A stretch of DNA of 64,000 nucleotides from Sphingomonas sp. GTDB taxonomy: Bacteria; Pseudomonadota; Alphaproteobacteria; Sphingomonadales; Sphingomonadaceae. The notes under the pieces were generated by a model that searched no databases, was not told where the DNA came from, and saw only the letters and a program-made list of their open reading frames with translations. Location of the stretch: positions 62,001 to 126,000 of the forward strand of contig NZ_JAGHZV010000013.1 in NCBI RefSeq assembly GCF_017745215.1. Reading direction: 5' to 3'. The translations under genes and the position numbers were made by a program. Positions 1 to 64,000 of this stretch are shown piece by piece; the stretch's first letter is position 1; every line of letters begins with the position of its first letter.

Positions 1-454
1 CCTCGTCGCCATCGTAGACGATCCCCGCGCTCGCCGGCGGCGTCGGGAACTTCGCCGCGAGCGCGGCATAATCCTCGCCGGCGTCGGGCGCCCGCGCCGC
101 GACATAGACCAGGGCCGAGACGTTCGGATGCACGCCTGCTTCGGTGACGATCATGCCCGAGAAACTATGCCCCGCGAGCACCGTCGGCCCGTCCTGCCGG
201 TCGAGCACGCGCACCGCCGCGGCCACCGCTTCGGGGAGCCTGGTGAGCGGGTTCTGCACCGACGTCACGTTCATCCCGCGCGCCTGGAGCAGCGGGATCA
301 CTTCGGACCAGGACGAGCCGTCGGCGAAGAGCCCGTGCACCAGCACGACGTTCCGCGCCCGGGTCGCGGCCAGCGTGTCGGCAAGCGCGTGCGGGCTCGC
401 CAGCACGGCGCCGGCGGTGAAAGCGGCCTTGGTGAAATTGCGGCGATCGAGCAT
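1..454 (-). CDS. Alpha/beta-hydrolase, Tat-exported, partial (C-terminus off window)
   Basis: These are the N-terminal 151 residues of an alpha/beta-hydrolase that continues past the left edge. The ATG has an AGGAG about ten bases upstream. The leader has a twin arginine (RRNF at 4-7) and then an Ala-rich hydrophobic stretch to about residue 25, which suggests Tat export. The loop VVLVHGLFADGSSW (about 36-49) supplies the oxyanion hole, and the nucleophile elbow GHSFSG places the serine at 97. The acid and histidine of the triad lie outside the window. The general look is that of small AB_hydrolase_6 esterases; the substrate is unknown. It is the last gene of the exported-protein cluster, with a 104-bp gap after the esterase gene, so it may have its own promoter. 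Confidence 0.8.
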   Translation of the reverse strand, partial: MLDRRNFTKAAFTAGAVLASPHALADTLAATRARNVVLVHGLFADGSSWSEVIPLLQARGMNVTSVQNPLTRLPEAVAAAVRVLDRQDGPTVLAGHSFSGMIVTEAGVHPNVSALVYVAARAPDAGEDYAALAAKFPTPPASAGIVYDGDE

Positions 455-558
455 CACGGCATCGTCTCCTGGTCGAGGGATGCCACCGGATATGGATCGC
501 CGCGCGCGGTGCCCAAGTCATCCGAAGGTTTTGGGGCATCGGCTTTGCAGCCGCAGAG

Positions 559-1572
559 CTAAGGCCTGTAATCCGCCCACAGCCATTCGATCGCGCCCGG
601 CAATGTCGCGGCGGTCACGCGCGCGTCCGAATGCGTGCCGCCCAGCGCCCAGACGAAGCGATAGGCATAGCCCTTGGACTTGAGCGCGGCCGCCATCCGC
701 TGGTTGGCGAGCGGCCAATTGTGCCAGCTCGCCTCGGGGTCGTCGAAATGCAGATCCTTCTCGCCCACCGCCATCCACAGGCGGATCGGCCGGGGCGGCG
801 CGTTCGGGATCAGCGTCGCGTGGAACTCCCAGGCACCACGCGGCGTCGCCGGGTCGACCGGCGAGGCCTGGTTCACGAAGGTCCCCGAATAGCTGAGCAC
901 GCGGCGGTACCATTCGGGATGGTACCAGGCCATCGCCAGCGCCGCCGACGCGCCCGAGCTCGCGCCCATCGTCGCGCGCCCCATCGGGTCGCGGCGCAGC
1001 CTGATGCCATAGTAGCGCTCGACCCGCGGCAGCACTTCGGCCTCGACGAACTCGGCATAGCGGCCCGACATCGTGTCGTACTCGAGCCCGCGCTCGGAGC
1101 CCTGCGCATCGCCGCCGCCATTGTGGATCAGGATCGCCGCCATCGCGGGCACGCGGTGCGCCGCGATGAGGTTGTCGAGCACCGTGCCGATCCGCGCGGC
1201 ATACCATTCGCCGTCCTGCACCACCATGAAGGGCAGCGGCACGCCCTTCTTCGCGCCCGCGGGAATGTAGACATAGACGTTGCGGCGATAGGGCGCGGGC
1301 TCGGATTGCTGTTCGTCCGGCGCCGCCATCCGGTTGCCCCAGGCGTCGCGCCGGGCGGTCACGTCGTTCTGGAGCTGGCGGATGCCCGGATAGAGCGCGC
1401 TCTCCTCCGATCGCATCACGAAGCCGTGGATCGCGCCCTTGGGCACCGCGGGATCGACCGCCATCTCGGGCGCATCGGCATAGTCGGGGCCGATGACCAC
1501 CTCCGACTGGTCGGGGCCCGCCGCCGCGGCGGCCAGCAGGAGCAGCGGCGCGGCGAGCAGGGCCCTCATCAT
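559..1572 (-). CDS. Exported esterase (alpha/beta-hydrolase, esterase-D/enterochelin-esterase-like)
   Basis: A 337-residue protein with a Sec-type signal peptide (hydrophobic 4-18, AAAAAG end). Carboxyl-ester hydrolysis in the periplasm is inferred from the GASSGA elbow at 203-208, where the GxSxG serine is Ser205, and a C-terminal GGTHSD carrying the likely triad histidine (about 315). Residues 95-125 (YRRNVYVYIPAG...FMVVQDG) look like the entry strand and oxyanion region of the 'putative esterase' family that includes Fes/IroE and esterase D. The start has GGGAG eight bases upstream; a second ATG follows at once. Only 13 bp separate it from the oxidoreductase gene upstream, so they are probably cotranscribed. 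The natural substrate cannot be read from the sequence; a sugar ester would suit the neighbours. Confidence 0.8.
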   Translation of the reverse strand: MMRALLAAPLLLLAAAAAGPDQSEVVIGPDYADAPEMAVDPAVPKGAIHGFVMRSEESALYPGIRQLQNDVTARRDAWGNRMAAPDEQQSEPAPYRRNVYVYIPAGAKKGVPLPFMVVQDGEWYAARIGTVLDNLIAAHRVPAMAAILIHNGGGDAQGSERGLEYDTMSGRYAEFVEAEVLPRVERYYGIRLRRDPMGRATMGASSGASAALAMAWYHPEWYRRVLSYSGTFVNQASPVDPATPRGAWEFHATLIPNAPPRPIRLWMAVGEKDLHFDDPEASWHNWPLANQRMAAALKSKGYAYRFVWALGGTHSDARVTAATLPGAIEWLWADYRP

Positions 1573-1585
1573 CCTTCTATCTCCC

Positions 1586-2944
1586 TCAGATCGCGTATCT
1601 GCTGCGCTGCGGCCGGCTGAGCATCGCCGCCGCCTCGGGATCGCCGATGATCGTCTCCGCCACCGGGTCCCATCTGATCCTGCGCCCGGTCTTCATCGCG
1701 ATCCAGTGGAGCAGGCAGGTCGAGCACGCCCGGTGCCCGATCTCGGCCGGCGCGCTCACCGCCGCGCCGGTCCGGATCGCGTCGAGCCAGTTCCGGTGCT
1801 GCTCGGGCGCCTTGTAGAGATGGATTTCGTTGGGCCCGATCACGCTGTCGAGGATCCTGGGATCGCTCGCGCGCAGCGGCACGTCGGCGGGCTTGGAGGG
1901 GTCGGAGGCCGAGACCTGGCCGGTGCGCGTCACGAAGATCCAGCCCTTGTCCCCGACGAACTTCACCCCCGTCTCGAACGCGCCCGAGATCGTCATCGTA
2001 ACGCCATTGGCATAGCGCGCATGGCTCTCGAACGGCCCGTGCACGTCCCAGAGGCCGCTCTGGGGGAACGCCGCGGTGCCCCAGATCTCGACCGGGCCGG
2101 AATGCTCCATGTCCATCCCCCAATGCGCGGTGTCGACATGGTGCGCGCCCCAGCCGGTGATCATCCCCGCGCCGAACTGCTCGCAGCGCAGCCACCCCGG
2201 CCGGTCCTCGAAGCTGTTCTGCGGATGGACGCGCATCTCGGTGTAATAGACTTCGGGCGTGGTCCCCAGCCAGGCGTCGTAATCGAGGTTGCGCGGGATC
2301 GGCATCGCCGGCGCCGCCGGGCCGGAAGGATCGCCGGGGAGCCCGACCTCGACGTGGACGAGCTTGCCGATCCGGCCGTTGCGCACCAGCTCGCAGGCAC
2401 GGTGGAACTGCGGCCAGGGGTCTTGCCCGCGCTGCTGCGAGCCGATCTGGAGGATCATCCCCGAGGCCTTGACCGCGTCGGCCATGCGGCGCCCTTCGGC
2501 GATCGTCAGCGAGGCGGGCTTCTGGCAATAGACGTGCTTGCCCGCCTGCACCGCATGCACCGCCATCGGCGCATGCTGGTGGTCGGGGGTGGAGATCAGC
2601 ACCGCGTCGATGTCCTTGGCGGCGAGCAGCTCGCGATAGTCGGTATAGCCGCGGGTGCCGGCGTAGGGCTTGTCGCGCCCCTCGCTGTACCGGCTGTCGA
2701 CCAGCTGCATCCCCGCGCCGAGCCGCACCGTGTCGAGGTCGCACACCGCGACGATCTGCGCATCGGCGTGCTTGTGGATCTCCTTCATGTCGTGGATGCG
2801 GCTGATCCGCCCCACCCCGATCGCGCCGATGGTAACGCGGTTCGACGGCGCGGCCTTGCCGAACACGCTCGACGGCACGATCATCGGCGCGGCGAGCGTC
2901 GCGGCGGCGCCCCTGAGCGCGGTGCGGCGGGTGATGCTGGTCAT
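1586..2944 (-). CDS. Gfo/Idh/MocA-family oxidoreductase, Tat-exported
   Basis: A 452-residue NAD(P)-dependent oxidoreductase of the glucose-fructose oxidoreductase/inositol dehydrogenase family. The start at 2944 is chosen because GAGAGGGGACAA precedes it and it places the twin arginine (TRRTALRG) at 6-7, followed by a hydrophobic stretch to about 22; a start 11 codons upstream would bury the leader. The Rossmann segment is VTIGAIGVGRISR (37-49). The family Lys-Pro motif is CQKP (140-143) in place of the usual EKP, and the catalytic region GAHHVDTAHWG (266-276) holds the His-His-Asp group. These proteins oxidise or epimerise sugars and cyclitols, often with tightly held cofactor when periplasmic, as in Zymomonas GFOR. 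A palindromic repeat lies between it and the second oxidoreductase gene. Confidence 0.85.
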   Translation of the reverse strand: MTSITRRTALRGAAATLAAPMIVPSSVFGKAAPSNRVTIGAIGVGRISRIHDMKEIHKHADAQIVAVCDLDTVRLGAGMQLVDSRYSEGRDKPYAGTRGYTDYRELLAAKDIDAVLISTPDHQHAPMAVHAVQAGKHVYCQKPASLTIAEGRRMADAVKASGMILQIGSQQRGQDPWPQFHRACELVRNGRIGKLVHVEVGLPGDPSGPAAPAMPIPRNLDYDAWLGTTPEVYYTEMRVHPQNSFEDRPGWLRCEQFGAGMITGWGAHHVDTAHWGMDMEHSGPVEIWGTAAFPQSGLWDVHGPFESHARYANGVTMTISGAFETGVKFVGDKGWIFVTRTGQVSASDPSKPADVPLRASDPRILDSVIGPNEIHLYKAPEQHRNWLDAIRTGAAVSAPAEIGHRACSTCLLHWIAMKTGRRIRWDPVAETIIGDPEAAAMLSRPQRSRYAI

Positions 2945-2977
2945 TTGTCCCCTCTCTTCAACTCGATGCCTTTTCAA

Positions 2978-3060
2978 CCGTCATCCCGGCGAAAGCCGGG
3001 ATCCAGAGTCACCGACGACGTCGCTCGCTGCCCTGGGTCCCGGCTTTCGCCGGGATGACC
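2978..3060. repeat. Paired palindromic repeat (REP/BIME-like), copy 1
   Basis: Two inverted units face each other: CCGTCATCCCGGCGAAAGCC near 2979 and its complement ending at 3060, with about 30 bp between. Each unit is itself a hairpin (CCCGGC-GAAA-GCCGGG), so the whole can fold as a double hairpin or one long cruciform. It sits between two same-strand genes of the exported-oxidoreductase cluster, where it could trim or partly terminate the transcript. Confidence 0.9.
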
Positions 3061-3070
3061 AAGGGAGAAT

Positions 3071-4231
3071 TCACCCCAGCAGCGGCCGGGTGGCGTTCTG
3101 CTGCGCGGTCAGCACCAGCTCGGCGGCGAGCAGCGCCTGATCCTGGTCCTGCCCGTTGCTCGTCCGCTCGACGATATCGGCGATGAACTGCGGCCCGAAC
3201 GGCAGGTGCACCGCCGAGCAATCCAGATAGCGGATGCCCTTCTTGTCGACGATGAACAGATGATTCCCGCCCGGCTTGCCGGTGATGTCGACGTATTTGC
3301 GGAGCTCGATGTATCCCTCGGTGCCGAGGATGAAGAGCCGCCCGTCGCCCCAGGTCGGCAGCCCGTCGGGGGTGAACCAGTCGACCCGGATGTAGCCGGT
3401 GCCGCCATTGCCGACCGCGGTCATGTCGCCGAAATCCTCGAACCTGGGGTATTTCGCCCAATGGACGTTGCCGGTCTGCGACGCGACGACCTTGGCCTGG
3501 GTGGACTTGGTGTAGAACAGGAACTGGTCGGCCTGGTGGCTGCCGATGTCGGTGAGGATGCCGCCGTAGCGGGCCTTGTCCCAGAACCATGCCGGCCGGC
3601 TCGGCTCGCCGACGCGGTGGGGGGCGAGGTTCACCGTCTGGACGACCTTGCCGATCTGCCCCTGCTCGACGAGATAGCCGGCCTGCACCGCCGCGCGCAC
3701 CTCGAGCCGCTCGCTGTACATCACCGCGAACTTGCGCCCGGTCTCCTTGATCGTCCGTCGCACCTCGGCGAGCTGGGCGAGGCTGGTGATCGCCGGCTTG
3801 TCGCCCAGGAAGTCCTTCCCCGCCTTCATCGCGCGGATGCCGAGCGGTGCACGAAGGTCGGGGATCGGCGCACCGGCGATCACCTTGATCGCCTTGTCGT
3901 CCATGATCTCTGCTTCGCTGCGCGCGAGCTTGACGTCGTTGCCGTAGCGCTGGCGGAAGGTCGCGATCTGCCCGGGATCCTCGGCATGGAAGGCCACCAG
4001 CTTGCCGCCGCCGCGGATCATCGCGTCGGTCATGCCGTAGATGTGCGCATGGTCGAGCCCGACCACCGCGAAGGGCACGCTGTATTTCACATCGGGTTCG
4101 GGCCCGGCGGGCGCCTTCTCCTCGCTCACGCCATTGCCCGCGCTGGTCGATTGCCCGCGCGCCGGCAGCGTCGCGGCGAGCCCGGCCAGCCCTGCGCCGG
4201 CCAGGATGGCGCGGCGGTCGATCTCGGTCAT
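3071..4231 (-). CDS. Second Gfo/Idh/MocA-family oxidoreductase, Tat-exported
   Basis: A 386-residue protein, distant from its neighbour but of the same two-domain family. The twin arginine is at 6-7 (DRRAILAGAG), with a hydrophobic run to about 22. The nucleotide-binding turn reads VVGLDHAHIYGM (57-67), not the usual GxGxxG, so cofactor binding may be altered. The Lys-Pro motif is GDKP (143-146), and DIGSHQADQ in the second domain occupies the catalytic His position. It lies 19 bp downstream of the cupin gene and 127 bp upstream of the first oxidoreductase gene. Two such proteins side by side suggest stepwise oxidation/reduction at different positions of one substrate, as in known keto-sugar pathways; that is inference. 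Start and family are well supported, substrate is not. Confidence 0.83.
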   Translation of the reverse strand: MTEIDRRAILAGAGLAGLAATLPARGQSTSAGNGVSEEKAPAGPEPDVKYSVPFAVVGLDHAHIYGMTDAMIRGGGKLVAFHAEDPGQIATFRQRYGNDVKLARSEAEIMDDKAIKVIAGAPIPDLRAPLGIRAMKAGKDFLGDKPAITSLAQLAEVRRTIKETGRKFAVMYSERLEVRAAVQAGYLVEQGQIGKVVQTVNLAPHRVGEPSRPAWFWDKARYGGILTDIGSHQADQFLFYTKSTQAKVVASQTGNVHWAKYPRFEDFGDMTAVGNGGTGYIRVDWFTPDGLPTWGDGRLFILGTEGYIELRKYVDITGKPGGNHLFIVDKKGIRYLDCSAVHLPFGPQFIADIVERTSNGQDQDQALLAAELVLTAQQNATRPLLG

Positions 4232-4249
4232 GCTGGTCCCCTCGATGCG

Positions 4250-4696
4250 TTATTGGGCCGGCGTGTCGCCGCTCTTCCAGTTGATCACGAAATAGGTCGC
4301 GGGCGTATCCCCGACATTCTTCAGCGCATGCTCGCTGTTCGAGGCGTTGAAGATGATCGACCCCGGCCCGACGCGCTTCCAGGTGCCGCCCGACAGCGTC
4401 TCCACCGTGCCTTCGCGGACGATCACCAGCTCCTCGTTGGGATGACGGTGCGGCGGATGGCTGGCGAGCCCGCGGTTGAGCGTGGTGATGTGCATCTCCA
4501 GCTCCTTCAAGGTCGCGGTGGGTGCACGGACGACGTTGCGGATCGCGCCGACGTCGGTCTCCTGCACGGGGAGCGCGTTCCAGTCCCATACCGCGGGGCC
4601 GAGCAGCTCGGACGTCCCTTGCGCGAGCGCCGTCGCCCACAGCGTGGCGGCTACGGCGACGGCGGCAACGCCCAGGTCGCGGCGCGTGAATCGCAT
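4250..4696 (-). CDS. Small Tat-exported cupin-domain protein
   Basis: A 148-residue single-cupin protein. Two ATGs stand in tandem (4699 and 4696); the second is chosen because AAGGAG lies six bases before it. The leader RFTRRDLGVAAVAVAATLWA carries the twin arginine at 5-6. Cupin motif 1 is SHPPHRHPNEELVIVREG (79-96), with His83, His85 and Glu89 as metal ligands; motif 2 supplies His123 (NSEHALKN). Such proteins are metal-dependent isomerases, epimerases or dioxygenases, or merely sugar-binding. It is first in the minus-strand cluster, so transcription of the two oxidoreductases probably begins upstream of it, near the conserved element at 4855-4889. Confidence 0.83.
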   Translation of the reverse strand: MRFTRRDLGVAAVAVAATLWATALAQGTSELLGPAVWDWNALPVQETDVGAIRNVVRAPTATLKELEMHITTLNRGLASHPPHRHPNEELVIVREGTVETLSGGTWKRVGPGSIIFNASNSEHALKNVGDTPATYFVINWKSGDTPAQ

Positions 4697-4854
4697 CATC
4701 CTCTCCTTCGTTCGCGGCCCTGGCGAGCGCACTTGTCTGAGTTATTTCAACGGTAGAAGCGCGCCGCGATTCTGTCCAGCGGCTCGGCTTTCCTTGTTGG
4801 GAAGTTCTGGTTATGTTCGCTCGTTGCTCTTCGTCCGAATTCGATGGGGAGGAA

Positions 4855-4889
4855 GATTTTTCGGCATGGAGAGTGTCAACCGTGTCAAC
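4855..4889 (-). promoter_or_regulatory. Conserved 35-bp upstream element, copy B (tandem GTTGACAC)
   Basis: Read on the minus strand this begins GTTGACACGGTTGACAC, two direct 8-bp repeats, and goes on through CCATGC to GAAAAATC. It matches 27413-27447 (plus strand) at 28 of 35 positions without gaps. In both places it points toward an operon (here the cupin cluster, about 160 bp downstream). TTGACA resembles a -35 box, but no good -10 follows at 16-18 bp. It could be a promoter or a regulator site; its role is unknown. Confidence 0.4.
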
Positions 4890-4917
4890 CAGCGTGCGCG
4901 AAGGGAGCAGCGAATCC

Positions 4918-5712
4918 ATGGGCGGACCCATAAGAGTCGGCATCGGCGGCTGGACCTTCGAACCCTGGCGCGGGACCTTCTATCCGGAGGGGCTCAGCCA
5001 GAAGAAGGAGCTCGAATTCGCCAGCCGCGCGCTGACTGCGATCGAAGTCAACGGCACCTATTATTCGACTTTCAAGCCCGAGACCTTCGCCGGCTGGGCC
5101 GGGACCGCGCCCGAGGGGTTCGTCTTCACGCTCAAGGGCTCGCGCTTCTGCACCAACCGCAAGGTGCTGGCCGAGGCCGGCGAATCGGTCTCGCGCTATG
5201 TGAAGCAGGGCATCGTCGAGCTGGGCGGGAAGCTCGGGCCGATCTTCTGGCAGTTCATGGCGACCAAGAAGTTCGACGCGCAGGACTTCGCCGCCTTCCT
5301 CGACCTGCTTCCCCGCGAGGAAGCGGGGGTGAAGCTCCGCCATGCGGTGCAGGCGCGGCACGAGAGCTTCCAGGTGCCCGAGTTCGTCGCGCTCTGCCGG
5401 AGCCGGGATGTCGCGATCGTCTTCGCTGATTCGCCCGAATATCCGGGCGTCGCCGACATCACGACGGACTTCGTCTACGCCCGGCTCGAGGCGGGCGCCG
5501 ACGAGAATCCGCTTTGCTATCCCGACGCCGAGCTGCCGCGGTGGATCGCCGCGGCCAGGACCTGGTCCGAGGGCGGCCAGCCGGAAGGCCTGCCCTATTT
5601 CGGCGAGGCCCCCGCGCCGGTCACGCCGCGCGAGACCTTCGTCTTCTTCATCCACGGCGGCAAGGTACGGGCGCCGGCCGCCGCGCAGGCGATGATCGAC
5701 GCAGTGAGGTGA
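4918..5712 (+). CDS. DUF72 family protein
   Basis: A 264-residue protein of the DUF72 (YecE-like) TIM-barrel family. The start ATG at 4918 follows AAGGGAGCAG and opens directly into the family's first strand (IRVGIGGWTFEPWRGTFYP). Other typical stretches are EVNGTYYSTF (about 44-53), FTLKGSRFCTN (about 76-86), FWQFMATKKF (about 115-124) and the closing FVFFIHGG. Biochemical function is not established for the family. The frame stays open 35 codons further upstream, but that part overlaps the conserved element and has no family similarity. It is transcribed divergently from the exported-oxidoreductase cluster and convergently with the CoA-transferase gene, only 30 bp away. Confidence 0.85.
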   Translation: MGGPIRVGIGGWTFEPWRGTFYPEGLSQKKELEFASRALTAIEVNGTYYSTFKPETFAGWAGTAPEGFVFTLKGSRFCTNRKVLAEAGESVSRYVKQGIVELGGKLGPIFWQFMATKKFDAQDFAAFLDLLPREEAGVKLRHAVQARHESFQVPEFVALCRSRDVAIVFADSPEYPGVADITTDFVYARLEAGADENPLCYPDAELPRWIAAARTWSEGGQPEGLPYFGEAPAPVTPRETFVFFIHGGKVRAPAAAQAMIDAVR

Positions 5713-5742
5713 CTGACTCGCCAAATAAGCTCGTTGGTGGGT

Positions 5743-6861
5743 TCAGCAGTCGTTCGCCGGCCGCCTCGGCGGCGCCCGGTCTGAGACCATCCGCTCGCCG
5801 TCGATCACGATCGGCCCGGCCACGCCCGGCAGCCCGTCGCGCTCGATCCGCATGCCCCGAGCGACAACCTGCGGGTCGGCGAACACCTCCGCCACGCTGT
5901 TGATCGGCCCCGCCGGCACGCCTTCGCGCTCGAGCGCCTCGGCGAGCTCGGCCTTGCTCCAGCCGGCGATCGCCGCCTCGATCGGCGGGATCAGCTCGGC
6001 GCGGTTGGTCACGCGCCCCGGGTTGGTCGCGAAGCGCGGGTCGTCGGCGAGGGCAAGCCCCAGCACGCTGCAGAGCTTGCGGAACTGGCTGTCGTTGCCC
6101 ACCGCGATGATGAGGTCGCCGTCCTTCGCCGCGAAGGCCTGATAGGGCGCGAGGTTGGCGTGGCCGTTGCCCATCCGGTGCGGCACCTTGCCCGAGGCCA
6201 TCCAGTTGAGCGCCTGGTTGGCGAGCACCGCCACCTGGGTGTCGAGCAGCGCCATGTCGATGTGCGCGCCTTCGCCGGTCGCTTCGCGCTGTCGCAGCGC
6301 CGCGAGGATCGCGACGGCCGAATAGACGCCGGTGAAGATGTCGGCATAGGCGATCCCCGCCTTCTGCGGCGTGCCATCGGGCTCGCCGGTCAGGCTCATG
6401 AACCCGCCGATCCCCTGGATGATGAAGTCATAGCCCGCACGGTGCGCATAGGGCCCGGTCTGGCCGAACCCGGTGATCGAGCAGACAATCAGCCGCGGGT
6501 CGAGCGCCCTGAGGCTCGCCGGGTCGAGCCCGTATTTCACCAGCCCGCCGACCTTGTAGTTCTCGATCACCACATCGGCCCCCGCGACGAGCTCGCGGAT
6601 CCGCGCCTGGCCTGCGGGCGAGGCGATGTCGACCGCGATCGCGGTCTTGCCCCGGTTGGTCGAATGGAAATAGGCCGCGTCCAGCGCCTCGCCGTCGGGC
6701 GCGTGGAGGAAGGGCGGGCCCCAGTGGCGCGTATCGTCGCCTTCGCCTGGCCGCTCGACCTTCACCACTTCGGCGCCGAGGTCGGCGAGCAGCTGGCCGC
6801 ACCACGGCCCCGCGAGGATCCGCGCCAGCTCGACGACCTTGATCCCGTCGAGCGGGCGCAT
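5743..6861 (-). CDS. Family III CoA-transferase (CaiB/BaiF), probable succinyl-CoA:glutarate CoA-transferase
   Basis: A 372-residue formyl-CoA-transferase-type enzyme. The N-terminal GIKVVELARILAGPWCGQLL and GAEVVKVERPG are family hallmarks, and Asp174 in AYADIFTGVYSA is the catalytic aspartate that forms the mixed anhydride with the acyl group. Its ATG overlaps the gcdH stop (TGATG), so the two are translationally coupled. Known gcdH-linked CaiB proteins (bacterial GcdG, human SUGCT) move CoA from succinyl-CoA to glutarate, and coupling to gcdH here makes that the best guess. It would feed glutaryl-CoA to GcdH during lysine or glutarate breakdown. Family certain, substrate inferred from context. 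Confidence 0.88.
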   Translation of the reverse strand: MRPLDGIKVVELARILAGPWCGQLLADLGAEVVKVERPGEGDDTRHWGPPFLHAPDGEALDAAYFHSTNRGKTAIAVDIASPAGQARIRELVAGADVVIENYKVGGLVKYGLDPASLRALDPRLIVCSITGFGQTGPYAHRAGYDFIIQGIGGFMSLTGEPDGTPQKAGIAYADIFTGVYSAVAILAALRQREATGEGAHIDMALLDTQVAVLANQALNWMASGKVPHRMGNGHANLAPYQAFAAKDGDLIIAVGNDSQFRKLCSVLGLALADDPRFATNPGRVTNRAELIPPIEAAIAGWSKAELAEALEREGVPAGPINSVAEVFADPQVVARGMRIERDGLPGVAGPIVIDGERMVSDRAPPRRPANDC

Positions 6862-8045
6862 CAGAACGCCGCGATGCCCGTGATCGCGCGGCCGAGGATC
6901 AGCGCGTGCACGTCGTGCGTGCCCTCATAGGTGTTGACCGTCTCGAGGTTGATCGCGTGGCGCATCACATGGAATTCGGCCGAGATGCCGTTGCCGCCGT
7001 GCATGTCGCGCGCGACCCGGGCGATATCGAGCGCCTTGCCGCAATTGTTGCGCTTGATGAGGCTGATCGTCTCCGGCGCGAGCGTGCCGGCGTCGAACAT
7101 CCGCCCCGCCTGGAGCGCGGCCTGGAGGCCCAGTCCGATCTCGGTCTGCATGTTGGCGAGCTTCAGCTGCACCAGCTGGTTGGCGGCGAGCGGCCGGCCG
7201 AACTGCGCACGGTCGAGCGTGTACTGCCGCGCGGCGTGGAAGCACGCCTCGGCCGCGCCCATCGCGCCCCAGGCGATGCCGTAGCGCGCGCGGTTGAGGC
7301 AGCCGAACGGGCCCTTCAGGCCCTGCACCTCGGGGAGCAGCGCGTCCTCGGGCACTTCGACGCCGTCCATCACGATCTCGCCGGTGATCGAAGCGCGCAA
7401 GCTCAGCTTGCCTTCGATCTTGGGCGTGGTCAGTCCCTTCATGCCGCGTTCGAGCACGAAGCCCTTGATACCGCCGCCATGCGCTTCGCTCTTGGCCCAG
7501 ACGACCATCACGTCGGCGATCGGCGAATTGGTGATCCACATCTTGGAGCCGGTGAGCCGGTAGCCGCCGTCGATCTTCGCGGCGCGGGTGCGCATGCCGC
7601 CGGGGTCCGATCCCGCGTCGGGCTCGGTCAGCCCGAAGCAGCCGACCCATTCGCCGGTCGCAAGCCTAGGGAGATACTTCCGCTTCTGCGCCTCGGTGCC
7701 GTAAGCATAGATCGGGTGCATCACGAGGCTCGACTGGACGCTCATCGCCGAGCGATAGCCCGAGTCGACCGCCTCGACTTCGCGCGCGACCAGGCCATAG
7801 GCGACATAGCCCAGCCCGGCGCCGCCATAGGTCTCGGGGATCGTCGCCCCGAGCAGGCCGAGCTGGCCCATCTCGGTCATGATCTCGCGGTCGAACCGCT
7901 CCTCGAGGAAGGCGCTGGTCACGCGCGGCGCCAGCTCGTTCTGGGCATAGGCACGCGCCGCGTCCCGCACCGCGCGCTCCTCGTCGGTCAGCTGCGCGTC
8001 GAGTGCAAAGGGGTCCTGCCAGTCGAACCGGCCCATCTCAGCCAT
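6861..8045 (-). CDS. gcdH: Glutaryl-CoA dehydrogenase
   Basis: A 394-residue acyl-CoA dehydrogenase that oxidises and decarboxylates glutaryl-CoA to crotonyl-CoA with FAD, passing electrons to ETF. The GcdH subgroup is recognised from [15 protein letters not shown] (about 97-111), the FAD-binding stretch [17 protein letters not shown] and the C-terminal [20 protein letters not shown], where Glu374 is the catalytic base. Length and ends match the family. It lies 12 bp after the mitofilin-like gene of the haem operon and overlaps the CoA-transferase by one base. The placement of a lysine/tryptophan-degradation enzyme behind hemCD is curious, but cotranscription is suggested by spacing. Confidence 0.93.
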
Positions 8046-8057
8046 GCTATCGTTCCT

Positions 8058-8900
8058 TCAGGCGCCGCTGCGCGCCGGTTGCGGCGCCGGTGCGGGCGGC
8101 GCGGGGGGTGTCTCCATGGCGGCGGCTTCGATCTCGTTCAAGGCCGCGCGCGCCGCGACATAGCGCTTCGCCGCGGTCACCCAGCTCGCCGCATTGTCGA
8201 CCCCGGGCATGTGCGAGACTTCGGCGAGCGCCGCCTCGACCTTGCCCGCGTCGAGCTGGCGGCGCGCACGCAACATCCGGTCCGCGGTGCGCGGGCTCGG
8301 CGAATCGGCGGGGCGGAGCACGACGAGGTCGCCGACGACACGGCGGAGCATCATCCAGGGCGAATCATCGGGCGCCTGCGCGAGCCTCGGGGCGATGGTG
8401 TCCAGCGCGAGGCGGAGGTCCTCGATCGTCACCGGCTCGCGCGCGGCCTGGATGATCGTCGCGACCGCCTCGCCATGGTCCTCGCCGAAGCGGCGGCGGA
8501 GCTGGGGCTCGACGGTGCCGAGCGGAATGCCGCGCTCGATCGCGCGCCTTGCCGCCGAGGCGATCAGCAGCCGCTCGGCCTGGCTGGCATAGCCCGAGGC
8601 GGTGCGCGCGCCGGAATCGGTGGTGTTGAGCCGCGATTCGAGCTGGTCGAGCCGCGCCGCCAGCGCCTGTTCGCGCGCCGAGAGCGACGCGGCGTCGGTC
8701 CCCGGCGGCGATGCGGGCGCAGGCGCCTGCACTACGGGCGGCGGCGGCGGGGCGGGCGCGTGCCACGACCCGCCGCTCCACTGGAGCACCAGCGCCGTCC
8801 CGGCGATGCCGCCGACGAAGGCCAGCGCGCCGATCAGCACATGGGATCCCAGGGGAGGCAGGCCGCGGGCCGGCTCCAGCGAAGGCTCGTCGCCGCTCAT
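8058..8900 (-). CDS. Mitofilin/Mic60-like inner-membrane protein of the haem operon
   Basis: A 280-residue protein with a short cytoplasmic N-terminus, one transmembrane helix (about 20-40), a Pro/Ala-rich linker (49-67), a coiled coil (about 71-92) and an alpha-helical C-terminal domain (about 100-262). The repeated pattern KVEAALAEVSHMPGV...ASWVTAAKRYVAARAAL resembles the C-terminal signature of mitofilin (COG4223), where Mic60 shapes crista junctions. In alphaproteobacteria the Mic60 homologue commonly follows hemD, as here (31 bp). At 280 residues it is short for the family. The start at 8900 is the first ATG placing the membrane helix near the N-terminus. HemX-like proteins are the alternative. 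Ala/Pro-rich C-terminal tail. Confidence 0.7.
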   Translation of the reverse strand: MSGDEPSLEPARGLPPLGSHVLIGALAFVGGIAGTALVLQWSGGSWHAPAPPPPPVVQAPAPASPPGTDAASLSAREQALAARLDQLESRLNTTDSGARTASGYASQAERLLIASAARRAIERGIPLGTVEPQLRRRFGEDHGEAVATIIQAAREPVTIEDLRLALDTIAPRLAQAPDDSPWMMLRRVVGDLVVLRPADSPSPRTADRMLRARRQLDAGKVEAALAEVSHMPGVDNAASWVTAAKRYVAARAALNEIEAAAMETPPAPPAPAPQPARSGA

Positions 8901-8931
8901 GGGGTCCTTATCGACCGGGCAAATGTGCCGG

Positions 8932-9588
8932 TCAATCGGCGAGCGCGATCGCGGCGTCGAGCAGCGAGTCCGGGTCGGGCGAGGGGGCGATGCGGACCGT
9001 CTCCCAGCCTTCGCCCGCCGCCTGCGCCGCGCGCTCGCTGACCGCGACCAGCGCGATCCGGCTGCGATCGAGCCCCAGCTCGGCGAGGCGCGCGCCGGCG
9101 CGCGCCGACTGGACGAGCGCCACAGAGCCTTCGATCCGCCGGGGCGCGGGCACGTCGATCGGCTCACTCGCGTAGACGGTGACCACGCGTGTGACGATCC
9201 CGCCCGGCTCGACCAGCCGCTCGCGTCCGGCGAGGTGGAGCGCTTGCCGCACGCCCACCGCCTCGGCCTGGGCGAGCAAAGCCTCCGAGCCGCGGTCGCC
9301 GATCGACGCCACCGCGAACCCCGCGCGCCGGGCCGCGTCGGCAGTCGCTTCGCCGACGGCATGGACCGGCAGCCCGAACAGCTTGGCGAGCTCGACCCCG
9401 CCGTGGCGCAAGGCATTGGCGCTCGTGAGGATCAGCGCGTCATGCTCGGTGGGGTCCGGCGCGGTCCAGGCGATCGGCCGCGTCGCGAACAGCGGCATCC
9501 GGATCGCGGTGCGCCCCGCCGCCTCGATCGCTGCCGCGGTCACGCGATTGCCCGGCTCGGGACGCAGCACCGCGATCGGCCTGCTCAT
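8932..9588 (-). CDS. hemD: Uroporphyrinogen-III synthase
   Basis: A 218-residue protein that closes hydroxymethylbilane into uroporphyrinogen III, inverting ring D. HemD sequences are very variable; the call rests on the bilobed pattern (IAVLRPEPGN start, DALILTSANALRHG about 49-62, VVTVYASEPID, VALVSERAAQAAGEG-like region) and above all on position, since its ATG overlaps the hemC stop in ATGA. The length is slightly below the usual 240-260. It works directly on the product of HemC, so coupling is functional. No cofactor or catalytic residue motif exists for the family. Confidence 0.88.
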   Translation of the reverse strand: MSRPIAVLRPEPGNRVTAAAIEAAGRTAIRMPLFATRPIAWTAPDPTEHDALILTSANALRHGGVELAKLFGLPVHAVGEATADAARRAGFAVASIGDRGSEALLAQAEAVGVRQALHLAGRERLVEPGGIVTRVVTVYASEPIDVPAPRRIEGSVALVQSARAGARLAELGLDRSRIALVAVSERAAQAAGEGWETVRIAPSPDPDSLLDAAIALAD

Positions 9589-10496
9589 CCGCCGAACAGC
9601 CGCCGGACCTCGGTCGGCGCGCGCTCGAGCAGGTCGCGCGCGACGGCCCCTGGGAGCGCCGGATCGCCCGGCGCGCCGGCCTCCTGGGCATGGACGTGAT
9701 GTGCGCCGTCCTCGGAGAAGAGCTCGGCCCTGAGCGTCAGGATCGCGCCTTCGATCGTCGCCAGCGCCGCGACCGGCGAGTGGCAATCGGCCTTCAATGC
9801 CGCGAGCAGCGCGCGCTCGGCAGCGATGCAGCCGTGCGTCTCGGGGCAGTCGATCGCGCCGATCAGCCGCAGCGCCTCATGGTCGCCTGCGCGCGCCTCG
9901 ATCCCGACGGCGCCTTGTGCCGGAGCGGGGAGCATCGTCTCGACCGGGATCGCATGACCTTCGCTGCGCCCCAGCCGCTCGAGCCCCGCGGCGGCGAGCA
10001 AGGTCGCCTCGGCCTCGTCCGCCGCCAGTTTGGCCAGGCGGGTGTCGACGTTGCCGCGGAACAGCACGATCTCCACGTCCGGTCGCAGCCGCCGGACCTG
10101 CGCCGCGCGCCGGGGCGAGCTCGTCCCCACCCGCGCGCGCTCGGGCAGTGCCGCCACCGACTCGGCGCCCACGATCCGGTCGCGCACATCGGCGCGCGGC
10201 AGCACCGCGGCGATGGCGATCTCCGCGGGCCGTACGGTCTCGACGTCCTTCATCGAATGGACCGCGCAGTCGATCTCGCCGTCGAGCAAGGCGCGGTCGA
10301 GCTCCTTGGTCCACAGCGCCTTGCCGCCGATCTCGGCGAGCGCGCGGTCCTGCACCCGGTCGCCGGTGGTGCGAATCACGACGATCTCGACCGCGTCGGC
10401 GCTCCAGCCGTGCGCCGCGAGCAGCGCATCGCGTACCAGATGGGCCTGGACGAGCGCGAGCGGCGAACCGCGGGTACCGAGACGCAAGGAAGGCAT
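9585..10496 (-). CDS. hemC: Porphobilinogen deaminase (hydroxymethylbilane synthase)
   Basis: A 303-residue enzyme that joins four porphobilinogens into hydroxymethylbilane on a dipyrromethane cofactor. Clear markers are [15 protein letters not shown] at the N-terminus, HSMKD with catalytic Asp84, VGTSSPRR (123-130), RGNVDTRL (147-154) and the cofactor-binding Cys238 in ADCHSPVAA. Length matches the family. It is first in the minus-strand haem run; the 41-bp gap to the divergent tsaD must hold both promoters. The order hemC-hemD-mitofilin is typical of alphaproteobacteria. Confidence 0.97.
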
Positions 10497-10537
10497 GGCG
10501 GCTTGTGCTAGCGGCCCGGCGGCCTAGATGGAAGCGG

Positions 10538-11566
10538 ATGACGTTGATCCTCGGCCTGGAATCGAGCTGCGACGAGACCGCGGCGGCGCTGGTGAGCGAC
10601 GGGCGGGTGATCGCGGCGCACAAGCTCGCGCGCCAGGACGCGGCGCACCGCCCCTATGGCGGGGTGGTGCCCGAGATCGCCGCGCGCGCGCATGTCGAGA
10701 TGCTCGCGCCGCTGGTCGAGCAGGCGCTGGCCGAAGCGGGCGTCACCCTCGCCGATGTCGACGCGATCGCTGCGACCGCAGGCCCCGGGCTGATCGGCGG
10801 CGTGATGGTCGGGCTCGTCACCGGCAAGGCGTTGGCGCTGGCGAGCGGCAAGCCGCTGATCGCGGTCAACCATCTCGAAGGCCATGCGCTGTCGCCGCGC
10901 CTCGCCGACGCCGAGCTCGAATTCCCCTATCTGCTGCTGCTCGTCTCGGGGGGGCATTGCCAGCTGCTGCTCGTCGAAGGCGTCGGCGCCTATCGCCGCC
11001 TCGCCACCACGATCGACGATGCCGCGGGCGAAGCCTTCGACAAGACCGCCAAGCTGCTCGGCCTCGGCTTTCCCGGCGGCCCCGCAGTCGAGGCGGCGGC
11101 GGAGCAGGGCGACGCCAAGGCCGTCCCGCTCCCTCGCCCGCTGCTCGGCTCGCCCGAGCCGCACTTCAGCTTCGCCGGCCTCAAGAGCGCCGTCGCGCGC
11201 ATCGTCGGCCAGTACCGCGCCGAGGATATCGCCGCTTCCTTCCAGCAGGCCGTGATCGACTGTCTGGTCGATCGCACCCGTCGTGCGCTCGGCCTCGCGG
11301 ACGGCGCGACGGCGCTGGTCGTCGCCGGCGGCGTCGCGGCGAATCGCAGCGTCCGTGGCGCGCTCGAGCGACTCGCGGCCGAGAACGGCCTGCGCTTCGT
11401 CGCGCCGCCGCTGTGGCTCTGCACCGACAATGCGGCGATGATCGCCTGGGCCGGTGCCGAGCGTTTCGCCGCGGGGCTCGAGGATCCGCTCGACACGCCG
11501 GCGCGCGCGCGCTGGCCGCTCGATCCGGATGCCGAGAAGGTGCGCGGCGCGGGAGTGAAGGCATGA
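10538..11566 (+). CDS. tsaD: tRNA N6-adenosine threonylcarbamoyltransferase
   Basis: A 342-residue Kae1/TsaD/Gcp-family ATPase that, with TsaB and TsaE, places the threonylcarbamoyl group on A37 of ANN-reading tRNAs. Key features are [14 protein letters not shown] (5-18), the metal-binding NHLEGH (His112, His116), [14 protein letters not shown], the [16 protein letters not shown] stretch and [13 protein letters not shown] near the C-terminus. The start ATG at 10538 begins at the family's [14 protein letters not shown]; the longer open frame upstream runs through hemC and is not used. The stop overlaps gpsA (ATGA), so the two are coupled, an order common in alphaproteobacteria. Confidence 0.97.
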
Positions 11567-12546
11567 GCGATGCGATCGGCGTGATCGGCGGCGGCGCCTG
11601 GGGCACGGCGCTGGCGCAAGTGATGGCCTCGGGCGGGCGCGACGTCCGCCTCTGGGCGCGCGAGCCCGAAGTGATCGAAGCGATCAACGACACGCACGAG
11701 AATCCGATCTTCCTCCCCGGCCGCGCGCTCTCGCCGCGCATCCGCGCCACCGACGACCTGAGCTGGGTCGGCGAGAGCGAAGCGGTCCTCGTCGTCACCC
11801 CCGCGCAGCACATGCGCGCCGTGCTCGCCGACATGCCGCGCCACGGCCAGCCGCTGATCCTCTGCTCCAAGGGGATCGAGGCGGGCAGCCTCAAGCTGCT
11901 CCACCAGGTCGCGCACGAAGCGGTCGACGGCTCGCCGATCGCGGTGCTCTCGGGTCCGACCTTCGCGCACGAAGTCGCCGGCGGGCTGCCGACCGCCGTC
12001 ACTTTGGCTGCCGCCGACCTCGCCACCGCCAACGCGCTCGCCGAGCTGATCGCGCGCCCGACCTTCCGGCCCTATGCCTCGACCGACCTTGCCGGCGCCG
12101 AGATCGGCGGTGCGGTGAAGAACGTCCTCGCCATCGCCTGCGGCGTGGTCGAGGGCGCCGGGCTCGGGCTCAATGCCCGCGCCGCGCTGATCGCGCGCGG
12201 CTTCGCCGAGATGACGCGCTTCGGCGTCGCCTTGGGTGCGCAGCCCGAGACGCTCGCCGGCCTCTCGGGGCTCGGCGACCTGGTGCTGACCTGCTCCTCG
12301 ACCAATTCGCGCAACTTCTCGCTCGGGCTCGGCATCGGTCAGGGCAAGCCCGCCGCCCAACTGCTCGCCGACCGCAGGACGGTTGCCGAGGGCGCCGCGA
12401 CGGCGCCGGTGCTGCGCGAGGCGGCGGCCAGGGCGGGCGTCGACATGCCGGTCGCCGAGGCGGTCTGCGCGCTGCTGAGCGGCGCCGAGGTCGTCCGCGT
12501 CGTCGAGGCGTTGCTCAGCCGGCCGCTCAGGGAGGAAGCGCGATGA
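11563..12546 (+). CDS. gpsA: Glycerol-3-phosphate dehydrogenase (NAD(P)+)
   Basis: A 327-residue cytosolic enzyme that reduces dihydroxyacetone phosphate to sn-glycerol 3-phosphate for phospholipid synthesis. The dinucleotide fold opens with [13 protein letters not shown] (6-18); LCSKGIE and [17 protein letters not shown] are family signatures, [12 protein letters not shown] holds the catalytic lysine, and [17 protein letters not shown] follows. The ATG shares ATGA with the tsaD stop, and its own stop shares ATGA with the next gene, so the three form one coupled unit. Length matches the family. Confidence 0.97.
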
Positions 12547-13076
12547 CCGCATGGGCGGCGATGCTCAAGGGGATCAACGTCGGCGGCAATTCGAAGCTGC
12601 CGATGGCCGAACTGCGCGAGATCTGCGAGGAACTGCGCTATCGCCAGGTGAAGACGCTGCTCGCCTCGGGCAACGTCACCTTCCATACCGACGGCAGCGC
12701 CGCCGAGATCGTCGAGGAGCTGGAGGAAGCGCTCGCCGCGCATCGGCTGCGCACCAAGGTGCTGCTCCGCACGCGCGAGGAGCTCGAGGCGGCGGTGAAG
12801 GCCAATCCCTTCCCCGACGCGGCCGAGGCGCACCCCAATCACCTGCTGATCCTGTTCCACCGCGAGCCCTTCCCCGAGGCCCTGCTCGACAAGCTCGCCG
12901 CCGTCTATGACGGGCCCGAGCGGCTGAAGGCGGTGGGCTGCGACCTCTATATCGACTATCCCGAGGACATCGGCCATTCCAAGCTTCACCAGGCGACGGC
13001 GAAGCTCAAGTTCCCGGCGGTCTCCACGGGGCGGAACTGGAACACGATCGCCAAGCTGATCGCCCAGCTCGGCTAA
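12543..13076 (+). CDS. DUF1697 family protein
   Basis: A 177-residue cytosolic protein of the DUF1697 family. The typical N-terminus WAAMLKGINVGGNSKLPMAEL, the middle TLLASGNVTFHTD (about 39-51), and the C-terminal HSKLHQATAKLKFP and STGRNWNTIAKL are all present, and the length is normal. Molecular function is unknown. Its ATG overlaps the gpsA stop, making it the third gene of the tsaD-gpsA unit; such coupling may just be compact genome layout. No membrane segment or metal motif is seen. Confidence 0.85.
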   Translation: MTAWAAMLKGINVGGNSKLPMAELREICEELRYRQVKTLLASGNVTFHTDGSAAEIVEELEEALAAHRLRTKVLLRTREELEAAVKANPFPDAAEAHPNHLLILFHREPFPEALLDKLAAVYDGPERLKAVGCDLYIDYPEDIGHSKLHQATAKLKFPAVSTGRNWNTIAKLIAQLG

Positions 13077-13152
13077 GGAATACGACTAAGGTCGCAGTCG
13101 CCATGCCGAGGCAAGTCCGGGATGACGGCTCGAACAAGACGGGAGGGGACCC

Positions 13153-14010
13153 ATGAAAGCCTGGTTCGCGGCGCTGCTGCTCGCATTCGCACCCCAGGCC
13201 TCGGCGCCCGAGCGCGTGCCGCTCTGGCCGGGCGGCGCGCCCGGCTCGGAGGCGCATCGCGGCGAGGCCGAAGTCGCGCAGGATTATTGGGTCAACAACA
13301 TCCACGATCCCTCTGTCACCATCTATCGCCCCGAGCCGGGCAAGGCCAACGGCACCGCGGTGGTGATCGCGCCCGGCGGCGGGCACCGGCTGCTGGTCAT
13401 CACCGCCGAGGGCGAGGCGCCAGCGAAATACTTCACCAAGCTCGGCGTCACCGCCTTCGTCCTCCGCTACCGCCTCGCGCGGCAGGAAGGCTCGACCTAT
13501 ACGATCGAAGGCACCGCCAGGGGCGATACGCTGCGCGCGATGCGGCTCGTCCGCGCGCGGGCGAAGGACTTCGGGATCGACCCCGACAAACTCGGGCTGA
13601 TGGGCTTTTCGGCGGGCGGCGAGCTCGTCTCGATGGTCGCCAACGCCGATGCCGCGACGCTCGACGGCAAGCCCGGCGCGGCCGATCCGATCGAGCGGGT
13701 GAGTGCGCGGCCCGATTTCCAGATCCTCGTCTACCCGGGCCCGCTCGGCATCCCGCCGGTGATCCCGAAGACTGCGCCCCAGGCCTTCCTGGTGGCGGCG
13801 AGCGACGACGAATGCTGCTCGGCGCCCGTGCTCGAGCTGGTCGGCAAACTGCGTGCGGCAGGCGTGCCCAACGAAGTCCACCTCTTCGCGCGCGGCGGCC
13901 ATGCGTTCAACATGGGCGTGGGCCGCACCGAGCGGCCCGGGCTCAAATACTGGCCCAACCGGCTGACCGACTGGCTGGTCGATTCAGGGCTGGTGCCGCC
14001 GCAGCCTTGA
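13153..14010 (+). CDS. Exported alpha/beta-hydrolase (carbohydrate-esterase-like)
   Basis: A 285-residue protein with a short signal peptide (AALLLAFAPQASA, cut near 18). The first mature stretch RVPLWPGGAPGSEA and the oxyanion region IAPGGGH (73-79) are typical of the BD-FAE/acetylxylan-esterase-like exported hydrolases of sphingomonads. The nucleophile elbow is GFSAGG with Ser153, and the histidine is in GGHAFNMG (about 253-260). The start follows GGGAGGGGACCC. De-esterification of plant glycans is a reasonable but unproven role. It is 76 bp downstream of the DUF1697 gene and faces a palindromic repeat at its 3' end, followed by convergent ribF. Confidence 0.82.
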   Translation: MKAWFAALLLAFAPQASAPERVPLWPGGAPGSEAHRGEAEVAQDYWVNNIHDPSVTIYRPEPGKANGTAVVIAPGGGHRLLVITAEGEAPAKYFTKLGVTAFVLRYRLARQEGSTYTIEGTARGDTLRAMRLVRARAKDFGIDPDKLGLMGFSAGGELVSMVANADAATLDGKPGAADPIERVSARPDFQILVYPGPLGIPPVIPKTAPQAFLVAASDDECCSAPVLELVGKLRAAGVPNEVHLFARGGHAFNMGVGRTERPGLKYWPNRLTDWLVDSGLVPPQP

Positions 14011-14025
14011 GGTTTGACCGAACCA

Positions 14026-14109
14026 ACCGTCATCCCGGCCAAAGCCGGGACCCAGGATCAAAGAAGACATCGCTCGTGGCCCTGGGTCCCGGCTTTCGCC
14101 GGGATGACG
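14026..14109. repeat. Paired palindromic repeat (REP/BIME-like), copy 2
   Basis: Two inverted units (CCGTCATCCCGGCCAAAGCC and its complement) are spaced by about 30 bp. It lies between the convergent esterase and ribF genes, a position suited to two-way transcript termination or 3'-end protection. One loop differs (GGCCAAAGCC, not GGCGAAAGCC) from the other copies. Confidence 0.9.
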
Positions 14110-14124
14110 ATTAAGGGAAGGCGG

Positions 14125-15054
14125 TCATGCTTCAGCGAGCCGCTTGCGTGCTTCGGCCGCGTCGAGGTCCATCTGCGCCTTGAGCGCGTCGAGGCTGTCG
14201 AACCTGGCTTCGGCGCGGAGATAGTCGACCAGCGCGACTTCGATCGCCTGGCCGTAGAGATCGCCGTCGAAGTCGAAGAAATAGCTCTCGAGCAGCTCGA
14301 CCGGCGGATCGAAGCTCGGGCGGATGCCGAGGTTCGCGACCCCGTCGAGCACGCGCCCGTCGGCGAGCCGCCCGCGCACCGCATAGATGCCATAGGCCGG
14401 GCGGAGATATTTGCCGATGCTCAGGTTCGCCGTCGGGAAGCCGAGCTCGCGACCCAGCTTGGCGCCGTGCTCGACCACGCCCTCGATCGCGAAGGGCCGA
14501 GTGAGCAGCCGCGCCGCTCCGCGCGGATGGCCCTGCTGGAGCAGCGCGCGGATGCGCGTGGAGGACACGGTTTCGCCGTCGAGCGCCACCGGCGGCACCA
14601 CTTCGGCTTCGAAGCCCAGCGACCGGCCCAGCTCGGCGAGCGTCGCGACGTCGCCGCTACGGCCCCTGCCGAAGGTGAAGTCGCCGCCGGTCACCACCCC
14701 CGCGGCGCCGATCGCGCCGGCCAGCCGGTCGCGGGCGAAGGCTTCGGCGCTCAGCGCGGCGAGCTCGGCGTCGAAGTGGAAGACGAGCATCGCATCGGCA
14801 CCCGCCGTCTCGATCAGCCGCGCGCGCTGCTCCATGGTGGTGAGGCGGAACCAGTCGCTGTCGGGGCGGAAATAGCGTTTGGGGTGCGGGTCGAAGGTCG
14901 CGACGATCGCCGGGCGACCGGCGGCGTGCGCCCGCTCGACGGCGCGGCCCACCACGGCCTGATGCCCCAGGTGAAACCCGTCGAAATTGCCCAGCGCGAC
15001 GATGCCGCCGCGCAGCCCGCTCGGAACCGCCGAGCCGCCGTCCAGCCGCTCCAT
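14125..15054 (-). CDS. ribF: Bifunctional riboflavin kinase / FAD synthetase
   Basis: A 309-residue enzyme that phosphorylates riboflavin to FMN and adenylates it to FAD. The N-terminal nucleotidyltransferase half shows ALGNFDGFHLGHQAVV (20-35), FDPHPKRYF and the SSTRIR motif (about 166-171); the C-terminal kinase half has GRELGFPTANL (about 201-211) and NLGIRPSF. Length and order are those of prokaryotic RibF. It follows the dipeptidase gene by 43 bp on the minus strand, ending a run that starts with thyA. FAD supply also serves several flavoenzymes in this window (SdhA, GcdH, Lpd). Confidence 0.95.
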   Translation of the reverse strand: MERLDGGSAVPSGLRGGIVALGNFDGFHLGHQAVVGRAVERAHAAGRPAIVATFDPHPKRYFRPDSDWFRLTTMEQRARLIETAGADAMLVFHFDAELAALSAEAFARDRLAGAIGAAGVVTGGDFTFGRGRSGDVATLAELGRSLGFEAEVVPPVALDGETVSSTRIRALLQQGHPRGAARLLTRPFAIEGVVEHGAKLGRELGFPTANLSIGKYLRPAYGIYAVRGRLADGRVLDGVANLGIRPSFDPPVELLESYFFDFDGDLYGQAIEVALVDYLRAEARFDSLDALKAQMDLDAAEARKRLAEA

Positions 15055-15097
15055 GGGCTGCGCCTATAGGGGCGGACGACGCGGAAGCAAATCCCGC

Positions 15098-16270
15098 TCA
15101 GGGCCCCGGCACGATGCCCGCGCGGATCACGCGGAGGACGTTGCCACCCATCACCTTGCGGATGTCCTCGGGGGTGAAGCCGCGGTCGACCAGCGCCTGG
15201 GTGACTTCGACGAGCATCGACGCGTCGATCCCCGTGGTCACCGCGCCGTCGAAGTCCGAGCCGAGCCCGACATGGTCGATCCCCACCAGGTCGCGGACAT
15301 AAGCGATCGCCTTTGCCACATCCGCCGGCCTGGTCGAGCAGATCGCGCCGTCCCAATAGCCGATGCCGATCACCCCGCCGGTGCGGGCGATGCCGCGGAT
15401 CTCGTCGTCGGTGAGGTTGCGGTTGACCTTGCACGTCGCCTGCACCCCGCCATGGCTCGACACCACCGGCCGTCGCGCGCCCTTCAATATCTCGGCGACG
15501 GTCTGGTGGCTGTCGTGCGCCACGTCGACGATCATGCCGAGCTTCTCCATCCGCGCGAGCACCTGGCGGCCGAGCGGCGTGAGCCCGCCCTTGTTCACCC
15601 CGTGCATCGAGCCGGCGACGTCGTTGTCGAAGAAATGCGCGAAGCCCGCCATGCGGAAGCCCGCGTCGTGGAGCCGGTCGAGGTTGTCGAGCTTGCCCTC
15701 GAGGTCCTGCAGCCCTTCGATCGAGAGCATGCCGCCGACCACCTGCTTGCCCGCGGCGCGATCGGCGAGCAGCTTGTCGAGGTCGGCGGCGGTGAGGATC
15801 ACGCGCAGCTTGCCGTCCGAATTCGCCGCAGCGCGCTTGAGCTTCTCGGCATGCCACAGCGAGCGCTCGAGCAGCGAGGTCCAGGTCCGCGGCGGCTGGA
15901 GCTGGGCGAAGGCCAGCAGCGTGATGTTGTCGGTGTCGCCAGTGTTGGCGTCGTAATTCTGGTGCTTGGGCGTCTTGGTGACCGAGGAGAAGACCTGGAG
16001 CGCGACGTTGCCCTGGACCAGCCGCGGCAGATCGACCTGGCCCTGGTGCGAGGCGGCGAGCAGGCTGCGAGACCACAGCAGCGTGTCGGCATGCATGTCG
16101 GCGATCTCGAGGCTCGCGTGGAGCTTGCGTGTCGCGTCGCTCACCTTGGGGTGCTCGGTCGGCTCGACCTTGTTCATGCCCCGCTCGACGATGCCGGGTG
16201 CCAGCCAGAAGAAGCCGACCGCGGCGAGCACCAGCACCGCGCCGAGGCCCGTCAGCAATTTCCTGATCAT
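15098..16270 (-). CDS. Membrane dipeptidase (peptidase M19)
   Basis: A 390-residue renal-dipeptidase-family zinc enzyme. An uncleaved N-terminal helix (about 7-25) probably anchors it to the inner membrane facing the periplasm. The zinc motif HAD is at 60-62 (IADMHADTLLW); further markers are MLSIEGLQ (about 175-182) with the bridging Glu, FAHFFDNDVAGSMHG, VDVAHDSH, PVVSSHGGV and HVGLGSDFDGAV near the C-terminus. The enzyme cleaves dipeptides, including D-residue ones in some members, for peptide scavenging. Its ATG overlaps the folA stop (ATGA), so it is coupled to folate genes without an obvious functional link. Confidence 0.93.
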   Translation of the reverse strand: MIRKLLTGLGAVLVLAAVGFFWLAPGIVERGMNKVEPTEHPKVSDATRKLHASLEIADMHADTLLWSRSLLAASHQGQVDLPRLVQGNVALQVFSSVTKTPKHQNYDANTGDTDNITLLAFAQLQPPRTWTSLLERSLWHAEKLKRAAANSDGKLRVILTAADLDKLLADRAAGKQVVGGMLSIEGLQDLEGKLDNLDRLHDAGFRMAGFAHFFDNDVAGSMHGVNKGGLTPLGRQVLARMEKLGMIVDVAHDSHQTVAEILKGARRPVVSSHGGVQATCKVNRNLTDDEIRGIARTGGVIGIGYWDGAICSTRPADVAKAIAYVRDLVGIDHVGLGSDFDGAVTTGIDASMLVEVTQALVDRGFTPEDIRKVMGGNVLRVIRAGIVPGP

Positions 16271-16752
16271 CGCATCCGCTCCAGCGTGACGAAGCTGTAG
16301 GCGGGGCGCCCCGCTTCGCTCTCATGATCCTCGCGCGCCGTCTCGCGCCATTCTGCGGGCACGAACGGCGGCACCACCGCATCGCCCTCGGCCGCGACAT
16401 GGACTTCGGTGAGCTCGACGCGGTCGACCAGGCCGGCGAACAGCGCGAACACCTCCGCCCCGCCGATCACCGCGACTTGCGGAGCGTCCGCGATCGCCAC
16501 CGCTTCCTCGGGGCTGTGGGCGACTTCGGCGCCCTCGGCGTGCCAGGCCCGGTCGCGCGTCAGCACGATGTGGCGGCGGCCGGGCAGCGGGCCGGGGAAG
16601 CTCTCGAAGGTCTTGCGGCCCATCACCATCGGCTTGCCCATCGTCTGCGCCTTGAAGCGCTTGAGGTCGGCCGGGAGGTGCCAGGGGAGCTTGCCGTCGC
16701 TCCCGATCACGCCATTGTCCGCGCGAGCGAGATGGAAGCTGATCACGGACAC
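16267..16752 (-). CDS. folA: Dihydrofolate reductase
   Basis: A 161-residue enzyme that reduces dihydrofolate with NADPH. Recognised from ARADNGVIGSDGKLPWHLPADLKRFK-type N-terminus (NGVIG and PWHLPADL with the active-site acid Asp), GKPMVMGRKTFESF (39-52), IVLTRD and VIGGAEVFALF (about 96-106). Length fits. The gene starts two bases after the thyA stop, a natural pairing because thymidylate synthase produces the dihydrofolate that this enzyme recycles. Its stop overlaps the dipeptidase start. Confidence 0.96.
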   Translation of the reverse strand: MSVISFHLARADNGVIGSDGKLPWHLPADLKRFKAQTMGKPMVMGRKTFESFPGPLPGRRHIVLTRDRAWHAEGAEVAHSPEEAVAIADAPQVAVIGGAEVFALFAGLVDRVELTEVHVAAEGDAVVPPFVPAEWRETAREDHESEAGRPAYSFVTLERMR

Positions 16753-16754
16753 GC

Positions 16755-17549
16755 TCAGACCGCCACCGGCGCCTTGATGTGCGGCTGGGCCTCGTAGCCG
16801 TGGATCACCAAGTCCTCATAATCGTAGCTGTCGATCGACGCCGCCTTGCGGAGGATCTCGAGCCGGGGGAGCGGGCCCGGCGTGCGGCCCAGCTGCTCGC
16901 GCGCCTGGTCGAGGTGGTTCGAATAGAGGTGGCAGTCGCCGCCGGTCCAGATGAACTCGCCGGGCTCGAGTCCCGCCTGCTCGGCGAGCAGGTGCGTGAG
17001 CAGCGCATAGCTCGCGATGTTGAACGGCACGCCGAGGAAGATGTCGGCCGAGCGCTGGTAGAGCTGGAGGCTGAGGCGGCCGTCGGCGACATGGCATTGG
17101 AACAGGCAGTGGCACGGCGCCAGCGCCATCGCGTGGAGGTCGCCGGGGTTCCAGGCCGAGACGATCATCCGGCGCGAGGCGGGGTTGGTCTTGAGCGTCT
17201 CGATCAGCTCGGCGATCTGGTCGATGCGGCGGCCGTCGGCGGCTTCCCAGTCGCGCCACTGCTTGCCGTAGACCGGGCCGAGCTCGCCGTCCTCGGCCGC
17301 CCATTCGTCCCAGATGCTCACCTTGCGGTCCTGCAGCCAGCGGACGTTGGTGTCGCCGCGCAGGAACCAGAGCAGTTCGATGATGATCGAGCGCAGATGC
17401 AGCTTCTTGGTGGTGAGCAGCGGAAAGCCCTCGGCCAGGTCGAAGCGCATCTGATGGCCGAACACGCTGAGCGTGCCGGTGCCGGTGCGGTCCATCGTCG
17501 GGCTGCCCTGGTCGAGCGCGCGGGCCATCAGGTCGAGATACTGGCGCAT
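16755..17549 (-). CDS. thyA: Thymidylate synthase
   Basis: A 264-residue enzyme, the same length as the E. coli protein, that methylates dUMP to dTMP using methylenetetrahydrofolate. Visible landmarks are [17 protein letters not shown] (20-36), the catalytic Cys146 in [10 protein letters not shown], and [20 protein letters not shown]. It heads the minus-strand run thyA-folA-dipeptidase-ribF. The 122-bp divergent gap to the RadC-like gene contains a 13-bp direct repeat that may be part of its regulation. Confidence 0.97.
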
Positions 17550-17589
17550 GCCCTAGCCTAGCGATGCGGCGCGGCGCCGCCAAGCGCAT

Positions 17590-17623
17590 TGCCTCCAAAG
17601 CGGACCTCGGTGCCTCCAAAGCG
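17590..17623. repeat. Direct repeat TGCCTCCAAAGCG, two copies 21 bp apart
   Basis: The 13-mer TGCCTCCAAAGCG occurs at 17590-17602 and 17611-17623, a 21-bp period or two helical turns, between divergent thyA and the RadC-like gene. A partial third copy (TTGCTCCAAAG) lies near 17689. Same-face spacing would suit tandem protein binding; no known regulator is recognised. Confidence 0.45.
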
Positions 17624-17671
17624 AACGCGGTAGCGCTTCGGCTGCACGGCTGCACCGTGCATGCCCCGGCG

Positions 17672-18073
17672 ATGGGTTGGTCGGCGTTGCTCCAAAGTCT
17701 CGATCGTCTCGCCGACAGCGCCGAGGCCAGCGCGCTGTTCGCGCCGCTCGCCGAGGAAGAGGCCGAAGTCGCCGCCTTCGTCTTCCTGGACGCAGAGCAT
17801 CGCGTGCTCGGCATGCGCGAGGAACGTGCCGGCTATCGCGACCGGTTCGACGTGCCGGTGCGCGACGTGGTGGCGGACGTGCTCCGGCTCGACGCGCGCG
17901 GCGTGGTGATGGCGCACAACCATCCGAGCGGCAACGCAACTCCCAGCAACGCCGATCGCGAAGCGACCCGGCTGCTCGCGCGTGCGCTCGATCCGCTGGG
18001 GGTGCGGCTGCTCGACCATCTCGTCGTCGCGCGCAGCGGCGTCACCAGCTTCCGCGCGCTGGGGCTGCTGTAG
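17672..18073 (+). CDS. Short RadC-like JAB/JAMM-domain protein
   Basis: A 133-residue protein holding only the MPN/JAB domain of the RadC family. The metal motif is AHNHPSGNATPSNAD (81-95), with His82, His84, Ser86 and Asp95, which is the RadC form of JAMM. The N-terminal helix-hairpin-helix part of full RadC (about 220 residues) is missing. The ATG at 17672 is preferred because it opens into the domain; upstream codons overlap the repeat region. RadC's function is unclear (it is no longer regarded as a repair protein); JAMM proteins are otherwise metallo-isopeptidases. Divergent from thyA. Confidence 0.75.
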   Translation: MGWSALLQSLDRLADSAEASALFAPLAEEEAEVAAFVFLDAEHRVLGMREERAGYRDRFDVPVRDVVADVLRLDARGVVMAHNHPSGNATPSNADREATRLLARALDPLGVRLLDHLVVARSGVTSFRALGLL

Positions 18074-18214
18074 CGACTCGAAAAGTCACAAGAGTCACGA
18101 CCCGTCGCCGGGATTTTGCGCCTTGCTTCCAGATTTCAAAGAGCGGCCGGAGCGTCCCGGCGCACCCAGCCAAGCAGGCGGAATCCTACATTGCAAGCCG
18201 GCCTTCGGGACGAG

Positions 18215-18700
18215 TCAGTCGACCCGCGTGTAGCGGGTGGTGCGCGCGAAGGCCTGGTTGGCAGAGCTGTCGATCGCGTCATAGGCGTCGCCCCCGACGC
18301 GCAGCCAGCGCGTGGCGATCGTCACCTTGTCGGCGCCGTCGCCATAGTCCGAGCTGCCGAAGTCGAGCCCGCCTTCGATCGGGCGGACATGGCCCTGGCC
18401 GATCACCTTGCCGACGCTCGAATAAGTGAAGGCGATCGCGCCGGCGGCCGCGTCCCAGCGGTAGAGCGTGTCGCCCGAATAGACGGGCTTGCCGGCCCGC
18501 AGCACGTCATGATGGTCGGTGACGCTGTCAGCTCCGGCGCGGAAGCAATGGACGTCGGCCTCGCCGGTGGGCAGCGTGCCGCGCCAGCAATGGCCGACGA
18601 GGAAGTCGAGCGGGGCGAGCCTCTCGTCGACATGGCTACGGTCCTGCCGGGCGTCAGGCGCAACGGTGAAGAGCAAGGCAGCGACGGCAAGACGAAGCAC
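18215..18700 (-). CDS. Exported hypothetical protein (about 160 aa)
   Basis: Not recognised beyond a likely lipocalin-like or beta-rich exported fold. The start is taken as GTG at 18700, with GGGGAGG seven bases upstream and a signal peptide right behind it (LRLAVAALLFTVAPDA). The mature part has LDFLVGHCWRGTLPTGEADVHCF, two cysteines that could pair, and alternating strands (SGDTLYRWDAAAGAIAFTYSS). Starts with 'DFLVGHCW' resemble proteins annotated as THAP4-like or DUF1579-like heme/fatty-acid-binding barrels, but this is only a resemblance. It lies between convergent JAMM and same-strand TRIC genes. Confidence 0.65.
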   Translation of the reverse strand: MLRLAVAALLFTVAPDARQDRSHVDERLAPLDFLVGHCWRGTLPTGEADVHCFRAGADSVTDHHDVLRAGKPVYSGDTLYRWDAAAGAIAFTYSSVGKVIGQGHVRPIEGGLDFGSSDYGDGADKVTIATRWLRVGGDAYDAIDSSANQAFARTTRYTRVD

Positions 18701-18752
18701 GGCAGGTTCCTCCCCGCCCGAGTCGATAAGCTTGGTTGAATGATCAATCAAG

Positions 18753-19388
18753 TCACTTGCGATAGGTCGGCAGCCCGAGCTTCCAGTGGATCGCCGCGGC
18801 GCGGAGCGCGAAGCCGGCGATGGCGGCGACCAGCCCGGCGAGGAACACCGGCAGCCCCGCGAGCGTCAGCCCGACCTGGAGCAGCGAGGCGAGCGCGGCC
18901 GCGGTGACGTAGAGCTCGGGGCGCATCAGGATCGAAGGCTCGCCGGCGAGCATGTCGCGGATGATCCCGCCGGCGCAGGCGGTGACGACGCCCATCACCA
19001 TCGCCGGCACCGGCGGGACGCCATAGCCGAGCGACTTGGCGGCGCCGAACGCGGCATAGGCAGCGAGCCCGGCGGCATCGAGCCAGTCGAAGGCGGGGCC
19101 GCGCCACCAGGCGGCGGGCGTCGTCCAGATGATCCCCGCGACCGCGAGGCAGAGCGCCGCGACGGTGGAATTATGCACCCAGAAGACCGGCGCGCCGATC
19201 AGCAGGTCGCGAACCGTGCCGCCGCCGACGCCGGTGACGAGCGCGAAGAAGGCCGCAGTGACGAAGGTCTGCTGGTGCCGCGCCGCCGCGAGCGCGCCGG
19301 TGGCGGCGAAGACGGCGATCCCGAACAGGTCGAGCCAGGGCAGGATCGGGCCGATGCGGGCAGCGACTTCGGCGGGCATGACGCCCAT
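18753..19388 (-). CDS. TRIC-family/UPF0126 cation channel membrane protein
   Basis: A 211-residue inner-membrane protein with about seven transmembrane helices, made of two UPF0126 repeats. Each repeat carries the GG..RD signature: GVGGGTVRDLL (about 53-63) and ACAGGIIRDML (about 136-146). Bacterial homologues form trimeric potassium-permeable channels like the eukaryotic TRIC proteins. The start may be Met1 or Met4 (MGVMPAEV). It precedes the exported hypothetical gene on the same strand with about 50 bp between, so cotranscription is possible. Confidence 0.87.
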   Translation of the reverse strand: MGVMPAEVAARIGPILPWLDLFGIAVFAATGALAAARHQQTFVTAAFFALVTGVGGGTVRDLLIGAPVFWVHNSTVAALCLAVAGIIWTTPAAWWRGPAFDWLDAAGLAAYAAFGAAKSLGYGVPPVPAMVMGVVTACAGGIIRDMLAGEPSILMRPELYVTAAALASLLQVGLTLAGLPVFLAGLVAAIAGFALRAAAIHWKLGLPTYRK

Positions 19389-19442
19389 CTGGGGGCGACG
19401 CGGGTTCGCGTCAAACCCGCGCCGCCCGCGCGGCAGCGCCCG

Positions 19443-20180
19443 CTAGTGCGTCGTCGCCTGCCCGGCCAGCGTCTCGGCGACGGCCATCAGCACGTCCGGA
19501 TGCATCTGCACCCAGAAGTGGCTCGACTCGATTTCGATGCCGCGCGCATGCTCGTTGCGGCAGATGAGTCCGTTCACCATTCCGTCGCTGCGGCTCCAGA
19601 TCGCGGTGGCGGGCACCGCAAGCGGCGAGGCGGCTTCCTGCTGGAACGCCGTCACCGACTCATCGGTGATCTTCTCGCCGGTCAGCAGCTCGAACAGCCG
19701 CCACACGTTGGTCGAAGTCGGCGGGCCCGCATAGGGCGAGCTGATCGTGATCACTTCGCGGACCAGCTCGGGCCGGCGCCGCGCCATCACCCGGCCCATG
19801 ATTCCGCCGAGCGAGATGCCGACCAGCGTCACCGGCTCGCCGGCCTCCGCTGCGATCGCTTCGATCCGCGCGACCAGATGCTCTGCGTCGCGGCCGATCG
19901 TGCGTACGCCGAGGTTGGCGCCGAGCCCCCAGCCATAGGCGCGATAGCCCCAGCGCCGCAGCAGCCGGTGCATCACGAAATAGGCGCCGTCGGAATCGAC
20001 GATGCCCGGCAGCACCAGCACCGGCCGCCCGTCGCCGCGCGGCGCCGCCTTGAGCTGCGGCCAGGCGAGCAGCAGCGCGAGCCCGTTGCGCACCGCGCGC
20101 GGGCATTCGGCGGCCATCGCGAGCTTGTTGGGCGGCATGTCGGCCGAGCGGGCGGCGAGCAGGTTCATGGGCCTAGGCAT
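19443..20180 (-). CDS. Alpha/beta-hydrolase (lipase-like)
   Basis: A 245-residue alpha/beta-hydrolase without a clear signal peptide. PVLVLPGIVDSDGAYFVMHRLL (about 53-74) is the oxyanion loop region, VTLVGISLGGIMGRVMA (about 117-133) holds the nucleophile serine in GISLGG, and the C-terminal SSHFWVQMHPDVL supplies the likely histidine. The DSDGAYF...GYRAYGWGLGANLG pattern is typical of a sphingomonad family annotated as esterase/lipase; substrate unknown. The start is Met1 or Met5; neither has a strong ribosome-binding site. It is divergent from phhA, with about 100 bp between. Confidence 0.78.
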   Translation of the reverse strand: MPRPMNLLAARSADMPPNKLAMAAECPRAVRNGLALLLAWPQLKAAPRGDGRPVLVLPGIVDSDGAYFVMHRLLRRWGYRAYGWGLGANLGVRTIGRDAEHLVARIEAIAAEAGEPVTLVGISLGGIMGRVMARRRPELVREVITISSPYAGPPTSTNVWRLFELLTGEKITDESVTAFQQEAASPLAVPATAIWSRSDGMVNGLICRNEHARGIEIESSHFWVQMHPDVLMAVAETLAGQATTH

Positions 20181-20283
20181 CCCTCGAATCGCACCATATG
20201 TCCACGTCGTCTCAACGCAGCCGCGCCACGACAGGTCCGCTCCGGTCGTATCATTTGAAACTTTATCATGCTAGGACGCGACC

Positions 20284-21150
20284 ATGGCCGACACGCATGT
20301 CCTGAACGCACCGCCCCCCGAAGCTGCGCCCGACTGGACCGTCCCGCAGAATTGGGCGCATTACACGCCCGAGGAGCATGAAACCTGGGACATCCTCGCT
20401 GCGCGTCAGGCGAAATTGCTCCCCGGCCGGGCGAGCAAGGCGTGGCTTGCCGGGCTCGACGCGCTCAAGCTTTCCGAGCGCGGCATTCCCAATTTCGAGG
20501 AGCTGTCCGAGCGGCTGATGAAGCTCACCGGCTGGCAGGTGGTCGCAGTACCCGGGCTGGTCCCCGACGAGGTGTTCTTCGACCATATGGCCAACCGCCG
20601 CTTCGTCGCGGGCAATTTCATCCGCCGGCGCGACCAGCTCGACTATATCCAGGAGCCCGACGTCTTCCACGACGTGTTTGGCCATGTCCCGATGCTCGCC
20701 GACCCGGTGTTCGCCGACTATGCCGCCGCCTATGGCCGCGGCGGGATGCGCGCGCTCGAGCTGGGGGCATTGAAGCAACTCTCGCGGCTCTACTGGTACA
20801 CGGTCGAGTTCGGGCTGATCGAGGAGCCCGAGGGGCTGCGCATCTACGGCTCGGGCATCGTCTCGAGCAAGGCCGAGAGCATCTTCGCGCTCGAGGACCC
20901 GAGCCCCAACCGCATCGGCTTCGACCTGAAGCGGGTGATGCGCACCGACTATCGGATCGACGACTTCCAGCAGAACTACTTCGTCATCCCGAGCTTCGAC
21001 GAGCTGCTCCGCGTCACGCTCGAGACCGACTTCGCGCCGCTCTACGCCGAGATCCTCGCGCAACCCGACATCCCGATCGCCGAGATCCTGCCGACCGACC
21101 GCGTGATCACGCGCGGCACGCAGGACTATGCCCGACGTCGCGACGCATGA
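20284..21150 (+). CDS. phhA: Phenylalanine 4-monooxygenase
   Basis: A 288-residue iron- and pterin-dependent enzyme that hydroxylates phenylalanine to tyrosine, the first step of phenylalanine breakdown. The iron ligands are His129 and His134 in PDVFHDVFGHVP and Glu175 in WYTVEFGL. GIPNFEELSERL and YGSGIVSSKAES are further family stretches. It has the bacterial single-domain form without the regulatory ACT domain. No pterin dehydratase (phhB) gene is next to it. The stop overlaps the start of the DUF6882 gene in ATGA. Confidence 0.96.
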   Translation: MADTHVLNAPPPEAAPDWTVPQNWAHYTPEEHETWDILAARQAKLLPGRASKAWLAGLDALKLSERGIPNFEELSERLMKLTGWQVVAVPGLVPDEVFFDHMANRRFVAGNFIRRRDQLDYIQEPDVFHDVFGHVPMLADPVFADYAAAYGRGGMRALELGALKQLSRLYWYTVEFGLIEEPEGLRIYGSGIVSSKAESIFALEDPSPNRIGFDLKRVMRTDYRIDDFQQNYFVIPSFDELLRVTLETDFAPLYAEILAQPDIPIAEILPTDRVITRGTQDYARRRDA

Positions 21151-21674
21151 AGTTCCTCGACAAGCTGTTTGGTGGCAGCAAGCGGGAACCAGCCGTCGAC
21201 ACCCCTGCCTCGGAAGACGCCGACATCGACGCCGTATTCGAACGGGCGGCCGAAGAACTTAGCTTGAAGACCAGTATCGCTGTCGAAACCTGGGGGCTCG
21301 GCTCCGGCGGTGACTATTCGGTCGATCTGGAGGCCGGCATTATCCGCTTCAACAACGATCGCGGCTGGCAGATCAGCGCGCCCGTGCAGGTGATCGGCAC
21401 CTATAACAGCCAGGACGGAAGCTGGCTCTGGGGTTGGGATCATCCCTCGGTGCCTGCCCCCGTTTCCAAACACGCAGCACTGGTCCGCGACTTCGGTGCG
21501 AGGCATGGGCTGGAAGTCCTCACGACCCGCAAGGTCGCCGTCGAGGAAGCTGACGCGTGGAACTTTACGGCGTTGGCATGTCATCTTGCTTGCGCTCAAG
21601 GCGCCTATCGAGGGCCCACCGGCACCACCCTGGTCTTCATGACCTTCGATGGCGTCACGATCAGCAAGGCCTGA
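21147..21674 (+). CDS. DUF6882-like hypothetical protein
   Basis: A 175-residue cytosolic protein whose ATG overlaps the phhA stop. The pattern VIGTYNSQDGSWLWGWDHPSVP (about 80-100), followed by an Ala/His-rich helix and the ending TTLVFMTFDGVTI, matches what I recall of the DUF6882 family, which has no known function. The N-terminal KFLDKLFGGSKREP is charged and probably flexible. Base composition is a little less GC-rich than its neighbours. Coupling to phhA looks like compact packing, as no shared role is evident. Confidence 0.7.
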   Translation: MKFLDKLFGGSKREPAVDTPASEDADIDAVFERAAEELSLKTSIAVETWGLGSGGDYSVDLEAGIIRFNNDRGWQISAPVQVIGTYNSQDGSWLWGWDHPSVPAPVSKHAALVRDFGARHGLEVLTTRKVAVEEADAWNFTALACHLACAQGAYRGPTGTTLVFMTFDGVTISKA

Positions 21675-21680
21675 GTCGGC

Positions 21681-22658
21681 TCACCAGCTCCCGAACCCCG
21701 GCCGCTCGCCGAGGCCATGCGGGCCGGGGCGGGTGACGCGGGCGGCGCCGTAGCGCGGGCGCTTGACGAGGCGGAGCGTCGGCCAGTCGCCGCGGCGGGC
21801 GTCCGCCACCAGACGCAGGCCCTGGCGGCGATAGGCACGCGCCACTGACTCGGCCTGGTTGCCCAGCAGCCCCGCAAGGATCAGCGTGCCGCCTTCGGCC
21901 AGCGCCGCGGCGATGCTCGGGGCGAGTTCGATCAGCGGCCCGGCAAGGATGTTGGCGATGACCAGGTCATAAGGCGCGCGGCGCACGATCAGCGCCGAAT
22001 CGAGCCCCGCCGCCACCGCCAGCGCAAGATGCCCCGGCGCCTCGCCAAGCGACACACCATTGAAGGCGGCATTCTCCGCCGTCACGTCGATCGAGCGCGG
22101 ATCGATGTCCGACGCGGTTGCCTGCGCGGTCGGCCAGAGATGCATCGCCGCGAAGGCGAGCAGCCCGGTGCCGGTGCCGACGTCGAGCAGATTGTGGAAG
22201 CGCGCGCCGCTCGCCTTGAGCCGGTCGAGCGCGACCAGGCAGCCGGAGGTCGTCTCGTGCGTGCCGGTGCCGAAGGCGAGGCCCGCGTCGATGCGGAACA
22301 CCGTCGCGCCGGCGGGCGGCGTGCCCTTGTTGGTCGCGGTGTGGACGTAGAAGCGGCCGGCGTGGACGGGCTCGATCCCCGCCTGGCTGAGCGTCACCCA
22401 ATCGGCGTCGCGGATGCGCTCGGCCGTGAGGCGGCGCCCCTTCGCGCTCGGCACCAGCGACTGGACCGCGGCGATCGCGCCGCTGTTGGGCTTGCTTTCG
22501 AAATAGGCCTCGACCTGCCAGCTCGACGGATCATCGGGCACGCGCTCGCTGGTCATCAGCACGGGCAGCGGATCGATCGCGAGAAGCGCCACATCCTCGA
22601 CGTCGAGCGACTCGGCCTCGGCGCGAGTGCAGGGGAGCGTGACTTTCCAGCTTGCCAT
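21681..22658 (-). CDS. prmA: Ribosomal protein L11 methyltransferase
   Basis: A 325-residue SAM-dependent methyltransferase that trimethylates ribosomal protein L11. The diagnostic GLAFGTGTHETT (about 127-138) and NLLDVGTGTGLLAFAA (about 156-171) are present, as is DLVIANILAGPLIELAP (about 222-238), the NIL(A/L)xPL motif of PrmA. The N-terminal substrate-recognition region is divergent but of normal size. An extra C-terminal tail of about 25 residues (after LVKRPRYG) is Gly/Arg-rich. It is convergent with the DUF6882 gene, with six bases between. Confidence 0.93.
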   Translation of the reverse strand: MASWKVTLPCTRAEAESLDVEDVALLAIDPLPVLMTSERVPDDPSSWQVEAYFESKPNSGAIAAVQSLVPSAKGRRLTAERIRDADWVTLSQAGIEPVHAGRFYVHTATNKGTPPAGATVFRIDAGLAFGTGTHETTSGCLVALDRLKASGARFHNLLDVGTGTGLLAFAAMHLWPTAQATASDIDPRSIDVTAENAAFNGVSLGEAPGHLALAVAAGLDSALIVRRAPYDLVIANILAGPLIELAPSIAAALAEGGTLILAGLLGNQAESVARAYRRQGLRLVADARRGDWPTLRLVKRPRYGAARVTRPGPHGLGERPGFGSW

Positions 22659-22782
22659 CCGCGCCCGATAGCGCGGTCGACGACGGTCCGCCAGAAGCTC
22701 GATATCGGCGCGGATTTCGGATTTACTTGCGCTTGCATTTCGACGCTATTCTTCGGCGAGGAACCGAACGGGGGACTATAGG

Positions 22783-23766
22783 ATGAAGACGGTGCCGACA
22801 TCGGGCATGCTGATCGTCGTCCTCGCATCGTTGCTGGCGCTGCTTGCCTCGCCGGCGATCGCCCAAGGGAACGATGATTTCGGATTCGGCGCCGCCACCG
22901 AACCCTCCGAATATGAAGCCGCGATCAAGCGCGTCGAAGAAGTCGCCGACATCAACAGCGAAAAGGAAACGGCGAAAATATCGGATGTGAAGGACCTGTT
23001 CCAGCGACTTCAGCGCGTGAACCAGGCACTTGGCGAGCTCAACAGCAATTCGGAGAGCATCTCCAGCGGCGCCGCCGACGACGAGAACGCATTGCAGCTC
23101 GACGCCCGGATCGACGAGGTGCGCAATTCGGTGGCGACGATCGACTGCGGCAATCTCTCCACGACGGCCACGCGGTTTCGGTTGCTGGACTTGCCGCCCG
23201 CCATCCGGAGCAGAGCCGCCAACCCGCAGACCTGCGCCGCGCTGAAGCTCGAAATCGCGAGGATGCGCACGGGCGACGCCAATTATGTCGAGATCAAGCG
23301 CCATGCCGATCGCGAAATCAAGGCCGCCAGCGACAAGTTGAAGCAGTTCGCCGCGCTCAAGGATCGCGTGGTCAAGGTCGCCGAGAAGCTCAAGCAGAGC
23401 CGGGCCGCGCTCAACAGCCAGATCGACAGCCGCCTCCGCAACATCAATTCGGTGAGTTCGCTGCCTTGGGTGGTCGCGGCGATCTGCCTATTCTGCCTCG
23501 CGATCATGTATGTCGTGAAGCAGTTCGAGACCGAGATCCAGATCGAATGGGTGTCCACGGGACAAGCGACCCAGTTCGTGACCATCATCCTCCTGCTCAG
23601 CGTGATCACGATGCTCGCCGTGAACGACCGCATCGGCGAGAATACGCTCGGCACGCTGCTGGGCGGCGTCGCGGGCTATGTCCTCGCGCAGGGCGTCGGC
23701 CGATCGACCGCGCGACAGGCGGAGCGGCAGTTGATCGCGGCGAGCCAATCGTCCGGGACCGGCTGA
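22783..23766 (+). CDS. Signal-peptide, coiled-coil membrane protein of unknown function
   Basis: Not recognised. The 327-residue protein has a signal peptide (VVLASLLALLASPAIAQ, cut near 28), a long charged helical region (about 45-225) likely to form coiled coil, and two membrane helices (LPWVVAAICLFCLAIMYVV and QFVTIILLLSVITMLAV), followed by a Gly-rich third hydrophobic segment (TLGTLLGGVAGYVLAQG). So a large periplasmic helical domain is tethered to the inner membrane. Two cysteines (in DCGNL and QTCAAL) could form a disulfide. The start follows GGGGGACTATAGG. It stands alone, divergent from prmA and convergent with an SDR gene. Confidence 0.72.
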   Translation: MKTVPTSGMLIVVLASLLALLASPAIAQGNDDFGFGAATEPSEYEAAIKRVEEVADINSEKETAKISDVKDLFQRLQRVNQALGELNSNSESISSGAADDENALQLDARIDEVRNSVATIDCGNLSTTATRFRLLDLPPAIRSRAANPQTCAALKLEIARMRTGDANYVEIKRHADREIKAASDKLKQFAALKDRVVKVAEKLKQSRAALNSQIDSRLRNINSVSSLPWVVAAICLFCLAIMYVVKQFETEIQIEWVSTGQATQFVTIILLLSVITMLAVNDRIGENTLGTLLGGVAGYVLAQGVGRSTARQAERQLIAASQSSGTG

Positions 23767-23791
23767 TTCGCCGCCCGGCGGGGCGGAGACC

Positions 23792-24496
23792 TCAACGGAC
23801 GTAGCTGGCGCCGTTCACGTCCAGCACCGCGCCGGTCATCGAAGGGGGTGCCTCGAGTGCGCAGAAGCGCGCGATGGCGGCGACTTCCTCGGGATCGGCG
23901 ACGCGCCCGAGCGGGATATCGGCGAGCAGCTTCTCGCCGCCTCGGCTGGCGAGATAATCCTCGGCCATGCCGGTCATGGTGAAGCCGGGGCAGATCGCGA
24001 AGGCGAGGATGCCTTGCGCGGCATAGCCCCGCGCGATCGTCTTGGTCATCGCGACCATGCCGGCCTTGGACGCGGCATAATGCCAATGCGCCGGGCTGTC
24101 GCCGCGATAGGCGGCGCGGCTGGCGACGTTGACGAGGCGGCCGGGGCGCCCTTCGGCCTGCCAGTGGTGGACGGCCAGGCGGCTCAGCTCGGCGGCGGCA
24201 GTGAGGTTGATCCGCATCGTGCGCTCCCAGGCCGCGAGCCAGTCGGCATCGTCGAGGTCGAGCGGGGCGGCCTCGAACACGCCGGCGTTGTTGACGAGCA
24301 CGTCGATCCGGCCGTCGAGCGCGGCGAGTGCGCGCGCCCACAGGTCCTTCGCGGCGCCGGGTTGCGAGAGATCGGCGGCGAGGCCGCTCGCTGTGCCATG
24401 GCCGGCGACGCGTGCGCCGGCGGCGTCGAGCGTCGCGGCGATCGCGGCGCCGATGCCGCGGCTGCTGCCGGTGACGAGGATATGGGCGGGGGTCAT
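23792..24496 (-). CDS. Short-chain dehydrogenase/reductase
   Basis: A 234-residue classical SDR. The cofactor motif is VTGSSRGIGAAIA (8-20), NNAG is in VLVNNAGVFEA, the active site has the VNVAS serine and HYAASKAG with the Tyr-x-x-x-Lys pair, and ICPGFTMTGMA follows. The pattern is closest to 3-ketoacyl-reductase-like (FabG-type) enzymes, but the substrate is unknown. The ending LDVNGASYVR is typical. It is 45 bp downstream of the first chemoreceptor gene on the same strand and may be the tail of that transcript. Confidence 0.87.
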   Translation of the reverse strand: MTPAHILVTGSSRGIGAAIAATLDAAGARVAGHGTASGLAADLSQPGAAKDLWARALAALDGRIDVLVNNAGVFEAAPLDLDDADWLAAWERTMRINLTAAAELSRLAVHHWQAEGRPGRLVNVASRAAYRGDSPAHWHYAASKAGMVAMTKTIARGYAAQGILAFAICPGFTMTGMAEDYLASRGGEKLLADIPLGRVADPEEVAAIARFCALEAPPSMTGAVLDVNGASYVR

Positions 24497-24541
24497 CCGC
24501 CGCGCCCTAGCGAACTCCTCCCGCGGGCGAAAGCAGCCCGA

Positions 24542-25900
24542 TCAGGCCGCGACGCTGCTCGACAGATTCTCGGTCGCTTCGCGCAGGCGGTGGAGCCGGT
24601 CGTCGACTTCGGCGACGTCGCGCTGGAGCGTGTCGATCTCGCTGGTCACCGACTTGGTGTCCTCGCGGATCGCGCCGATCGTCGCCGACATCGAATCCGC
24701 CGCGAGCGCGGTCTCGTCGACCGCCGCGGTGATCGCGGTCACCGTCTGCGCCTGGACTTCCATCGCCGTGCGGATGCGGTTGGCGCTTTCCTGGACTTCC
24801 GAGACGGTGGTGCGGATCGAGGCATTGGTCTCGACCGTGGTCTTGGTCGCCGACTGGATCGAGGCGATCTTCGACGCAATGTCGTCGGTCGCGCGCGCGG
24901 TCTGGTTGGCGAGGCTCTTCACTTCCTGCGCCACGACTGCGAAGCCGCGGCCGGCGTCGCCGGCGCGCGCCGCCTCGATCGTCGCATTGAGCGCGAGGAG
25001 GTTGGTCTGGCCGGCGATGTCGCGGATCAGCCCGAGGATCGATTCGATCGACTTGGCATGGTCCGACAGCGCCTCGGACATCGTCACCGCGGCACCCGCC
25101 TGGCTGGCGGCGCGCGTCGCGATGTCGGCCGAAGCCTCGACTTCCAGCCGCGCATCCTCGATCGCGCGGATCAGTCCCGCCGCGGTCGACGCCGCTTCGC
25201 GCATCGCCACCGCCGACTGCTCCGCCGCCGCGGCGACTTCGCTCGCCTTGCCCAGCATCCCGCGCGCCGAGCTCGACGCGCCCTGCGCCTGGACGCGGAT
25301 GCGGTTGCCGAGCGCAGTGGCGATCTCGATCGATTCGGCGATCGCGCCGCGATAATGCTCGGACCGCTCGCTGCGTTCGCTGCGCTCGTCGCGCGACTCG
25401 GGCGCGATGTACCAGGCCATCAGGTCGGCCTCGAGCAGCGCGAGCCGCTGGACCACGTCGCACAGCCGCGCGAGCTTCTCGGGATCGTGGCCGACGCGTT
25501 CCTGGAGGATGCGCATCTCGACGCTATGGGCATAGGAGAAGGAGACGAGCATCGCCGGCAGCGGCACATGTGCGTTATGCCCCCCCTCGGCCTGGCGGAA
25601 GCTCCAGTCCATCCAGGCGTCGTCGAACGGCGCTTCGTACTTGGTGCGCGTATAGGCCATGCTGCGCTCGATCTGCTCCTCGAGGCGCGGGCCTTCGAGA
25701 TAGGCGGCGAGGCGCTGCGCGGCGGGCAGCGACAGGAAATGGCGCCAGAAGGCCTCGGCGATCTCGCGATAATGGTCGCGGAAGACCTCGGCGATCTCGG
25801 CGCACGACGCGGCGATCTGGCCGTCCCAGTCGAATTCCTTGAGCTGCTCGGCGATGGGCTTCGAACGTTCCGCCCCTCCCGCCTTCCCCTGACGTGCCAT
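24542..25900 (-). CDS. Soluble methyl-accepting chemotaxis protein, probable globin-coupled sensor
   Basis: A 452-residue cytoplasmic chemoreceptor with no membrane helix. The C-terminal half (about 205-452) is an MCP signalling domain with the hairpin tip [20 protein letters not shown]. The N-terminal 1-185 is helical and fits the protoglobin fold: His108 in [13 protein letters not shown] aligns with the proximal-haem histidine of globin-coupled sensors (H-x3-GLxP-xWY, with Pro seven residues after His). If so it senses oxygen or redox and acts on CheA/CheW. A charged run [12 protein letters not shown] (171-182) links the halves. It follows the second receptor gene by 11 bp. Signalling call firm; haem binding is inference. 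Confidence 0.88.
24656..25267 (-). repeat. Duplicated MCP signalling block, copy 1
   Basis: This 612-bp stretch codes for residues 212-415 of the first receptor and matches 26026-26637 in the adjacent receptor. The proteins differ at only about four positions across 204 residues (Leu/Met, Ser/Gly, Ser/Ala, Thr/Ala), and the DNA is also very similar, so duplication is recent or maintained by gene conversion. Confidence 0.9.
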
Positions 25901-25911
25901 CCAATTCTCTC

Positions 25912-27279
25912 CTATGCCGCGACCTTCGCGATGAAGTCGCTTGCACTACCCTTAAGACTGCCGAGCTCGGCATCGAGCGCGGTGAATCCCTGGCCGACGC
26001 GGTCGATCTCGCTGGCGACGGCTTCGGTGTCCTCGCGGATCGCGCCGATCGTCGCCGACATCGAATCCGCCGCGAGCGCCGTCTCGTCGACCGCCGCAGT
26101 GATCGCGGTCACCGTCTGCGCCTGGACTTCCATCGCGGCGCGGATGCGGTTGGCGCTCTCCTGCACTTCCGAGACGGTGGTGCGGATCGACGCGTTGGTC
26201 TCGACCGTGGTCTTGGTCGCCGACTGGATCGAGGCGATCTTGGCGGCGATATCGTCGGTCGCGCGCGCGGTCTGGTTGGCGAGGGACTTCACTTCCTGCG
26301 CGACCACCGCGAAGCCGCGGCCCGCGTCGCCAGCGCGCGCCGCCTCGATCGTGGCGTTGAGCGCGAGGAGGTTGGTCTGGCCGGCAATGTCGCGGATCAG
26401 GCCGAGGATCGATTCGATCGACTTGGCATGGTCCGACAGCGCCTCGGACATCGTCACCGCCGCGCCCGCCTGGCCGGCGGCGCGCGTCGCGATGTCGGCC
26501 GAGGCCTCGACTTCCATCCGGGCGTCCTCGATCGCGCGGATGAGGCCCGCCGCGGTCGACGCGGCCTCGCGCATCGCCACCGCCGACTGTTCGGCGGCCG
26601 CAGCGACTTCCGAGGCCTTGCCGAGCATGCCGCGCGCCGCCGCCGAGGTGTGGATCGCCTGGACGCGCAGCTGCTCGCCTTCGCGCGAGGCGCGCTGGAC
26701 GGTGCTGCCGATCGAGTCGCGGAACTGCGTCGCGAGCCGGTCGCGGTCGGCCTGGGCGTTGTATTCGCGATAGAGGTTGTAGAGCTCGACGGTGATGTCG
26801 CCCTCGAGCGCCGAGAGCCGCATCAGCGTGTCGATCAGCGTCGCGAGCTTGGGGCTGTCCGAGCCCAGCCGGCGCATCAGCACTTCGAGCGCGGCGCGGT
26901 CGCTCGCGCTGATCATCGAGAGCAGCGCCATCGGCGGCACGTTCTCGGAGTAAGCGGCAGCGACCGAGCGCTCGATCGACTCGACCCAGGCGGTGCCCGA
27001 GGTGTCGAGGAAGCGGTTGCGCAGGAACACCACGCCGACGTCGACCATCTTCTCGGTCTCGGCCGGAGCCCAGTTGCGCTGATCGGCGAAGCAGCGGAGC
27101 CACTGCTGCCAGTAAGCGTCCGCGATCGCGCGGATCTCGGGCTCGAGCACGTCCCACGCCTCGCGGCTCGAATGCATCAGCGAGCCGTCGAAATCGAAGA
27201 TCCGCAGGCGTGAGCGGATGTCGATCTCGGCCGCCATGGCGCCGGGGGCGGGAAGATGCTTGGTCAAGGTCGCGCTCAT
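25912..27279 (-). CDS. Soluble methyl-accepting chemotaxis protein, paralogue with altered sensor domain
   Basis: A 455-residue cytoplasmic chemoreceptor whose signalling half (about 215-418) is almost identical to that of the next gene, while the N-terminal 1-195 is diverged. The N-terminal domain keeps the same helical layout ([16 protein letters not shown], then [20 protein letters not shown]), but Tyr110 and Asn113 stand where the neighbour has His108 and His111, so it probably cannot bind haem in the same way. The start at 27279 is chosen at the first ATG with a purine-rich GGGGGA upstream; Met15 (MAAEIDIRS) is an alternative. It heads the run to the second receptor and SDR. Confidence 0.87.
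26026..26637 (-). repeat. Duplicated MCP signalling block, copy 2
   Basis: Partner of 24656-25267; it codes for residues 215-418 of the upstream receptor. Identity stops sharply at ARGMLGK on one side and at GAIREDT on the other, leaving sensor domains and extreme C-termini different. Confidence 0.9.
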
Positions 27280-27412
27280 CGATGTTCGAGTCCCCCACCG
27301 GGCAGGCGAGCCCAACCCGATTTGCGACGACGCTAGTCCGCAACTGGTTAAGGGCGAGTTAGGGGGCGGCAACCGGACGGCACGGGATCAGGCGTGTTGT
27401 TCGCGCAATACA

Positions 27413-27447
27413 GTTTACACGATTGACACCAACCATGCGAAAAAATC
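27413..27447 (+). promoter_or_regulatory. Conserved 35-bp upstream element, copy A
   Basis: Reads GTTTACACGATTGACACC, then CCATGCG and AAAAAATC. It is 28/35 identical, ungapped, to the minus-strand element at 4889-4855. It points toward sdhC, about 220 bp away, with a small hairpin immediately after it. Confidence 0.4.
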
Positions 27448-27608
27448 CCGTTCGGGATGCGCGAACGCGCGCGGCCCTCGATGGGCGCTGTGGCGGCTCG
27501 ACGATGCGAAAGAGCGGCAGCCACGCTCGCGCCCCAACTCCTATTTTGCAACCCGCGGACCGGCACGCCCCGCAAGCCGCCCCGGGACCCGCACGCGCTG
27601 CGCTGCAC

Positions 27609-27636
27609 TTGCATCCCGTGCGCTGGGCTCTAATGA
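27609..27636 (+). promoter_or_regulatory. sdhC: Candidate sdhCDA promoter
   Basis: TTGCAT (27609-27614) and TAATGA (27631-27636) are separated by 16 bp and resemble sigma-70 -35 and -10 boxes. Transcription would begin near 27643, leaving a short leader with AAAGGAA before the TTG start of sdhC. Judged by eye only. Confidence 0.35.
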
Positions 27637-27664
27637 AGCCCGCGACGACCCGAAAGGAACGCCC

Positions 27665-28087
27665 TTGGCCAGCCCCGACAAACCCGATCGCCCGATTTCG
27701 CCGCACCTGACGGCGTATAAATGGGGCCCGCACATGGCAGTCTCGATCATCCACCGCGCCACCGGCACGGTGATGGGCACGATCGGCGCGCTGGTCTTCA
27801 CCTGGTGGCTGGTCTCGCTCGCCGCCGGCCCGGCGATGTACGGCGAGTTCCTCGACGTGTTTACCTACCAGTCGGGCAAGCTCAACGTCGTCGGCTGGGT
27901 GTTCGGCATCGGCTTCAGCTGGACGCTGTTCCAGCACATGGGCTCGGGCGTGCGCCACTTCTTCCTCGACGAGGGCGCGAACTTCGAGCTGAAGGGCAAC
28001 AAGGCCAGCTCGATCGCCGCCTTCGTCTTCGGCATCGTCGCCACGCTGGCGTTCTGGATCCTGCTCTGGGAGAAGCTCAATGGGTAA
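27665..28087 (+). CDS. sdhC: Succinate dehydrogenase cytochrome b556 subunit
   Basis: A 140-residue membrane anchor of complex II. The start is taken as TTG at 27665 because AAAGGAA lies seven bases upstream and the protein then begins with the family's RPISPHLTAYKW stretch; no ATG fits. SIIHRATGTVMG (about 24-35) is the quinone-site signature, and HMGSGVRHFFLD (about 91-102) holds the haem-ligand histidine. Three membrane helices are seen (about 31-50, 70-92, 113-135). It overlaps sdhD by eight bases and heads the sdhCDA unit. Confidence 0.93.
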   Translation: MASPDKPDRPISPHLTAYKWGPHMAVSIIHRATGTVMGTIGALVFTWWLVSLAAGPAMYGEFLDVFTYQSGKLNVVGWVFGIGFSWTLFQHMGSGVRHFFLDEGANFELKGNKASSIAAFVFGIVATLAFWILLWEKLNG

Positions 28088-28466
28088 CGGCACCCCGATC
28101 GGCCAGGTCCGCGGGCTCGGTTCCGCCAAGGAAGGCGCGCACCATTGGTGGCAGCAGCGGCTGACCGCCGGCGCCAACCTCGTCCTCATGCTGTGGTTCG
28201 TGATCAGCGTCGCGCTGCTCCCGGCCTATGACTATGCCACGATCGCCGCCTGGCTCTCGTCGCCGCTCGCCGCGGTGCCGCTGATCCTGCTGGTCGGCAC
28301 CGTCTGCTACCATATCCGCCTGGGCCTCCAGGTCGTGATCGAGGATTACCAGCACGACGAGACGCGCATCGTGATGATCGTGCTGCTCAACTTCTTCACG
28401 ATCGCGATCGCGGTCACCGCGCTCTTCTCGATCCTCAAGATCGCCCTCACCTCGACTCCTGCCTGA
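28080..28466 (+). CDS. sdhD: Succinate dehydrogenase hydrophobic anchor subunit
   Basis: A 128-residue membrane protein with three helices that anchors SdhA/SdhB and shares the haem with SdhC. Recognised from [19 protein letters not shown] at the N-terminus, the [14 protein letters not shown] stretch (about 77-90) with the second haem histidine and quinone-site residues, and its position. The start overlaps the sdhC stop. The sdhA ATG follows 10 bp after its stop. Confidence 0.94.
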
Positions 28467-28476
28467 GGCCCAGCCC

Positions 28477-30279
28477 ATGCCCGCTGCGTACAAGATCATC
28501 GACCACAGCTACGACGCCGTCGTCGTGGGTGCCGGCGGCTCGGGGCTGCGCGCCACGATGGGGATCGCCGAAGCGGGGCTGAAGACCGCGTGCATCACCA
28601 AGGTGTTCCCCACCCGCAGCCACACCGTGGCGGCGCAGGGGGGCATCGCCGCGAGCCTGGGCAACAATTCGCCCGATCATTGGTCGTGGCACATGTTCGA
28701 CACGGTCAAGGGCTCGGACTGGCTCGGCGACCAGGACGCGATCGAGTACATGGTCCGCGAGGCGCCCGCGGCGGTCTATGAGCTCGAGCACGCCGGCGTG
28801 CCGTTCAGCCGCAACGACAACGGCACCATCTACCAGCGCCCGTTCGGCGGGCACATGCAGAACATGGGCGAGGGCCCGCCGGTGCAGCGCACCTGCGCCG
28901 CGGCCGACCGCACCGGCCATGCGATGCTCCACGCGCTCTACCAGCAGAGCCTGCGCTATTCGGCCGATTTCTTCGTCGAATATTTCGCGCTCGACCTGAT
29001 CATGGAGAACGGAGCCTGCCGGGGCGTGATCGCGCTGTGCATGGAGGACGGCTCGATCCACCGCTTCCGCAGCCATGCGGTGGTGCTGGCGACCGGCGGC
29101 GGCGGGCGCGTCTACCAGTCGGCGACCTCGGCGCACACCTGCACCGGCGACGGCAACGGCATGGCGCTGCGCGCCGGCCTGGCGCTGCAGGACATGGAGT
29201 TCGTCCAGTTCCACCCGACCGGCATCTACGGCGCGGGCGTGCTGATCACCGAAGGCGCGCGCGGCGAGGGCGGCTATCTCACCAACTCCGAGGGCGAGCG
29301 CTTCATGGAGCGCTATGCCCCCTCCGCCAAGGACCTCGCCAGCCGTGACGTCGTCGCGCGCTCGATGGCGATGGAGATCCGCGAGGGCCGCGGCGTGGGC
29401 AAGGAGAAGGACCATATCTTCCTTCACTTGAACCACATCGACCCGAAGATCCTGCACGAGCGCCTGCCCGGCATCACCGAGACCGGCAAGATCTTCGCCG
29501 GCGTCGACCTGACCCGCCAGCCGCTGCCGGTGGTGCCGACGGTGCACTACAACATGGGCGGCATCCCGACCAACTACCACGGCGAAGTCGTCCAGCTGAA
29601 GGACGGCAATCCGGACGCGGTCGTCCCCGGGCTGTTTGCGGTGGGCGAGGCGGCCTGCGTCTCGGTCCACGGCGCCAACCGCCTGGGCTCCAACTCGCTG
29701 ATCGACCTGGTGGTGTTCGGCCGCGCGACCGGCCTGCGGCTCAAGGAGACGCTCAAGCCCAGCACGCCGCACGCGCCGCTGCCCGCGGGCTCGGAGGAGA
29801 TGGCGCTGACCCGGCTCGACTTCTTCCGCAACGCCAACAAGACCGAGCCGACCGCCGAGATCCGCAAGGACATGCAGAAGACGATGCAGAAGCACTGCGC
29901 CGTCTTCCGCGACAGCGCGCTGCTCACCGAGGGCTATCAGCACATGAAGTCGGTCTACGCCGCGATGCGCGACGTGAAGGTGACCGACCGCTCGCTGATC
30001 TGGAACACCGACCTCGTCGAGACGCTCGAGCTCGACAACCTGCTCGGCCAGGCGATGGTGACGATCGCGAGCGCCGAGAACCGCAAGGAAAGCCGCGGCG
30101 CACACATGCACGAGGACTTCCCCGAGCGCGACGACAAGACCTGGATGAAGCACACCATCGCGACCTGCGAGGGCTGGGGCGGCAAGGGCGGCGAGGTCAG
30201 GATCGACTACCGCCCGGTCCACGACTACACGCTCACCGACGAGATCGAGTACATCAAGCCGAAGAAGCGGGTGTATTGA
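28477..30279 (+). CDS. sdhA: Succinate dehydrogenase flavoprotein subunit
   Basis: A 600-residue flavoprotein that oxidises succinate to fumarate in the TCA cycle. The N-terminal dinucleotide fold is [17 protein letters not shown] (about 9-25); [16 protein letters not shown] holds the histidine that carries covalent [25 protein letters not shown], with the catalytic Arg region, and [12 protein letters not shown] are intact; [15 protein letters not shown] is near the C-terminus. Length matches the family. The iron-sulfur partner sdhB is not next but 8.4 kb downstream, an unusual split. An AT-rich gene begins 120 bp after the stop. Confidence 0.98.
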
Positions 30280-30398
30280 ACGTCGGGATCGAGACCTTTT
30301 CGCCATAGATACTTGAGCCCACAGCATCTGCTTTCTACGAGCAATTGCGTTTGGGGATTGCATTGCTATGCTCCGGCCCAAGAGGGGGAGGCCGGGGG

Positions 30399-31586
30399 AT
30401 GAGCCTAGCAAGTTGGCTTCATAAGTCGCCATATTGGCTTCGTTTTTTGCTGCTTGCATGTGCCGCGACCGGCATCAACATGCTTGGCTTGGCTTTGACC
30501 CAATGGTTGAGCTGGTCTCTTCTATTCTTCGACATGATCGGAACGGCTGTCGCCAGCCTGCTGGGTGGCGCCGTCGCCGGTATGCTCGTGGCTCTTGCAA
30601 GCGGAGCTTTGGGCAGCCTCCTGGCCCACGACCCCACCTACCTTGTGTATGGATATGTCAACATCATCGGGGCGCTCGTGTGGGCGGTCCTGCCGAGAAC
30701 CGGGCGGCCGATATTTGGCTGCTACGTCTTCAATCTGGGAGACGGAGCGACTTATCGCAGGGCATTCTTCAATATCATGGTTCTCGGTATAGTCGCCGGA
30801 CTCGCGACATCCTTGGCGGCGTGGACGATAACCGTATTCGTTCTACCGGCGTCAGGGGACAACCTATCCTTCGGAGCCAATACCGCGGCGGGAACGAACA
30901 ATAGGGTGCTTACGGCGGCCCTGATCGGGATCACTCATGCCGATACGGGTATAGTCCAGAAGATGGTTATCCTGTTATCTTCTTCTATAACGAATATCCC
31001 AGATAAAATTATTGCTACCGCGAGCGCCGTATTGATCATAATATCCTATAAAACACTCCCTAACTACAAAAGACAAAAAATCACGATCAGGTCAAATTCG
31101 ACTCCTATTGGAGCAACAATTGTCTCGAATAGATTTTTGTTTTTGGCCATTTGCGCCGGCCAGGCGGTTTTATTTGTTTATGTTATACGCAGACTCACCG
31201 GATGGGATCATCATACCGGAGTGATGGCACTACTTAGCGCCATCGTCGCCATACTGATTCTCGCTGACCCCGTATATTTCAGATCGGTTGACAGAGATCT
31301 TTCGGTATCTCCCGAAATATGCGAATTATTCTATGAAATCCCTCAATCATTTCATATGGGTCACCACAAAGCGGTATTTGAGGATATTCTCAAGCTCATG
31401 GCCGTTTCGGTGTCGGGCGCGAGTTTCATCATCGCCATCAGTAGCGGATCCGCCTGCGTGCCCGAGACAATGGAGAGCTTCGTGCGCTGCGGACCGTTGT
31501 ACGAACTTGCCGCGGTAAACGCTCTGATTGTGACTGGATTCCGATATATGTGCGTGGTGTTCATGCGCGTGAGCAACAGGAATTAA
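30399..31586 (+). CDS. AT-rich multi-pass membrane protein of unknown function
   Basis: Not recognised. The 395-residue protein has about nine to ten predicted membrane helices. The N-terminal half (FFDMIGTAVASLLGGAVAGMLVALASGALGSLL-type pattern at about 43-75, then YLVYGYVNIIGALVWAVLPR) has the Gly-rich look of ECF-transporter S components or LytS-type 5TM domains, but that is only resemblance. The C-terminal half (about 230-395) is less hydrophobic with NRFLFLAICAGQAVLFVYVIRR and further helices. Codon use is strikingly AT-rich, with runs of A and T around 30960-31150 and ATA/AAA codons rare in the rest of the window, which points to recent acquisition. The start at 30399 follows GGGGGAGGCCGGGGG. 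Confidence 0.7.
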   Translation: MSLASWLHKSPYWLRFLLLACAATGINMLGLALTQWLSWSLLFFDMIGTAVASLLGGAVAGMLVALASGALGSLLAHDPTYLVYGYVNIIGALVWAVLPRTGRPIFGCYVFNLGDGATYRRAFFNIMVLGIVAGLATSLAAWTITVFVLPASGDNLSFGANTAAGTNNRVLTAALIGITHADTGIVQKMVILLSSSITNIPDKIIATASAVLIIISYKTLPNYKRQKITIRSNSTPIGATIVSNRFLFLAICAGQAVLFVYVIRRLTGWDHHTGVMALLSAIVAILILADPVYFRSVDRDLSVSPEICELFYEIPQSFHMGHHKAVFEDILKLMAVSVSGASFIIAISSGSACVPETMESFVRCGPLYELAAVNALIVTGFRYMCVVFMRVSNRN

Positions 31587-31628
31587 GAAATCCTGTTCAA
31601 GATGCTCCTATCCGCGACAATCTCGGAC

Positions 31629-32498
31629 ATGATGATACGATATCTCTTTGCAATTCTGTTCGTCCTTGGTCCGGTGAGGGTTGATGAAGCGATCACGCCG
31701 CCGCCCCCGGCGCTCGGCCTCGATCCCTTCTACGCCAAATATCTCTCCGCCGGGGGCATCCCCGTGGTCGCCTCGGCGAAGGTGCCCGACAGGGCGTTGC
31801 GCATCACCGGCGAGATCATCGACGCGATGCTCGAGCACCGGCCCGACCTGCGCGCGGCGCTGGTGGCGATGCACCTGCGCGTCGGCGTGATGGCGCCCGA
31901 CGAGACCACCACCGACCTGCCCGAACAGCGCGACTGGAAGAAGCCGCCGCGCGACGCGCCGCAGCTCACCTTCTGCGAGCGGAAGCATTACGACGAGCGG
32001 ATCGGCCGCCTCACCGACCGGCAATATTGGGATGCCCGCGCCCGCGGCATGGCCGGGCTCTACACCACCGCCGCGACCGAGAACCTGCTCGGCGACCGCT
32101 CCTCGCGCTATTATGGCGAGAACATCTTCGTCCACGAGTTCGCGCACGACGTGCTGATGGCGATCCGCCAGGCCGACCCCGCGCTCTCGGCCGATGTCGA
32201 CCGCGCCTATGCCGAAGCCGTGCGCGCGGGGCGCTGGAAGGGCGAATATGCCGGCCTCAACGTCGACGAATATTGGGCCGAAGGCTCGCAGACCTGGTTC
32301 AACTCCAACTATCTCGCGGTGATGGACGGCGTGGAAGTGCTCTCCGACGACGATCTGCGGCGCTACGATGCCGGGCTCTACGCGGCGCTCGCCCGCGCTT
32401 ACGGCACGAACCATCACATTGCGGCGGACGCCTTCTACCAGCACCCCGCGCGCGTGCCGCCCGGGCCGATCCCCAAGAACACCGCTGAGGTCTGCTAG
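31629..32498 (+). CDS. Exported HExxH zinc-metallopeptidase-like protein
   Basis: A protein of about 289 residues with a signal sequence (IRYLFAILFVLGPVRVDEA) and the zinc motif HEFAH (169-173), followed 40-odd residues later by DEYWAEGSQTWF, where Glu218 (or Glu214) would be the third ligand, a gluzincin-type arrangement. Proteolysis outside the cytoplasm is inferred. The first 50-odd bases are AT-rich like the preceding gene, then composition returns to high GC. The start is uncertain: ATGs at 31602, 31629 and 31632 are all open and none has a strong ribosome-binding site. It is first of three consecutive predicted peptidase genes. Confidence 0.75.
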   Translation: MMIRYLFAILFVLGPVRVDEAITPPPPALGLDPFYAKYLSAGGIPVVASAKVPDRALRITGEIIDAMLEHRPDLRAALVAMHLRVGVMAPDETTTDLPEQRDWKKPPRDAPQLTFCERKHYDERIGRLTDRQYWDARARGMAGLYTTAATENLLGDRSSRYYGENIFVHEFAHDVLMAIRQADPALSADVDRAYAEAVRAGRWKGEYAGLNVDEYWAEGSQTWFNSNYLAVMDGVEVLSDDDLRRYDAGLYAALARAYGTNHHIAADAFYQHPARVPPGPIPKNTAEVC

Positions 32499-32629
32499 CC
32501 TGACTCCCCTCCCTGGAAGCGAGGGGAACAAGGGTCCCGCAATCGGACCGCGAGCGTTCCATCCGGGTTGACTCCGACCCCCACCGCGCGGAGGGATGTG
32601 GTTAACATCTGTCCCGGGGGTTGGTGCGA

Positions 32630-33613
32630 ATGCGTGTCCGCTTTGCCGTTGCGTCGCTTGGTCTCGTCCTCTCGCTCGCGGCGCCCGCCGTCGCGCAGGC
32701 GCAGGACGTGCCCAGGCACAGCAGCGGCTGGCCGGGCCTCGTCAACGGCGACAACCAGACCGAAGTCGCCAAGGGCTTCGCCGCCGGCCCCGAGCTCCAG
32801 CGCGGGCGCGCCGCCAAGACGATGCTCGCCGAGCACCGCAGGCTCGACCGCGCGCTCGCCACGCTCCAGCCGCAGCGCAAGGGCGTGGTCGACGCCTATG
32901 TCGTGTCGGTCGCGCTCGACAGCGATCCGGTCTTCGCCCGCGAGGCGCGCGAGGCGGGCAAGGTGCTCACCCGCCGCTACGCCGCCGAGGGGCGCAGCAT
33001 CACGCTCTCGGGCCCCGACGGGCGCGGACCCAACGAGCTCGCGGTCGGCAGCCTCACGTCGCTCACCCTCGTGCTCGCGCGGATCGCCGAGCTGATGGAC
33101 CCCAAGGAGGATGTCCTCGTCCTCTACACCACCAGCCATGGCGCGCCGGTGGGGATCGCCTATCACGACGGCGACGAGGGCTTCGGGCTGCTTTCGCCCG
33201 ACCGACTCGAGGCGCTGCTCGACGAGCTCGGCATCCAGCGCCGCGTGCTGCTGCTCAGCGCCTGTTTCTCGGGCGTGTTCATCCCGAGCCTGGCGAGCGC
33301 CGACACCGCGCTGCTCACCGCCGCCTCGTCGGACCGCACGTCGTTCGGCTGCCGCGCCGAGAACGACTGGACCTTCTTCGGCGACGCGCTGGTCAACCAT
33401 GCGCTGCGCAAGCCCCAGCCGCTCGCCGCTGCCGGCGACGAGGCCGACACGATGATCGGCGGCTGGGAGACCGCGGCCAAGCTCAAGCCGTCGAACCCCC
33501 AGGTGAGCATCGGCGACAATGTGAAGAGCTGGCTCGGCCCCCTTGAGGCGCATCTGCCGCCCGCGACCGCGCCGGTGGGCGCGCCGGCGACCGACGCGCT
33601 CAAGGGCGATTAG
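32630..33613 (+). CDS. Exported peptidase C13 (legumain-like) family protein
   Basis: A 327-residue protein with a signal peptide (FAVASLGLVLSLAAPAVAQA, cut near 25). The caspase/legumain-type fold is seen from VLVLYTTSHGAPVG with catalytic His170 and RRVLLLSACFSGVFIP with catalytic Cys212, the two-motif signature of C13. Bacterial C13 proteins are poorly studied; legumains cleave after Asn/Asp and GPI-transamidase is a relative. The ATG at 32630 is chosen as nearest the signal peptide; in-frame TTG and GTG lie 9 and 6 bases upstream. The next gene starts nine bases after its stop, so those two are probably cotranscribed. Confidence 0.82.
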   Translation: MRVRFAVASLGLVLSLAAPAVAQAQDVPRHSSGWPGLVNGDNQTEVAKGFAAGPELQRGRAAKTMLAEHRRLDRALATLQPQRKGVVDAYVVSVALDSDPVFAREAREAGKVLTRRYAAEGRSITLSGPDGRGPNELAVGSLTSLTLVLARIAELMDPKEDVLVLYTTSHGAPVGIAYHDGDEGFGLLSPDRLEALLDELGIQRRVLLLSACFSGVFIPSLASADTALLTAASSDRTSFGCRAENDWTFFGDALVNHALRKPQPLAAAGDEADTMIGGWETAAKLKPSNPQVSIGDNVKSWLGPLEAHLPPATAPVGAPATDALKGD

Positions 33614-33622
33614 GCCGGGCCG

Positions 33623-34546
33623 ATGGCCGACCAGGAGACCCTGATCGAGCGGCTGATCCCGGGGGACCTGGAGCACCAGATCCCGCAGGCCGTGAGCAAG
33701 GTGCTTCCCGGCGGCCTGCGCAACCGGCTGATCCAGGCGGCGCTGGGCGTGCTGCTCGCCTTCGGGCTCAAGACGCTGGTCCACCGTTTCGTCCAGATGC
33801 GCGAGGACCGCAGCCGCGTCGCCGCGCTCGACCGGGCGAAGTCGGCCGCGGCGCTGCCCCCACCCGTCCCGGCCCCGGCGCTGCCTGTGGAGGAACCTCC
33901 CGCGCCCGCGCCGGTTCAGACGGCCATGGCTACCTTGCTTTCCCCCTTCGCCGGCTCCGCCGAGAACGACACTGCGCCCGAAGCCGCGGATGCGGTCAAA
34001 TATCCGCTGCTCGGCAGCCCGCACGTCAACCTGTCGGGCACCGTCGACCAGATGATGTACGCGAGCTTCCGCGACCAGCTCGCCGCGGCGCCCCGACAGG
34101 GCACGCTGGTGGTGTCGATCTCGACGCTGGGCGGCGACCCCGAGGTTGCGCGGCTGATGGGCGACGAGATCCGCCTGCTGCGCGACTATCAGAAGCGCGA
34201 GATCCTCTTCCTCGGCAAGGTCGCGGTCTATTCGGCGGGGGCGACCTTCATGTCGGCCTTCCCGGTCGACAAGCGCTTCCTCACCAAGGGCACGCGGATC
34301 ATGGTGCACGAGCGGATCATGACGAGCACGCTCCAGCTCTCGGGGCCGCTCAAGTCGCTGGTCGGCACGATCAAGGCCAAGCTCCACGAGATCGAGCATT
34401 CGGTGAAGATCGAGGAGGAAGGGTTCCGCGACCTGGTCGCGGGGTCGAAGATCGACTTCGACGAAGTCCGCGAGCGCGCGCCCTCGAACTGGTACATCGA
34501 CGCCGAGGAAGCGCGCGACCTGGGGCTGGTGCTGGATGTGATCTGA
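33623..34546 (+). CDS. Membrane-anchored ClpP/crotonase-fold serine protease-like protein
   Basis: A 307-residue protein with an N-terminal helix (RLIQAALGVLLAFGLKTLV, about 35-53), a Pro-rich linker (79-99) and a ClpP-like domain (about 135-307). VVSISTLGGDPEVARLM (163-179) is the oxyanion strand, VYSAGATFMSAF has the candidate nucleophile Ser204, and IMVHERIM the histidine His229; EEARDLGLVLDVI is the typical end. This is the layout of membrane-bound ClpP relatives (SppA/NfeD-type), though no NfeD partner is present. Which side of the membrane the domain faces is not certain. Coupled to the C13 gene; the transcript likely ends at the palindrome near 34571. Confidence 0.82.
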   Translation: MADQETLIERLIPGDLEHQIPQAVSKVLPGGLRNRLIQAALGVLLAFGLKTLVHRFVQMREDRSRVAALDRAKSAAALPPPVPAPALPVEEPPAPAPVQTAMATLLSPFAGSAENDTAPEAADAVKYPLLGSPHVNLSGTVDQMMYASFRDQLAAAPRQGTLVVSISTLGGDPEVARLMGDEIRLLRDYQKREILFLGKVAVYSAGATFMSAFPVDKRFLTKGTRIMVHERIMTSTLQLSGPLKSLVGTIKAKLHEIEHSVKIEEEGFRDLVAGSKIDFDEVRERAPSNWYIDAEEARDLGLVLDVI

Positions 34547-34570
34547 GGGGCCTGCCCCTCTCCCCACATA

Positions 34571-34607
34571 AACCGTCATCCGGGCTTTCGCCGGGATGAC
34601 GGTTTTG
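34571..34607. terminator. Bidirectional hairpin terminator formed by a single palindromic repeat unit (copy 3)
   Basis: AACCGTCATCC and GGATGACGGTT pair as perfect 11-bp arms around GGGCTTTCGCCG, with TTTT on the plus-strand 3' side. It lies between convergent genes. It is one unit of the palindromic repeat family found in pairs elsewhere. Confidence 0.75.
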
Positions 34608-34667
34608 GGGGCAATCGGAAACAAGGCCGCCCTCCCCTGGGGATGGAGGGAGGGCGGCCCGGACGCC

Positions 34668-35411
34668 TCAGATCGAGGCGCCGCCGGAAACGTCGATCGC
34701 CGCACCGGTGATGTACGAAGCGTCGTCGCTCGCGAGGAAGGCGGCGAGCGCGGCGACTTCCTCGGGCTTGCCGAAGCGGTTGAGCACGGTGATGCTCTCC
34801 AGCAGCTCGTGCAGCTCGCCTTCGCTCGGCGCCATGTCCGTCGCGATCGGGCCCGGCTGGATCACGTTGACCAGGATGCCGCGCGGGCCGAGATCGCGCG
34901 CCCAGGAGCGCCCGAACGAGGCCAGCGCCGCCTTGGTCGCGGCATAGCTGCCGAGCCCGCCGAACGGCGAGACGTCGCCGACCACGCTGCCGACCAGCAC
35001 GATGCGCCCGCCGTCGGGGATGTGCGGCAGCGCCGCAAGCGTGCCCGCGACCACGCCATCGACATTGACGCCGAAGATGCGGCGATATTCGGCGAAATTC
35101 TCCTGGTCGACGGGCGCGAAGCCCGCGACGCCGGCATTGTGGACGAGGATGTCGATCGCGCCGAGCGTCTCGGCCGCCTTGGCCACCGCCGCCTCGACCG
35201 CCGCGGGATCGGCGGCGTCGGCCTGGATCGCCAGGCCCTTCACGCCCTCGGACTCGATCGCGGCGAGCGTCGCCTTGGCCGCCTCATGATTGCCGGCATA
35301 GGTGAAGACGACGTCGGCGCCTTCGGCGGCATAGCGCTTGACGATCGCGGCGCCGATTCCGCGCGATCCGCCGGTCACGAACGCGCGCTTGCCTGCAAGT
35401 TTCTTGCTCAT
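34668..35411 (-). CDS. Short-chain dehydrogenase/reductase controlled by ArsR-type repressor
   Basis: A 247-residue FabG-like SDR: VTGGSRGIGAAIV (12-24), the HNAG motif in ILVHNAGVAG, the VLVGSVVGD serine, SYAATKAALASF with the Tyr/Lys pair, and VNVIQPGPIATDM. The start ATG follows a GGAGCAAAAAG-type site. It is divergent from an ArsR-family gene, and the gap carries an inverted repeat, so the SDR is probably repressed until a signal reaches the regulator. Substrate unknown; quinone- or carbonyl-reducing SDRs are often paired with such regulators. Confidence 0.88.
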   Translation of the reverse strand: MSKKLAGKRAFVTGGSRGIGAAIVKRYAAEGADVVFTYAGNHEAAKATLAAIESEGVKGLAIQADAADPAAVEAAVAKAAETLGAIDILVHNAGVAGFAPVDQENFAEYRRIFGVNVDGVVAGTLAALPHIPDGGRIVLVGSVVGDVSPFGGLGSYAATKAALASFGRSWARDLGPRGILVNVIQPGPIATDMAPSEGELHELLESITVLNRFGKPEEVAALAAFLASDDASYITGAAIDVSGGASI

Positions 35412-35488
35412 CTTTTTGCTCCTGTCCCCCGCGTCGGCAATCGCGTCGGCGCCCTTGGGTCGGAGCGGCAGATGGGGCGCCGGTTTTG

Positions 35489-35511
35489 ATAGTTCAATAT
35501 TCCGGAACTAT
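35489..35511. promoter_or_regulatory. Inverted repeat ATAGTTC-N9-GAACTAT, probable ArsR-family operator
   Basis: Perfect 7-bp arms (35489-35495, 35505-35511) around AATATTCCG, an AT-rich island in the gap between the divergent SDR and ArsR genes. Arm length and 16-bp centre-to-centre spacing suit a winged-helix dimer. Binding here would cover both promoters. Confidence 0.55.
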
Positions 35512-35542
35512 GAAAATGACGAAGCTTTCCTATATCGGGTGC

Positions 35543-35851
35543 ATGCAACCCTTGCTTCACCCCGATCTCAAGGACGTGAGCCTCGCCGCGGCGCTGCATG
35601 CGCTGTCGGATCCTGTGCGGCTGCAGATGGTCGCGCGGCTCGCCGAGGACGAGGCGCTCAACTGCACTGCCGCCTGCCCGTGCGACACCATCCCCAAGAG
35701 CACGCTCTCGAACCATTTCAAGGTGCTGCGCTCGGCCGGGCTGATCGAGACGCGGCCCGAGGGGCGCGAGATGGTCAACAGCCTGCGCCGCGACGCCTTC
35801 GAGGCGCGCTTCCCCGGGCTGCTCGCCGCGGTGCTGGCCAATCGGGCCTAG
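35543..35851 (+). CDS. ArsR-family transcriptional regulator
   Basis: A winged-helix repressor of about 102 residues. SLAAALHALSDPVRLQMVARL (13-33) is the typical N-terminal helix pair, and STLSNHFKVLRSAGLIETRPEGR (about 53-75) the recognition helix and wing. Three cysteines (41, 45, 47 in NCTAACPC) lie just before the recognition helix, near the classic metal/thiol-sensing spot, so metal or oxidant sensing is conceivable. The start at 35543 is preferred because earlier in-frame starts (35486, 35510, 35516) fall inside or next to the inverted-repeat operator; if the leader is short, the longer form is possible. Confidence 0.83.
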   Translation: MQPLLHPDLKDVSLAAALHALSDPVRLQMVARLAEDEALNCTAACPCDTIPKSTLSNHFKVLRSAGLIETRPEGREMVNSLRRDAFEARFPGLLAAVLANRA

Positions 35852-35961
35852 GCTTCAGGGCTGGGCGGATCGACGGTTGGGATGACGGGCTTTTCCAGTC
35901 CGGCGAGCCGTCGCCCCGAACTTGGGCGTGTGATCGATCATCGGGCGGCCCTCGTCCCTTC

Positions 35962-36048
35962 AACCGTCATCCCGGCGAAGGCCGGGACCCAGGGCGGCGA
36001 GCGATGACCTTTGTGGCCCTGGGTCCCGGCTTTCGCCGGGATGACGGC
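35962..36048. repeat. Paired palindromic repeat (REP/BIME-like), copy 4
   Basis: Two inverted units (CCGTCATCCCGGCGAAGGCC, and its complement ending GGGATGACGG) with about 30 bp between. It lies between the arsR and creD genes, both on the plus strand, about 110 bp after arsR. Confidence 0.9.
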
Positions 36049-36204
36049 TAAGAGCCTGTTTGGAAATGCGCTTCCCGGCGCGTGGCGGTGCCGCCCGAGG
36101 CGCTCGCTGCACGGCTTCTGCACGCGATTCGTACCGGAAACGCGCTTCGCCGCGGCGCACCTGCTCCCTAAGCTCGCGCCCGTCCATCCCCGACGAGGTG
36201 ACCC

Positions 36205-37602
36205 ATGAACGCCATCACGCGCAGCCCCGGCTTCCGGCTGATCCTCGCGGGCATTCCCGCGATGATGCTCGCGGTGCCGCTCTTCATGCTCTACCTCCTC
36301 GTCTACGATCGCGAGAACCAGGCCGAGACCGCGCGCGCGTCGATCGCGCAAGGCTGGGGCGGGCCGCAGCGGCTCGCCGGGCCGGTGCTCGTGCTCCCCT
36401 ACAAGGTGCAGACCAGCGAGACCGTCCAGGTCAACGGCAAGGCCGAGACGCGCACCAAGGAGGAATGGGACGAGCTCTACCTCGCCCCCGAGGCGCTGTC
36501 GCTCGACACGCGCGTCGCGCCCGAGCGCCGGCGCCGGTCGATCCACGAGACCGTGGTCTATTCGGCCGAGGTCCGCGGCGCGGCGCGCTACCGCCTTCCC
36601 GCCGATCTCGCACGGCTCAACCTCAAGCCCGAGCAGATCGCCTTCGACCGCGCCGAGCTGCGCTTCGGCGTCTCCGATCCGCGCGGGCTGCGCGCCGGGA
36701 GCAGCGTGACGGTCGGCGGCACGACGCTCGCGCCGCAGCCCGGGAACGGCCTCGCCGCGACCGGCGGTGCGGGCTTCTTCGTGCCGGTCGACGCGACGTC
36801 GCTCCAGGCCGCGCCGCTCGCCGCAAGCTTCGCCTTCGGGGTGCGCGGCCATGCCCAGCTCAGCCTGATGCCGCGCGCCGGCCAGACCGAGTGGAAGCTG
36901 ACCTCGCCCTGGCCGCACCCGAGCTTCGTCGGCGCCTTCCTGCCCGATGCGCGCCAGGTCTCGGCGCAGGGCTTCACCGCGACCTACCGGATCAGCAACC
37001 TCGCGCTAGGGGCCACCTTGCTCGCGCGCACCGACCTCGAGGCGCCGGCCGCGGCAGTGATCGCGACCAACCCCTATGCGCTCGTCCGCGGCCCTGACGC
37101 CCGTGAGAGCACGACGCCCGAGGCTGCCGTTCAGCTCGTCCAGCCGGTCGACGTCTATGCGCAGATCAACCGCTCGGTGAAATACGGCTTCCTGTTCATC
37201 GCCTTCACCTTCCTCGCCTTCCTGATGTTCGACGTGATCGGCGGGCGGCGCGTCTCGCCGGTCGAGTATCTGCTCGTCGGCGCGGGGCTGGTGCTGTTCT
37301 TCGTGATGCTGCTCGCCTTCGCCGAAGTGATGGGGTTCCTCGTCGCCTATCTCGCCGCCTCGGGCGCGATCGTCGGGCTGCTGACCGCCTATTCGGCGGC
37401 GGTGCTCGGCAGTTGGGCGCGCGCGCTGCTGATCGCGGCGCTGCTCGTCGCGCTCTATGCGACGATGTACGTGCTGCTCAGCCTCGAGGATTATGCGCTG
37501 CTCGTGGGCTCGCTGCTGCTCTTCGCGGCGCTGGCCGCGGTGATGTTCCTCACCCGCAACCTCGAATGGGGCCGCGGCGGGGAAACGGTGGCCGAGGCCT
37601 GA
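36205..37602 (+). CDS. creD: CreD-like inner-membrane protein
   Basis: A 465-residue protein with an N-terminal helix (about 12-34), a large periplasmic domain (about 35-325) and about five C-terminal helices. QGWGGPQRLAGPVLVLPY (about 49-66) and SVKYGFLFIAFTFLAFLMFD (about 330-349) are characteristic of CreD, as are VEYLLVGAGLVLFF and AYLAASGAIV. CreD belongs to the CreBC regulon in enterobacteria and is linked to envelope stability and colicin/beta-lactam tolerance; no creB/creC genes are in the window. GAGGTGACCC precedes the start. C-terminal tail short. Confidence 0.92.
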   Translation: MNAITRSPGFRLILAGIPAMMLAVPLFMLYLLVYDRENQAETARASIAQGWGGPQRLAGPVLVLPYKVQTSETVQVNGKAETRTKEEWDELYLAPEALSLDTRVAPERRRRSIHETVVYSAEVRGAARYRLPADLARLNLKPEQIAFDRAELRFGVSDPRGLRAGSSVTVGGTTLAPQPGNGLAATGGAGFFVPVDATSLQAAPLAASFAFGVRGHAQLSLMPRAGQTEWKLTSPWPHPSFVGAFLPDARQVSAQGFTATYRISNLALGATLLARTDLEAPAAAVIATNPYALVRGPDARESTTPEAAVQLVQPVDVYAQINRSVKYGFLFIAFTFLAFLMFDVIGGRRVSPVEYLLVGAGLVLFFVMLLAFAEVMGFLVAYLAASGAIVGLLTAYSAAVLGSWARALLIAALLVALYATMYVLLSLEDYALLVGSLLLFAALAAVMFLTRNLEWGRGGETVAEA

Positions 37603-37681
37603 GGTTCGGGCCGCGCGCGGGGCGGGACGAGCCGGTGCCGCGCGCGTTGGCGGCCCCGGCGGCCCGGCCTAGGATCGCGCG

Positions 37682-38620
37682 ATGCCGAAGCGCCCGCTCC
37701 TCGCGCTCGCCCTGCTCCCGCTGCTCGCCGCGGCGGGGCCCGATCGCGCGCCGAAGCTGATCCCAGGCGGGATCGACCAGGCCGAGCCCGACGGCAACAC
37801 GATCGTGCTCGAGGATGCCGGCGGGCTGGTCGTCGTCGACACCGGCCGGCACAAGGAACACCGGGCCAGGATCCTCGCCTATGCCCGCGAGCGCGGGCTG
37901 CCGATCCGCTATATCGTCAATACCCACTGGCACCTCGACCACAGCGGCGGCAACCAGGAGCTGCGCGAGGCCTATCCCGCCGCGAAGATCGTCACCGGCA
38001 GGGCGGTGTACGGCGCGATCGACGGCTTCCTCGCGCGCAACCTCGAGCGCGCCAAGGCCCGCTACGCCGATCCCGCCACGCCCGCCGACCAGAAGGCCTC
38101 CATCGCGCTGTTCCTCGAAGCGATGGACCATCGGAAGGACCTGCTCCCCGACGTGCCCGTCACCGGCACGATGAAGCTCGGCCGGCTCGAGCTCCACCTC
38201 GCCGACCACGCCGCGACCGCAGGCGACACCTGGCTCTACGACTCGGCGTCGGACACGCTGGTGAGCGGCGACCTGGTCGTGCTCCCCGTCCCCTATTTCG
38301 ACACCGCCTGCGCCGAGGGCTGGCGCCGCTCGCTCGACACGATCGCCGGGCACCGTTTCACGGCCTTGATCCCGGGCCACGGCCCCGCGCTCAGCCGCGC
38401 GCAGTTCGAGACGTACCGGATCGCCTTCGGCCGCCTCGTCGACTGCGCGGAGAGCAGCGCGCCCGCGCGGGCCTGCATCGAAGGTTGGCAGAAGGACGCC
38501 GCGCCGTTCCTCACCGACCCGAAGGACCGCGACTATGCGGCGCAGGCGATCGCCTATTACCTCGACAACAGCCTGCGCGCGCCCGGCAGGCAGGCGGCGC
38601 TTTGCGGCACTGCGGGATAG
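37682..38620 (+). CDS. Exported metallo-beta-lactamase-fold hydrolase
   Basis: A 312-residue protein with a signal peptide (LLALALLPLLAAAG, cut near 20). The zinc motif is NTHWHLDHSGG with His82, His84, Asp86 and His87; HAATAGDTWLYD (about 179-190) supplies another ligand His and the acid pair, and IPGHGP the last histidine. The fold is shared by beta-lactamases, glyoxalases, quorum-quenching lactonases and others, so the substrate cannot be named. It is 79 bp after creD and just before sdhB. No strong ribosome-binding site; GGATCG precedes the ATG. Confidence 0.82.
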   Translation: MPKRPLLALALLPLLAAAGPDRAPKLIPGGIDQAEPDGNTIVLEDAGGLVVVDTGRHKEHRARILAYARERGLPIRYIVNTHWHLDHSGGNQELREAYPAAKIVTGRAVYGAIDGFLARNLERAKARYADPATPADQKASIALFLEAMDHRKDLLPDVPVTGTMKLGRLELHLADHAATAGDTWLYDSASDTLVSGDLVVLPVPYFDTACAEGWRRSLDTIAGHRFTALIPGHGPALSRAQFETYRIAFGRLVDCAESSAPARACIEGWQKDAAPFLTDPKDRDYAAQAIAYYLDNSLRAPGRQAALCGTAG

Positions 38621-38676
38621 GAGGTTGAGCCGAAGGGCCGGATTGGCTATCGCGCGCCAGAACAAAGGATCGCACG

Positions 38677-39456
38677 ATGGCAGAATTCCTCCTTCCCAAG
38701 AACAGCCGCGTCACCAAGGGAAAGGAGCACAAGGCGCCCGGCGCGACGCGCATCCGCAAGTTCAAGATCTACCGCTACGACCCCGACAGCGGCGCCAACC
38801 CGCGCTACGACAGCTATGAGGTCGACCTCGACCATTGCGGCCCGATGGTCCTCGACGCGCTGATCAAGATCAAGTCCGAGATCGATCCCACGCTCACCTT
38901 CCGCCGCTCGTGCCGCGAAGGGATCTGCGGGTCCTGCTCGATGAACATCGACGGCAAGAACGGCCTCGCCTGCACCACCGCGATCGAGGATGTGAAGGGC
39001 GAGATCCGCATCACGCCGCTGCCGCACATGGAAGTGATCAAGGACCTCGTCCCCGATTTCACGCACTTCTATGCGCAATATGCTTCGATCAAGCCCTGGC
39101 TCCAGACCGTGTCGACCACGCCGGCGGGCAAGGAGCGGCTGCAGAGCCCGAAGGAGCGCGAGAAGCTCGACGGGCTCTACGAGTGCATCCTCTGCGCCTG
39201 CTGCTCGACCTCGTGCCCGAGCTATTGGTGGAATTCGGACCGCTTCCTGGGACCCGCGATCCTGCTCCAGGCCTATCGCTGGCTTGCCGACAGCCGCGAC
39301 GAGATGACCGGCGAGCGGCTCGACAATCTCGAGGATCCGTTCCGCCTCTATCGCTGCCACACGATCATGAACTGCGCGAACGCCTGCCCCAAGGGCCTGA
39401 ACCCCGCCAAGGCGATCGCCGAGATCAAGAAGATGGAAGCCGAGCGCACCGTCTGA
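38677..39456 (+). CDS. sdhB: Succinate dehydrogenase iron-sulfur subunit
   Basis: A 259-residue protein that carries electrons from SdhA to the quinone. The [2Fe-2S] cysteines are 79, 84, 87 and 99 (CREGICGSC...LAC); the [4Fe-4S] and [3Fe-4S] cysteines are in [12 protein letters not shown] (170-181) and [14 protein letters not shown] (227-240). AAAGGA lies upstream of the ATG. It is 8.4 kb from sdhA, so it needs its own promoter or read-through from the hydrolase gene 56 bp upstream. Complex II is otherwise complete in the window. Confidence 0.98.
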
Positions 39457-39463
39457 CCCCGGC

Positions 39464-39910
39464 GTGAGCGACTCGCTGCCCTTCATCTTCGAGGACGATC
39501 CCGCCTTCCCCGGCTGGAAACGCTGGGAGCTGCCGGACCCCGCGAAGTTCAATGCCTTCCTCGGCGCGATGCATGTGCGCGTCGAGGGCGGCGTCGCGCG
39601 CGTGCGGATGGTGCCCGAGGAGCGCCACACCAATTTGCGCAACCACGTCCATGGCGGCGCGCTGCTCGGCTTCATGGACTGCGCGCTGTTCGGCGCGGCG
39701 CGCGGGTTCGACGTGCTGACCGCGGGCGGTGCCTCGACGCTCGACCTTTCCGCGCAGTTCATCACCGGCGCCGAGCCCGGCACGCCGCTCGAGGCCAGGG
39801 TCGAGCTGCTGCGCGAGACCGGCCGGCTGCTGTTCATGCGCGGGCTGGTGACTCAGGATGAGACCATAATAGCGAGCTTCACCGGGACCGTGCGAAAGGC
39901 TTCGGCATGA
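39464..39910 (+). CDS. PaaI-type hotdog-fold thioesterase
   Basis: A 148-residue acyl-CoA thioesterase-like protein with the hotdog motif NHVHGGALLGFMDCALFGAA (about 60-79), where HGG lies at the substrate channel, and STLDLSAQFITGAEPG, typical of PaaI/YdiI relatives. Translation starts at GTG (39464), eight bases after the sdhB stop; no good ATG exists. Its stop overlaps the zapE start in ATGA. Substrate unknown; such enzymes clear stalled acyl-CoAs. Confidence 0.84.
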   Translation: MSDSLPFIFEDDPAFPGWKRWELPDPAKFNAFLGAMHVRVEGGVARVRMVPEERHTNLRNHVHGGALLGFMDCALFGAARGFDVLTAGGASTLDLSAQFITGAEPGTPLEARVELLRETGRLLFMRGLVTQDETIIASFTGTVRKASA

Positions 39911-41025
39911 CCCGGGTCCTCGAACGCTACCAGCAACTCGTCGCCGCCGGCGAGCTCCGTCCCGACGGCGCGCAGGCCGATGTCGCGCGCCGGCTCGAGC
40001 GGCTCTCGCACGATCTCGAGGCGGGCCCGCGCGTCGGCAGCGTGCTGTGGCGGCTCTCCGGCAAGAAGCCACAGGCGCCGCGCGGCATCTACATGTGGGG
40101 CGGCGTCGGCCGCGGCAAGTCGATGCTGATGGACCTGTTCTTCGAGACGCTGAAGATCAAGCGCAAGCGCCGCGTCCATTTCCACGAGTTCATGCTCGAG
40201 GTGCACGACCGGCTCGAGGCGCTGCGCAAGCGCGACATCGCCGATCCGGTCATCGTCGTGGCGCGCGAGATGGCCGGCGACCTGCGCCTGCTCGCCTTCG
40301 ACGAGCTGGTGGTCAACAACCCCGCCGACGCGATGATCCTCTCGCGGCTGTTCACCGAGATGATGAGCCAGGGCGTGGCGATGGTCGCCACCTCCAACCG
40401 CCCGCCGCGCGACCTCTACAAGGACGGGATCAACCGCTCGCTGTTCCTGCCCTTCATCTTCCTGATCGAGGAGCGGATGGAAATCCATGCGCTCAACGGC
40501 CCGACCGACTATCGGCTCGATCGCCTGGGCAGCATGGACACCTGGCTCGTTCCCAACGGCGCCGAGGCGACCGCGGAATTGTCGAAGGCCTTCTTCCGCC
40601 TGACCGACTATCCGGTCGAGGATCGCGCCAAGGTTCCGGCCTGCGACATCCCCGTCCATGGCGGGCGCGAGATGCACGTGCCCAAATGCCTGAAGGGCGT
40701 GGCGGTCTTCTCGTTCAAGCGGCTGTGCGGCGAGGCGCGCGGCGCCGCCGATTATCTCGCGATCGCGCGGCGCTTCCACACCGTGATCATCGTCGGCATC
40801 CCCCGCCTCGGCCCCGAGAACCGCAACGAAGCGGCGCGCTTCGTCACGCTGATCGACGCGCTCTACGAGAACAAGGTCAAGCTGCTCGCCTCGGCCGATG
40901 CGCTGCCCGACGACCTCTACCTTTCCGGCGACGGCGCCTTCGAGTTCGAGCGCACCGCGTCGCGATTGCACGAGATGCAGTCGAAGGATTATCTCGCGCA
41001 GGGGCATGGCGGCACCGCCGATTGA
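39907..41025 (+). CDS. zapE: Cell division protein ZapE (AFG1-family ATPase)
   Basis: A 372-residue P-loop ATPase. The Walker A is GGVGRGKSMLMD (about 61-72), the Walker B is LRLLAFDELVV, and PPRDLYKDGINRSLFLPFI is the sensor region typical of AFG1/LACE1/ZapE. In bacteria ZapE binds FtsZ and acts late in constriction; mitochondrial homologues work in respiratory-complex turnover, and the location right after sdhB is a common alphaproteobacterial arrangement. Coupled to the thioesterase gene by ATGA. Confidence 0.94.
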   Translation: MTRVLERYQQLVAAGELRPDGAQADVARRLERLSHDLEAGPRVGSVLWRLSGKKPQAPRGIYMWGGVGRGKSMLMDLFFETLKIKRKRRVHFHEFMLEVHDRLEALRKRDIADPVIVVAREMAGDLRLLAFDELVVNNPADAMILSRLFTEMMSQGVAMVATSNRPPRDLYKDGINRSLFLPFIFLIEERMEIHALNGPTDYRLDRLGSMDTWLVPNGAEATAELSKAFFRLTDYPVEDRAKVPACDIPVHGGREMHVPKCLKGVAVFSFKRLCGEARGAADYLAIARRFHTVIIVGIPRLGPENRNEAARFVTLIDALYENKVKLLASADALPDDLYLSGDGAFEFERTASRLHEMQSKDYLAQGHGGTAD

Positions 41026-41047
41026 CGGTCTATAGACTCTCCCGACA

Positions 41048-41065
41048 GCGGTGTCCGAACACCGC
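41048..41065. promoter_or_regulatory. Inverted repeat GCGGTGT-CCGA-ACACCGC
   Basis: Seven-bp perfect arms, 20 bp upstream of the GH2 start codon and just after a TATAGACT that could be a -10 box. It may be an operator for a sugar-responsive repressor or an mRNA hairpin in the leader. Confidence 0.4.
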
Positions 41066-41084
41066 GCGAGGCAGGGAGAGCGCG

Positions 41085-42932
41085 ATGCGGCGGCTGATTT
41101 CGAGGATTGGACTGATGCTGGCCGCGCTCCTCGCCCAGCCGGCGGCGGCGCAAGTGCTTGCCGCGGCGGACATGCGGCCCTCGCTCAGCCTCGACGGCGC
41201 CTGGCACTGGTCGGTCGACCCCTTCCGCGACGGCATGGCCGGCTTCCATGGCGGCCCGCCGGGGCCGAGCACGCGGCGCTATGCCGACATCGACGTCGCC
41301 GACACCGAGGCCAAGGACCCGACCGCGCTGTTCGAGTTCGACCTCCAGCGCTCGCCCGTCGCGCACCTGCCGGGCAGCTGGATCGGCCATGCGCCGGAGA
41401 TGCGCTATTACAACGGCCTCGTCTGGTACCAGCGCAGCATCACCCTGCCCGCGCGCTGGCGCTCGACCGCCAAGCGCTTCTTCCTGCGCTTCGGTGCGGC
41501 GGACTATGCCGCGAGCGTGTGGATGAACGGCAAGAAGCTCGGCGAGCATCGCGGCGGCTTCACGCCCTTCGCCTTCGAAGTCACCGACGTGCTGCGCGGC
41601 GGCGACAACCAGATCACCGTCGGCGTCGATTCGACGCGCACCCCCGACGACGTGCCGCCGCCGGTGACCGACTGGGAGAATTACGGCGGCATCACGCGAT
41701 CGGTGACGCTGATCGGCGTGCCCGAGACCTATGTCGACGACGCCTGGGTACGCCTCACCCGCGACGGCCGGATCGCCGCGACCGTCCACCTCGACGGACC
41801 GGCGCGCGAACAGCCGGTGACGGTGCGCATCCCCGCGCTGGGTTTCGCGCTGACGGGCAAGGCCGATGCCGATGGCAATTGGACGGGCACCGTCGCGGCG
41901 CCCAAGGGGCTGCAACGCTGGTCGCCCGAGACGCCGAAGCTCTACGACGTCGAGATCGCCGCCGGCGAGGATTTGCTGCGCGACCGCATCGGCTTCCGCA
42001 CGGTCGAAGTGCGCGGCGCCGACATCCTCCTGAACGGCAAGCCGATCTTCCTGCGCGGCATTTCGGTGCACGGCGAGGAGCTCGGCGCGAACCCGGTGCG
42101 CGACATCAGCCCCGCCGCGGCGCGCGCGCTGCTGAGCGAAGTGAAGGTCGGGCTCCACGGCAATTTCGTGCGCCTCGCGCATTATCCGCATCCCGAGACG
42201 ATGACGCGGATGGCCGACGAGCTCGGGCTGCTCGTGTGGAGCGAGGTGCCGGTCTATTGGCTGGTCAACTGGGAGAATCCCAGGACGCTCGCCGACGCGC
42301 GCAACATGGTGCGCGAGGAGATCCAGCGCGACCGCAACCGCGCCTCGATCATCCTGTGGAGCGTCGCCAACGAGACGCCGGTGAGCGATGCCCGCAACGC
42401 CTTCCTGCGCACGCTGATCGGCGACGTCCGCCGCCTCGACGACAGCCGGCTGGTGACCGCAGCGCTGCTCGCGGACCGCAAGGGGATGGTCCAGACGATC
42501 GCCGATCCGCTCGCCGCCGACCTCGATGTGATGGCGGTCAACAGCTACAACGGCTGGTACACGCCCGATGCGCTCGCCGACGTGCCCAATATCGAATGGC
42601 GGTCGCCGCCGGGGGTGACCAAGCCGCTGGTCTTCTCCGAGTTCGGCGCCGAGGCGCTGGCGGGGAACCACGACCTGGGCGCCACGCCGCACAAGTTCAG
42701 CGAGGAATATCAGGCGGCCTATTATCGCGCGACGCTGGCGATGGCGGCGAAGGTACCGAACCTGCGCGGCATGAGCCCCTGGCTGCTCAAGGACTTCCGC
42801 TCGCCGCGCCGCCAGCATCCGGTGTGGCAGCAGGGCTGGAACCGCAAGGGGCTGATCTCCGAGACGGGCCAGCGCAAGGCGGCGTTCTTCGTGCTGGCGG
42901 AGGCGTATCAGGCGCGGGAGGGGGCGAAGTAG
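41085..42932 (+). CDS. Exported glycoside hydrolase family 2 (beta-glucuronidase/galactosidase-like)
   Basis: A 615-residue GH2 enzyme with a signal peptide (LISRIGLMLAALLAQPAAAQ, cut near 23). The jelly-roll sugar-binding domain (about 35-210) has YYNGLVWYQRSI and AADYAASVWMNGKKLGEHRGGFTPF; the immunoglobulin-like domain is at 215-305; the TIM barrel (310-615) carries the acid/base Glu430 in LWSVANE and the nucleophile Glu519 in VFSEFG. NGKPIFLRGISVHGEE is the usual barrel entry. Closest in layout to beta-glucuronidases, but linkage and sugar are open. It stands alone with a promoter-proximal palindrome; GGGAG precedes the ATG at 41085. Probably periplasmic. Confidence 0.88.
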   Translation: MRRLISRIGLMLAALLAQPAAAQVLAAADMRPSLSLDGAWHWSVDPFRDGMAGFHGGPPGPSTRRYADIDVADTEAKDPTALFEFDLQRSPVAHLPGSWIGHAPEMRYYNGLVWYQRSITLPARWRSTAKRFFLRFGAADYAASVWMNGKKLGEHRGGFTPFAFEVTDVLRGGDNQITVGVDSTRTPDDVPPPVTDWENYGGITRSVTLIGVPETYVDDAWVRLTRDGRIAATVHLDGPAREQPVTVRIPALGFALTGKADADGNWTGTVAAPKGLQRWSPETPKLYDVEIAAGEDLLRDRIGFRTVEVRGADILLNGKPIFLRGISVHGEELGANPVRDISPAAARALLSEVKVGLHGNFVRLAHYPHPETMTRMADELGLLVWSEVPVYWLVNWENPRTLADARNMVREEIQRDRNRASIILWSVANETPVSDARNAFLRTLIGDVRRLDDSRLVTAALLADRKGMVQTIADPLAADLDVMAVNSYNGWYTPDALADVPNIEWRSPPGVTKPLVFSEFGAEALAGNHDLGATPHKFSEEYQAAYYRATLAMAAKVPNLRGMSPWLLKDFRSPRRQHPVWQQGWNRKGLISETGQRKAAFFVLAEAYQAREGAK

Positions 42933-42951
42933 GCCGGTCGCCCTCCACTAC

Positions 42952-43034
42952 ACCGTCATCCCGGCGAAAGCCGGGACCCAGGGTCACGGGCGATACGGCT
43001 TGCTGCCCTGGGTCCCGGCTTTCGCCGGGATGAC
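42952..43034. repeat. Paired palindromic repeat (REP/BIME-like), copy 5
   Basis: Two inverted units, CCGTCATCCCGGCGAAAGCC and its complement, with about 30 bp between, lying 20 bp after the GH2 stop and about 105 bp before the YbjQ-like gene. It may form the 3' end of the GH2 message. Confidence 0.9.
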
Positions 43035-43140
43035 GATTGTTGGAGAGCGGCAGCCCTTCTGTTTCGGCCTCGGCCAACCCTGTGCTATCCCCCACCCGAC
43101 GCCGCGCAAGGGGTGTGCGGCGCGAGGGAGGGAAGCCGCG

Positions 43141-43467
43141 ATGATCGTCACCACCACCGAGAACGTCCCCGGCCACAGCGTCGTCCGCACGCTCGGCCAG
43201 GTGTTCGGCGTCGTCGTCCGCAGCCGCGGGATCGGCGGCAACATCACCGCCTCGCTGCGCTCGATCGTCGGCGGCGAGATCCCCGAATATACCCGCCTCG
43301 TCGAGGACGCGCGCCGCCACGCGATCGACCGGATGATCGAGAACGCGCATGCGATGGGCGCCAATGCGATCGTGATGATGCGCTTCGATTCGGGCGAGAT
43401 CGCCCAGGCGATGAACGAAGTCGTCGCCTATGGCACCGCCGTGGTGCTCGACCCCGAGCCGCGCTGA
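43141..43467 (+). CDS. YbjQ/UPF0145 family protein
   Basis: A 108-residue protein of the YbjQ (DUF74, putative heavy-metal-binding) family. TTTENVPGHSVVRTLGQVFGVVVRS (4-28) and ARRHAIDRMIENAHAMGANAIVMMRFD (about 56-82) are the family's two conserved stretches, and the length is normal. The family forms pentameric rings; metal binding is a database label with weak support. The ATG follows GAGGGAGGGAAGCC. The stop overlaps the next start in TGATG. Confidence 0.88.
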   Translation: MIVTTTENVPGHSVVRTLGQVFGVVVRSRGIGGNITASLRSIVGGEIPEYTRLVEDARRHAIDRMIENAHAMGANAIVMMRFDSGEIAQAMNEVVAYGTAVVLDPEPR

Positions 43468-43769
43468 TGCTCCGCAACGTCGTCGCGGCGCTCTCGATCC
43501 TCTGGCTCGCGGGCACGGTGGTCTGGGCGGCGGAGGATCCCGCCGCCTGGCCGATGGTCTGCATGGCCGCGCTGTTCACGGCGGGGATCTGGCTCGAGCG
43601 CTTCTACTATCGCGGCAGCGCGTCGGGCCGCGGCGGCGGCGCCTGGAGCGAGACCGGCGAGCGCTTCGTCGACACCGAGAGCGGTCGGATGGTCACCGTA
43701 TGGTATAATGGCGCGACCGGCGAACGGCGCTATGTCGAGGCGGGCGAAACCCCGCCGGCGAAGACTTAA
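43467..43769 (+). CDS. Small two-helix membrane protein
   Basis: Not recognised. A 100-residue protein with two membrane helices (about 3-21 and 28-44), then a soluble tail (RGSASGRGGGAWSETGERF, then DTESGRMVTVWYNGATGERRYV), which looks like a short beta-hairpin repeat. It is coupled to the YbjQ-like gene by TGATG, so the two products may act together at the inner membrane, YbjQ-like proteins being soluble. Confidence 0.7.
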   Translation: MLRNVVAALSILWLAGTVVWAAEDPAAWPMVCMAALFTAGIWLERFYYRGSASGRGGGAWSETGERFVDTESGRMVTVWYNGATGERRYVEAGETPPAKT

Positions 43770-44873
<1,104 letters not shown>

Positions 44874-44995
44874 GGCGAGACGGCGCCGGAGGACGGCATG
44901 GCTTGGGCGATGGCACGGCAGTTGGGACGGTTGGGCGACGGACTCGCGCGATTCCGGGATGAGTCGTCGCTCGGCCCCGACTCTCGGAGCGTCGC

Positions 44996-45463
44996 ATGCT
45001 GATCGTGTCGCTCGCGCTGCTGCTCGCTGCTCCGCAGGATGCGATCGGCGTCCCGGACACGGCGACGGCGCTCGGCTATGTCGGCGATTGCCTGACCGCG
45101 CTCCGCGCCGACGGCGTCGACCTTGCGAAGATCGAGGCACAGGGCTGGAAGTCGCTCAACGCACGCGACGGCAGCGGCAAGCCGCTGTCCACCGCGATGT
45201 ACGGCCGCCAGGGCGACATGAGCTTCCTCGCGGCGACGAAGGACCCCAAGATCAGCTGCGTGGTGCTCACGCCGACCAACGGCATGGCGAGGGCGGAAGC
45301 GCTGCGCGACGCGCTGAACGCGCGGCTGGGCACGAAGCCGAGCGGCACGATCCCGACCAAGCTGGTGTGGACCGCCGAGGGGCGCCGCGTCGAGCTCAGC
45401 CCGATGGGCAAGGCAACCGATCCGAGCGGCGTGAAGATCGAAGTGACGGCGGTGGCGCCGTGA
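44996..45463 (+). CDS. Small exported hypothetical protein
   Basis: Not recognised. A 155-residue protein beginning with a short hydrophobic leader (LIVSLALLLAAPQDA) that probably directs export. Two cysteines (GDCLTAL and ISCVVL) may pair. The remainder is a mix of helices and strands without known motif. It lies 122 bp after mdh, and its stop overlaps the next start in GTGA, so it is coupled to the following exported protein. Confidence 0.65.
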   Translation: MLIVSLALLLAAPQDAIGVPDTATALGYVGDCLTALRADGVDLAKIEAQGWKSLNARDGSGKPLSTAMYGRQGDMSFLAATKDPKISCVVLTPTNGMARAEALRDALNARLGTKPSGTIPTKLVWTAEGRRVELSPMGKATDPSGVKIEVTAVAP

Positions 45464-46107
45464 ATCGTCGCTTTGCCAGGGCGTTCGCGTTCGCCGCGCT
45501 CGCCGCTGCCGTGCCCACGCCGGCGCTCGCCCAGCACGGCGCGCTGTGGGTCGACGACTATGGCCGGATGATGACGATCGAGTTCGCAGGCGTCGACGAT
45601 GCGCTGCCCGCGCCGGCGGATCGCGCACCCGCCGAAATGGCGGCGACGTTCAAGCGGCTCTGCGTCGAGACCGGTGCCGAGCTGGCGGCGATCGATTCCG
45701 CGGCAAGCGCCGCGGGGCTCGAGGCCGTGCCGGTCCAGGTGCCGGCCGCCAAGAAGGCGCCCGCGGCGACGCTGGGCGTCTGGCGCGCATCGGGCCTGGT
45801 CGTCTCGCAGACCGGGGGCGGCACCGTCCCCCAGCCGAAGCAGTGCAATGCCGCCTTCTACGTCGCCTCGCTGCCCGATCGGCCGGCGGTCGACGAAGCG
45901 ATGACCGCGGCGTTCGGCCCGCCGGCCAATGCGGCCGAGGCAGTCAGGAAGGGCAAGCCCAACCGAAACTACAAGCCCGGCTGGACCGTGACCGGCGCCG
46001 ACGGGTCCCCATGGACCATCGCGGCGTTCGTCGTGGCCGACAGCCGCTACACGCCCGGCAACCGGGTCCAGATCTCCATTCGCGCCGCCAAGAAGAAGGC
46101 CAACTGA
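45460..46107 (+). CDS. Exported hypothetical protein coupled to the preceding gene
   Basis: Not recognised. A 215-residue protein starting at GTG (45460), which overlaps the upstream stop, with a clear signal peptide (RFARAFAFAALAAAVPTPALAQ, cut near 25). Two cysteines (KRLCVETG and KQCNAAFY) could form a disulfide. The ending RVQISIRAAKKKAN is basic. sucD starts three bases after its stop, so the pair is probably cotranscribed with the TCA genes and occupies the place where sucC stands in many bacteria. Confidence 0.67.
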   Translation: MNRRFARAFAFAALAAAVPTPALAQHGALWVDDYGRMMTIEFAGVDDALPAPADRAPAEMAATFKRLCVETGAELAAIDSAASAAGLEAVPVQVPAAKKAPAATLGVWRASGLVVSQTGGGTVPQPKQCNAAFYVASLPDRPAVDEAMTAAFGPPANAAEAVRKGKPNRNYKPGWTVTGADGSPWTIAAFVVADSRYTPGNRVQISIRAAKKKAN

Positions 46108-46110
46108 CTC

Positions 46111-46995
46111 ATGAGCATCCTCGTCGACAAGAACACCAAGGTCATCACCCAGGGCATGACCGGTGAGACCGGCACCTTCCACACCCAGCAGGCGCTGGCC
46201 TACGGCACCCAGATGGTCGGCGGCGTCACGCCGGGCAAGGGCGGCACCGAGCACATCGGCCTGCCGGTGTTCGACACCGTCGCCGAGGCGGTGAGCAAGA
46301 CCGGCGCCACCGCCAGCGTGATCTACGTGCCGCCGCCCTTCGCCGCGGACTCGATCCTCGAGGCGATCGACGCCGAAGTGCCGCTGATCGTGACGATCAC
46401 CGAAGGCATTCCCGTGCTCGACATGGTCAAGGTCAAGCGCGCGCTCTCGGGCTCCAAGTCGCGCCTCATCGGCCCGAACTGCCCCGGCGTGCTGACGCCC
46501 AACGAGTGCAAGATCGGCATCATGCCGGGCTCGATCTTCTCGCAGGGGAGCGTCGGCGTCGTGTCGCGCTCGGGCACGCTCACCTATGAGGCCGTGTTCC
46601 AGACCACCAACGCCGGACTCGGGCAGACCACGGCGGTCGGCATCGGCGGCGATCCGGTCAACGGCACCAACTTCATCGACGTGCTCGAGCTGTTCCTCGC
46701 CGACGATGCGACCCAGTCGATCATCATGATCGGCGAGATCGGCGGCTCGGCCGAGGAAGAAGCCGCGCAGTTCCTCAAGGACGAGGCGAAGCGCGGCCGC
46801 AAGAAGCCGATGGTCGGCTTCATCGCCGGCCGCACTGCGCCTCCGGGCCGCCGCATGGGCCATGCCGGCGCGATCGTCTCGGGCGGCCAGGGCGGCGCCG
46901 AGGACAAGATCGCCGCGATGGAATCGGCGGGCATCCGCGTCAGCCCCTCGCCCAGCCTGCTCGGCGAGACGCTCGTCGAGGTGCTCAAGGGCTGA
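46111..46995 (+). CDS. sucD: Succinyl-CoA synthetase alpha subunit
   Basis: A 294-residue subunit that forms succinate and ATP/GTP from succinyl-CoA. [15 protein letters not shown] (15-29) is the CoA-binding region, [10 protein letters not shown] (121-130) is conserved, and His251 in [14 protein letters not shown] is the phosphorylated histidine. Length fits. The beta subunit gene sucC is not adjacent or anywhere in the window. It precedes sucA by 85 bp. Confidence 0.97.
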
Positions 46996-47080
46996 TCGTT
47001 TCGCCGGGGGGATAAATTGTAACGTTCGCGCTCCTATATTGCCGAAGAATGTGAGCGCTAACATCGGATTGGAACTGACC

Positions 47081-50011
47081 ATGGGCTATGAGGGCCTGGA
47101 TTTCGACCAGCTCGCCGGCGGCGTGAGCCCCGCGTTCGTCGAGACGCTGTACCGCAAGTATCGCAGCGACCCGGGCTCGGTCGAAGCCGGCTGGCGCGGC
47201 TGGTTCGAGGGCCTCGAGGACACCGCCACCGGCCCGAGCTGGGCGCGTCCCAACTGGCCGCCGGCCGAGACCGACGCGCTGACCGCGGCGCTCGACCCGA
47301 CCCAGATGGAGCCCGCGGCCAAGCCCGCCAAGGCAGCGGCCGCCCCCGCCGCCGCCGCCGCGCCGGCCCCGTCCACCGACGCCATCGCCAGGGCCGCGGG
47401 CGATTCGATCCGCGCGATGCTGCTGATCCGCACCTATCGCGTGCGCGGGCACCTCGCCGCCAACCTCGATCCGCTGGGCCTCGCCCGCCAGGAAGTCCCC
47501 GCCGACCTCTCGCCCGAATACCACGGCTTCACCGCCGCCGACCTCGACCGCCCGATCTACCTCGGCGGCACGCTGGGTCTGCAATATGCCACGGTGAACG
47601 AGATCGTCGCGATCCTGCGCGCCAACTACTGCGGCAACGTCGGCCTCGAGTACATGCACATCTCGGACGTCGAGGAGCGGCGCTTCCTCCAGGACCGGAT
47701 GGAGGGCAAGGACAAGGCAATCGACTTCACGCCCAACGGCAAGAAGGCGATCCTCTCCAAGGTGATCGAAGCCGAGCAGTGGGAGAAATTCTGCGGCAAG
47801 AAATACGTCGGCACCAAGCGCTTCGGCCTCGACGGCGGCGAAGCGATGATCCCGGCGATGGAAGCGATCATCAAGTACGGCGGCGCGATGGGCGTCCGCG
47901 AGATCGTGTACGGAATGGCGCACCGCGGGCGGCTCAACATGCTCGCCAATGTGCTCGCCAAGCCGTTCCGCGTGATCTTCCACGAGTTCGCCGGCGGCTC
48001 GTCCAACCCCGATGACATCGGCGGTTCGGGCGACGTGAAATACCACCTCGGCACCTCGACCGACCGCGAGTTCGACGGAATCAGCGTCCACATGTCGCTG
48101 GTCGCCAATCCCTCGCACCTCGAGGCCGCCGATCCGGTGGTGCTCGGCAAGGTCCGCGCGCAGCAGACCTTCCGCGGCGACCTGGAGAAGCACGAGCAGG
48201 TGCTCCCCGTGCTGATCCACGGCGACGCGGCGTTCGCGGGCCAGGGCATCGTCTGGGAATGCCTCGGCTTCTCGGGCATCCGCGGCTACAACACCGGCGG
48301 CTGCATCCACTTCGTCATCAACAACCAGATCGGCTTCACGACGAGCCCGCAGTTCGCGCGCTCCTCGCCCTATCCGTCGGACGTCGCCAAGGGCGTCCAG
48401 GCGCCGATCCTCCACGTCAACGGCGACGATCCCGAAGCGGTGACCTTCGCCTGCAAGGTAGCGATCGAGTTCCGCCAGAAGTTCCGCCGCGACGTGGTGA
48501 TCGACATGTGGTGCTATCGCCGCTTCGGCCATAACGAAGGCGACGAGCCCAGCTTCACCCAGCCGCTGATGTACGCCAAGATCCGCCAGCATCCGCCGGT
48601 GAGCGAAGTCTATGCAACCAAGCTGATCGGCCAGGGCGTGATCGACCAGGGCTTCGTCGACGGCCATGTCACCGAGTTCACCAACCTGCTCGAAGGCGAG
48701 TTCACCGCCGGCGCCACCTACCTCCCCAACAAGGCGGACTGGTTCGGCGGCCGCTGGTCGGGGCTCGGCGCGCCCGCCGACGCCGAGAGCGCGCGGCGCA
48801 ACATGGAAACCGGGATCGAGCCCAAGCTGTTCGACGGGCTCGGCCGCACGCTGACCACGGTTCCCGAAGGCCTGACGATCCACAAGACGCTCGGCCGCGT
48901 GATCGACGCCAAGAAGGCGATGTTCGCGAGCGGCGAGAATTTCGACTGGGCGACCGGCGAAGCGCTGGCGTTCGGCTCCTTGCTCTCCGAAGGCTATGGC
49001 GTGCGCCTCTCGGGCCAGGATTCGGGCCGCGGCACCTTCAGCCAGCGCCATGCGGTGTGGGTCGACCAGACCGACGAGCACAAATATGTGCCGCTCTCGA
49101 CCGTGCCGCACGGCCGCTTCGAAGTGCTCGACAGCCCGCTCTCCGAATATGGCGTGCTCGGCTTCGAATATGGCTATGCGCTCGCGGACCCCAAGACGCT
49201 GGTGATCTGGGAAGCGCAGTTCGGCGACTTCGCCAATGGCGCGCAGATCATGATCGACCAGTTCATCGCCGCGGGCGAGGCCAAGTGGCTGCGCGCCAAC
49301 GGCCTCGTGCTGATGCTGCCGCACGGCTATGAGGGCCAGGGCCCCGAGCACAGCTCGGCGCGCCCCGAGCGCTTCCTCCAGCTCTGCGCGCAGGACAATA
49401 TGCAGGTGGCGAACGTCACCACCCCGGCGAACCTGTTCCACCTGCTGCGCCGCCAGATGCACCGGAATTTCCGCAAGCCGCTGGTGATCATGACGCCCAA
49501 GTCGCTGCTGCGGCACAAGCTGGCGGTCTCGAAGACGGCGGACTTCCTCGGCACCAGCCACTTCAAGCGCATCCTCTCGGACACCAATGCGCCGGCGGAC
49601 CAGGACGTGAAGCGGCTGGTGCTCTGCACCGGCAAGGTCGCCTACGACCTGATCGAAGCGCGCGACGCGGCCGGGGACGGGAACACCTCGATCGTCCGCA
49701 TCGAGCAGCTCTATCCCTTCCCGGGCGAGCCGCTGGCCGAGCGGATCAAGCGGATGCCAAACCTTGAGACAATTGTGTGGGCTCAGGAAGAGCCCAAGAA
49801 CAACGGCTATTGGTTCTTCGTCGAGCCGCTGATCGAGGAAGCGCTCAAGGCTGCGGGGTCGAAGCCGCAGCGTGCGCGCTACGCCGGCCGTGCCGCGGCC
49901 GCCTCGCCGGCGACCGGCCTGATGAAGCGCCACAACATGGAGCAGGCCGCGCTCGTCGCCGACGCGCTCGGCCACAGCGTCCGCGACGAAATCCGGCGTA
50001 CCCGGAAGTAA
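47081..50011 (+). CDS. sucA: 2-oxoglutarate dehydrogenase E1 component
   Basis: A 976-residue thiamine-diphosphate enzyme that decarboxylates 2-oxoglutarate and passes succinyl to E2. The N-terminal E2-binding segment (SPAFVETLYRKYRSDP), an Ala-rich linker (about 85-105), RFGLDGGEAMIPAMEAI, YGMAHRGRLNMLANVL, HLGTSTDREF and the C-terminal RPERFLQLC and AQEEPKNNGYW are all characteristic. The start is set at 47081; a GTG ten codons upstream is possible. Weak TATATT at 47035 may be part of a promoter. It overlaps nothing and leads sucB by 27 bp. Confidence 0.98.
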   Translation: MGYEGLDFDQLAGGVSPAFVETLYRKYRSDPGSVEAGWRGWFEGLEDTATGPSWARPNWPPAETDALTAALDPTQMEPAAKPAKAAAAPAAAAAPAPSTDAIARAAGDSIRAMLLIRTYRVRGHLAANLDPLGLARQEVPADLSPEYHGFTAADLDRPIYLGGTLGLQYATVNEIVAILRANYCGNVGLEYMHISDVEERRFLQDRMEGKDKAIDFTPNGKKAILSKVIEAEQWEKFCGKKYVGTKRFGLDGGEAMIPAMEAIIKYGGAMGVREIVYGMAHRGRLNMLANVLAKPFRVIFHEFAGGSSNPDDIGGSGDVKYHLGTSTDREFDGISVHMSLVANPSHLEAADPVVLGKVRAQQTFRGDLEKHEQVLPVLIHGDAAFAGQGIVWECLGFSGIRGYNTGGCIHFVINNQIGFTTSPQFARSSPYPSDVAKGVQAPILHVNGDDPEAVTFACKVAIEFRQKFRRDVVIDMWCYRRFGHNEGDEPSFTQPLMYAKIRQHPPVSEVYATKLIGQGVIDQGFVDGHVTEFTNLLEGEFTAGATYLPNKADWFGGRWSGLGAPADAESARRNMETGIEPKLFDGLGRTLTTVPEGLTIHKTLGRVIDAKKAMFASGENFDWATGEALAFGSLLSEGYGVRLSGQDSGRGTFSQRHAVWVDQTDEHKYVPLSTVPHGRFEVLDSPLSEYGVLGFEYGYALADPKTLVIWEAQFGDFANGAQIMIDQFIAAGEAKWLRANGLVLMLPHGYEGQGPEHSSARPERFLQLCAQDNMQVANVTTPANLFHLLRRQMHRNFRKPLVIMTPKSLLRHKLAVSKTADFLGTSHFKRILSDTNAPADQDVKRLVLCTGKVAYDLIEARDAAGDGNTSIVRIEQLYPFPGEPLAERIKRMPNLETIVWAQEEPKNNGYWFFVEPLIEEALKAAGSKPQRARYAGRAAAASPATGLMKRHNMEQAALVADALGHSVRDEIRRTRK

Positions 50012-50038
50012 TCCGACCCGAACGGCAGGAAGAGAAAA

Positions 50039-51268
50039 ATGGCAGAAGTCAAAGTCCCCGTGCTGGGCGAATCGATCACCGAGGCGACCGTCGGCGAATG
50101 GCTCAAGAAGCCCGGCGAGCCGGTGAAGGCCGACGAGCCCATCGCCAGCCTCGAGACCGACAAGGTGTCGGTCGAAGTGCCCAGCCCGATCGCGGGCGTG
50201 ATGGGCCAGCAGCTCGTCGCAGTGGGCGACACCGTGCTCGTCGGCGCGGTGATCGCGACCGTCGAGGAAGGCGGCGCCGCGGCTGCCGCGCCCGCGCCCG
50301 CCGTTGCAGCGCCTGCTCCGGCCGCCGCGCCCGTGCCGGCCCCTGCGGCTGCGCCCGCGAGCGACGTCGACGCCGCCGCGCTCTCGCCGTCGGTGCGCCG
50401 CGCGATCCTCGAGCATCACGTCGATCCCTCGACCGTGCAGGGCACCGGCAAGGACGGCCGCCTGACCAAGGACGACGTCGTCGCCGCCGCGCAGGTCAAG
50501 GCCCCCGCCGCGCCCGCTCCGGCCGCGCCTGCCGCTGCGGTTCCAGCCGCGCCGCGCGTCGCCGGCGAGCGCAAGGAAGAGCGCGTCCGCATGACGCGCC
50601 TGCGCCAGACCGTCGCCAAGCGCCTCAAGGAGGCACAGAACACCGCGGCGATGCTCACGACGTTCAACGACGTCGACATGACCGAGGTCATGGCCGCGCG
50701 CGCCAAGTACAAGGATTTGTTCGAGAAGAAGCACGGCGTGCGGCTGGGCTTCATGGGCTTCTTCGTGAAGGCCGCCTGCCAGGCGCTGAAGGACATCCCG
50801 GCGGTCAACGCCTCGATCGACGGCGACGACATCGTCTACCACGACTATGCCGACATCTCGGTCGCGGTCTCGGCGCCGCAGGGGCTGGTGGTGCCGGTGA
50901 TCCGCGATGCGCAGGACCTGTCGGTCGCGGCGATCGAGCGCACGATCGGCGACTTCGGCAAGCGCGCCAAGGACGGCACGCTCAAGATGGACGAGATGAA
51001 GGGCGGCACCTTCACCATCTCGAACGGCGGCGTGTTCGGCTCGCTGATGTCGACGCCGATCATCAACCCGCCGCAGTCGGCGGTGCTGGGCCTCCACCGC
51101 ATCGAGGACCGCCCGGTGGTCCGCGACGGCCAGATCGTCGTCCGCCCGATGATGTACCTCGCGCTGAGCTACGACCATCGCCTGATCGACGGCCGCGAGG
51201 CGGTGACCTTCCTCGTCGCGCTCAAGAACGCGATCGAGGACCCGACCCGGCTGCTGATCGACCTTTGA
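50039..51268 (+). CDS. sucB: 2-oxoglutarate dehydrogenase E2 (dihydrolipoyl succinyltransferase)
   Basis: A 409-residue E2 core protein. One lipoyl domain (1-75) with Lys42 in ETDKVSVEV, an Ala/Pro linker, a peripheral-subunit-binding domain (about 115-152, [15 protein letters not shown]), a second linker and the catalytic domain (about 175-409) with His380 in [12 protein letters not shown]. It transfers succinyl from lipoamide to CoA. AGGAAGAGAAAA precedes the ATG. Same-strand neighbours are sucA upstream and lpd downstream. Confidence 0.97.
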
Positions 51269-51454
51269 GGCGCACCGCCGCAATTATGTCTTGGGCTACC
51301 CTTATCTCCTGCGATTCGGTGCAGGGGTCCGACCGGGGGGTCTGGGATGGCATTATGGCGGCGCTTCCCCATCTTTGGGGTGAGACGGCCGGGGGCGACT
51401 CCAACGGAGCCTACGCCCCCGGAACCGGCATCCCTGTCCAAAGTGGAACCTGCA

Positions 51455-52843
51455 ATGGCTGAAGAATTCGACGTCATCGTGATCGGCTCGGGCCCCGGCG
51501 GCTATGTCGCGGCGATCCGGGCGGCGCAGCTGGGGCTCAAGACCGCCTGCGTCGAGAGCCGCGCGACGCTGGGCGGCACGTGCCTCAACGTCGGCTGCAT
51601 CCCCTCCAAGGCGATGCTCCACGCCTCCGAATATTATGACGCGGCGGCGAGCGGCGCGATGGCCAAGCTCGGCGTCAAGGTAACGCCCGAGCTCGATCTC
51701 GACGCGATGCACGCCCAGCGCATCGATGCGGTGAAGGGCCTCACCGGCGGCATCGAGTTCCTGTTCAAGAAGAACAAGGTCACCTGGCTCAAGGGCCTCG
51801 GCAGCTTCGTCGATGCCAAGACCGTCAAGGTCGGCGACGAGACCTACACCGCGAAGAACATCGTCATCGCCACCGGCTCGTCGGTGACGCCGCTCCCCGG
51901 CGTGACGATCGACCAGCAGGTGGTGGTCGATTCGACCGGCGCGCTCGAGCTGCCCAAGGTGCCGGGCAAGATGGTCGTCATCGGCGGCGGCGTGATCGGG
52001 CTCGAACTCGGCAGCGTCTGGCGCCGCCTCGGCGCCGAAGTGACCGTCGTCGAGTTCCTCGACCAGATCCTGCCGGGCATGGACGGCGACGTCCGCAAGG
52101 AAGCCAACAAGATCCTCAAGAAGCAGGGGATGGCGTTCAGGCTCTCGACCAAGGTCACCGGCGTGACCGTGAACGGCGGCAAGGCGACGCTGACGCTCGA
52201 GCCCGCCGCGGGCGGCGCCGCCGAGACGATCGAGGCCGATACCGTGCTCGTCTCGATCGGCCGCCGGCCCAACACCGATGGGCTGAACCTCGCCGCGACC
52301 GGGCTCTCGACCAACCCGCGCGGCCAGATCGAGACCGACCATCGCTTCCAGACCGCCGTCCCCGGCATCTGGGCGATCGGCGACGTCATTCCCGGCCCGA
52401 TGCTCGCGCACAAGGCCGAGGACGAAGGCATCGCCGTGGCCGAGAACATCGCCGGCCTTACCGGCATCGTGAACCACGACGTGATCCCCAGCGTGGTCTA
52501 CACTTGGCCCGAGATCGCCGGCGTGGGCCTCACCGAGGAACAGGCGAAGGAACGCGGCGAGGTCAAGGTCGGCAAGTTCCCGATGCTCGGCAACAGCCGC
52601 GCCAAGACCAACCACGAGCCCGACGGCTTCGTGAAGGTGATCGCCGACGCCAAGTCGGACCGGGTGCTCGGCGTGTGGATCATTGCCAGCGTTGCGGGCA
52701 CGATGATCGCCCAGGCCGCGCAGGCGATGGAGTTCGGCGCGACGAGCGAGGACATCGCCTATACCTGCCACGCGCATCCCACGCATTCGGAAGCGATCAA
52801 GGAAGCGGCGATGGCGGTGACGGGCAAGCCGATCCACGTCTGA
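51455..52843 (+). CDS. lpdA: Dihydrolipoamide dehydrogenase
   Basis: A 462-residue FAD enzyme that reoxidises dihydrolipoamide. [12 protein letters not shown] (10-21) binds FAD, the redox-active disulfide is Cys43/Cys48 in [25 protein letters not shown] is the NAD site, and His441/Glu446 in HAHPTHSE are the catalytic pair. The ATG at 51455 gives the normal family length. The frame is open for 36 more codons upstream from 51347, adding a Pro/Thr-rich stretch that is probably not translated. The 186-bp gap after sucB suggests its own promoter. A hairpin terminator follows. Confidence 0.97.
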
Positions 52844-52863
52844 TCCTGCCCCGGAGGCACTTT

Positions 52864-52901
52864 CGAAAGCGCATCCCGGCTACCGCCGGGGTGCGCTTTC
52901 G
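52864..52901 (+). terminator. Hairpin after lpdA
   Basis: CGAAAGCGCATCCCGGC and GCCGGGGTGCGCTTTCG pair as 17-bp arms with one wobble around TACC, 21 bp after the lpdA stop. There is no long T-run, so termination may be partial. It separates the TCA run from the next gene. Different sequence from the palindromic repeat family. Confidence 0.7.
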
Positions 52902-52935
52902 TGCATCATGGGCGCTCGGCAAGGGGGATGGAATC

Positions 52936-53415
52936 ATGCGGAATTGGTTGGCAGCAGCGGCACTCGCCCTGGCCGCGGCGATGGCGCCGGGCGCGGCGCA
53001 CGCCCAGGTCGAGGACCGCGTGGTCAACGTCTCCGCGCAGGACAAGGCGATGAACGACGCGATCGCCCATGGCCGCGCGACGGTCGGCGAGTTCTTCGCG
53101 CACTACGGTTCGCCCGCGAAGGACGAGAGCGATTTCGTCGTCAAGTTCGACCTGCTGCCCGAGTCCGACAGGGCCGAGTTCATCTGGGCGAAGGTGCTCG
53201 AGCGCACCCCGCGCGGCGCGCGCGTCCAGCTGATCAACGAACCCGCCGACACGCGCTTCCAGCTGGGCCAGGAGCTCACGCTCGCCGACGGCCAGATCGT
53301 CGACTGGGGCTATTTCAAGGGCCCGGTGATGCAGGGCGGCTTCACCACGCGGGTGCTCCTCGACCATGTCGCGCCCGAGGAAGCCGCGGCGATCCGCAAG
53401 GCTTACGGCTGGTAG
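52936..53415 (+). CDS. Exported DUF2314 family protein
   Basis: A 159-residue protein with a signal peptide (LAAAALALAAAMAPGAAHA, cut near 23) and a DUF2314 domain: KDESDFVVKFDLL (about 59-71), the EFIWAKVLERT segment, LINEP and DGQIVDWGYFKGPVMQGGF. The family is widespread with no known function. The start follows AAGGGGGATGG. Its 3' end overlaps that of the convergent YoaK-type gene by 13 bases. Confidence 0.82.
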   Translation: MRNWLAAAALALAAAMAPGAAHAQVEDRVVNVSAQDKAMNDAIAHGRATVGEFFAHYGSPAKDESDFVVKFDLLPESDRAEFIWAKVLERTPRGARVQLINEPADTRFQLGQELTLADGQIVDWGYFKGPVMQGGFTTRVLLDHVAPEEAAAIRKAYGW

Positions 53416-54071
53416 GCGGTCCACGGCCCGCTGTGGCGGGCGACGCGCGCGATCAGCAGCGTGAGCGCAGCCGAAGCGGCGGCGGCGAACCACAAGGCGT
53501 TCCAGCCGACCGAGAGCTGCGCCCCGGCGCCGAGCACCACGCCCGCGACGAAGCCCAGCCACAGCGCCAGGTAGCGCACCCAGCCCCAGCGATCGCCGTC
53601 GCCCATCAGCGCGGCGGCGAGCCTTTGGCCCATGCGCACCAGCGTGCCGGTCATGTAGGTGAGCCCGATCGAGACTTCGCCGTCGCGGTTGAACACGCCG
53701 TTCTCGCAGCCCATCGCCGCGGCGAGCAGCAGTGGCGCGCCCGGCCCCGGCGCGATCGCCGCGACCAGCGCCGCAAGCGCGAGCAGAACGGTCACCGCCG
53801 CCATCACCGCGGGCTTGTGCGCGTGCGGGCGGGCGCGGGCGATCACCGCGGAGAGGATCACCCCGCTCACGAAGCTCAGCACCAGCGCCGCGCCAGTCAT
53901 CGCATCGCCGAGCCGGCCGCTTGCGAGCCCCACGCCGATCCGCGTCGAATTGCCGCTCATGAACGAGGCGAAGAAGCCGCCGAGCGCGGTATAGGCGAGT
54001 GCGTCGACGAACCCGGCGAGCGCGGCAAGGCAGACGGCGACGGCGACGAGCTGGGACGGATAGCGTTGCAT
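53403..54071 (-). CDS. YoaK/DUF1275 family membrane protein
   Basis: A 222-residue inner-membrane protein with about six helices. FVDALAYTALGGFFASFMSGNSTRIG (21-46) is the DUF1275 signature, and GCENGVFNRDGEVSIGLTYMTGTLV (about 120-144) the matching second half. Function unknown; some members are annotated as transporters. It follows the small lipoprotein gene on the minus strand by 47 bp. Confidence 0.87.
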   Translation of the reverse strand: MQRYPSQLVAVAVCLAALAGFVDALAYTALGGFFASFMSGNSTRIGVGLASGRLGDAMTGAALVLSFVSGVILSAVIARARPHAHKPAVMAAVTVLLALAALVAAIAPGPGAPLLLAAAMGCENGVFNRDGEVSIGLTYMTGTLVRMGQRLAAALMGDGDRWGWVRYLALWLGFVAGVVLGAGAQLSVGWNALWFAAAASAALTLLIARVARHSGPWTAYQP

Positions 54072-54118
54072 CCTAGCGATCTAGCGGCTGACCCGTCCGG
54101 TTTGAAGGCGTCCGCGCG

Positions 54119-54412
54119 CTATTCGTCCAGGCGATCGGGATGCGCGCGGAAGCCCGTGTACGGCCCGCAGTCCTCCGGGCGCTTGCGGCATGCCTTGTCG
54201 TGCGCGGCGCGCTCGCGGGCCTCGCGTTCCTCGGCGTGGCGCATCCTGCGGCCGTAGTTGCGGTCGGCCTCTTCCTGGCTCGTCGTCGCGAGGTCGACCG
54301 CCTTGGCGCCCGCCTTCACCGGCAGCGTCGCGACGTCCCACGCCGCCCTGGCGACGCAGCCGCCGCTCAAGAGCGGCAGCGCGAGGAGGAGCAGGGACGG
54401 GGCACGACGCAT
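54119..54412 (-). CDS. Small lipoprotein
   Basis: A 97-residue protein with a lipoprotein signal (SLLLLALPLLSGGC; lipobox Cys19), so probably a lipid-anchored outer-membrane or periplasmic protein. The mature part is highly charged and helical (QEEADRNYGRRMRHAEEREARERAAH-type pattern), with a later CRKRPEDC pair of cysteines. No family recognised. The start at 54412 is the ATG just before the signal with GAAGG upstream. It is 10 bp downstream of the glycerophosphodiesterase gene and likely cotranscribed. Confidence 0.72.
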   Translation of the reverse strand: MRRAPSLLLLALPLLSGGCVARAAWDVATLPVKAGAKAVDLATTSQEEADRNYGRRMRHAEEREARERAAHDKACRKRPEDCGPYTGFRAHPDRLDE

Positions 54413-54422
54413 GGCACAGCCT

Positions 54423-55520
54423 TCAACGCACGGGCGCCGAGTTGGTCTCCCGCGCCGCGACTCCGATTGCAGGATAGTCGGTGAAGAAGCCGTCGACGCC
54501 AAGTCCGATGAAATAGCGGATCTCGGCCTCGAGCTCACCATGCGCCTTGGGATCGGCGCCGGTGCGATAGCGCGGCATCAGGAAGAAATTCTCGGCGCGG
54601 AAGGTCCAGGGATGGAGCCTGAGCCCCGCGGCGTGCGCGTCGACGATCAGGTCGGTCGGATCGCCGGTCCACGGCGCGATCATCGTCAGCTCGGGGCCGA
54701 TCCCATAGGCATAGGTCGCGACCTGCTTCAGCCCCTCGGGCGTCGCCATCGCCGCGTAGCTCGGCTGGGCGTGGTCCGCCGGGCCGCCGTCCTTGCTCAT
54801 CAGCTGGATGAGGCGGATGTGCGTCATCGTCTTCAGCTTCTTGAGGTTGTCGACCTCGAACGACTGGATGAACACCGGCGCATCGGCGCGGTCCCAGCCC
54901 GCTGCCTTGAGCGTGTCGACGAGGCGCTGCTCGAGCGGCAGGCCGATCGAGGCGAAATAGCTGGGGTGCTTGGTCTCGGGATAGATGCCGATCGTGCGGC
55001 CGAGCGCCTTCGAGCGGCGCTTGGCGAGCGCGATCACTTCGTCGAGCGTCGGAATCTCGGCCTGGCCGTCATAGGCGGTGTTGCCCGGACGCAGCTGCGG
55101 CAGCCGCTCCTTGGCACGCAAGGTCTTGAGCTCGGCCAGCGTGAAGTCCTCGGTGAACCAGCCGGTCATCGTCTCGCCGTCGATCGTCTTGGTCGTGCGG
55201 CGGCTCGCGAACTCGGGGTGCGACGCGACGTCGGTGGTCTCGGTGATGTTGTTCTCGTGCCGCGCCACCAGCACGCCGTCCTTGGTGGGGACGAGGTCGG
55301 GCTCGATGAAGTCGGCGCCCTGCTCGATCGCCAGCTCGTAGGAGAGCAGGGTGTGCTCGGGGCGCAGCCCGCTCGCGCCGCGGTGCGCGATGACGATGAC
55401 CTTCGGCTCGGCCTTAGGGTCGGCCCCAGGCTCAGAATGTCCGCTCATCGGCGCGCTCTGCACCGGGGCGGCGCCCAGCGCCAGCAGCAACAGACACGAA
55501 AGCAGCGATCTCGCCATCAC
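54423..55520 (-). CDS. glpQ: Periplasmic glycerophosphodiester phosphodiesterase
   Basis: A 365-residue GlpQ-like enzyme that cleaves glycerophosphodiesters to glycerol 3-phosphate and an alcohol. It has a signal peptide (SLLSCLLLLALGAAPVQSA), then IAHRGASGLRPEHTLLSYELAIEQGADFIEPDL-type motif (about 43-75), with the catalytic His of HRG and the second His in ARHENN, and GIYPETKHP, FIQSFE and DGFFTDYP further on. Start Met1 or Met2. A YoaK gene and a lipoprotein gene follow on the same strand. The mature part lies in the periplasm. Confidence 0.92.
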   Translation of the reverse strand: MMARSLLSCLLLLALGAAPVQSAPMSGHSEPGADPKAEPKVIVIAHRGASGLRPEHTLLSYELAIEQGADFIEPDLVPTKDGVLVARHENNITETTDVASHPEFASRRTTKTIDGETMTGWFTEDFTLAELKTLRAKERLPQLRPGNTAYDGQAEIPTLDEVIALAKRRSKALGRTIGIYPETKHPSYFASIGLPLEQRLVDTLKAAGWDRADAPVFIQSFEVDNLKKLKTMTHIRLIQLMSKDGGPADHAQPSYAAMATPEGLKQVATYAYGIGPELTMIAPWTGDPTDLIVDAHAAGLRLHPWTFRAENFFLMPRYRTGADPKAHGELEAEIRYFIGLGVDGFFTDYPAIGVAARETNSAPVR

Positions 55521-55568
55521 GATCTCCTTTCGCTAGCAGCTAGACGCGAGATGTGACGGAGCCGAGGC

Positions 55569-56477
55569 ATGACGGACAACGAGAGCGTCTTCGCCGCCGC
55601 GCGCGACTGGGCCGGCGCGCGGATGGCGCTGGCGACCGTCGTCTCGACCTGGGGCTCGGCGCCGCGGCCGCGCGGCAGCCATATGCTCGTCCATGCGGAT
55701 GGGCGGTTCGAAGGCTCGGTGTCGGGCGGCTGCGTCGAAGGCGACGTGCTTGCCGTCGCGGCGGAGGTGATCGCCGGCGCGCCTGCGGTGCTCAGGGCCT
55801 ATGGCGTCGCCGATGCCGCGGCCTGGGAGGTCGGGCTGCCGTGCGGCGGACAGATCGACGTGCTGATCCAGCCGGTGTCCGACGCCGGCTTCCCGCCTGC
55901 GCTGTTCGATGCGGTCGAAGCGGCGCGTCGCGAGGGTCAGGCGATTGAAATCGCGACAAATCTCGACACCGGCCGAAGCGGCGGAGCCGGAACGTTCGTC
56001 AATCGTTATGAGCCTCCACGCCGGCTGCTCATCGTCGGCGCCGTCCAGATCGCGCAGGCGCTTGCCGCGCTTGCGCACACCTTGGGGGTGAAGACCATCG
56101 TGATCGACCCGCGCGCCCGTTTCCTCACGCCCGAGCGCTTCCCGGGCGTGGCGCTCGACGACCGCTGGCCCGACGAGGCGGTGGCGGCGCTCCGCCCCGA
56201 TCCGGTGACCGCGGTGGTGACGCTGAGCCACGATCCCAAGATCGACGACCCCGGCCTCATCGCCGCGCTCGCGTCACCCGCCGGCTATGTCGCCGCGCTC
56301 GGCTCACGCAGGAGCCATGCCGCGCGGCTCGAGCGGCTCGCGGCCGCGGGCGTCGCGCCCGCCGATCTCGCGCGGATCGAGGGCCCCGCCGGGCTCGACC
56401 TCGGCGCGATCGGCCCCTCCGAAATCGCGCTGTCGGTCGCCGCGTCGATGGTGAGGGCCTTCCATGCTCGCGCCTGA
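55569..56477 (+). CDS. XdhC/CoxI family molybdoenzyme-maturation protein
   Basis: A 302-residue protein with both XdhC domains. The N-terminal part has VVSTWGSAPRPRGSHMLV (about 24-41), GSVSGGCVEGDVL (about 49-61) and the Cys-containing VGLPCGGQIDVLI; the C-terminal Rossmann-like part has LLIVGAVQIAQALAALA and YVAALGSRRSHAARLERL. Such proteins bind molybdopterin, protect or sulfurate it, and hand it to xanthine-dehydrogenase-type enzymes. GGAGCCGAGG precedes the ATG. It overlaps the following nucleotidyltransferase gene by 14 bases. No molybdoenzyme gene lies in the window. Confidence 0.9.
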   Translation: MTDNESVFAAARDWAGARMALATVVSTWGSAPRPRGSHMLVHADGRFEGSVSGGCVEGDVLAVAAEVIAGAPAVLRAYGVADAAAWEVGLPCGGQIDVLIQPVSDAGFPPALFDAVEAARREGQAIEIATNLDTGRSGGAGTFVNRYEPPRRLLIVGAVQIAQALAALAHTLGVKTIVIDPRARFLTPERFPGVALDDRWPDEAVAALRPDPVTAVVTLSHDPKIDDPGLIAALASPAGYVAALGSRRSHAARLERLAAAGVAPADLARIEGPAGLDLGAIGPSEIALSVAASMVRAFHARA

Positions 56478-57057
56478 GGAGACGGCGCTGGTCCTGCTCG
56501 CCGCGGGCCGCTCGCGCCGGTTCGACGACGGCGACAAGCTCGCCGAGCGCTTCCTCGACAAGCCGCTGGCCTATCATGTCGTGACCGCGCTCGAGGATAT
56601 GCCCTTCGCCGCGCGGATCGCGGTGGTGTCCGAGACGCAGCTCGACTTCGCAGCGCTCGGCTACGAGGTCGTCGAGAACCCCGACCCCACGCTGGGCCAG
56701 GCGCGTTCGCTCTGCTTCGGAGTCGAGGCGGCGGAGAAGGCGGGGGTGCGCGCGGTGCTTGTCGCGCTCGCCGACATGCCGCGCGTCACCGCGACGCACG
56801 TCTACCGGCTGTTCGACGCCTCGCACGGCGACGACACGATCGTCGCGTCGAGCGACGGCGTGCAGCCCAAGCCGCCCGCGCTGTTCGGCCGCGGCCACTT
56901 CGCCGAGCTCCAGTCGCTCGACGGCGACCAGGGCGGCCGTGCGTTGATCCGGCGCGGACGGCATGTCATCACCCGTCCGGCGGAGCTCGCCGACGTCGAC
57001 ACGCAGGAAGACCTCGCCGAGCTGCGGCGGCTCTACGGGTTGCCGACCGACGGCTGA
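56464..57057 (+). CDS. mocA: MobA-like nucleotidyltransferase (molybdopterin cytidylyltransferase type)
   Basis: A 197-residue NTP-transferase. LVLLAAGRSRRFDDGDKLAE (9-28) is the nucleotide-binding loop with the conserved Lys, VLVALADMPRVT (about 99-110) holds the metal-binding Asp, and the KPPALFGRGHF segment follows. This pattern and the overlap with xdhC point to a MocA enzyme, which makes molybdopterin-cytosine dinucleotide for the xanthine-dehydrogenase family. A guanylyl-transferring MobA is less likely in this context. Symbol given with caution. Confidence 0.8.
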   Translation: MLAPEETALVLLAAGRSRRFDDGDKLAERFLDKPLAYHVVTALEDMPFAARIAVVSETQLDFAALGYEVVENPDPTLGQARSLCFGVEAAEKAGVRAVLVALADMPRVTATHVYRLFDASHGDDTIVASSDGVQPKPPALFGRGHFAELQSLDGDQGGRALIRRGRHVITRPAELADVDTQEDLAELRRLYGLPTDG

Positions 57058-57076
57058 CGTGGCGAGGGGGGTGGTT

Positions 57077-57940
57077 TTGCCTCACGGGACAATCGAACAC
57101 AGCGCCGTCGTCACCGGCGCTTCGACCGGGATCGGCTGGGCGGCGTGCAAGGTGCTGGCCGACAACGGCTGGCGGGTGTTCGGCAGCGTGCGCAAACAGG
57201 CCGATGCCGATCGGCTCGCGGTCGAGTTGGGCGAGCGCTTCACCCCGCTGGTGTTCGACGTGACCGACGAGGCGGCGGTCCGCGCCGGCGCCGCACAGGT
57301 CGCCGAGGCGTTGGCCGGGCGCAGGCTCGGGGCGCTGGTCAACAATGCGGGGATCGCCGTCGCAGGCCCGCTGATCCACCTGCCGGTCGACGACTTCCGG
57401 CTGCAGCTGGAAGTCAACCTCACCGGCGTGGTGATCGCGACGCAGGCCTTCGCGCCGCTGCTCGGCGCCGACCCGTCGCGCGCGGGGCCGCCGGGGCGGA
57501 TCCTCAACATCAGCTCGGTCGGCGGCAAGACCGCCTTTCCGTTCATGGCGCCGTACAACGCCTCGAAGTTCGGGCTCGAGGGGCTGTCGGAGGCGCTGCG
57601 GCGCGAGCTGCTGCCGTTCGGGATCGACGTGATCGTGCTCGGTCCCGCGGGCGTGCGCACGCCGATCTGGGACAAGGCCGACGCGCTCGACATCGCGCCC
57701 TATGCCGGCACGATCTACGCCGAGCCGCTCGAGCGCGTCCGCACCTTCATGGCAGAGACCGGCCGCGCGGGCCTCACCGCCGAGCAGCTCGGCAAGACGA
57801 TCCACCGCATCCTCACCGCGCGGAAGCCGCGGGTACGCTATGCCGCGGCGCGCAACATGCTCGAGGCACGGATCGTCCCGTGGATCCCCAAGCGGCTGTT
57901 CGACCGGATCATCGGCAAGCAATTGGGGCTGCTGCCCTGA
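57077..57940 (+). CDS. Short-chain dehydrogenase/reductase
   Basis: A 287-residue SDR. AVVTGASTGIGWAACKVLAD (about 11-30) is the cofactor site, VNNAGIAVAG and ISSVGGK follow, and APYNASKFGLEGLSEAL holds the Tyr/Lys pair. The C-terminal part (RVRTFMAETGR...RYAAARNMLEARIVPWIPKRLFDRII) is longer than in FabG-type enzymes and resembles the 11-beta-HSD/retinol-dehydrogenase-like class, some of which are membrane-associated. Start is probably TTG at 57077, which has GAGGGGGG five to six bases upstream; GTGs at 57059 and 57071 are alternatives. Gap to mocA about 20 bp. Confidence 0.84.
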   Translation: MPHGTIEHSAVVTGASTGIGWAACKVLADNGWRVFGSVRKQADADRLAVELGERFTPLVFDVTDEAAVRAGAAQVAEALAGRRLGALVNNAGIAVAGPLIHLPVDDFRLQLEVNLTGVVIATQAFAPLLGADPSRAGPPGRILNISSVGGKTAFPFMAPYNASKFGLEGLSEALRRELLPFGIDVIVLGPAGVRTPIWDKADALDIAPYAGTIYAEPLERVRTFMAETGRAGLTAEQLGKTIHRILTARKPRVRYAAARNMLEARIVPWIPKRLFDRIIGKQLGLLP

Positions 57941-57941
57941 G

Positions 57942-59150
57942 CTATTCGTGCCGCAGCGCGTCGATCGGGTTGAGCCCGGCCGCGCGGCGCGCCGGGAAAT
58001 AGCCGAAGACCACGCCGATCGCCGCCGAGATCGCGAAGGCGATCATGTTGATCTGTGGGTCGAACATCCAGTCGACCTGCATCACCGGCGCGAGCCCCAG
58101 CACCACCAGCTGCGCGAGCAATAGCCCGATCAGCCCGCCCAGGCACGAGAGCACCACTGCCTCGACCAGGAACTGCATCAGCACTTCGGCCGCCACCGCG
58201 CCGATCGCCAGGCGGATACCGATCTCGCGCGTGCGCTCGGTCACCGAGACGAGCATGATGTTCATGATCCCGATCCCGCCGACCACCAGGCTGATCCCCG
58301 CCACCGCCGCGACGATGCCGGTGAGCAGCGTCGTCGTGCCGGTCAGCGTCGCGCTGATCTGCGCGGTGTCGAAGATGTTGAAATCGTCCTGCTTGCCGCC
58401 GGTGATGCTCCGCCGCTCGCGCAGCAGCGTCGAGATCGAATCCTGGATCTGCCCGCTGTCATAGGCGGGATCGACGCCGACCATCATCAGCTTGATGTTG
58501 CGGTCGCCGGTGAAGCGGCGCTGGACCTGCTTGATCGGCATCACCACCACATCGTCCTGGTCGCCGCCGAAGCCGGCCTGGCCGCGCGTCGAGAGCAGCC
58601 CGATGACGTCGCACGAGATGCCGTTGACGCGCAGCCGCTGGCCGACCGGATCGGCGTTTCGGAAGAGGTTGGTCTTCACCGTATTGCCGATGATGCACAC
58701 GCCCTTGCCGGCCTGTTCCTCGGCGCGCGTCCACGTCCGCCCCGAGACGAGCGGCCAGGGCTGGACGACGAAGATGTCGTTGGTGGTGCCGTTTAGCGTC
58801 GTCGACCAGTTGGCGCCGTTGTAGATCGCGGTGACGCTGGTGCTGACCTGCGGCGCGACCGCCGTGACGCCGGCGATCTGCTCGCGCAGCGCGGCGACGT
58901 CCTCGGGCGTGAAGTCGGGCGGGCGCGGGCCGCCGCCGCCGCGGCCGAAGCCCTGGCCGGGGCGGATCTGCAACACGTTGGTGCCGAGCGCCGAGATCTG
59001 CTTCTGCACCGCCGCGGTGGTCGCCTTGCCCAGCGTCACCATCGCCACCACCGCCGCCACGCCGATGATGATGCCGAGCGTGGTGAGGAACGAGCGGAGC
59101 TTGTGCCGCGAGATCGATCGGATCGCGAGGATGAAGGTGGTGCCGAACAT
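57942..59150 (-). CDS. MacB-type ABC transporter permease
   Basis: A 402-residue membrane protein of the MacB/FtsX permease family: helix 1 (about 20-41) after the start FGTTFILAIRSISRHKLRSFLTTLGIIIG, a large periplasmic domain (about 45-275), then three helices, with VVGGIGIMNIMLVSVTERTREIGIRLAIGA (about 288-317) and the ending RRAAGLNPIDALRHE. The periplasmic domain has a Gly/Pro-rich insert (GQGFGRGGGGPRPPD, about 64-78). The permease is separate from its ATPase. The ATG overlaps the ATPase stop (TGATG). It probably exports a drug, peptide or siderophore together with the MacA-like and outer-membrane proteins. Confidence 0.92.
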   Translation of the reverse strand: MFGTTFILAIRSISRHKLRSFLTTLGIIIGVAAVVAMVTLGKATTAAVQKQISALGTNVLQIRPGQGFGRGGGGPRPPDFTPEDVAALREQIAGVTAVAPQVSTSVTAIYNGANWSTTLNGTTNDIFVVQPWPLVSGRTWTRAEEQAGKGVCIIGNTVKTNLFRNADPVGQRLRVNGISCDVIGLLSTRGQAGFGGDQDDVVVMPIKQVQRRFTGDRNIKLMMVGVDPAYDSGQIQDSISTLLRERRSITGGKQDDFNIFDTAQISATLTGTTTLLTGIVAAVAGISLVVGGIGIMNIMLVSVTERTREIGIRLAIGAVAAEVLMQFLVEAVVLSCLGGLIGLLLAQLVVLGLAPVMQVDWMFDPQINMIAFAISAAIGVVFGYFPARRAAGLNPIDALRHE

Positions 59151-59872
59151 CAGGCCGGAACTCCCACGCCCTTGCCCTGGTCGACTCGCTCGACCATCCC
59201 GTCCTTGAAGTGGACGATGGTGTGCGCGAACGCCGCCATGTCGGGCTCGTGCGTGACCATCAGCACGGTGATGCCGCTGGTGCGGTTGAGTTCGGTGAGC
59301 AGCTGCATGATTTCGATCGAGCGCTCCGAATCGAGGTTGCCGGTCGGCTCGTCGGCCAGCAGCACCGCGGGACTGGTGACGATCGCGCGCGCGATCGCGA
59401 CGCGCTGCTGCTGGCCGCCGGAGAGCTCGGCGGGCGTATGGTCCCACCAGTCCTTGAGCCCCACCTTGTCGAGCGCCGCCAGCGCCGCCGCGCGCCGCTC
59501 GGCGCGGGGATCGCCGCGGTAGAGGAGGGGCAGCTCGACATTCTCGAGCGCCGAGGTGCGCGCGAGCAGGTTGAAGCCCTGGAAGACGAAACCGAGGTAT
59601 TTCCGCCGCAGCAGCGCGCGCTGGTCGCGGTCGAGCCGCTCGACATGGACGCCCTTGAACAGGAACTCGCCGCCGGTCGGCACGTCCAGGCAGCCGAGGA
59701 TGTTCATCGTCGTCGACTTGCCCGAGCCCGAGGGTCCCATCACCGCGACGAAATCGCCTTGCCGGATGTCGAGGTCGATGCCCTTCAGCGCCTGGAACGC
59801 GGTCGGCCCCTCGCCATAGGTCTTGGTGACGCCCTTCAGCCGGATCAGCGGCAGGTCACTGGCTCCCGCCAC
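59150..59872 (-). CDS. MacB/LolD-type ABC transporter ATP-binding protein
   Basis: A 240-residue ATPase. Walker A is GPSGSGKST, the Q-loop is in FVFQGFNLLART, the signature is LSGGQQQRVAIARA, Walker B is VLLADEPTGNLD, and the H-loop is THEPD. It is of the LolD/MacB subfamily and powers the permease encoded next. The GTG at 59872 is preferred as start because GGGGGAGG lies five bases before it; an ATG ten codons upstream (59902) lies deeper in the MacA-like gene. It overlaps the MacA-like gene's end by 17 bases. Confidence 0.92.
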   Translation of the reverse strand: MAGASDLPLIRLKGVTKTYGEGPTAFQALKGIDLDIRQGDFVAVMGPSGSGKSTTMNILGCLDVPTGGEFLFKGVHVERLDRDQRALLRRKYLGFVFQGFNLLARTSALENVELPLLYRGDPRAERRAAALAALDKVGLKDWWDHTPAELSGGQQQRVAIARAIVTSPAVLLADEPTGNLDSERSIEIMQLLTELNRTSGITVLMVTHEPDMAAFAHTIVHFKDGMVERVDQGKGVGVPA

Positions 59873-61262
59873 GCTGGCCTCCCCCGCCCTGGCCGCCGGC
59901 ACCGCCCGAGCGTCGCTGGCCGCCGCCGCTGCCGCCGCTGCGCTTCGAGCTGTCGCCCGCGAGCTGGCCGGTGATCACCTTCATCCCGGGCTGGAGCCCA
60001 CCACCGGTGACTTCGGTCATCGTGCCGTTGGTGACGCCGGTGGTGATGTCGATCTTCTGCGGCTTGCCGTCGTCGCCGAGCACATAGACGGTCTGGCCGG
60101 TGCTCCGCCCGCCCGCCGCCTTCTCCGCGCCGCCGCCGCGCCGCCGCGACGGCACCAGCGCACCGGCGATGCCGCCCTGGCCGGTGCTCGCCGCCTGCGG
60201 CGTCGCCGGCGTGAAGCGTAGCGCGGCATTGGGCACGAGCAGCACATTGGGCCGCTGGGTGGTGGTGATCTCGGCGGTCGCGGTCATGCCGGGACGCAGC
60301 TTGAGGTCGGGATTCTGGACCGACAGCGTTGCGGCATAGGAGACCACCTGGGTGCTCGTCGTCGACGTGGAGGCGGAGGACGAGCTCGCCGTCGCCGACA
60401 GGTTCGAGCCCAGGTCGACGCGAGTGATCCGTGCCGGGAAGGTCTGGCCCGGGAAGGCGTCGACGGTGAAGGTCGCCTGCTGCCCTTCCTTGACTTCGCC
60501 GACGTCGGCCTCGTCGATCGCGACCTGCAGCTCCATCGCGCTGAGGTCCTCGGCGATCACGAACAGCGTCGGGGTGTTGAACGAGGCGGCGACGGTCTGG
60601 CCCGCGTCGATCTGGCGCGCGAGCACCACGCCGTTCACCGGCGAGCGGATCACCGCCTTGTAGCGCTGCGTCTGGTTCGAAGAGAGGTCGGCCTGGGCGG
60701 AGACGACATTCGCCTGCGCCGCGTGCACCGTCGCGACGTCGCGCGCGACGGCCGCCTGCGCCTGCTCCATCTCGGTCTTCGCCGGCACGCGCCCGCCCGA
60801 GAGCTTGCTGACTTCCTGGAGCCGCGAGAGCTGCGCGCGGTCCTGCTGGAGCGTCGCCTGCTGCTGCGCGACGTTCGCCCGCGCCGAGGCGAGCGCCGCC
60901 TCGCTCTGGCGGATGGCGTCGTCCAGCCGCGAGGTGTCGAGCACCGCGAGCGGCTGGCCCTTGGTCACGCGGTCGTTGACGTCGACCATCACGCTCTCGA
61001 CCAGGCCCGAAAGCTCGGAGCCGACCTGCACCTGGTTGGTCGGCGCGAGCTTGCCCGTCGCCGAGACCGTGACGCTGAGGTTCCCGCGCTGGACGTCGGC
61101 GGTGGCATATTCGGTCTTGCTGCTCGTTCCGAAGAACGACCAGGCGATGAGCACGAGCACCACGACGCCTGCGGCGACCGCCACCCATTTGAGGTAGCGG
61201 CGCCACCACGCCTGCCTGGGCGTGCCGAGGAACTCGTTGAGGTCGGTGGTGTCATTGGCCAT
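59856..61262 (-). CDS. MacA-like membrane-fusion protein (HlyD family)
   Basis: A 468-residue periplasmic adaptor with one N-terminal helix (about 26-45), a barrel/lipoyl region ([27 protein letters not shown]), a coiled-coil hairpin (about 112-195), the second lipoyl half ([19 protein letters not shown]) and a beta-barrel. It links the permease to the outer-membrane factor. The last 30 residues are a Gly/Ser/Arg/Gln tail with no counterpart in MacA, and residues 290-305 are Ser/Thr-rich. The ATG overlaps the outer-membrane-factor stop by 11 bases, so the four genes are one operon. Confidence 0.93.
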
Positions 61263-62673
61263 TCGCGGTCGCCTCGGGAGTGGAGTTCAGGTCCCAGCCG
61301 CCGCCGAGCGCGAGGTAGAGCGCGATCAGCGCGGTCGCCTCGTCGGACTTGGCCTGGGAGAGCCCGTTCCTCGCCGAGAGCAATGCGCTTTCGGCCTGGT
61401 TGAGCGTAGTAAAGTCGGTGAGCCCCGAGCGATATTGCATCCGCGCGAGGATCGCCTGGTTGTTCGAAGCCTCGAGCGCGACGGCGTATTGCGCCGCGCG
61501 GTCCTGCGCTGCCTTGAGCGCCACGATCGCATTCTCGCTGTCCTCGAGCGCGGAGAGGACGCTCGACTTATAGGCGAGGAACGAGCCCTCGGCCGCGGCT
61601 TCGGCCGAGCGGACCTGGCTCTTCAAGCGGCCGCCGTCGAAGATCGTCTGCGCGATGTTGGCGAAAAGGCGCCCGGTGATCACGTCGAACAGCGAGCCCA
61701 CCGTGCCGCCGCCCGAGCCGAGGCTCCCTCCGATCGAGAGCTGCGGATAGAGCTGCGCCTCGGCGACCCCGATCCGCGCGCTGGCGGCGGCGAGGTTGCG
61801 CTCGGCCGAGCGGACGTCGGGGCGCTGGCGGAGCGTATCGGCGGGGATGCCCGCGGCGACGCTCGACGGTCCGGCCGGGATCGGCTTCACCGCTTCGAGC
61901 TGGCCCTTGAGCGCGCCCGGCGCCTGGCCGGTCAGCACGCCGATCCGCGAGACATAGCCGTTGTACGCCGATTCGAGGCTGGGGATGCTCGCGGCGGTCT
62001 GCGCCCGCTGCGCGCGTGCCGTCTCGGCGTCGATCGACGAGACGAGGCCTGCCTGGACGCGCCACTGCGCGATCTGGAGATTGTCGTCCTGGATGCCCAG
62101 GCTGTCGCGTGCATTGGCGAGCTGCGCCTGGGCAAGCCGGGCGAGCACATAGTTGCGCGCGATCTCGGCCTCGACCGAGATCAGCACCGCGGCGACGTCG
62201 TAGCTCGCCGCTTCCGCCGCCGCGCCCGCCGCCTCGGTGTTGCGGCGATTGCCGCCGAACAGGTCGACCTGGTAGCTGGCGTCGGCGCCGATCGAGAAGC
62301 TGCTGTTGTCCGCGAAGCCGCCGGTGCCGGTAACTCCCTGGTTGCGCGAAACCCCGCCCGAGGCGGTCACCGCCGGCAGCAGCGCGGCGCGCGCCTGGAC
62401 GAGCGATTCGCGTGCCTGGCGCAGCCGCGCGACCGCCTGGCCGACGTCGAGGTTCGCCGCGCGCCCCTGCTCGACCAATTGGCCGAGCAGGGGATCGTCG
62501 AATTTCTTCCACCACTCGGCCAGGTCCTCGCGGCTGCTGTCGGCGGGCACCGAATAGGCCTCGGGCACGCCGAGCTCGCTGGCGGGCTTCGGATGATAGT
62601 CCGGGCCGACGGCACAGCCTGCCAGCGGCAGTGCCGCAGCGGCGAGAATCAGGGCGAGGGGGCGTTTGGCCAT
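61252..62673 (-). CDS. Outer-membrane efflux lipoprotein (NodT/OprM family)
   Basis: A 473-residue TolC-like channel. The lipoprotein signal ends in LPLAGC with Cys20, then [18 protein letters not shown]. Two similar coiled-coil halves are seen (about 55-215 and 260-430), with [36 protein letters not shown] in the second half (about 288-322) and [25 protein letters not shown] near the end, typical of NodT. It gives the exit through the outer membrane. It is first in the minus-strand efflux operon; the promoter must lie in 62674-62943. Confidence 0.95.
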
Positions 62674-62943
62674 GGCGTCCTAGATGGTTGTCCCGGCGAA
62701 CAGTTCCACCGAAATATTGTCGCAATTTGTCTCGAACCCCGCGCGCGATGCGGGTCGAAGCGCAAACGGAACGGTTTCGAAGTCGTTCCCGCGGCGCGCG
62801 TGCGAGGGTGCGGTTTCCCCGTCGAAGCTGCCATGCGCGAGCGCTCGCGTCGGCTAACCTGGAAAACAAGTCGCAGGATTTCTGCGCTTGCCTCGGCGCG
62901 CTCGGCTTCGCATGGGGAAGCCGAAAAGCAGGAGCGGAGCGCC

Positions 62944-64000
62944 ATGAGCGAGACCATCTACCCCGTCCCCGAAACCTGGGCGCGCCGCGCCCGCGTCGAT
63001 GCGGAAGGGTATGAGACGCTCCATGGCCGCAGCCTCGCCGATCCGGGCAGCTTCTGGCTCGAGCAGGCGAAGCGGCTCGACTGGATCAAGCGCCCCGAGC
63101 TCGCCGGCGACTGGTCGTTCGACGAGGCCGACTTCCACATCCGCTGGTTCGCCGACGGCAAGCTCAACGTCGCGGCCAATTGCATCGATCGCCACCTCGC
63201 CAGCCGCGGCCGCGACACCGCGATCATCTGGGAGCCCGACGTTCCCAGCGAGCCCTCGCGCCACATCAGCTATCTCGAGCTCTACGAAGCGGTCTGCCGC
63301 TTCGCCAACGTGCTGCGCGACCAGGGCGTCAAGAAGGGCGACCGCGTCACCGTCTACATGCCGATGATCCCCGAGGCGGCGTTCGCGATCCTCGCCTGCG
63401 CGCGGATCGGCGCGATCCATTCGGTGGTGTTCGGCGGCTTCTCGCCCGAAGCGCTCGCCGGGCGGATCACCGATTGCGATTCGACCGTGGTGGTCACCGC
63501 CGACGAGGGCCGGCGCGGCGGCAAGCATGTGCCCCTGAAGGCCAATGTCGACGCAGCGGCGGCGCACACTCCCTGCCTCGAGAAGGTGATCGTGGTGAAG
63601 GCGACCGGCGGCGCGGTGGCGATGCAGCCCGGCCGCGACGTCTGGTACCACGAGGCTGTCGCGCGCGTGCCCGCCGATTGCCCCCCCGAGCCGATGGGCG
63701 CCGAGGACCCGCTGTTCATCCTCTACACCTCGGGATCGACCGGCAAGCCCAAGGGCGTGCTCCACAGCTCGGGCGGCTACCTCCTCTGGGCGAGCTACAC
63801 CCACGAGCTGGTCTTCGACTATCGCCCCGGCCAGGTCTATTGGTGCGCGGCGGACATCGGCTGGGTCACCGGGCACAGCTACATCGTCTACGGCCCGCTC
63901 GCGAACGGCGCGACGACGCTGATGTTCGAAGGCGTGCCCAACTGGCCCGACGCCAGCCGCATCTGGCAGGTCGTCGACCGCCACCAGGTCGAGATCCTCT
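62944..64000 (+). CDS. acs: Acetyl-CoA synthetase, partial (C-terminus off window)
   Basis: The first 352 residues of an AMP-forming acetyl-CoA synthetase that activates acetate to acetyl-CoA. The N-terminal [37 protein letters not shown] (about 67-84), [17 protein letters not shown] and the P-loop [20 protein letters not shown] (about 261-280) are typical of Acs, as is [20 protein letters not shown]. Acetate use over propionate is assumed from overall likeness; the deciding pocket residues are partly beyond the edge. GGAGCGGAGCGCC precedes the ATG. The 270-bp gap upstream has no gene I can support and must hold divergent promoters. Confidence 0.95.

Follow-up and report, generated by a model that had tools for sequence, protein, structure and literature searches.

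A tandem pair of genes in Sphingomonas sp., encoding receptors B and A, very probably represents an old duplication of a cytoplasmic chemoreceptor, in which globin-fold sensor domains, most likely haem-less, have diverged while the signalling hairpins have been repeatedly homogenised by recombination between two 612-bp direct repeats. The sensors descend as two separate lineages and the output halves do not.

Receptor pair and genomic setting

The window, that is the whole stretch of 64,000 nucleotides that was analysed, had been described in a preliminary way as carrying tandem soluble chemoreceptors at 24542-27279. Two open reading frames are indeed found there, both on the minus strand, B being transcribed before A with a spacing of 11 bp (Table 1). 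Both match the MCP signalling domain (PF00015; 111.5 and 110.9 bits in the pair, for a curated cut-off of 34.6), neither contains a transmembrane-like stretch (maximum 19-residue hydropathy of 0.97 and 1.21), and an NCBIfam search with the two proteins gave nothing above the curated cut-offs. The sensors are only weakly related, as had been noticed from the start: the Pfam Protoglobin score is 33.1 bits for A, above the cut-off of 25, and 20.4 bits for B, below it.

The signalling halves had been said to differ at about four positions over A212-415 and B215-418. Codon alignment gives 4 amino-acid differences in 204 (A252 L/M, 266 S/G, 343 S/A and 378 T/A), together with 36 synonymous codons, and the hairpin tip (A285-340) does not differ at all. 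Mapping of the conversion limits by DNA alignment of the two copies, as initially suggested, shows that identity collapses on both sides of this segment, from 0.926 within the repeat to 0.43 just N-terminal of it and 0.47 in the tail.

Table 1. Position of the receptor pair, its domains and its neighbours in the window
Feature	Position	Strand	Remarks
SDR-family oxidoreductase (presumed)	23792..24496	-	usual downstream neighbour; tight behind single receptor in 5/6 named chimeric loci
Receptor A	24542..25900	-	soluble predicted globin-fold sensor and MCP signalling domain (452 aa); transcribed after B, spacing 11 bp
A-type tail, residues 416-452	24542..24655	-	occurs behind B sensor in apparent chimeras of relatives
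A copy of 612-bp repeat (A212-415)	24656..25267	-	signalling hairpin under conversion
A sensor domain, residues 1-195	25316..25900	-	predicted GCS globin fold; distal W52, proximal G107, H108 next residue
Receptor B	25912..27279	-	soluble predicted globin-fold sensor and MCP signalling domain, 455 aa; first tandem gene
B-type tail, residues 419-455	25912..26025	-	separable from A-type tails genus-wide
B copy of 612-bp repeat (B215-418)	26026..26637	-	signalling hairpin under conversion
B sensor domain, residues 1-198	26686..27279	-	predicted GCS globin fold; distal W57, proximal A109, adjacent Y110
sdhD-like gene of divergent sdh operon (presumed)	28080..28466	+	conserved upstream neighbour; sdhC just before, sdhA-like ORF 28477-30279

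Among 120 related genomes, 73 belong to the same genus; with the own genome included, the B sensor is present in 70 of these 73 and the A sensor, counted at E below 1e-25, in 44. Named relatives with a B sensor, taken as the best 80 of 191, belong for the most part to Sphingomonas; a few are Stakelama, Hephaestia, Sphingosinithalassobacter or unclassified records. When 296 genomes were drawn evenly across the order, the B-sensor profile matched in 59 of them; all strong matches (E 4e-56 or better) came from the same genus, and the best match outside it reached 5.6e-28. The position of the locus is fixed across the named-relative set: in all 68 loci whose flanks are complete, B is bordered on its far side by sdhC and sdhD, and in 57 of the 68 the receptors are followed by the SDR gene. 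The assignments of the sdhC, sdhD and sdhA genes, and that of the gene at 23792..24496 to the SDR family, are putative. The window also contains a membrane-protein-like ORF of 413 aa (30345-31586, plus strand), possibly acquired, in a stretch of clearly lower G+C content (0.563 for 30001-32000, about 0.66-0.75 elsewhere in the window).

Gene conversion of the signalling half

Two sets of pairs were compared, 41 complete pairs from the related genomes (G set) and 56 pairs from the named-relative loci and the window (named set). They overlap (for instance, G004 is L128, G046 is L134, G041 is L150, G002 is L152 and G063 is L206) and are thus not independent. The A gene of G034 and a B fragment of G020, whose signalling half is not in the same ORF, were left out of the former set, the partial pairs of G035 and G053 were also excluded, and the A gene of G060, which has an internal stop, was retained as the portion behind this stop. 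Thirteen named-relative genes were dropped before the 56 pairs were formed; they include both genes of L147, the A gene of L189 and the B gene of L199, each of which is spread over more than one ORF.

In the sensor tree of the 41-pair set, the A sensors form one clade (support 0.952) and the B sensors, with 6 dispersed copies, another (0.999); the 56 pairs give a perfect split between A and B. Sensors of the same genome are sisters in no pair of either set. The signalling halves behave differently, as 11 of the 41 pairs are within-genome sisters in the DNA tree (support 0.96-1.0) and in two further genomes A and B form a triplet clade with a third, dispersed copy. In the 56-pair set, 22 pairs are within-genome sisters, that of the window included (support 0.995); support exceeds 0.8 for 16 of the 22 and is 0.33-0.68 for four, and no value is given for the two pairs at zero distance. 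Closeness within a genome that is confined to one segment with sharp limits, by which gene conversion is recognised, is therefore seen in part of the pairs, among them that of the window. These results support the sequence of events proposed in the preliminary description, namely a duplication followed by sensor divergence, with conversion of the output half, as do the synonymous sites described below. The 612-bp direct repeats of A and B would recombine, and the signalling hairpins would in this way be rewritten to match.

The hairpin tip is nearly invariant across all copies (amino-acid difference of 0.002-0.017 in the tip bins), as would be expected if purifying selection alone kept the hairpins similar, with no conversion. 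This explanation is hardly credible and we reject it, because synonymous sites are homogenised within genomes too. Over the 56 pairs, the synonymous difference is 0.237 within pairs and 0.365 when A is combined with the B of a shuffled genome, none of 5000 shuffles being as low, and the similarity of the A and B signalling halves thus exceeds chance. At these sites, the own B is the nearest one for 29 of the 56 A genes in the signalling half and for only 2 of the 56 in the sensor. Moreover, in the pairs of L133 and L148, the two halves are identical at 204/204 codons, that is over all 612 bp, which also speaks against selection alone. The identical runs of these two pairs, which are the most recent conversions, measure 615 and 621 bp and stop at the same point, codon 415. 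That within-genome identity could be an artefact of assembly is countered by genomes in few contigs with near-identical halves: G314 (2 contigs) has no amino-acid difference and 1 synonymous difference, G045 has 1 and 14, and G033 has 6 and 12. Least credible of all is that every lineage recently duplicated B to make A anew, which would leave no need for conversion: the signalling halves of many pairs are mutual closest relatives, but the single A-sensor clade and the perfect A/B split of the sensor tree reject it, and the A sensor is no closer to the B sensor of its own genome (21.7% identity) than to that of other genomes (21.5%).

All these data support conversion recurring across the genus. 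It is episodic, and old or incomplete in many lineages, since 34 of the 56 named-set pairs are not within-genome sisters in the signalling-half tree and several clades, such as L191-L193 and G009/G037/G042, keep the orthologous order, A grouping with A and B with B.

A distinct pattern was observed in eight genomes (L091, L095, L090, L094, L093, L096, L097 and L098, which are G009, G037, G042, G067, G005, G059, G060 and G035, respectively). The hairpins of their A and B agree for the most part at the tip and at both ends but diverge in two stretches, at about A248-276 and A361-383 (the latter unreadable in G035), which face each other across the hairpin, as though conversion had bypassed a paired stalk module. 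On the B-sensor tree, seven of the eight share a clade and G035 falls elsewhere. A frameshift behind the long difference blocks of G009, G005, G059 and G035 was excluded by codon reading. Such sparing of the stalk stretches may hold for only these eight genomes; as a general rule it is not supported, since the ratio of within- to between-genome synonymous difference does not increase there (0.51-0.77 along the hairpin) and both stretches vary among B orthologues too.

Single receptors and apparent chimeras

The tail behind residue 415 assigns 193 of 194 paired genes to the right receptor, A or B, in a count made on the very genes used to train the profiles; the tail profiles were also right on 6/6 new pairs outside the training (G314, G317, G320, G483, G527 and G534). 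With these profiles, a single receptor with a B sensor and an A-type tail is found in ten assemblies (G002, G004, G013, G014, G036, G041, G046, L140, L143 and G479), and four of the chimeric G genomes recur as named loci (L152, L128, L150 and L134). The other single receptors with a readable tail carry that of B and are no rarer, amounting to 13 of 20 for the G set and 6 of 12 for the named set, G034 with its broken A being left out; further ones occur in a later batch of genomes. The only single-contig genome with a single receptor in that batch, G313, has a B tail, as does the single-contig G049, which counts against a deletion origin of single receptors; in the later batch, which includes G313 and G479, a receptor was judged single on the fetched stretch alone and this call is hence weaker, the contig of G535 even ending close behind B.

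The chimeras support the view, dependent on the quality of the assemblies, that the repeats also recombine so as to delete what lies between them. A deletion between the 612-bp repeats would remove the A sensor and leave one receptor in which the B sensor is joined to the tail of A. The six named chimeric loci occupy the same site behind sdhC, the SDR gene being about 1 kb further away in L152 than in the others. When L140, with a single receptor, is compared to the paired L138, a gap of 1,381 bp is seen with its junction within the repeat, and the flanks are 99.3% and 99.2% identical. Furthermore, all genomes that yielded an A gene (43/43) also have B, as expected if deletion between the repeats always removes the A sensor.

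Alternatively, these single receptors could result from the collapse of an intact pair during assembly. Judging by contig number or record title, none of the ten chimeric assemblies is closed (they are multi-contig or shotgun, and L140 and L150 are MAGs), the 612-bp repeat exceeds the length of short reads, and a further 13 records (8 named loci and 5 G genomes, some from the same assembly) are cut off by the end of a contig within B. We nevertheless regard a collapse as unlikely. The chimeras are found at no fewer than five branches of the B-sensor tree, which mixes both overlapping sets, their flanks join in register, and the pairs of L133 and L148 were assembled intact in spite of their identical halves. 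This doubt, which is the main one, is lessened by the search for an A sensor elsewhere in seven of the chimeric assemblies, in which the sole match was the B gene itself.

Deletion between the repeats may not be the only way in which A sensors are lost. They may also be lost by decay, because A looks broken and B intact in two genomes: in G034 (L035), the A sensor and its signalling half are in different frames, and in G060 (L097), the A gene has an internal TGA.

Fold of the sensors and the question of haem

For both sensors, the predicted structure is the globin fold of globin-coupled sensors (GCS). Models were obtained with AlphaFold2 with a mean pLDDT of 89.8 for A and 90.4 for B, and Foldseek gives GCS domains as the best solved matches of both. 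The best one is in each case AfGcHK (Z 19.3, rmsd 2.0 and 152 aligned residues for A; Z 16.0, rmsd 2.6 and 150 aligned residues for B). The protoglobin-like N-terminal fold of the preliminary description is thus upheld by structure prediction for the two receptors, and their folds are not unrelated to it. At the sequence level, the relationship is faint: a profile search of the PDB with the A and B sensor alignments listed no globin, and in single-sequence searches A had only weak globin matches (E 0.27 and 1.2) and B none. Sensor alignments took in, for the G set, 37 of 43 sensors for A and 43 of 69 for B and, for the named set, the window sensor with 52 of 57 A or with 56 of 76 B.

The preliminary description had gone further, in placing His108 of A at the proximal haem position, with a proline seven residues later as anchor, and in contrasting a haem sensor A to a haem-less sensor B whose combination would give a ratio-type readout. 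Both sensors have the GCS fold, A scores above the Protoglobin cut-off and B below, His108 does stand opposite Tyr110 in the alignment of A with B, and an alignment error of one residue is possible in that helix from sequence alone. To assign the haem columns, 26 A and 21 B sensors (from the named set, 25 A drawn at random from 59 and 20 B from 80, plus those of the window) were aligned with 30 Protoglobin-family domains taken from the wider class, which were chosen for their high Pfam score and whose haem binding is assumed. In this canonical set, the proximal His and the distal Tyr (B10) are each present in 30/30. The proximal column is occupied by G107 in the window A and by T (9), S (7), A (4), C (2) or G, R, N and V (1 each) in the 26 A sensors, so that none has a His; it is Ala in all 21 B sensors, including A109 of the window. 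Instead of the distal Tyr, Trp is found in 22 of the 26 A sensors (the others having L in 3 and Q in 1) and in 21/21 B sensors, with W52 and W57 in the window. A His in the G107 column is likewise absent from two groups of A sensors, one of 43 and one of 58. His108 is one residue past this column and is poorly kept, being a His in just 9/43 or 22/58 A relatives and Q, R, Y, D or another residue in the rest. The expected proline, P115, is variable as well (18/43 and 39/58); the conserved one is P113 (43/43 and 55/58). Finally, when AfGcHK is matched to A, weakly at the sequence level (E 0.27), the offset of 8 at the C-terminal end puts H99, which we take to be its haem ligand, on G107.

A haem-binding A acting through His108 next to a haem-less B is consequently very improbable, and the ratio-type readout loses its basis, as both proteins lack the haem residues. 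The two sensors are best read as putative non-haem globin sensors, because the proximal His and the distal Tyr are both replaced, a loss on which RsbR globins are called non-haem in PMC4976288. Such a globin pocket would hold no haem and would detect some other ligand, or else a conformational cue, in the manner of the RsbR-type non-haem globins.

Comparison with known systems

The predicted fold of the A and B sensors is shared with AfGcHK, HemAT and the Geobacter GCS, from which they differ by the replacement of proximal His and distal Tyr and by a sequence identity of only 8-20%. HemAT also couples a globin to an MCP output. 

Another parallel for the sensors is the RsbR stressosome, in which, according to PMC4976288 and PMC9765535, paralogues with variable N-terminal globin-fold sensors and a conserved output form one complex. 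Like RsbR (PMC4976288), A and B have a predicted globin fold devoid of the proximal His and distal Tyr. Unlike RsbR, with its STAS output and its genes scattered in B. subtilis, they have an MCP hairpin as output, are in tandem, and owe near-identical outputs to conversion. A and B may work like an RsbR-type sensor, yet they are not members of that family.

Regarding the outputs, PMC9769880 describes Tlp2, Tlp3 and Tlp4 of Campylobacter jejuni, which have identical signalling domains and sensor domains that are about 30% identical, and whose signalling tree follows the genome tree, in contrast to the sensor tree. A and B are similarly paralogous receptors with the same output and different sensors. 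They differ from these Tlp receptors, whose sensors are extracellular dCache domains, in being soluble, with predicted globin-fold sensors, in being in tandem, with conversion mapped, and in their apparent deletion chimeras; in that paper, 'gene conversion' is used a single time, to mean loss to a pseudogene.

Identical outputs with different sensors (Campylobacter, PMC9769880) and globin-fold sensors on a conserved output (RsbR, PMC9765535) are therefore already known. No report of this Sphingomonas pair was found in the open-licence literature, which suggests as new, within that literature, a soluble, putatively non-haem globin pair, a genus-wide map of conversion and apparent natural chimeras. 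The pair adds a genus-wide clade of apparently haem-less globin-fold chemoreceptors beside the sdh operon. It also offers many parallel natural experiments on receptors that probably share an array, in which sensors drift apart and the outputs undergo joint rewriting. Named strains already seem to harbour natural sensor/output chimeras; a single chimera, about 1.4 kb shorter across the receptors, is predicted for S. leidyi DSM 4733 and Sphingomonas sp. TDK1. The repeated conversion and the apparent collapse to one receptor make the cause of the Campylobacter-like pattern of identical outputs testable.

Chemotaxis partners and proposed functioning

A search for cheA and cheW elsewhere in the genome had been suggested. 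The own genome contains 15 MCPsignal matches, three CheA dimerisation domains and three flagellin matches above cut-off, and 12 CheW-domain matches, of which 11 are above cut-off. The contig that carries the window (C4) has no CheA or CheW match in this search, and these domains are thus encoded on other contigs.

As the tips of A and B are identical, both receptors most likely join the same CheA/CheW array, where they would report different intracellular cues via an equal output. Each sensor would respond to a cue of its own, and conversion would keep the two outputs interchangeable. It is possible, though we hold this only tentatively, that the pair is a self-renewing sensory module, in which conversion is favoured as it keeps two haem-less globin sensors interchangeable in one array, and in which a lineage can use the same repeats to lose the rapidly changing A sensor at a single stroke while keeping a working chimera. 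If so, the A-sensor lineage would serve as an exchangeable input attached to an output that stays fixed. Conversion may also simply follow, in a passive way, from the presence of tandem repeats.

A third receptor of the own genome (G000 contig C12:8612-9853; L004/L078) belongs to the same class and has a B-like sensor, with 38% identity. Its hairpin shares 173/204 residues with that of A, and 55/56 residues of the tip common to A and B. In two other genomes, G003 and G047, the dispersed copies group with A and B of their own genome in the signalling-half tree.

Six other receptors of the own genome (L005-L010; contigs C11, C38 and C3) share one near-identical hairpin tip of a second kind and end in D/E-W-x-x-F-like tails. 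They form a second receptor group with a common output.
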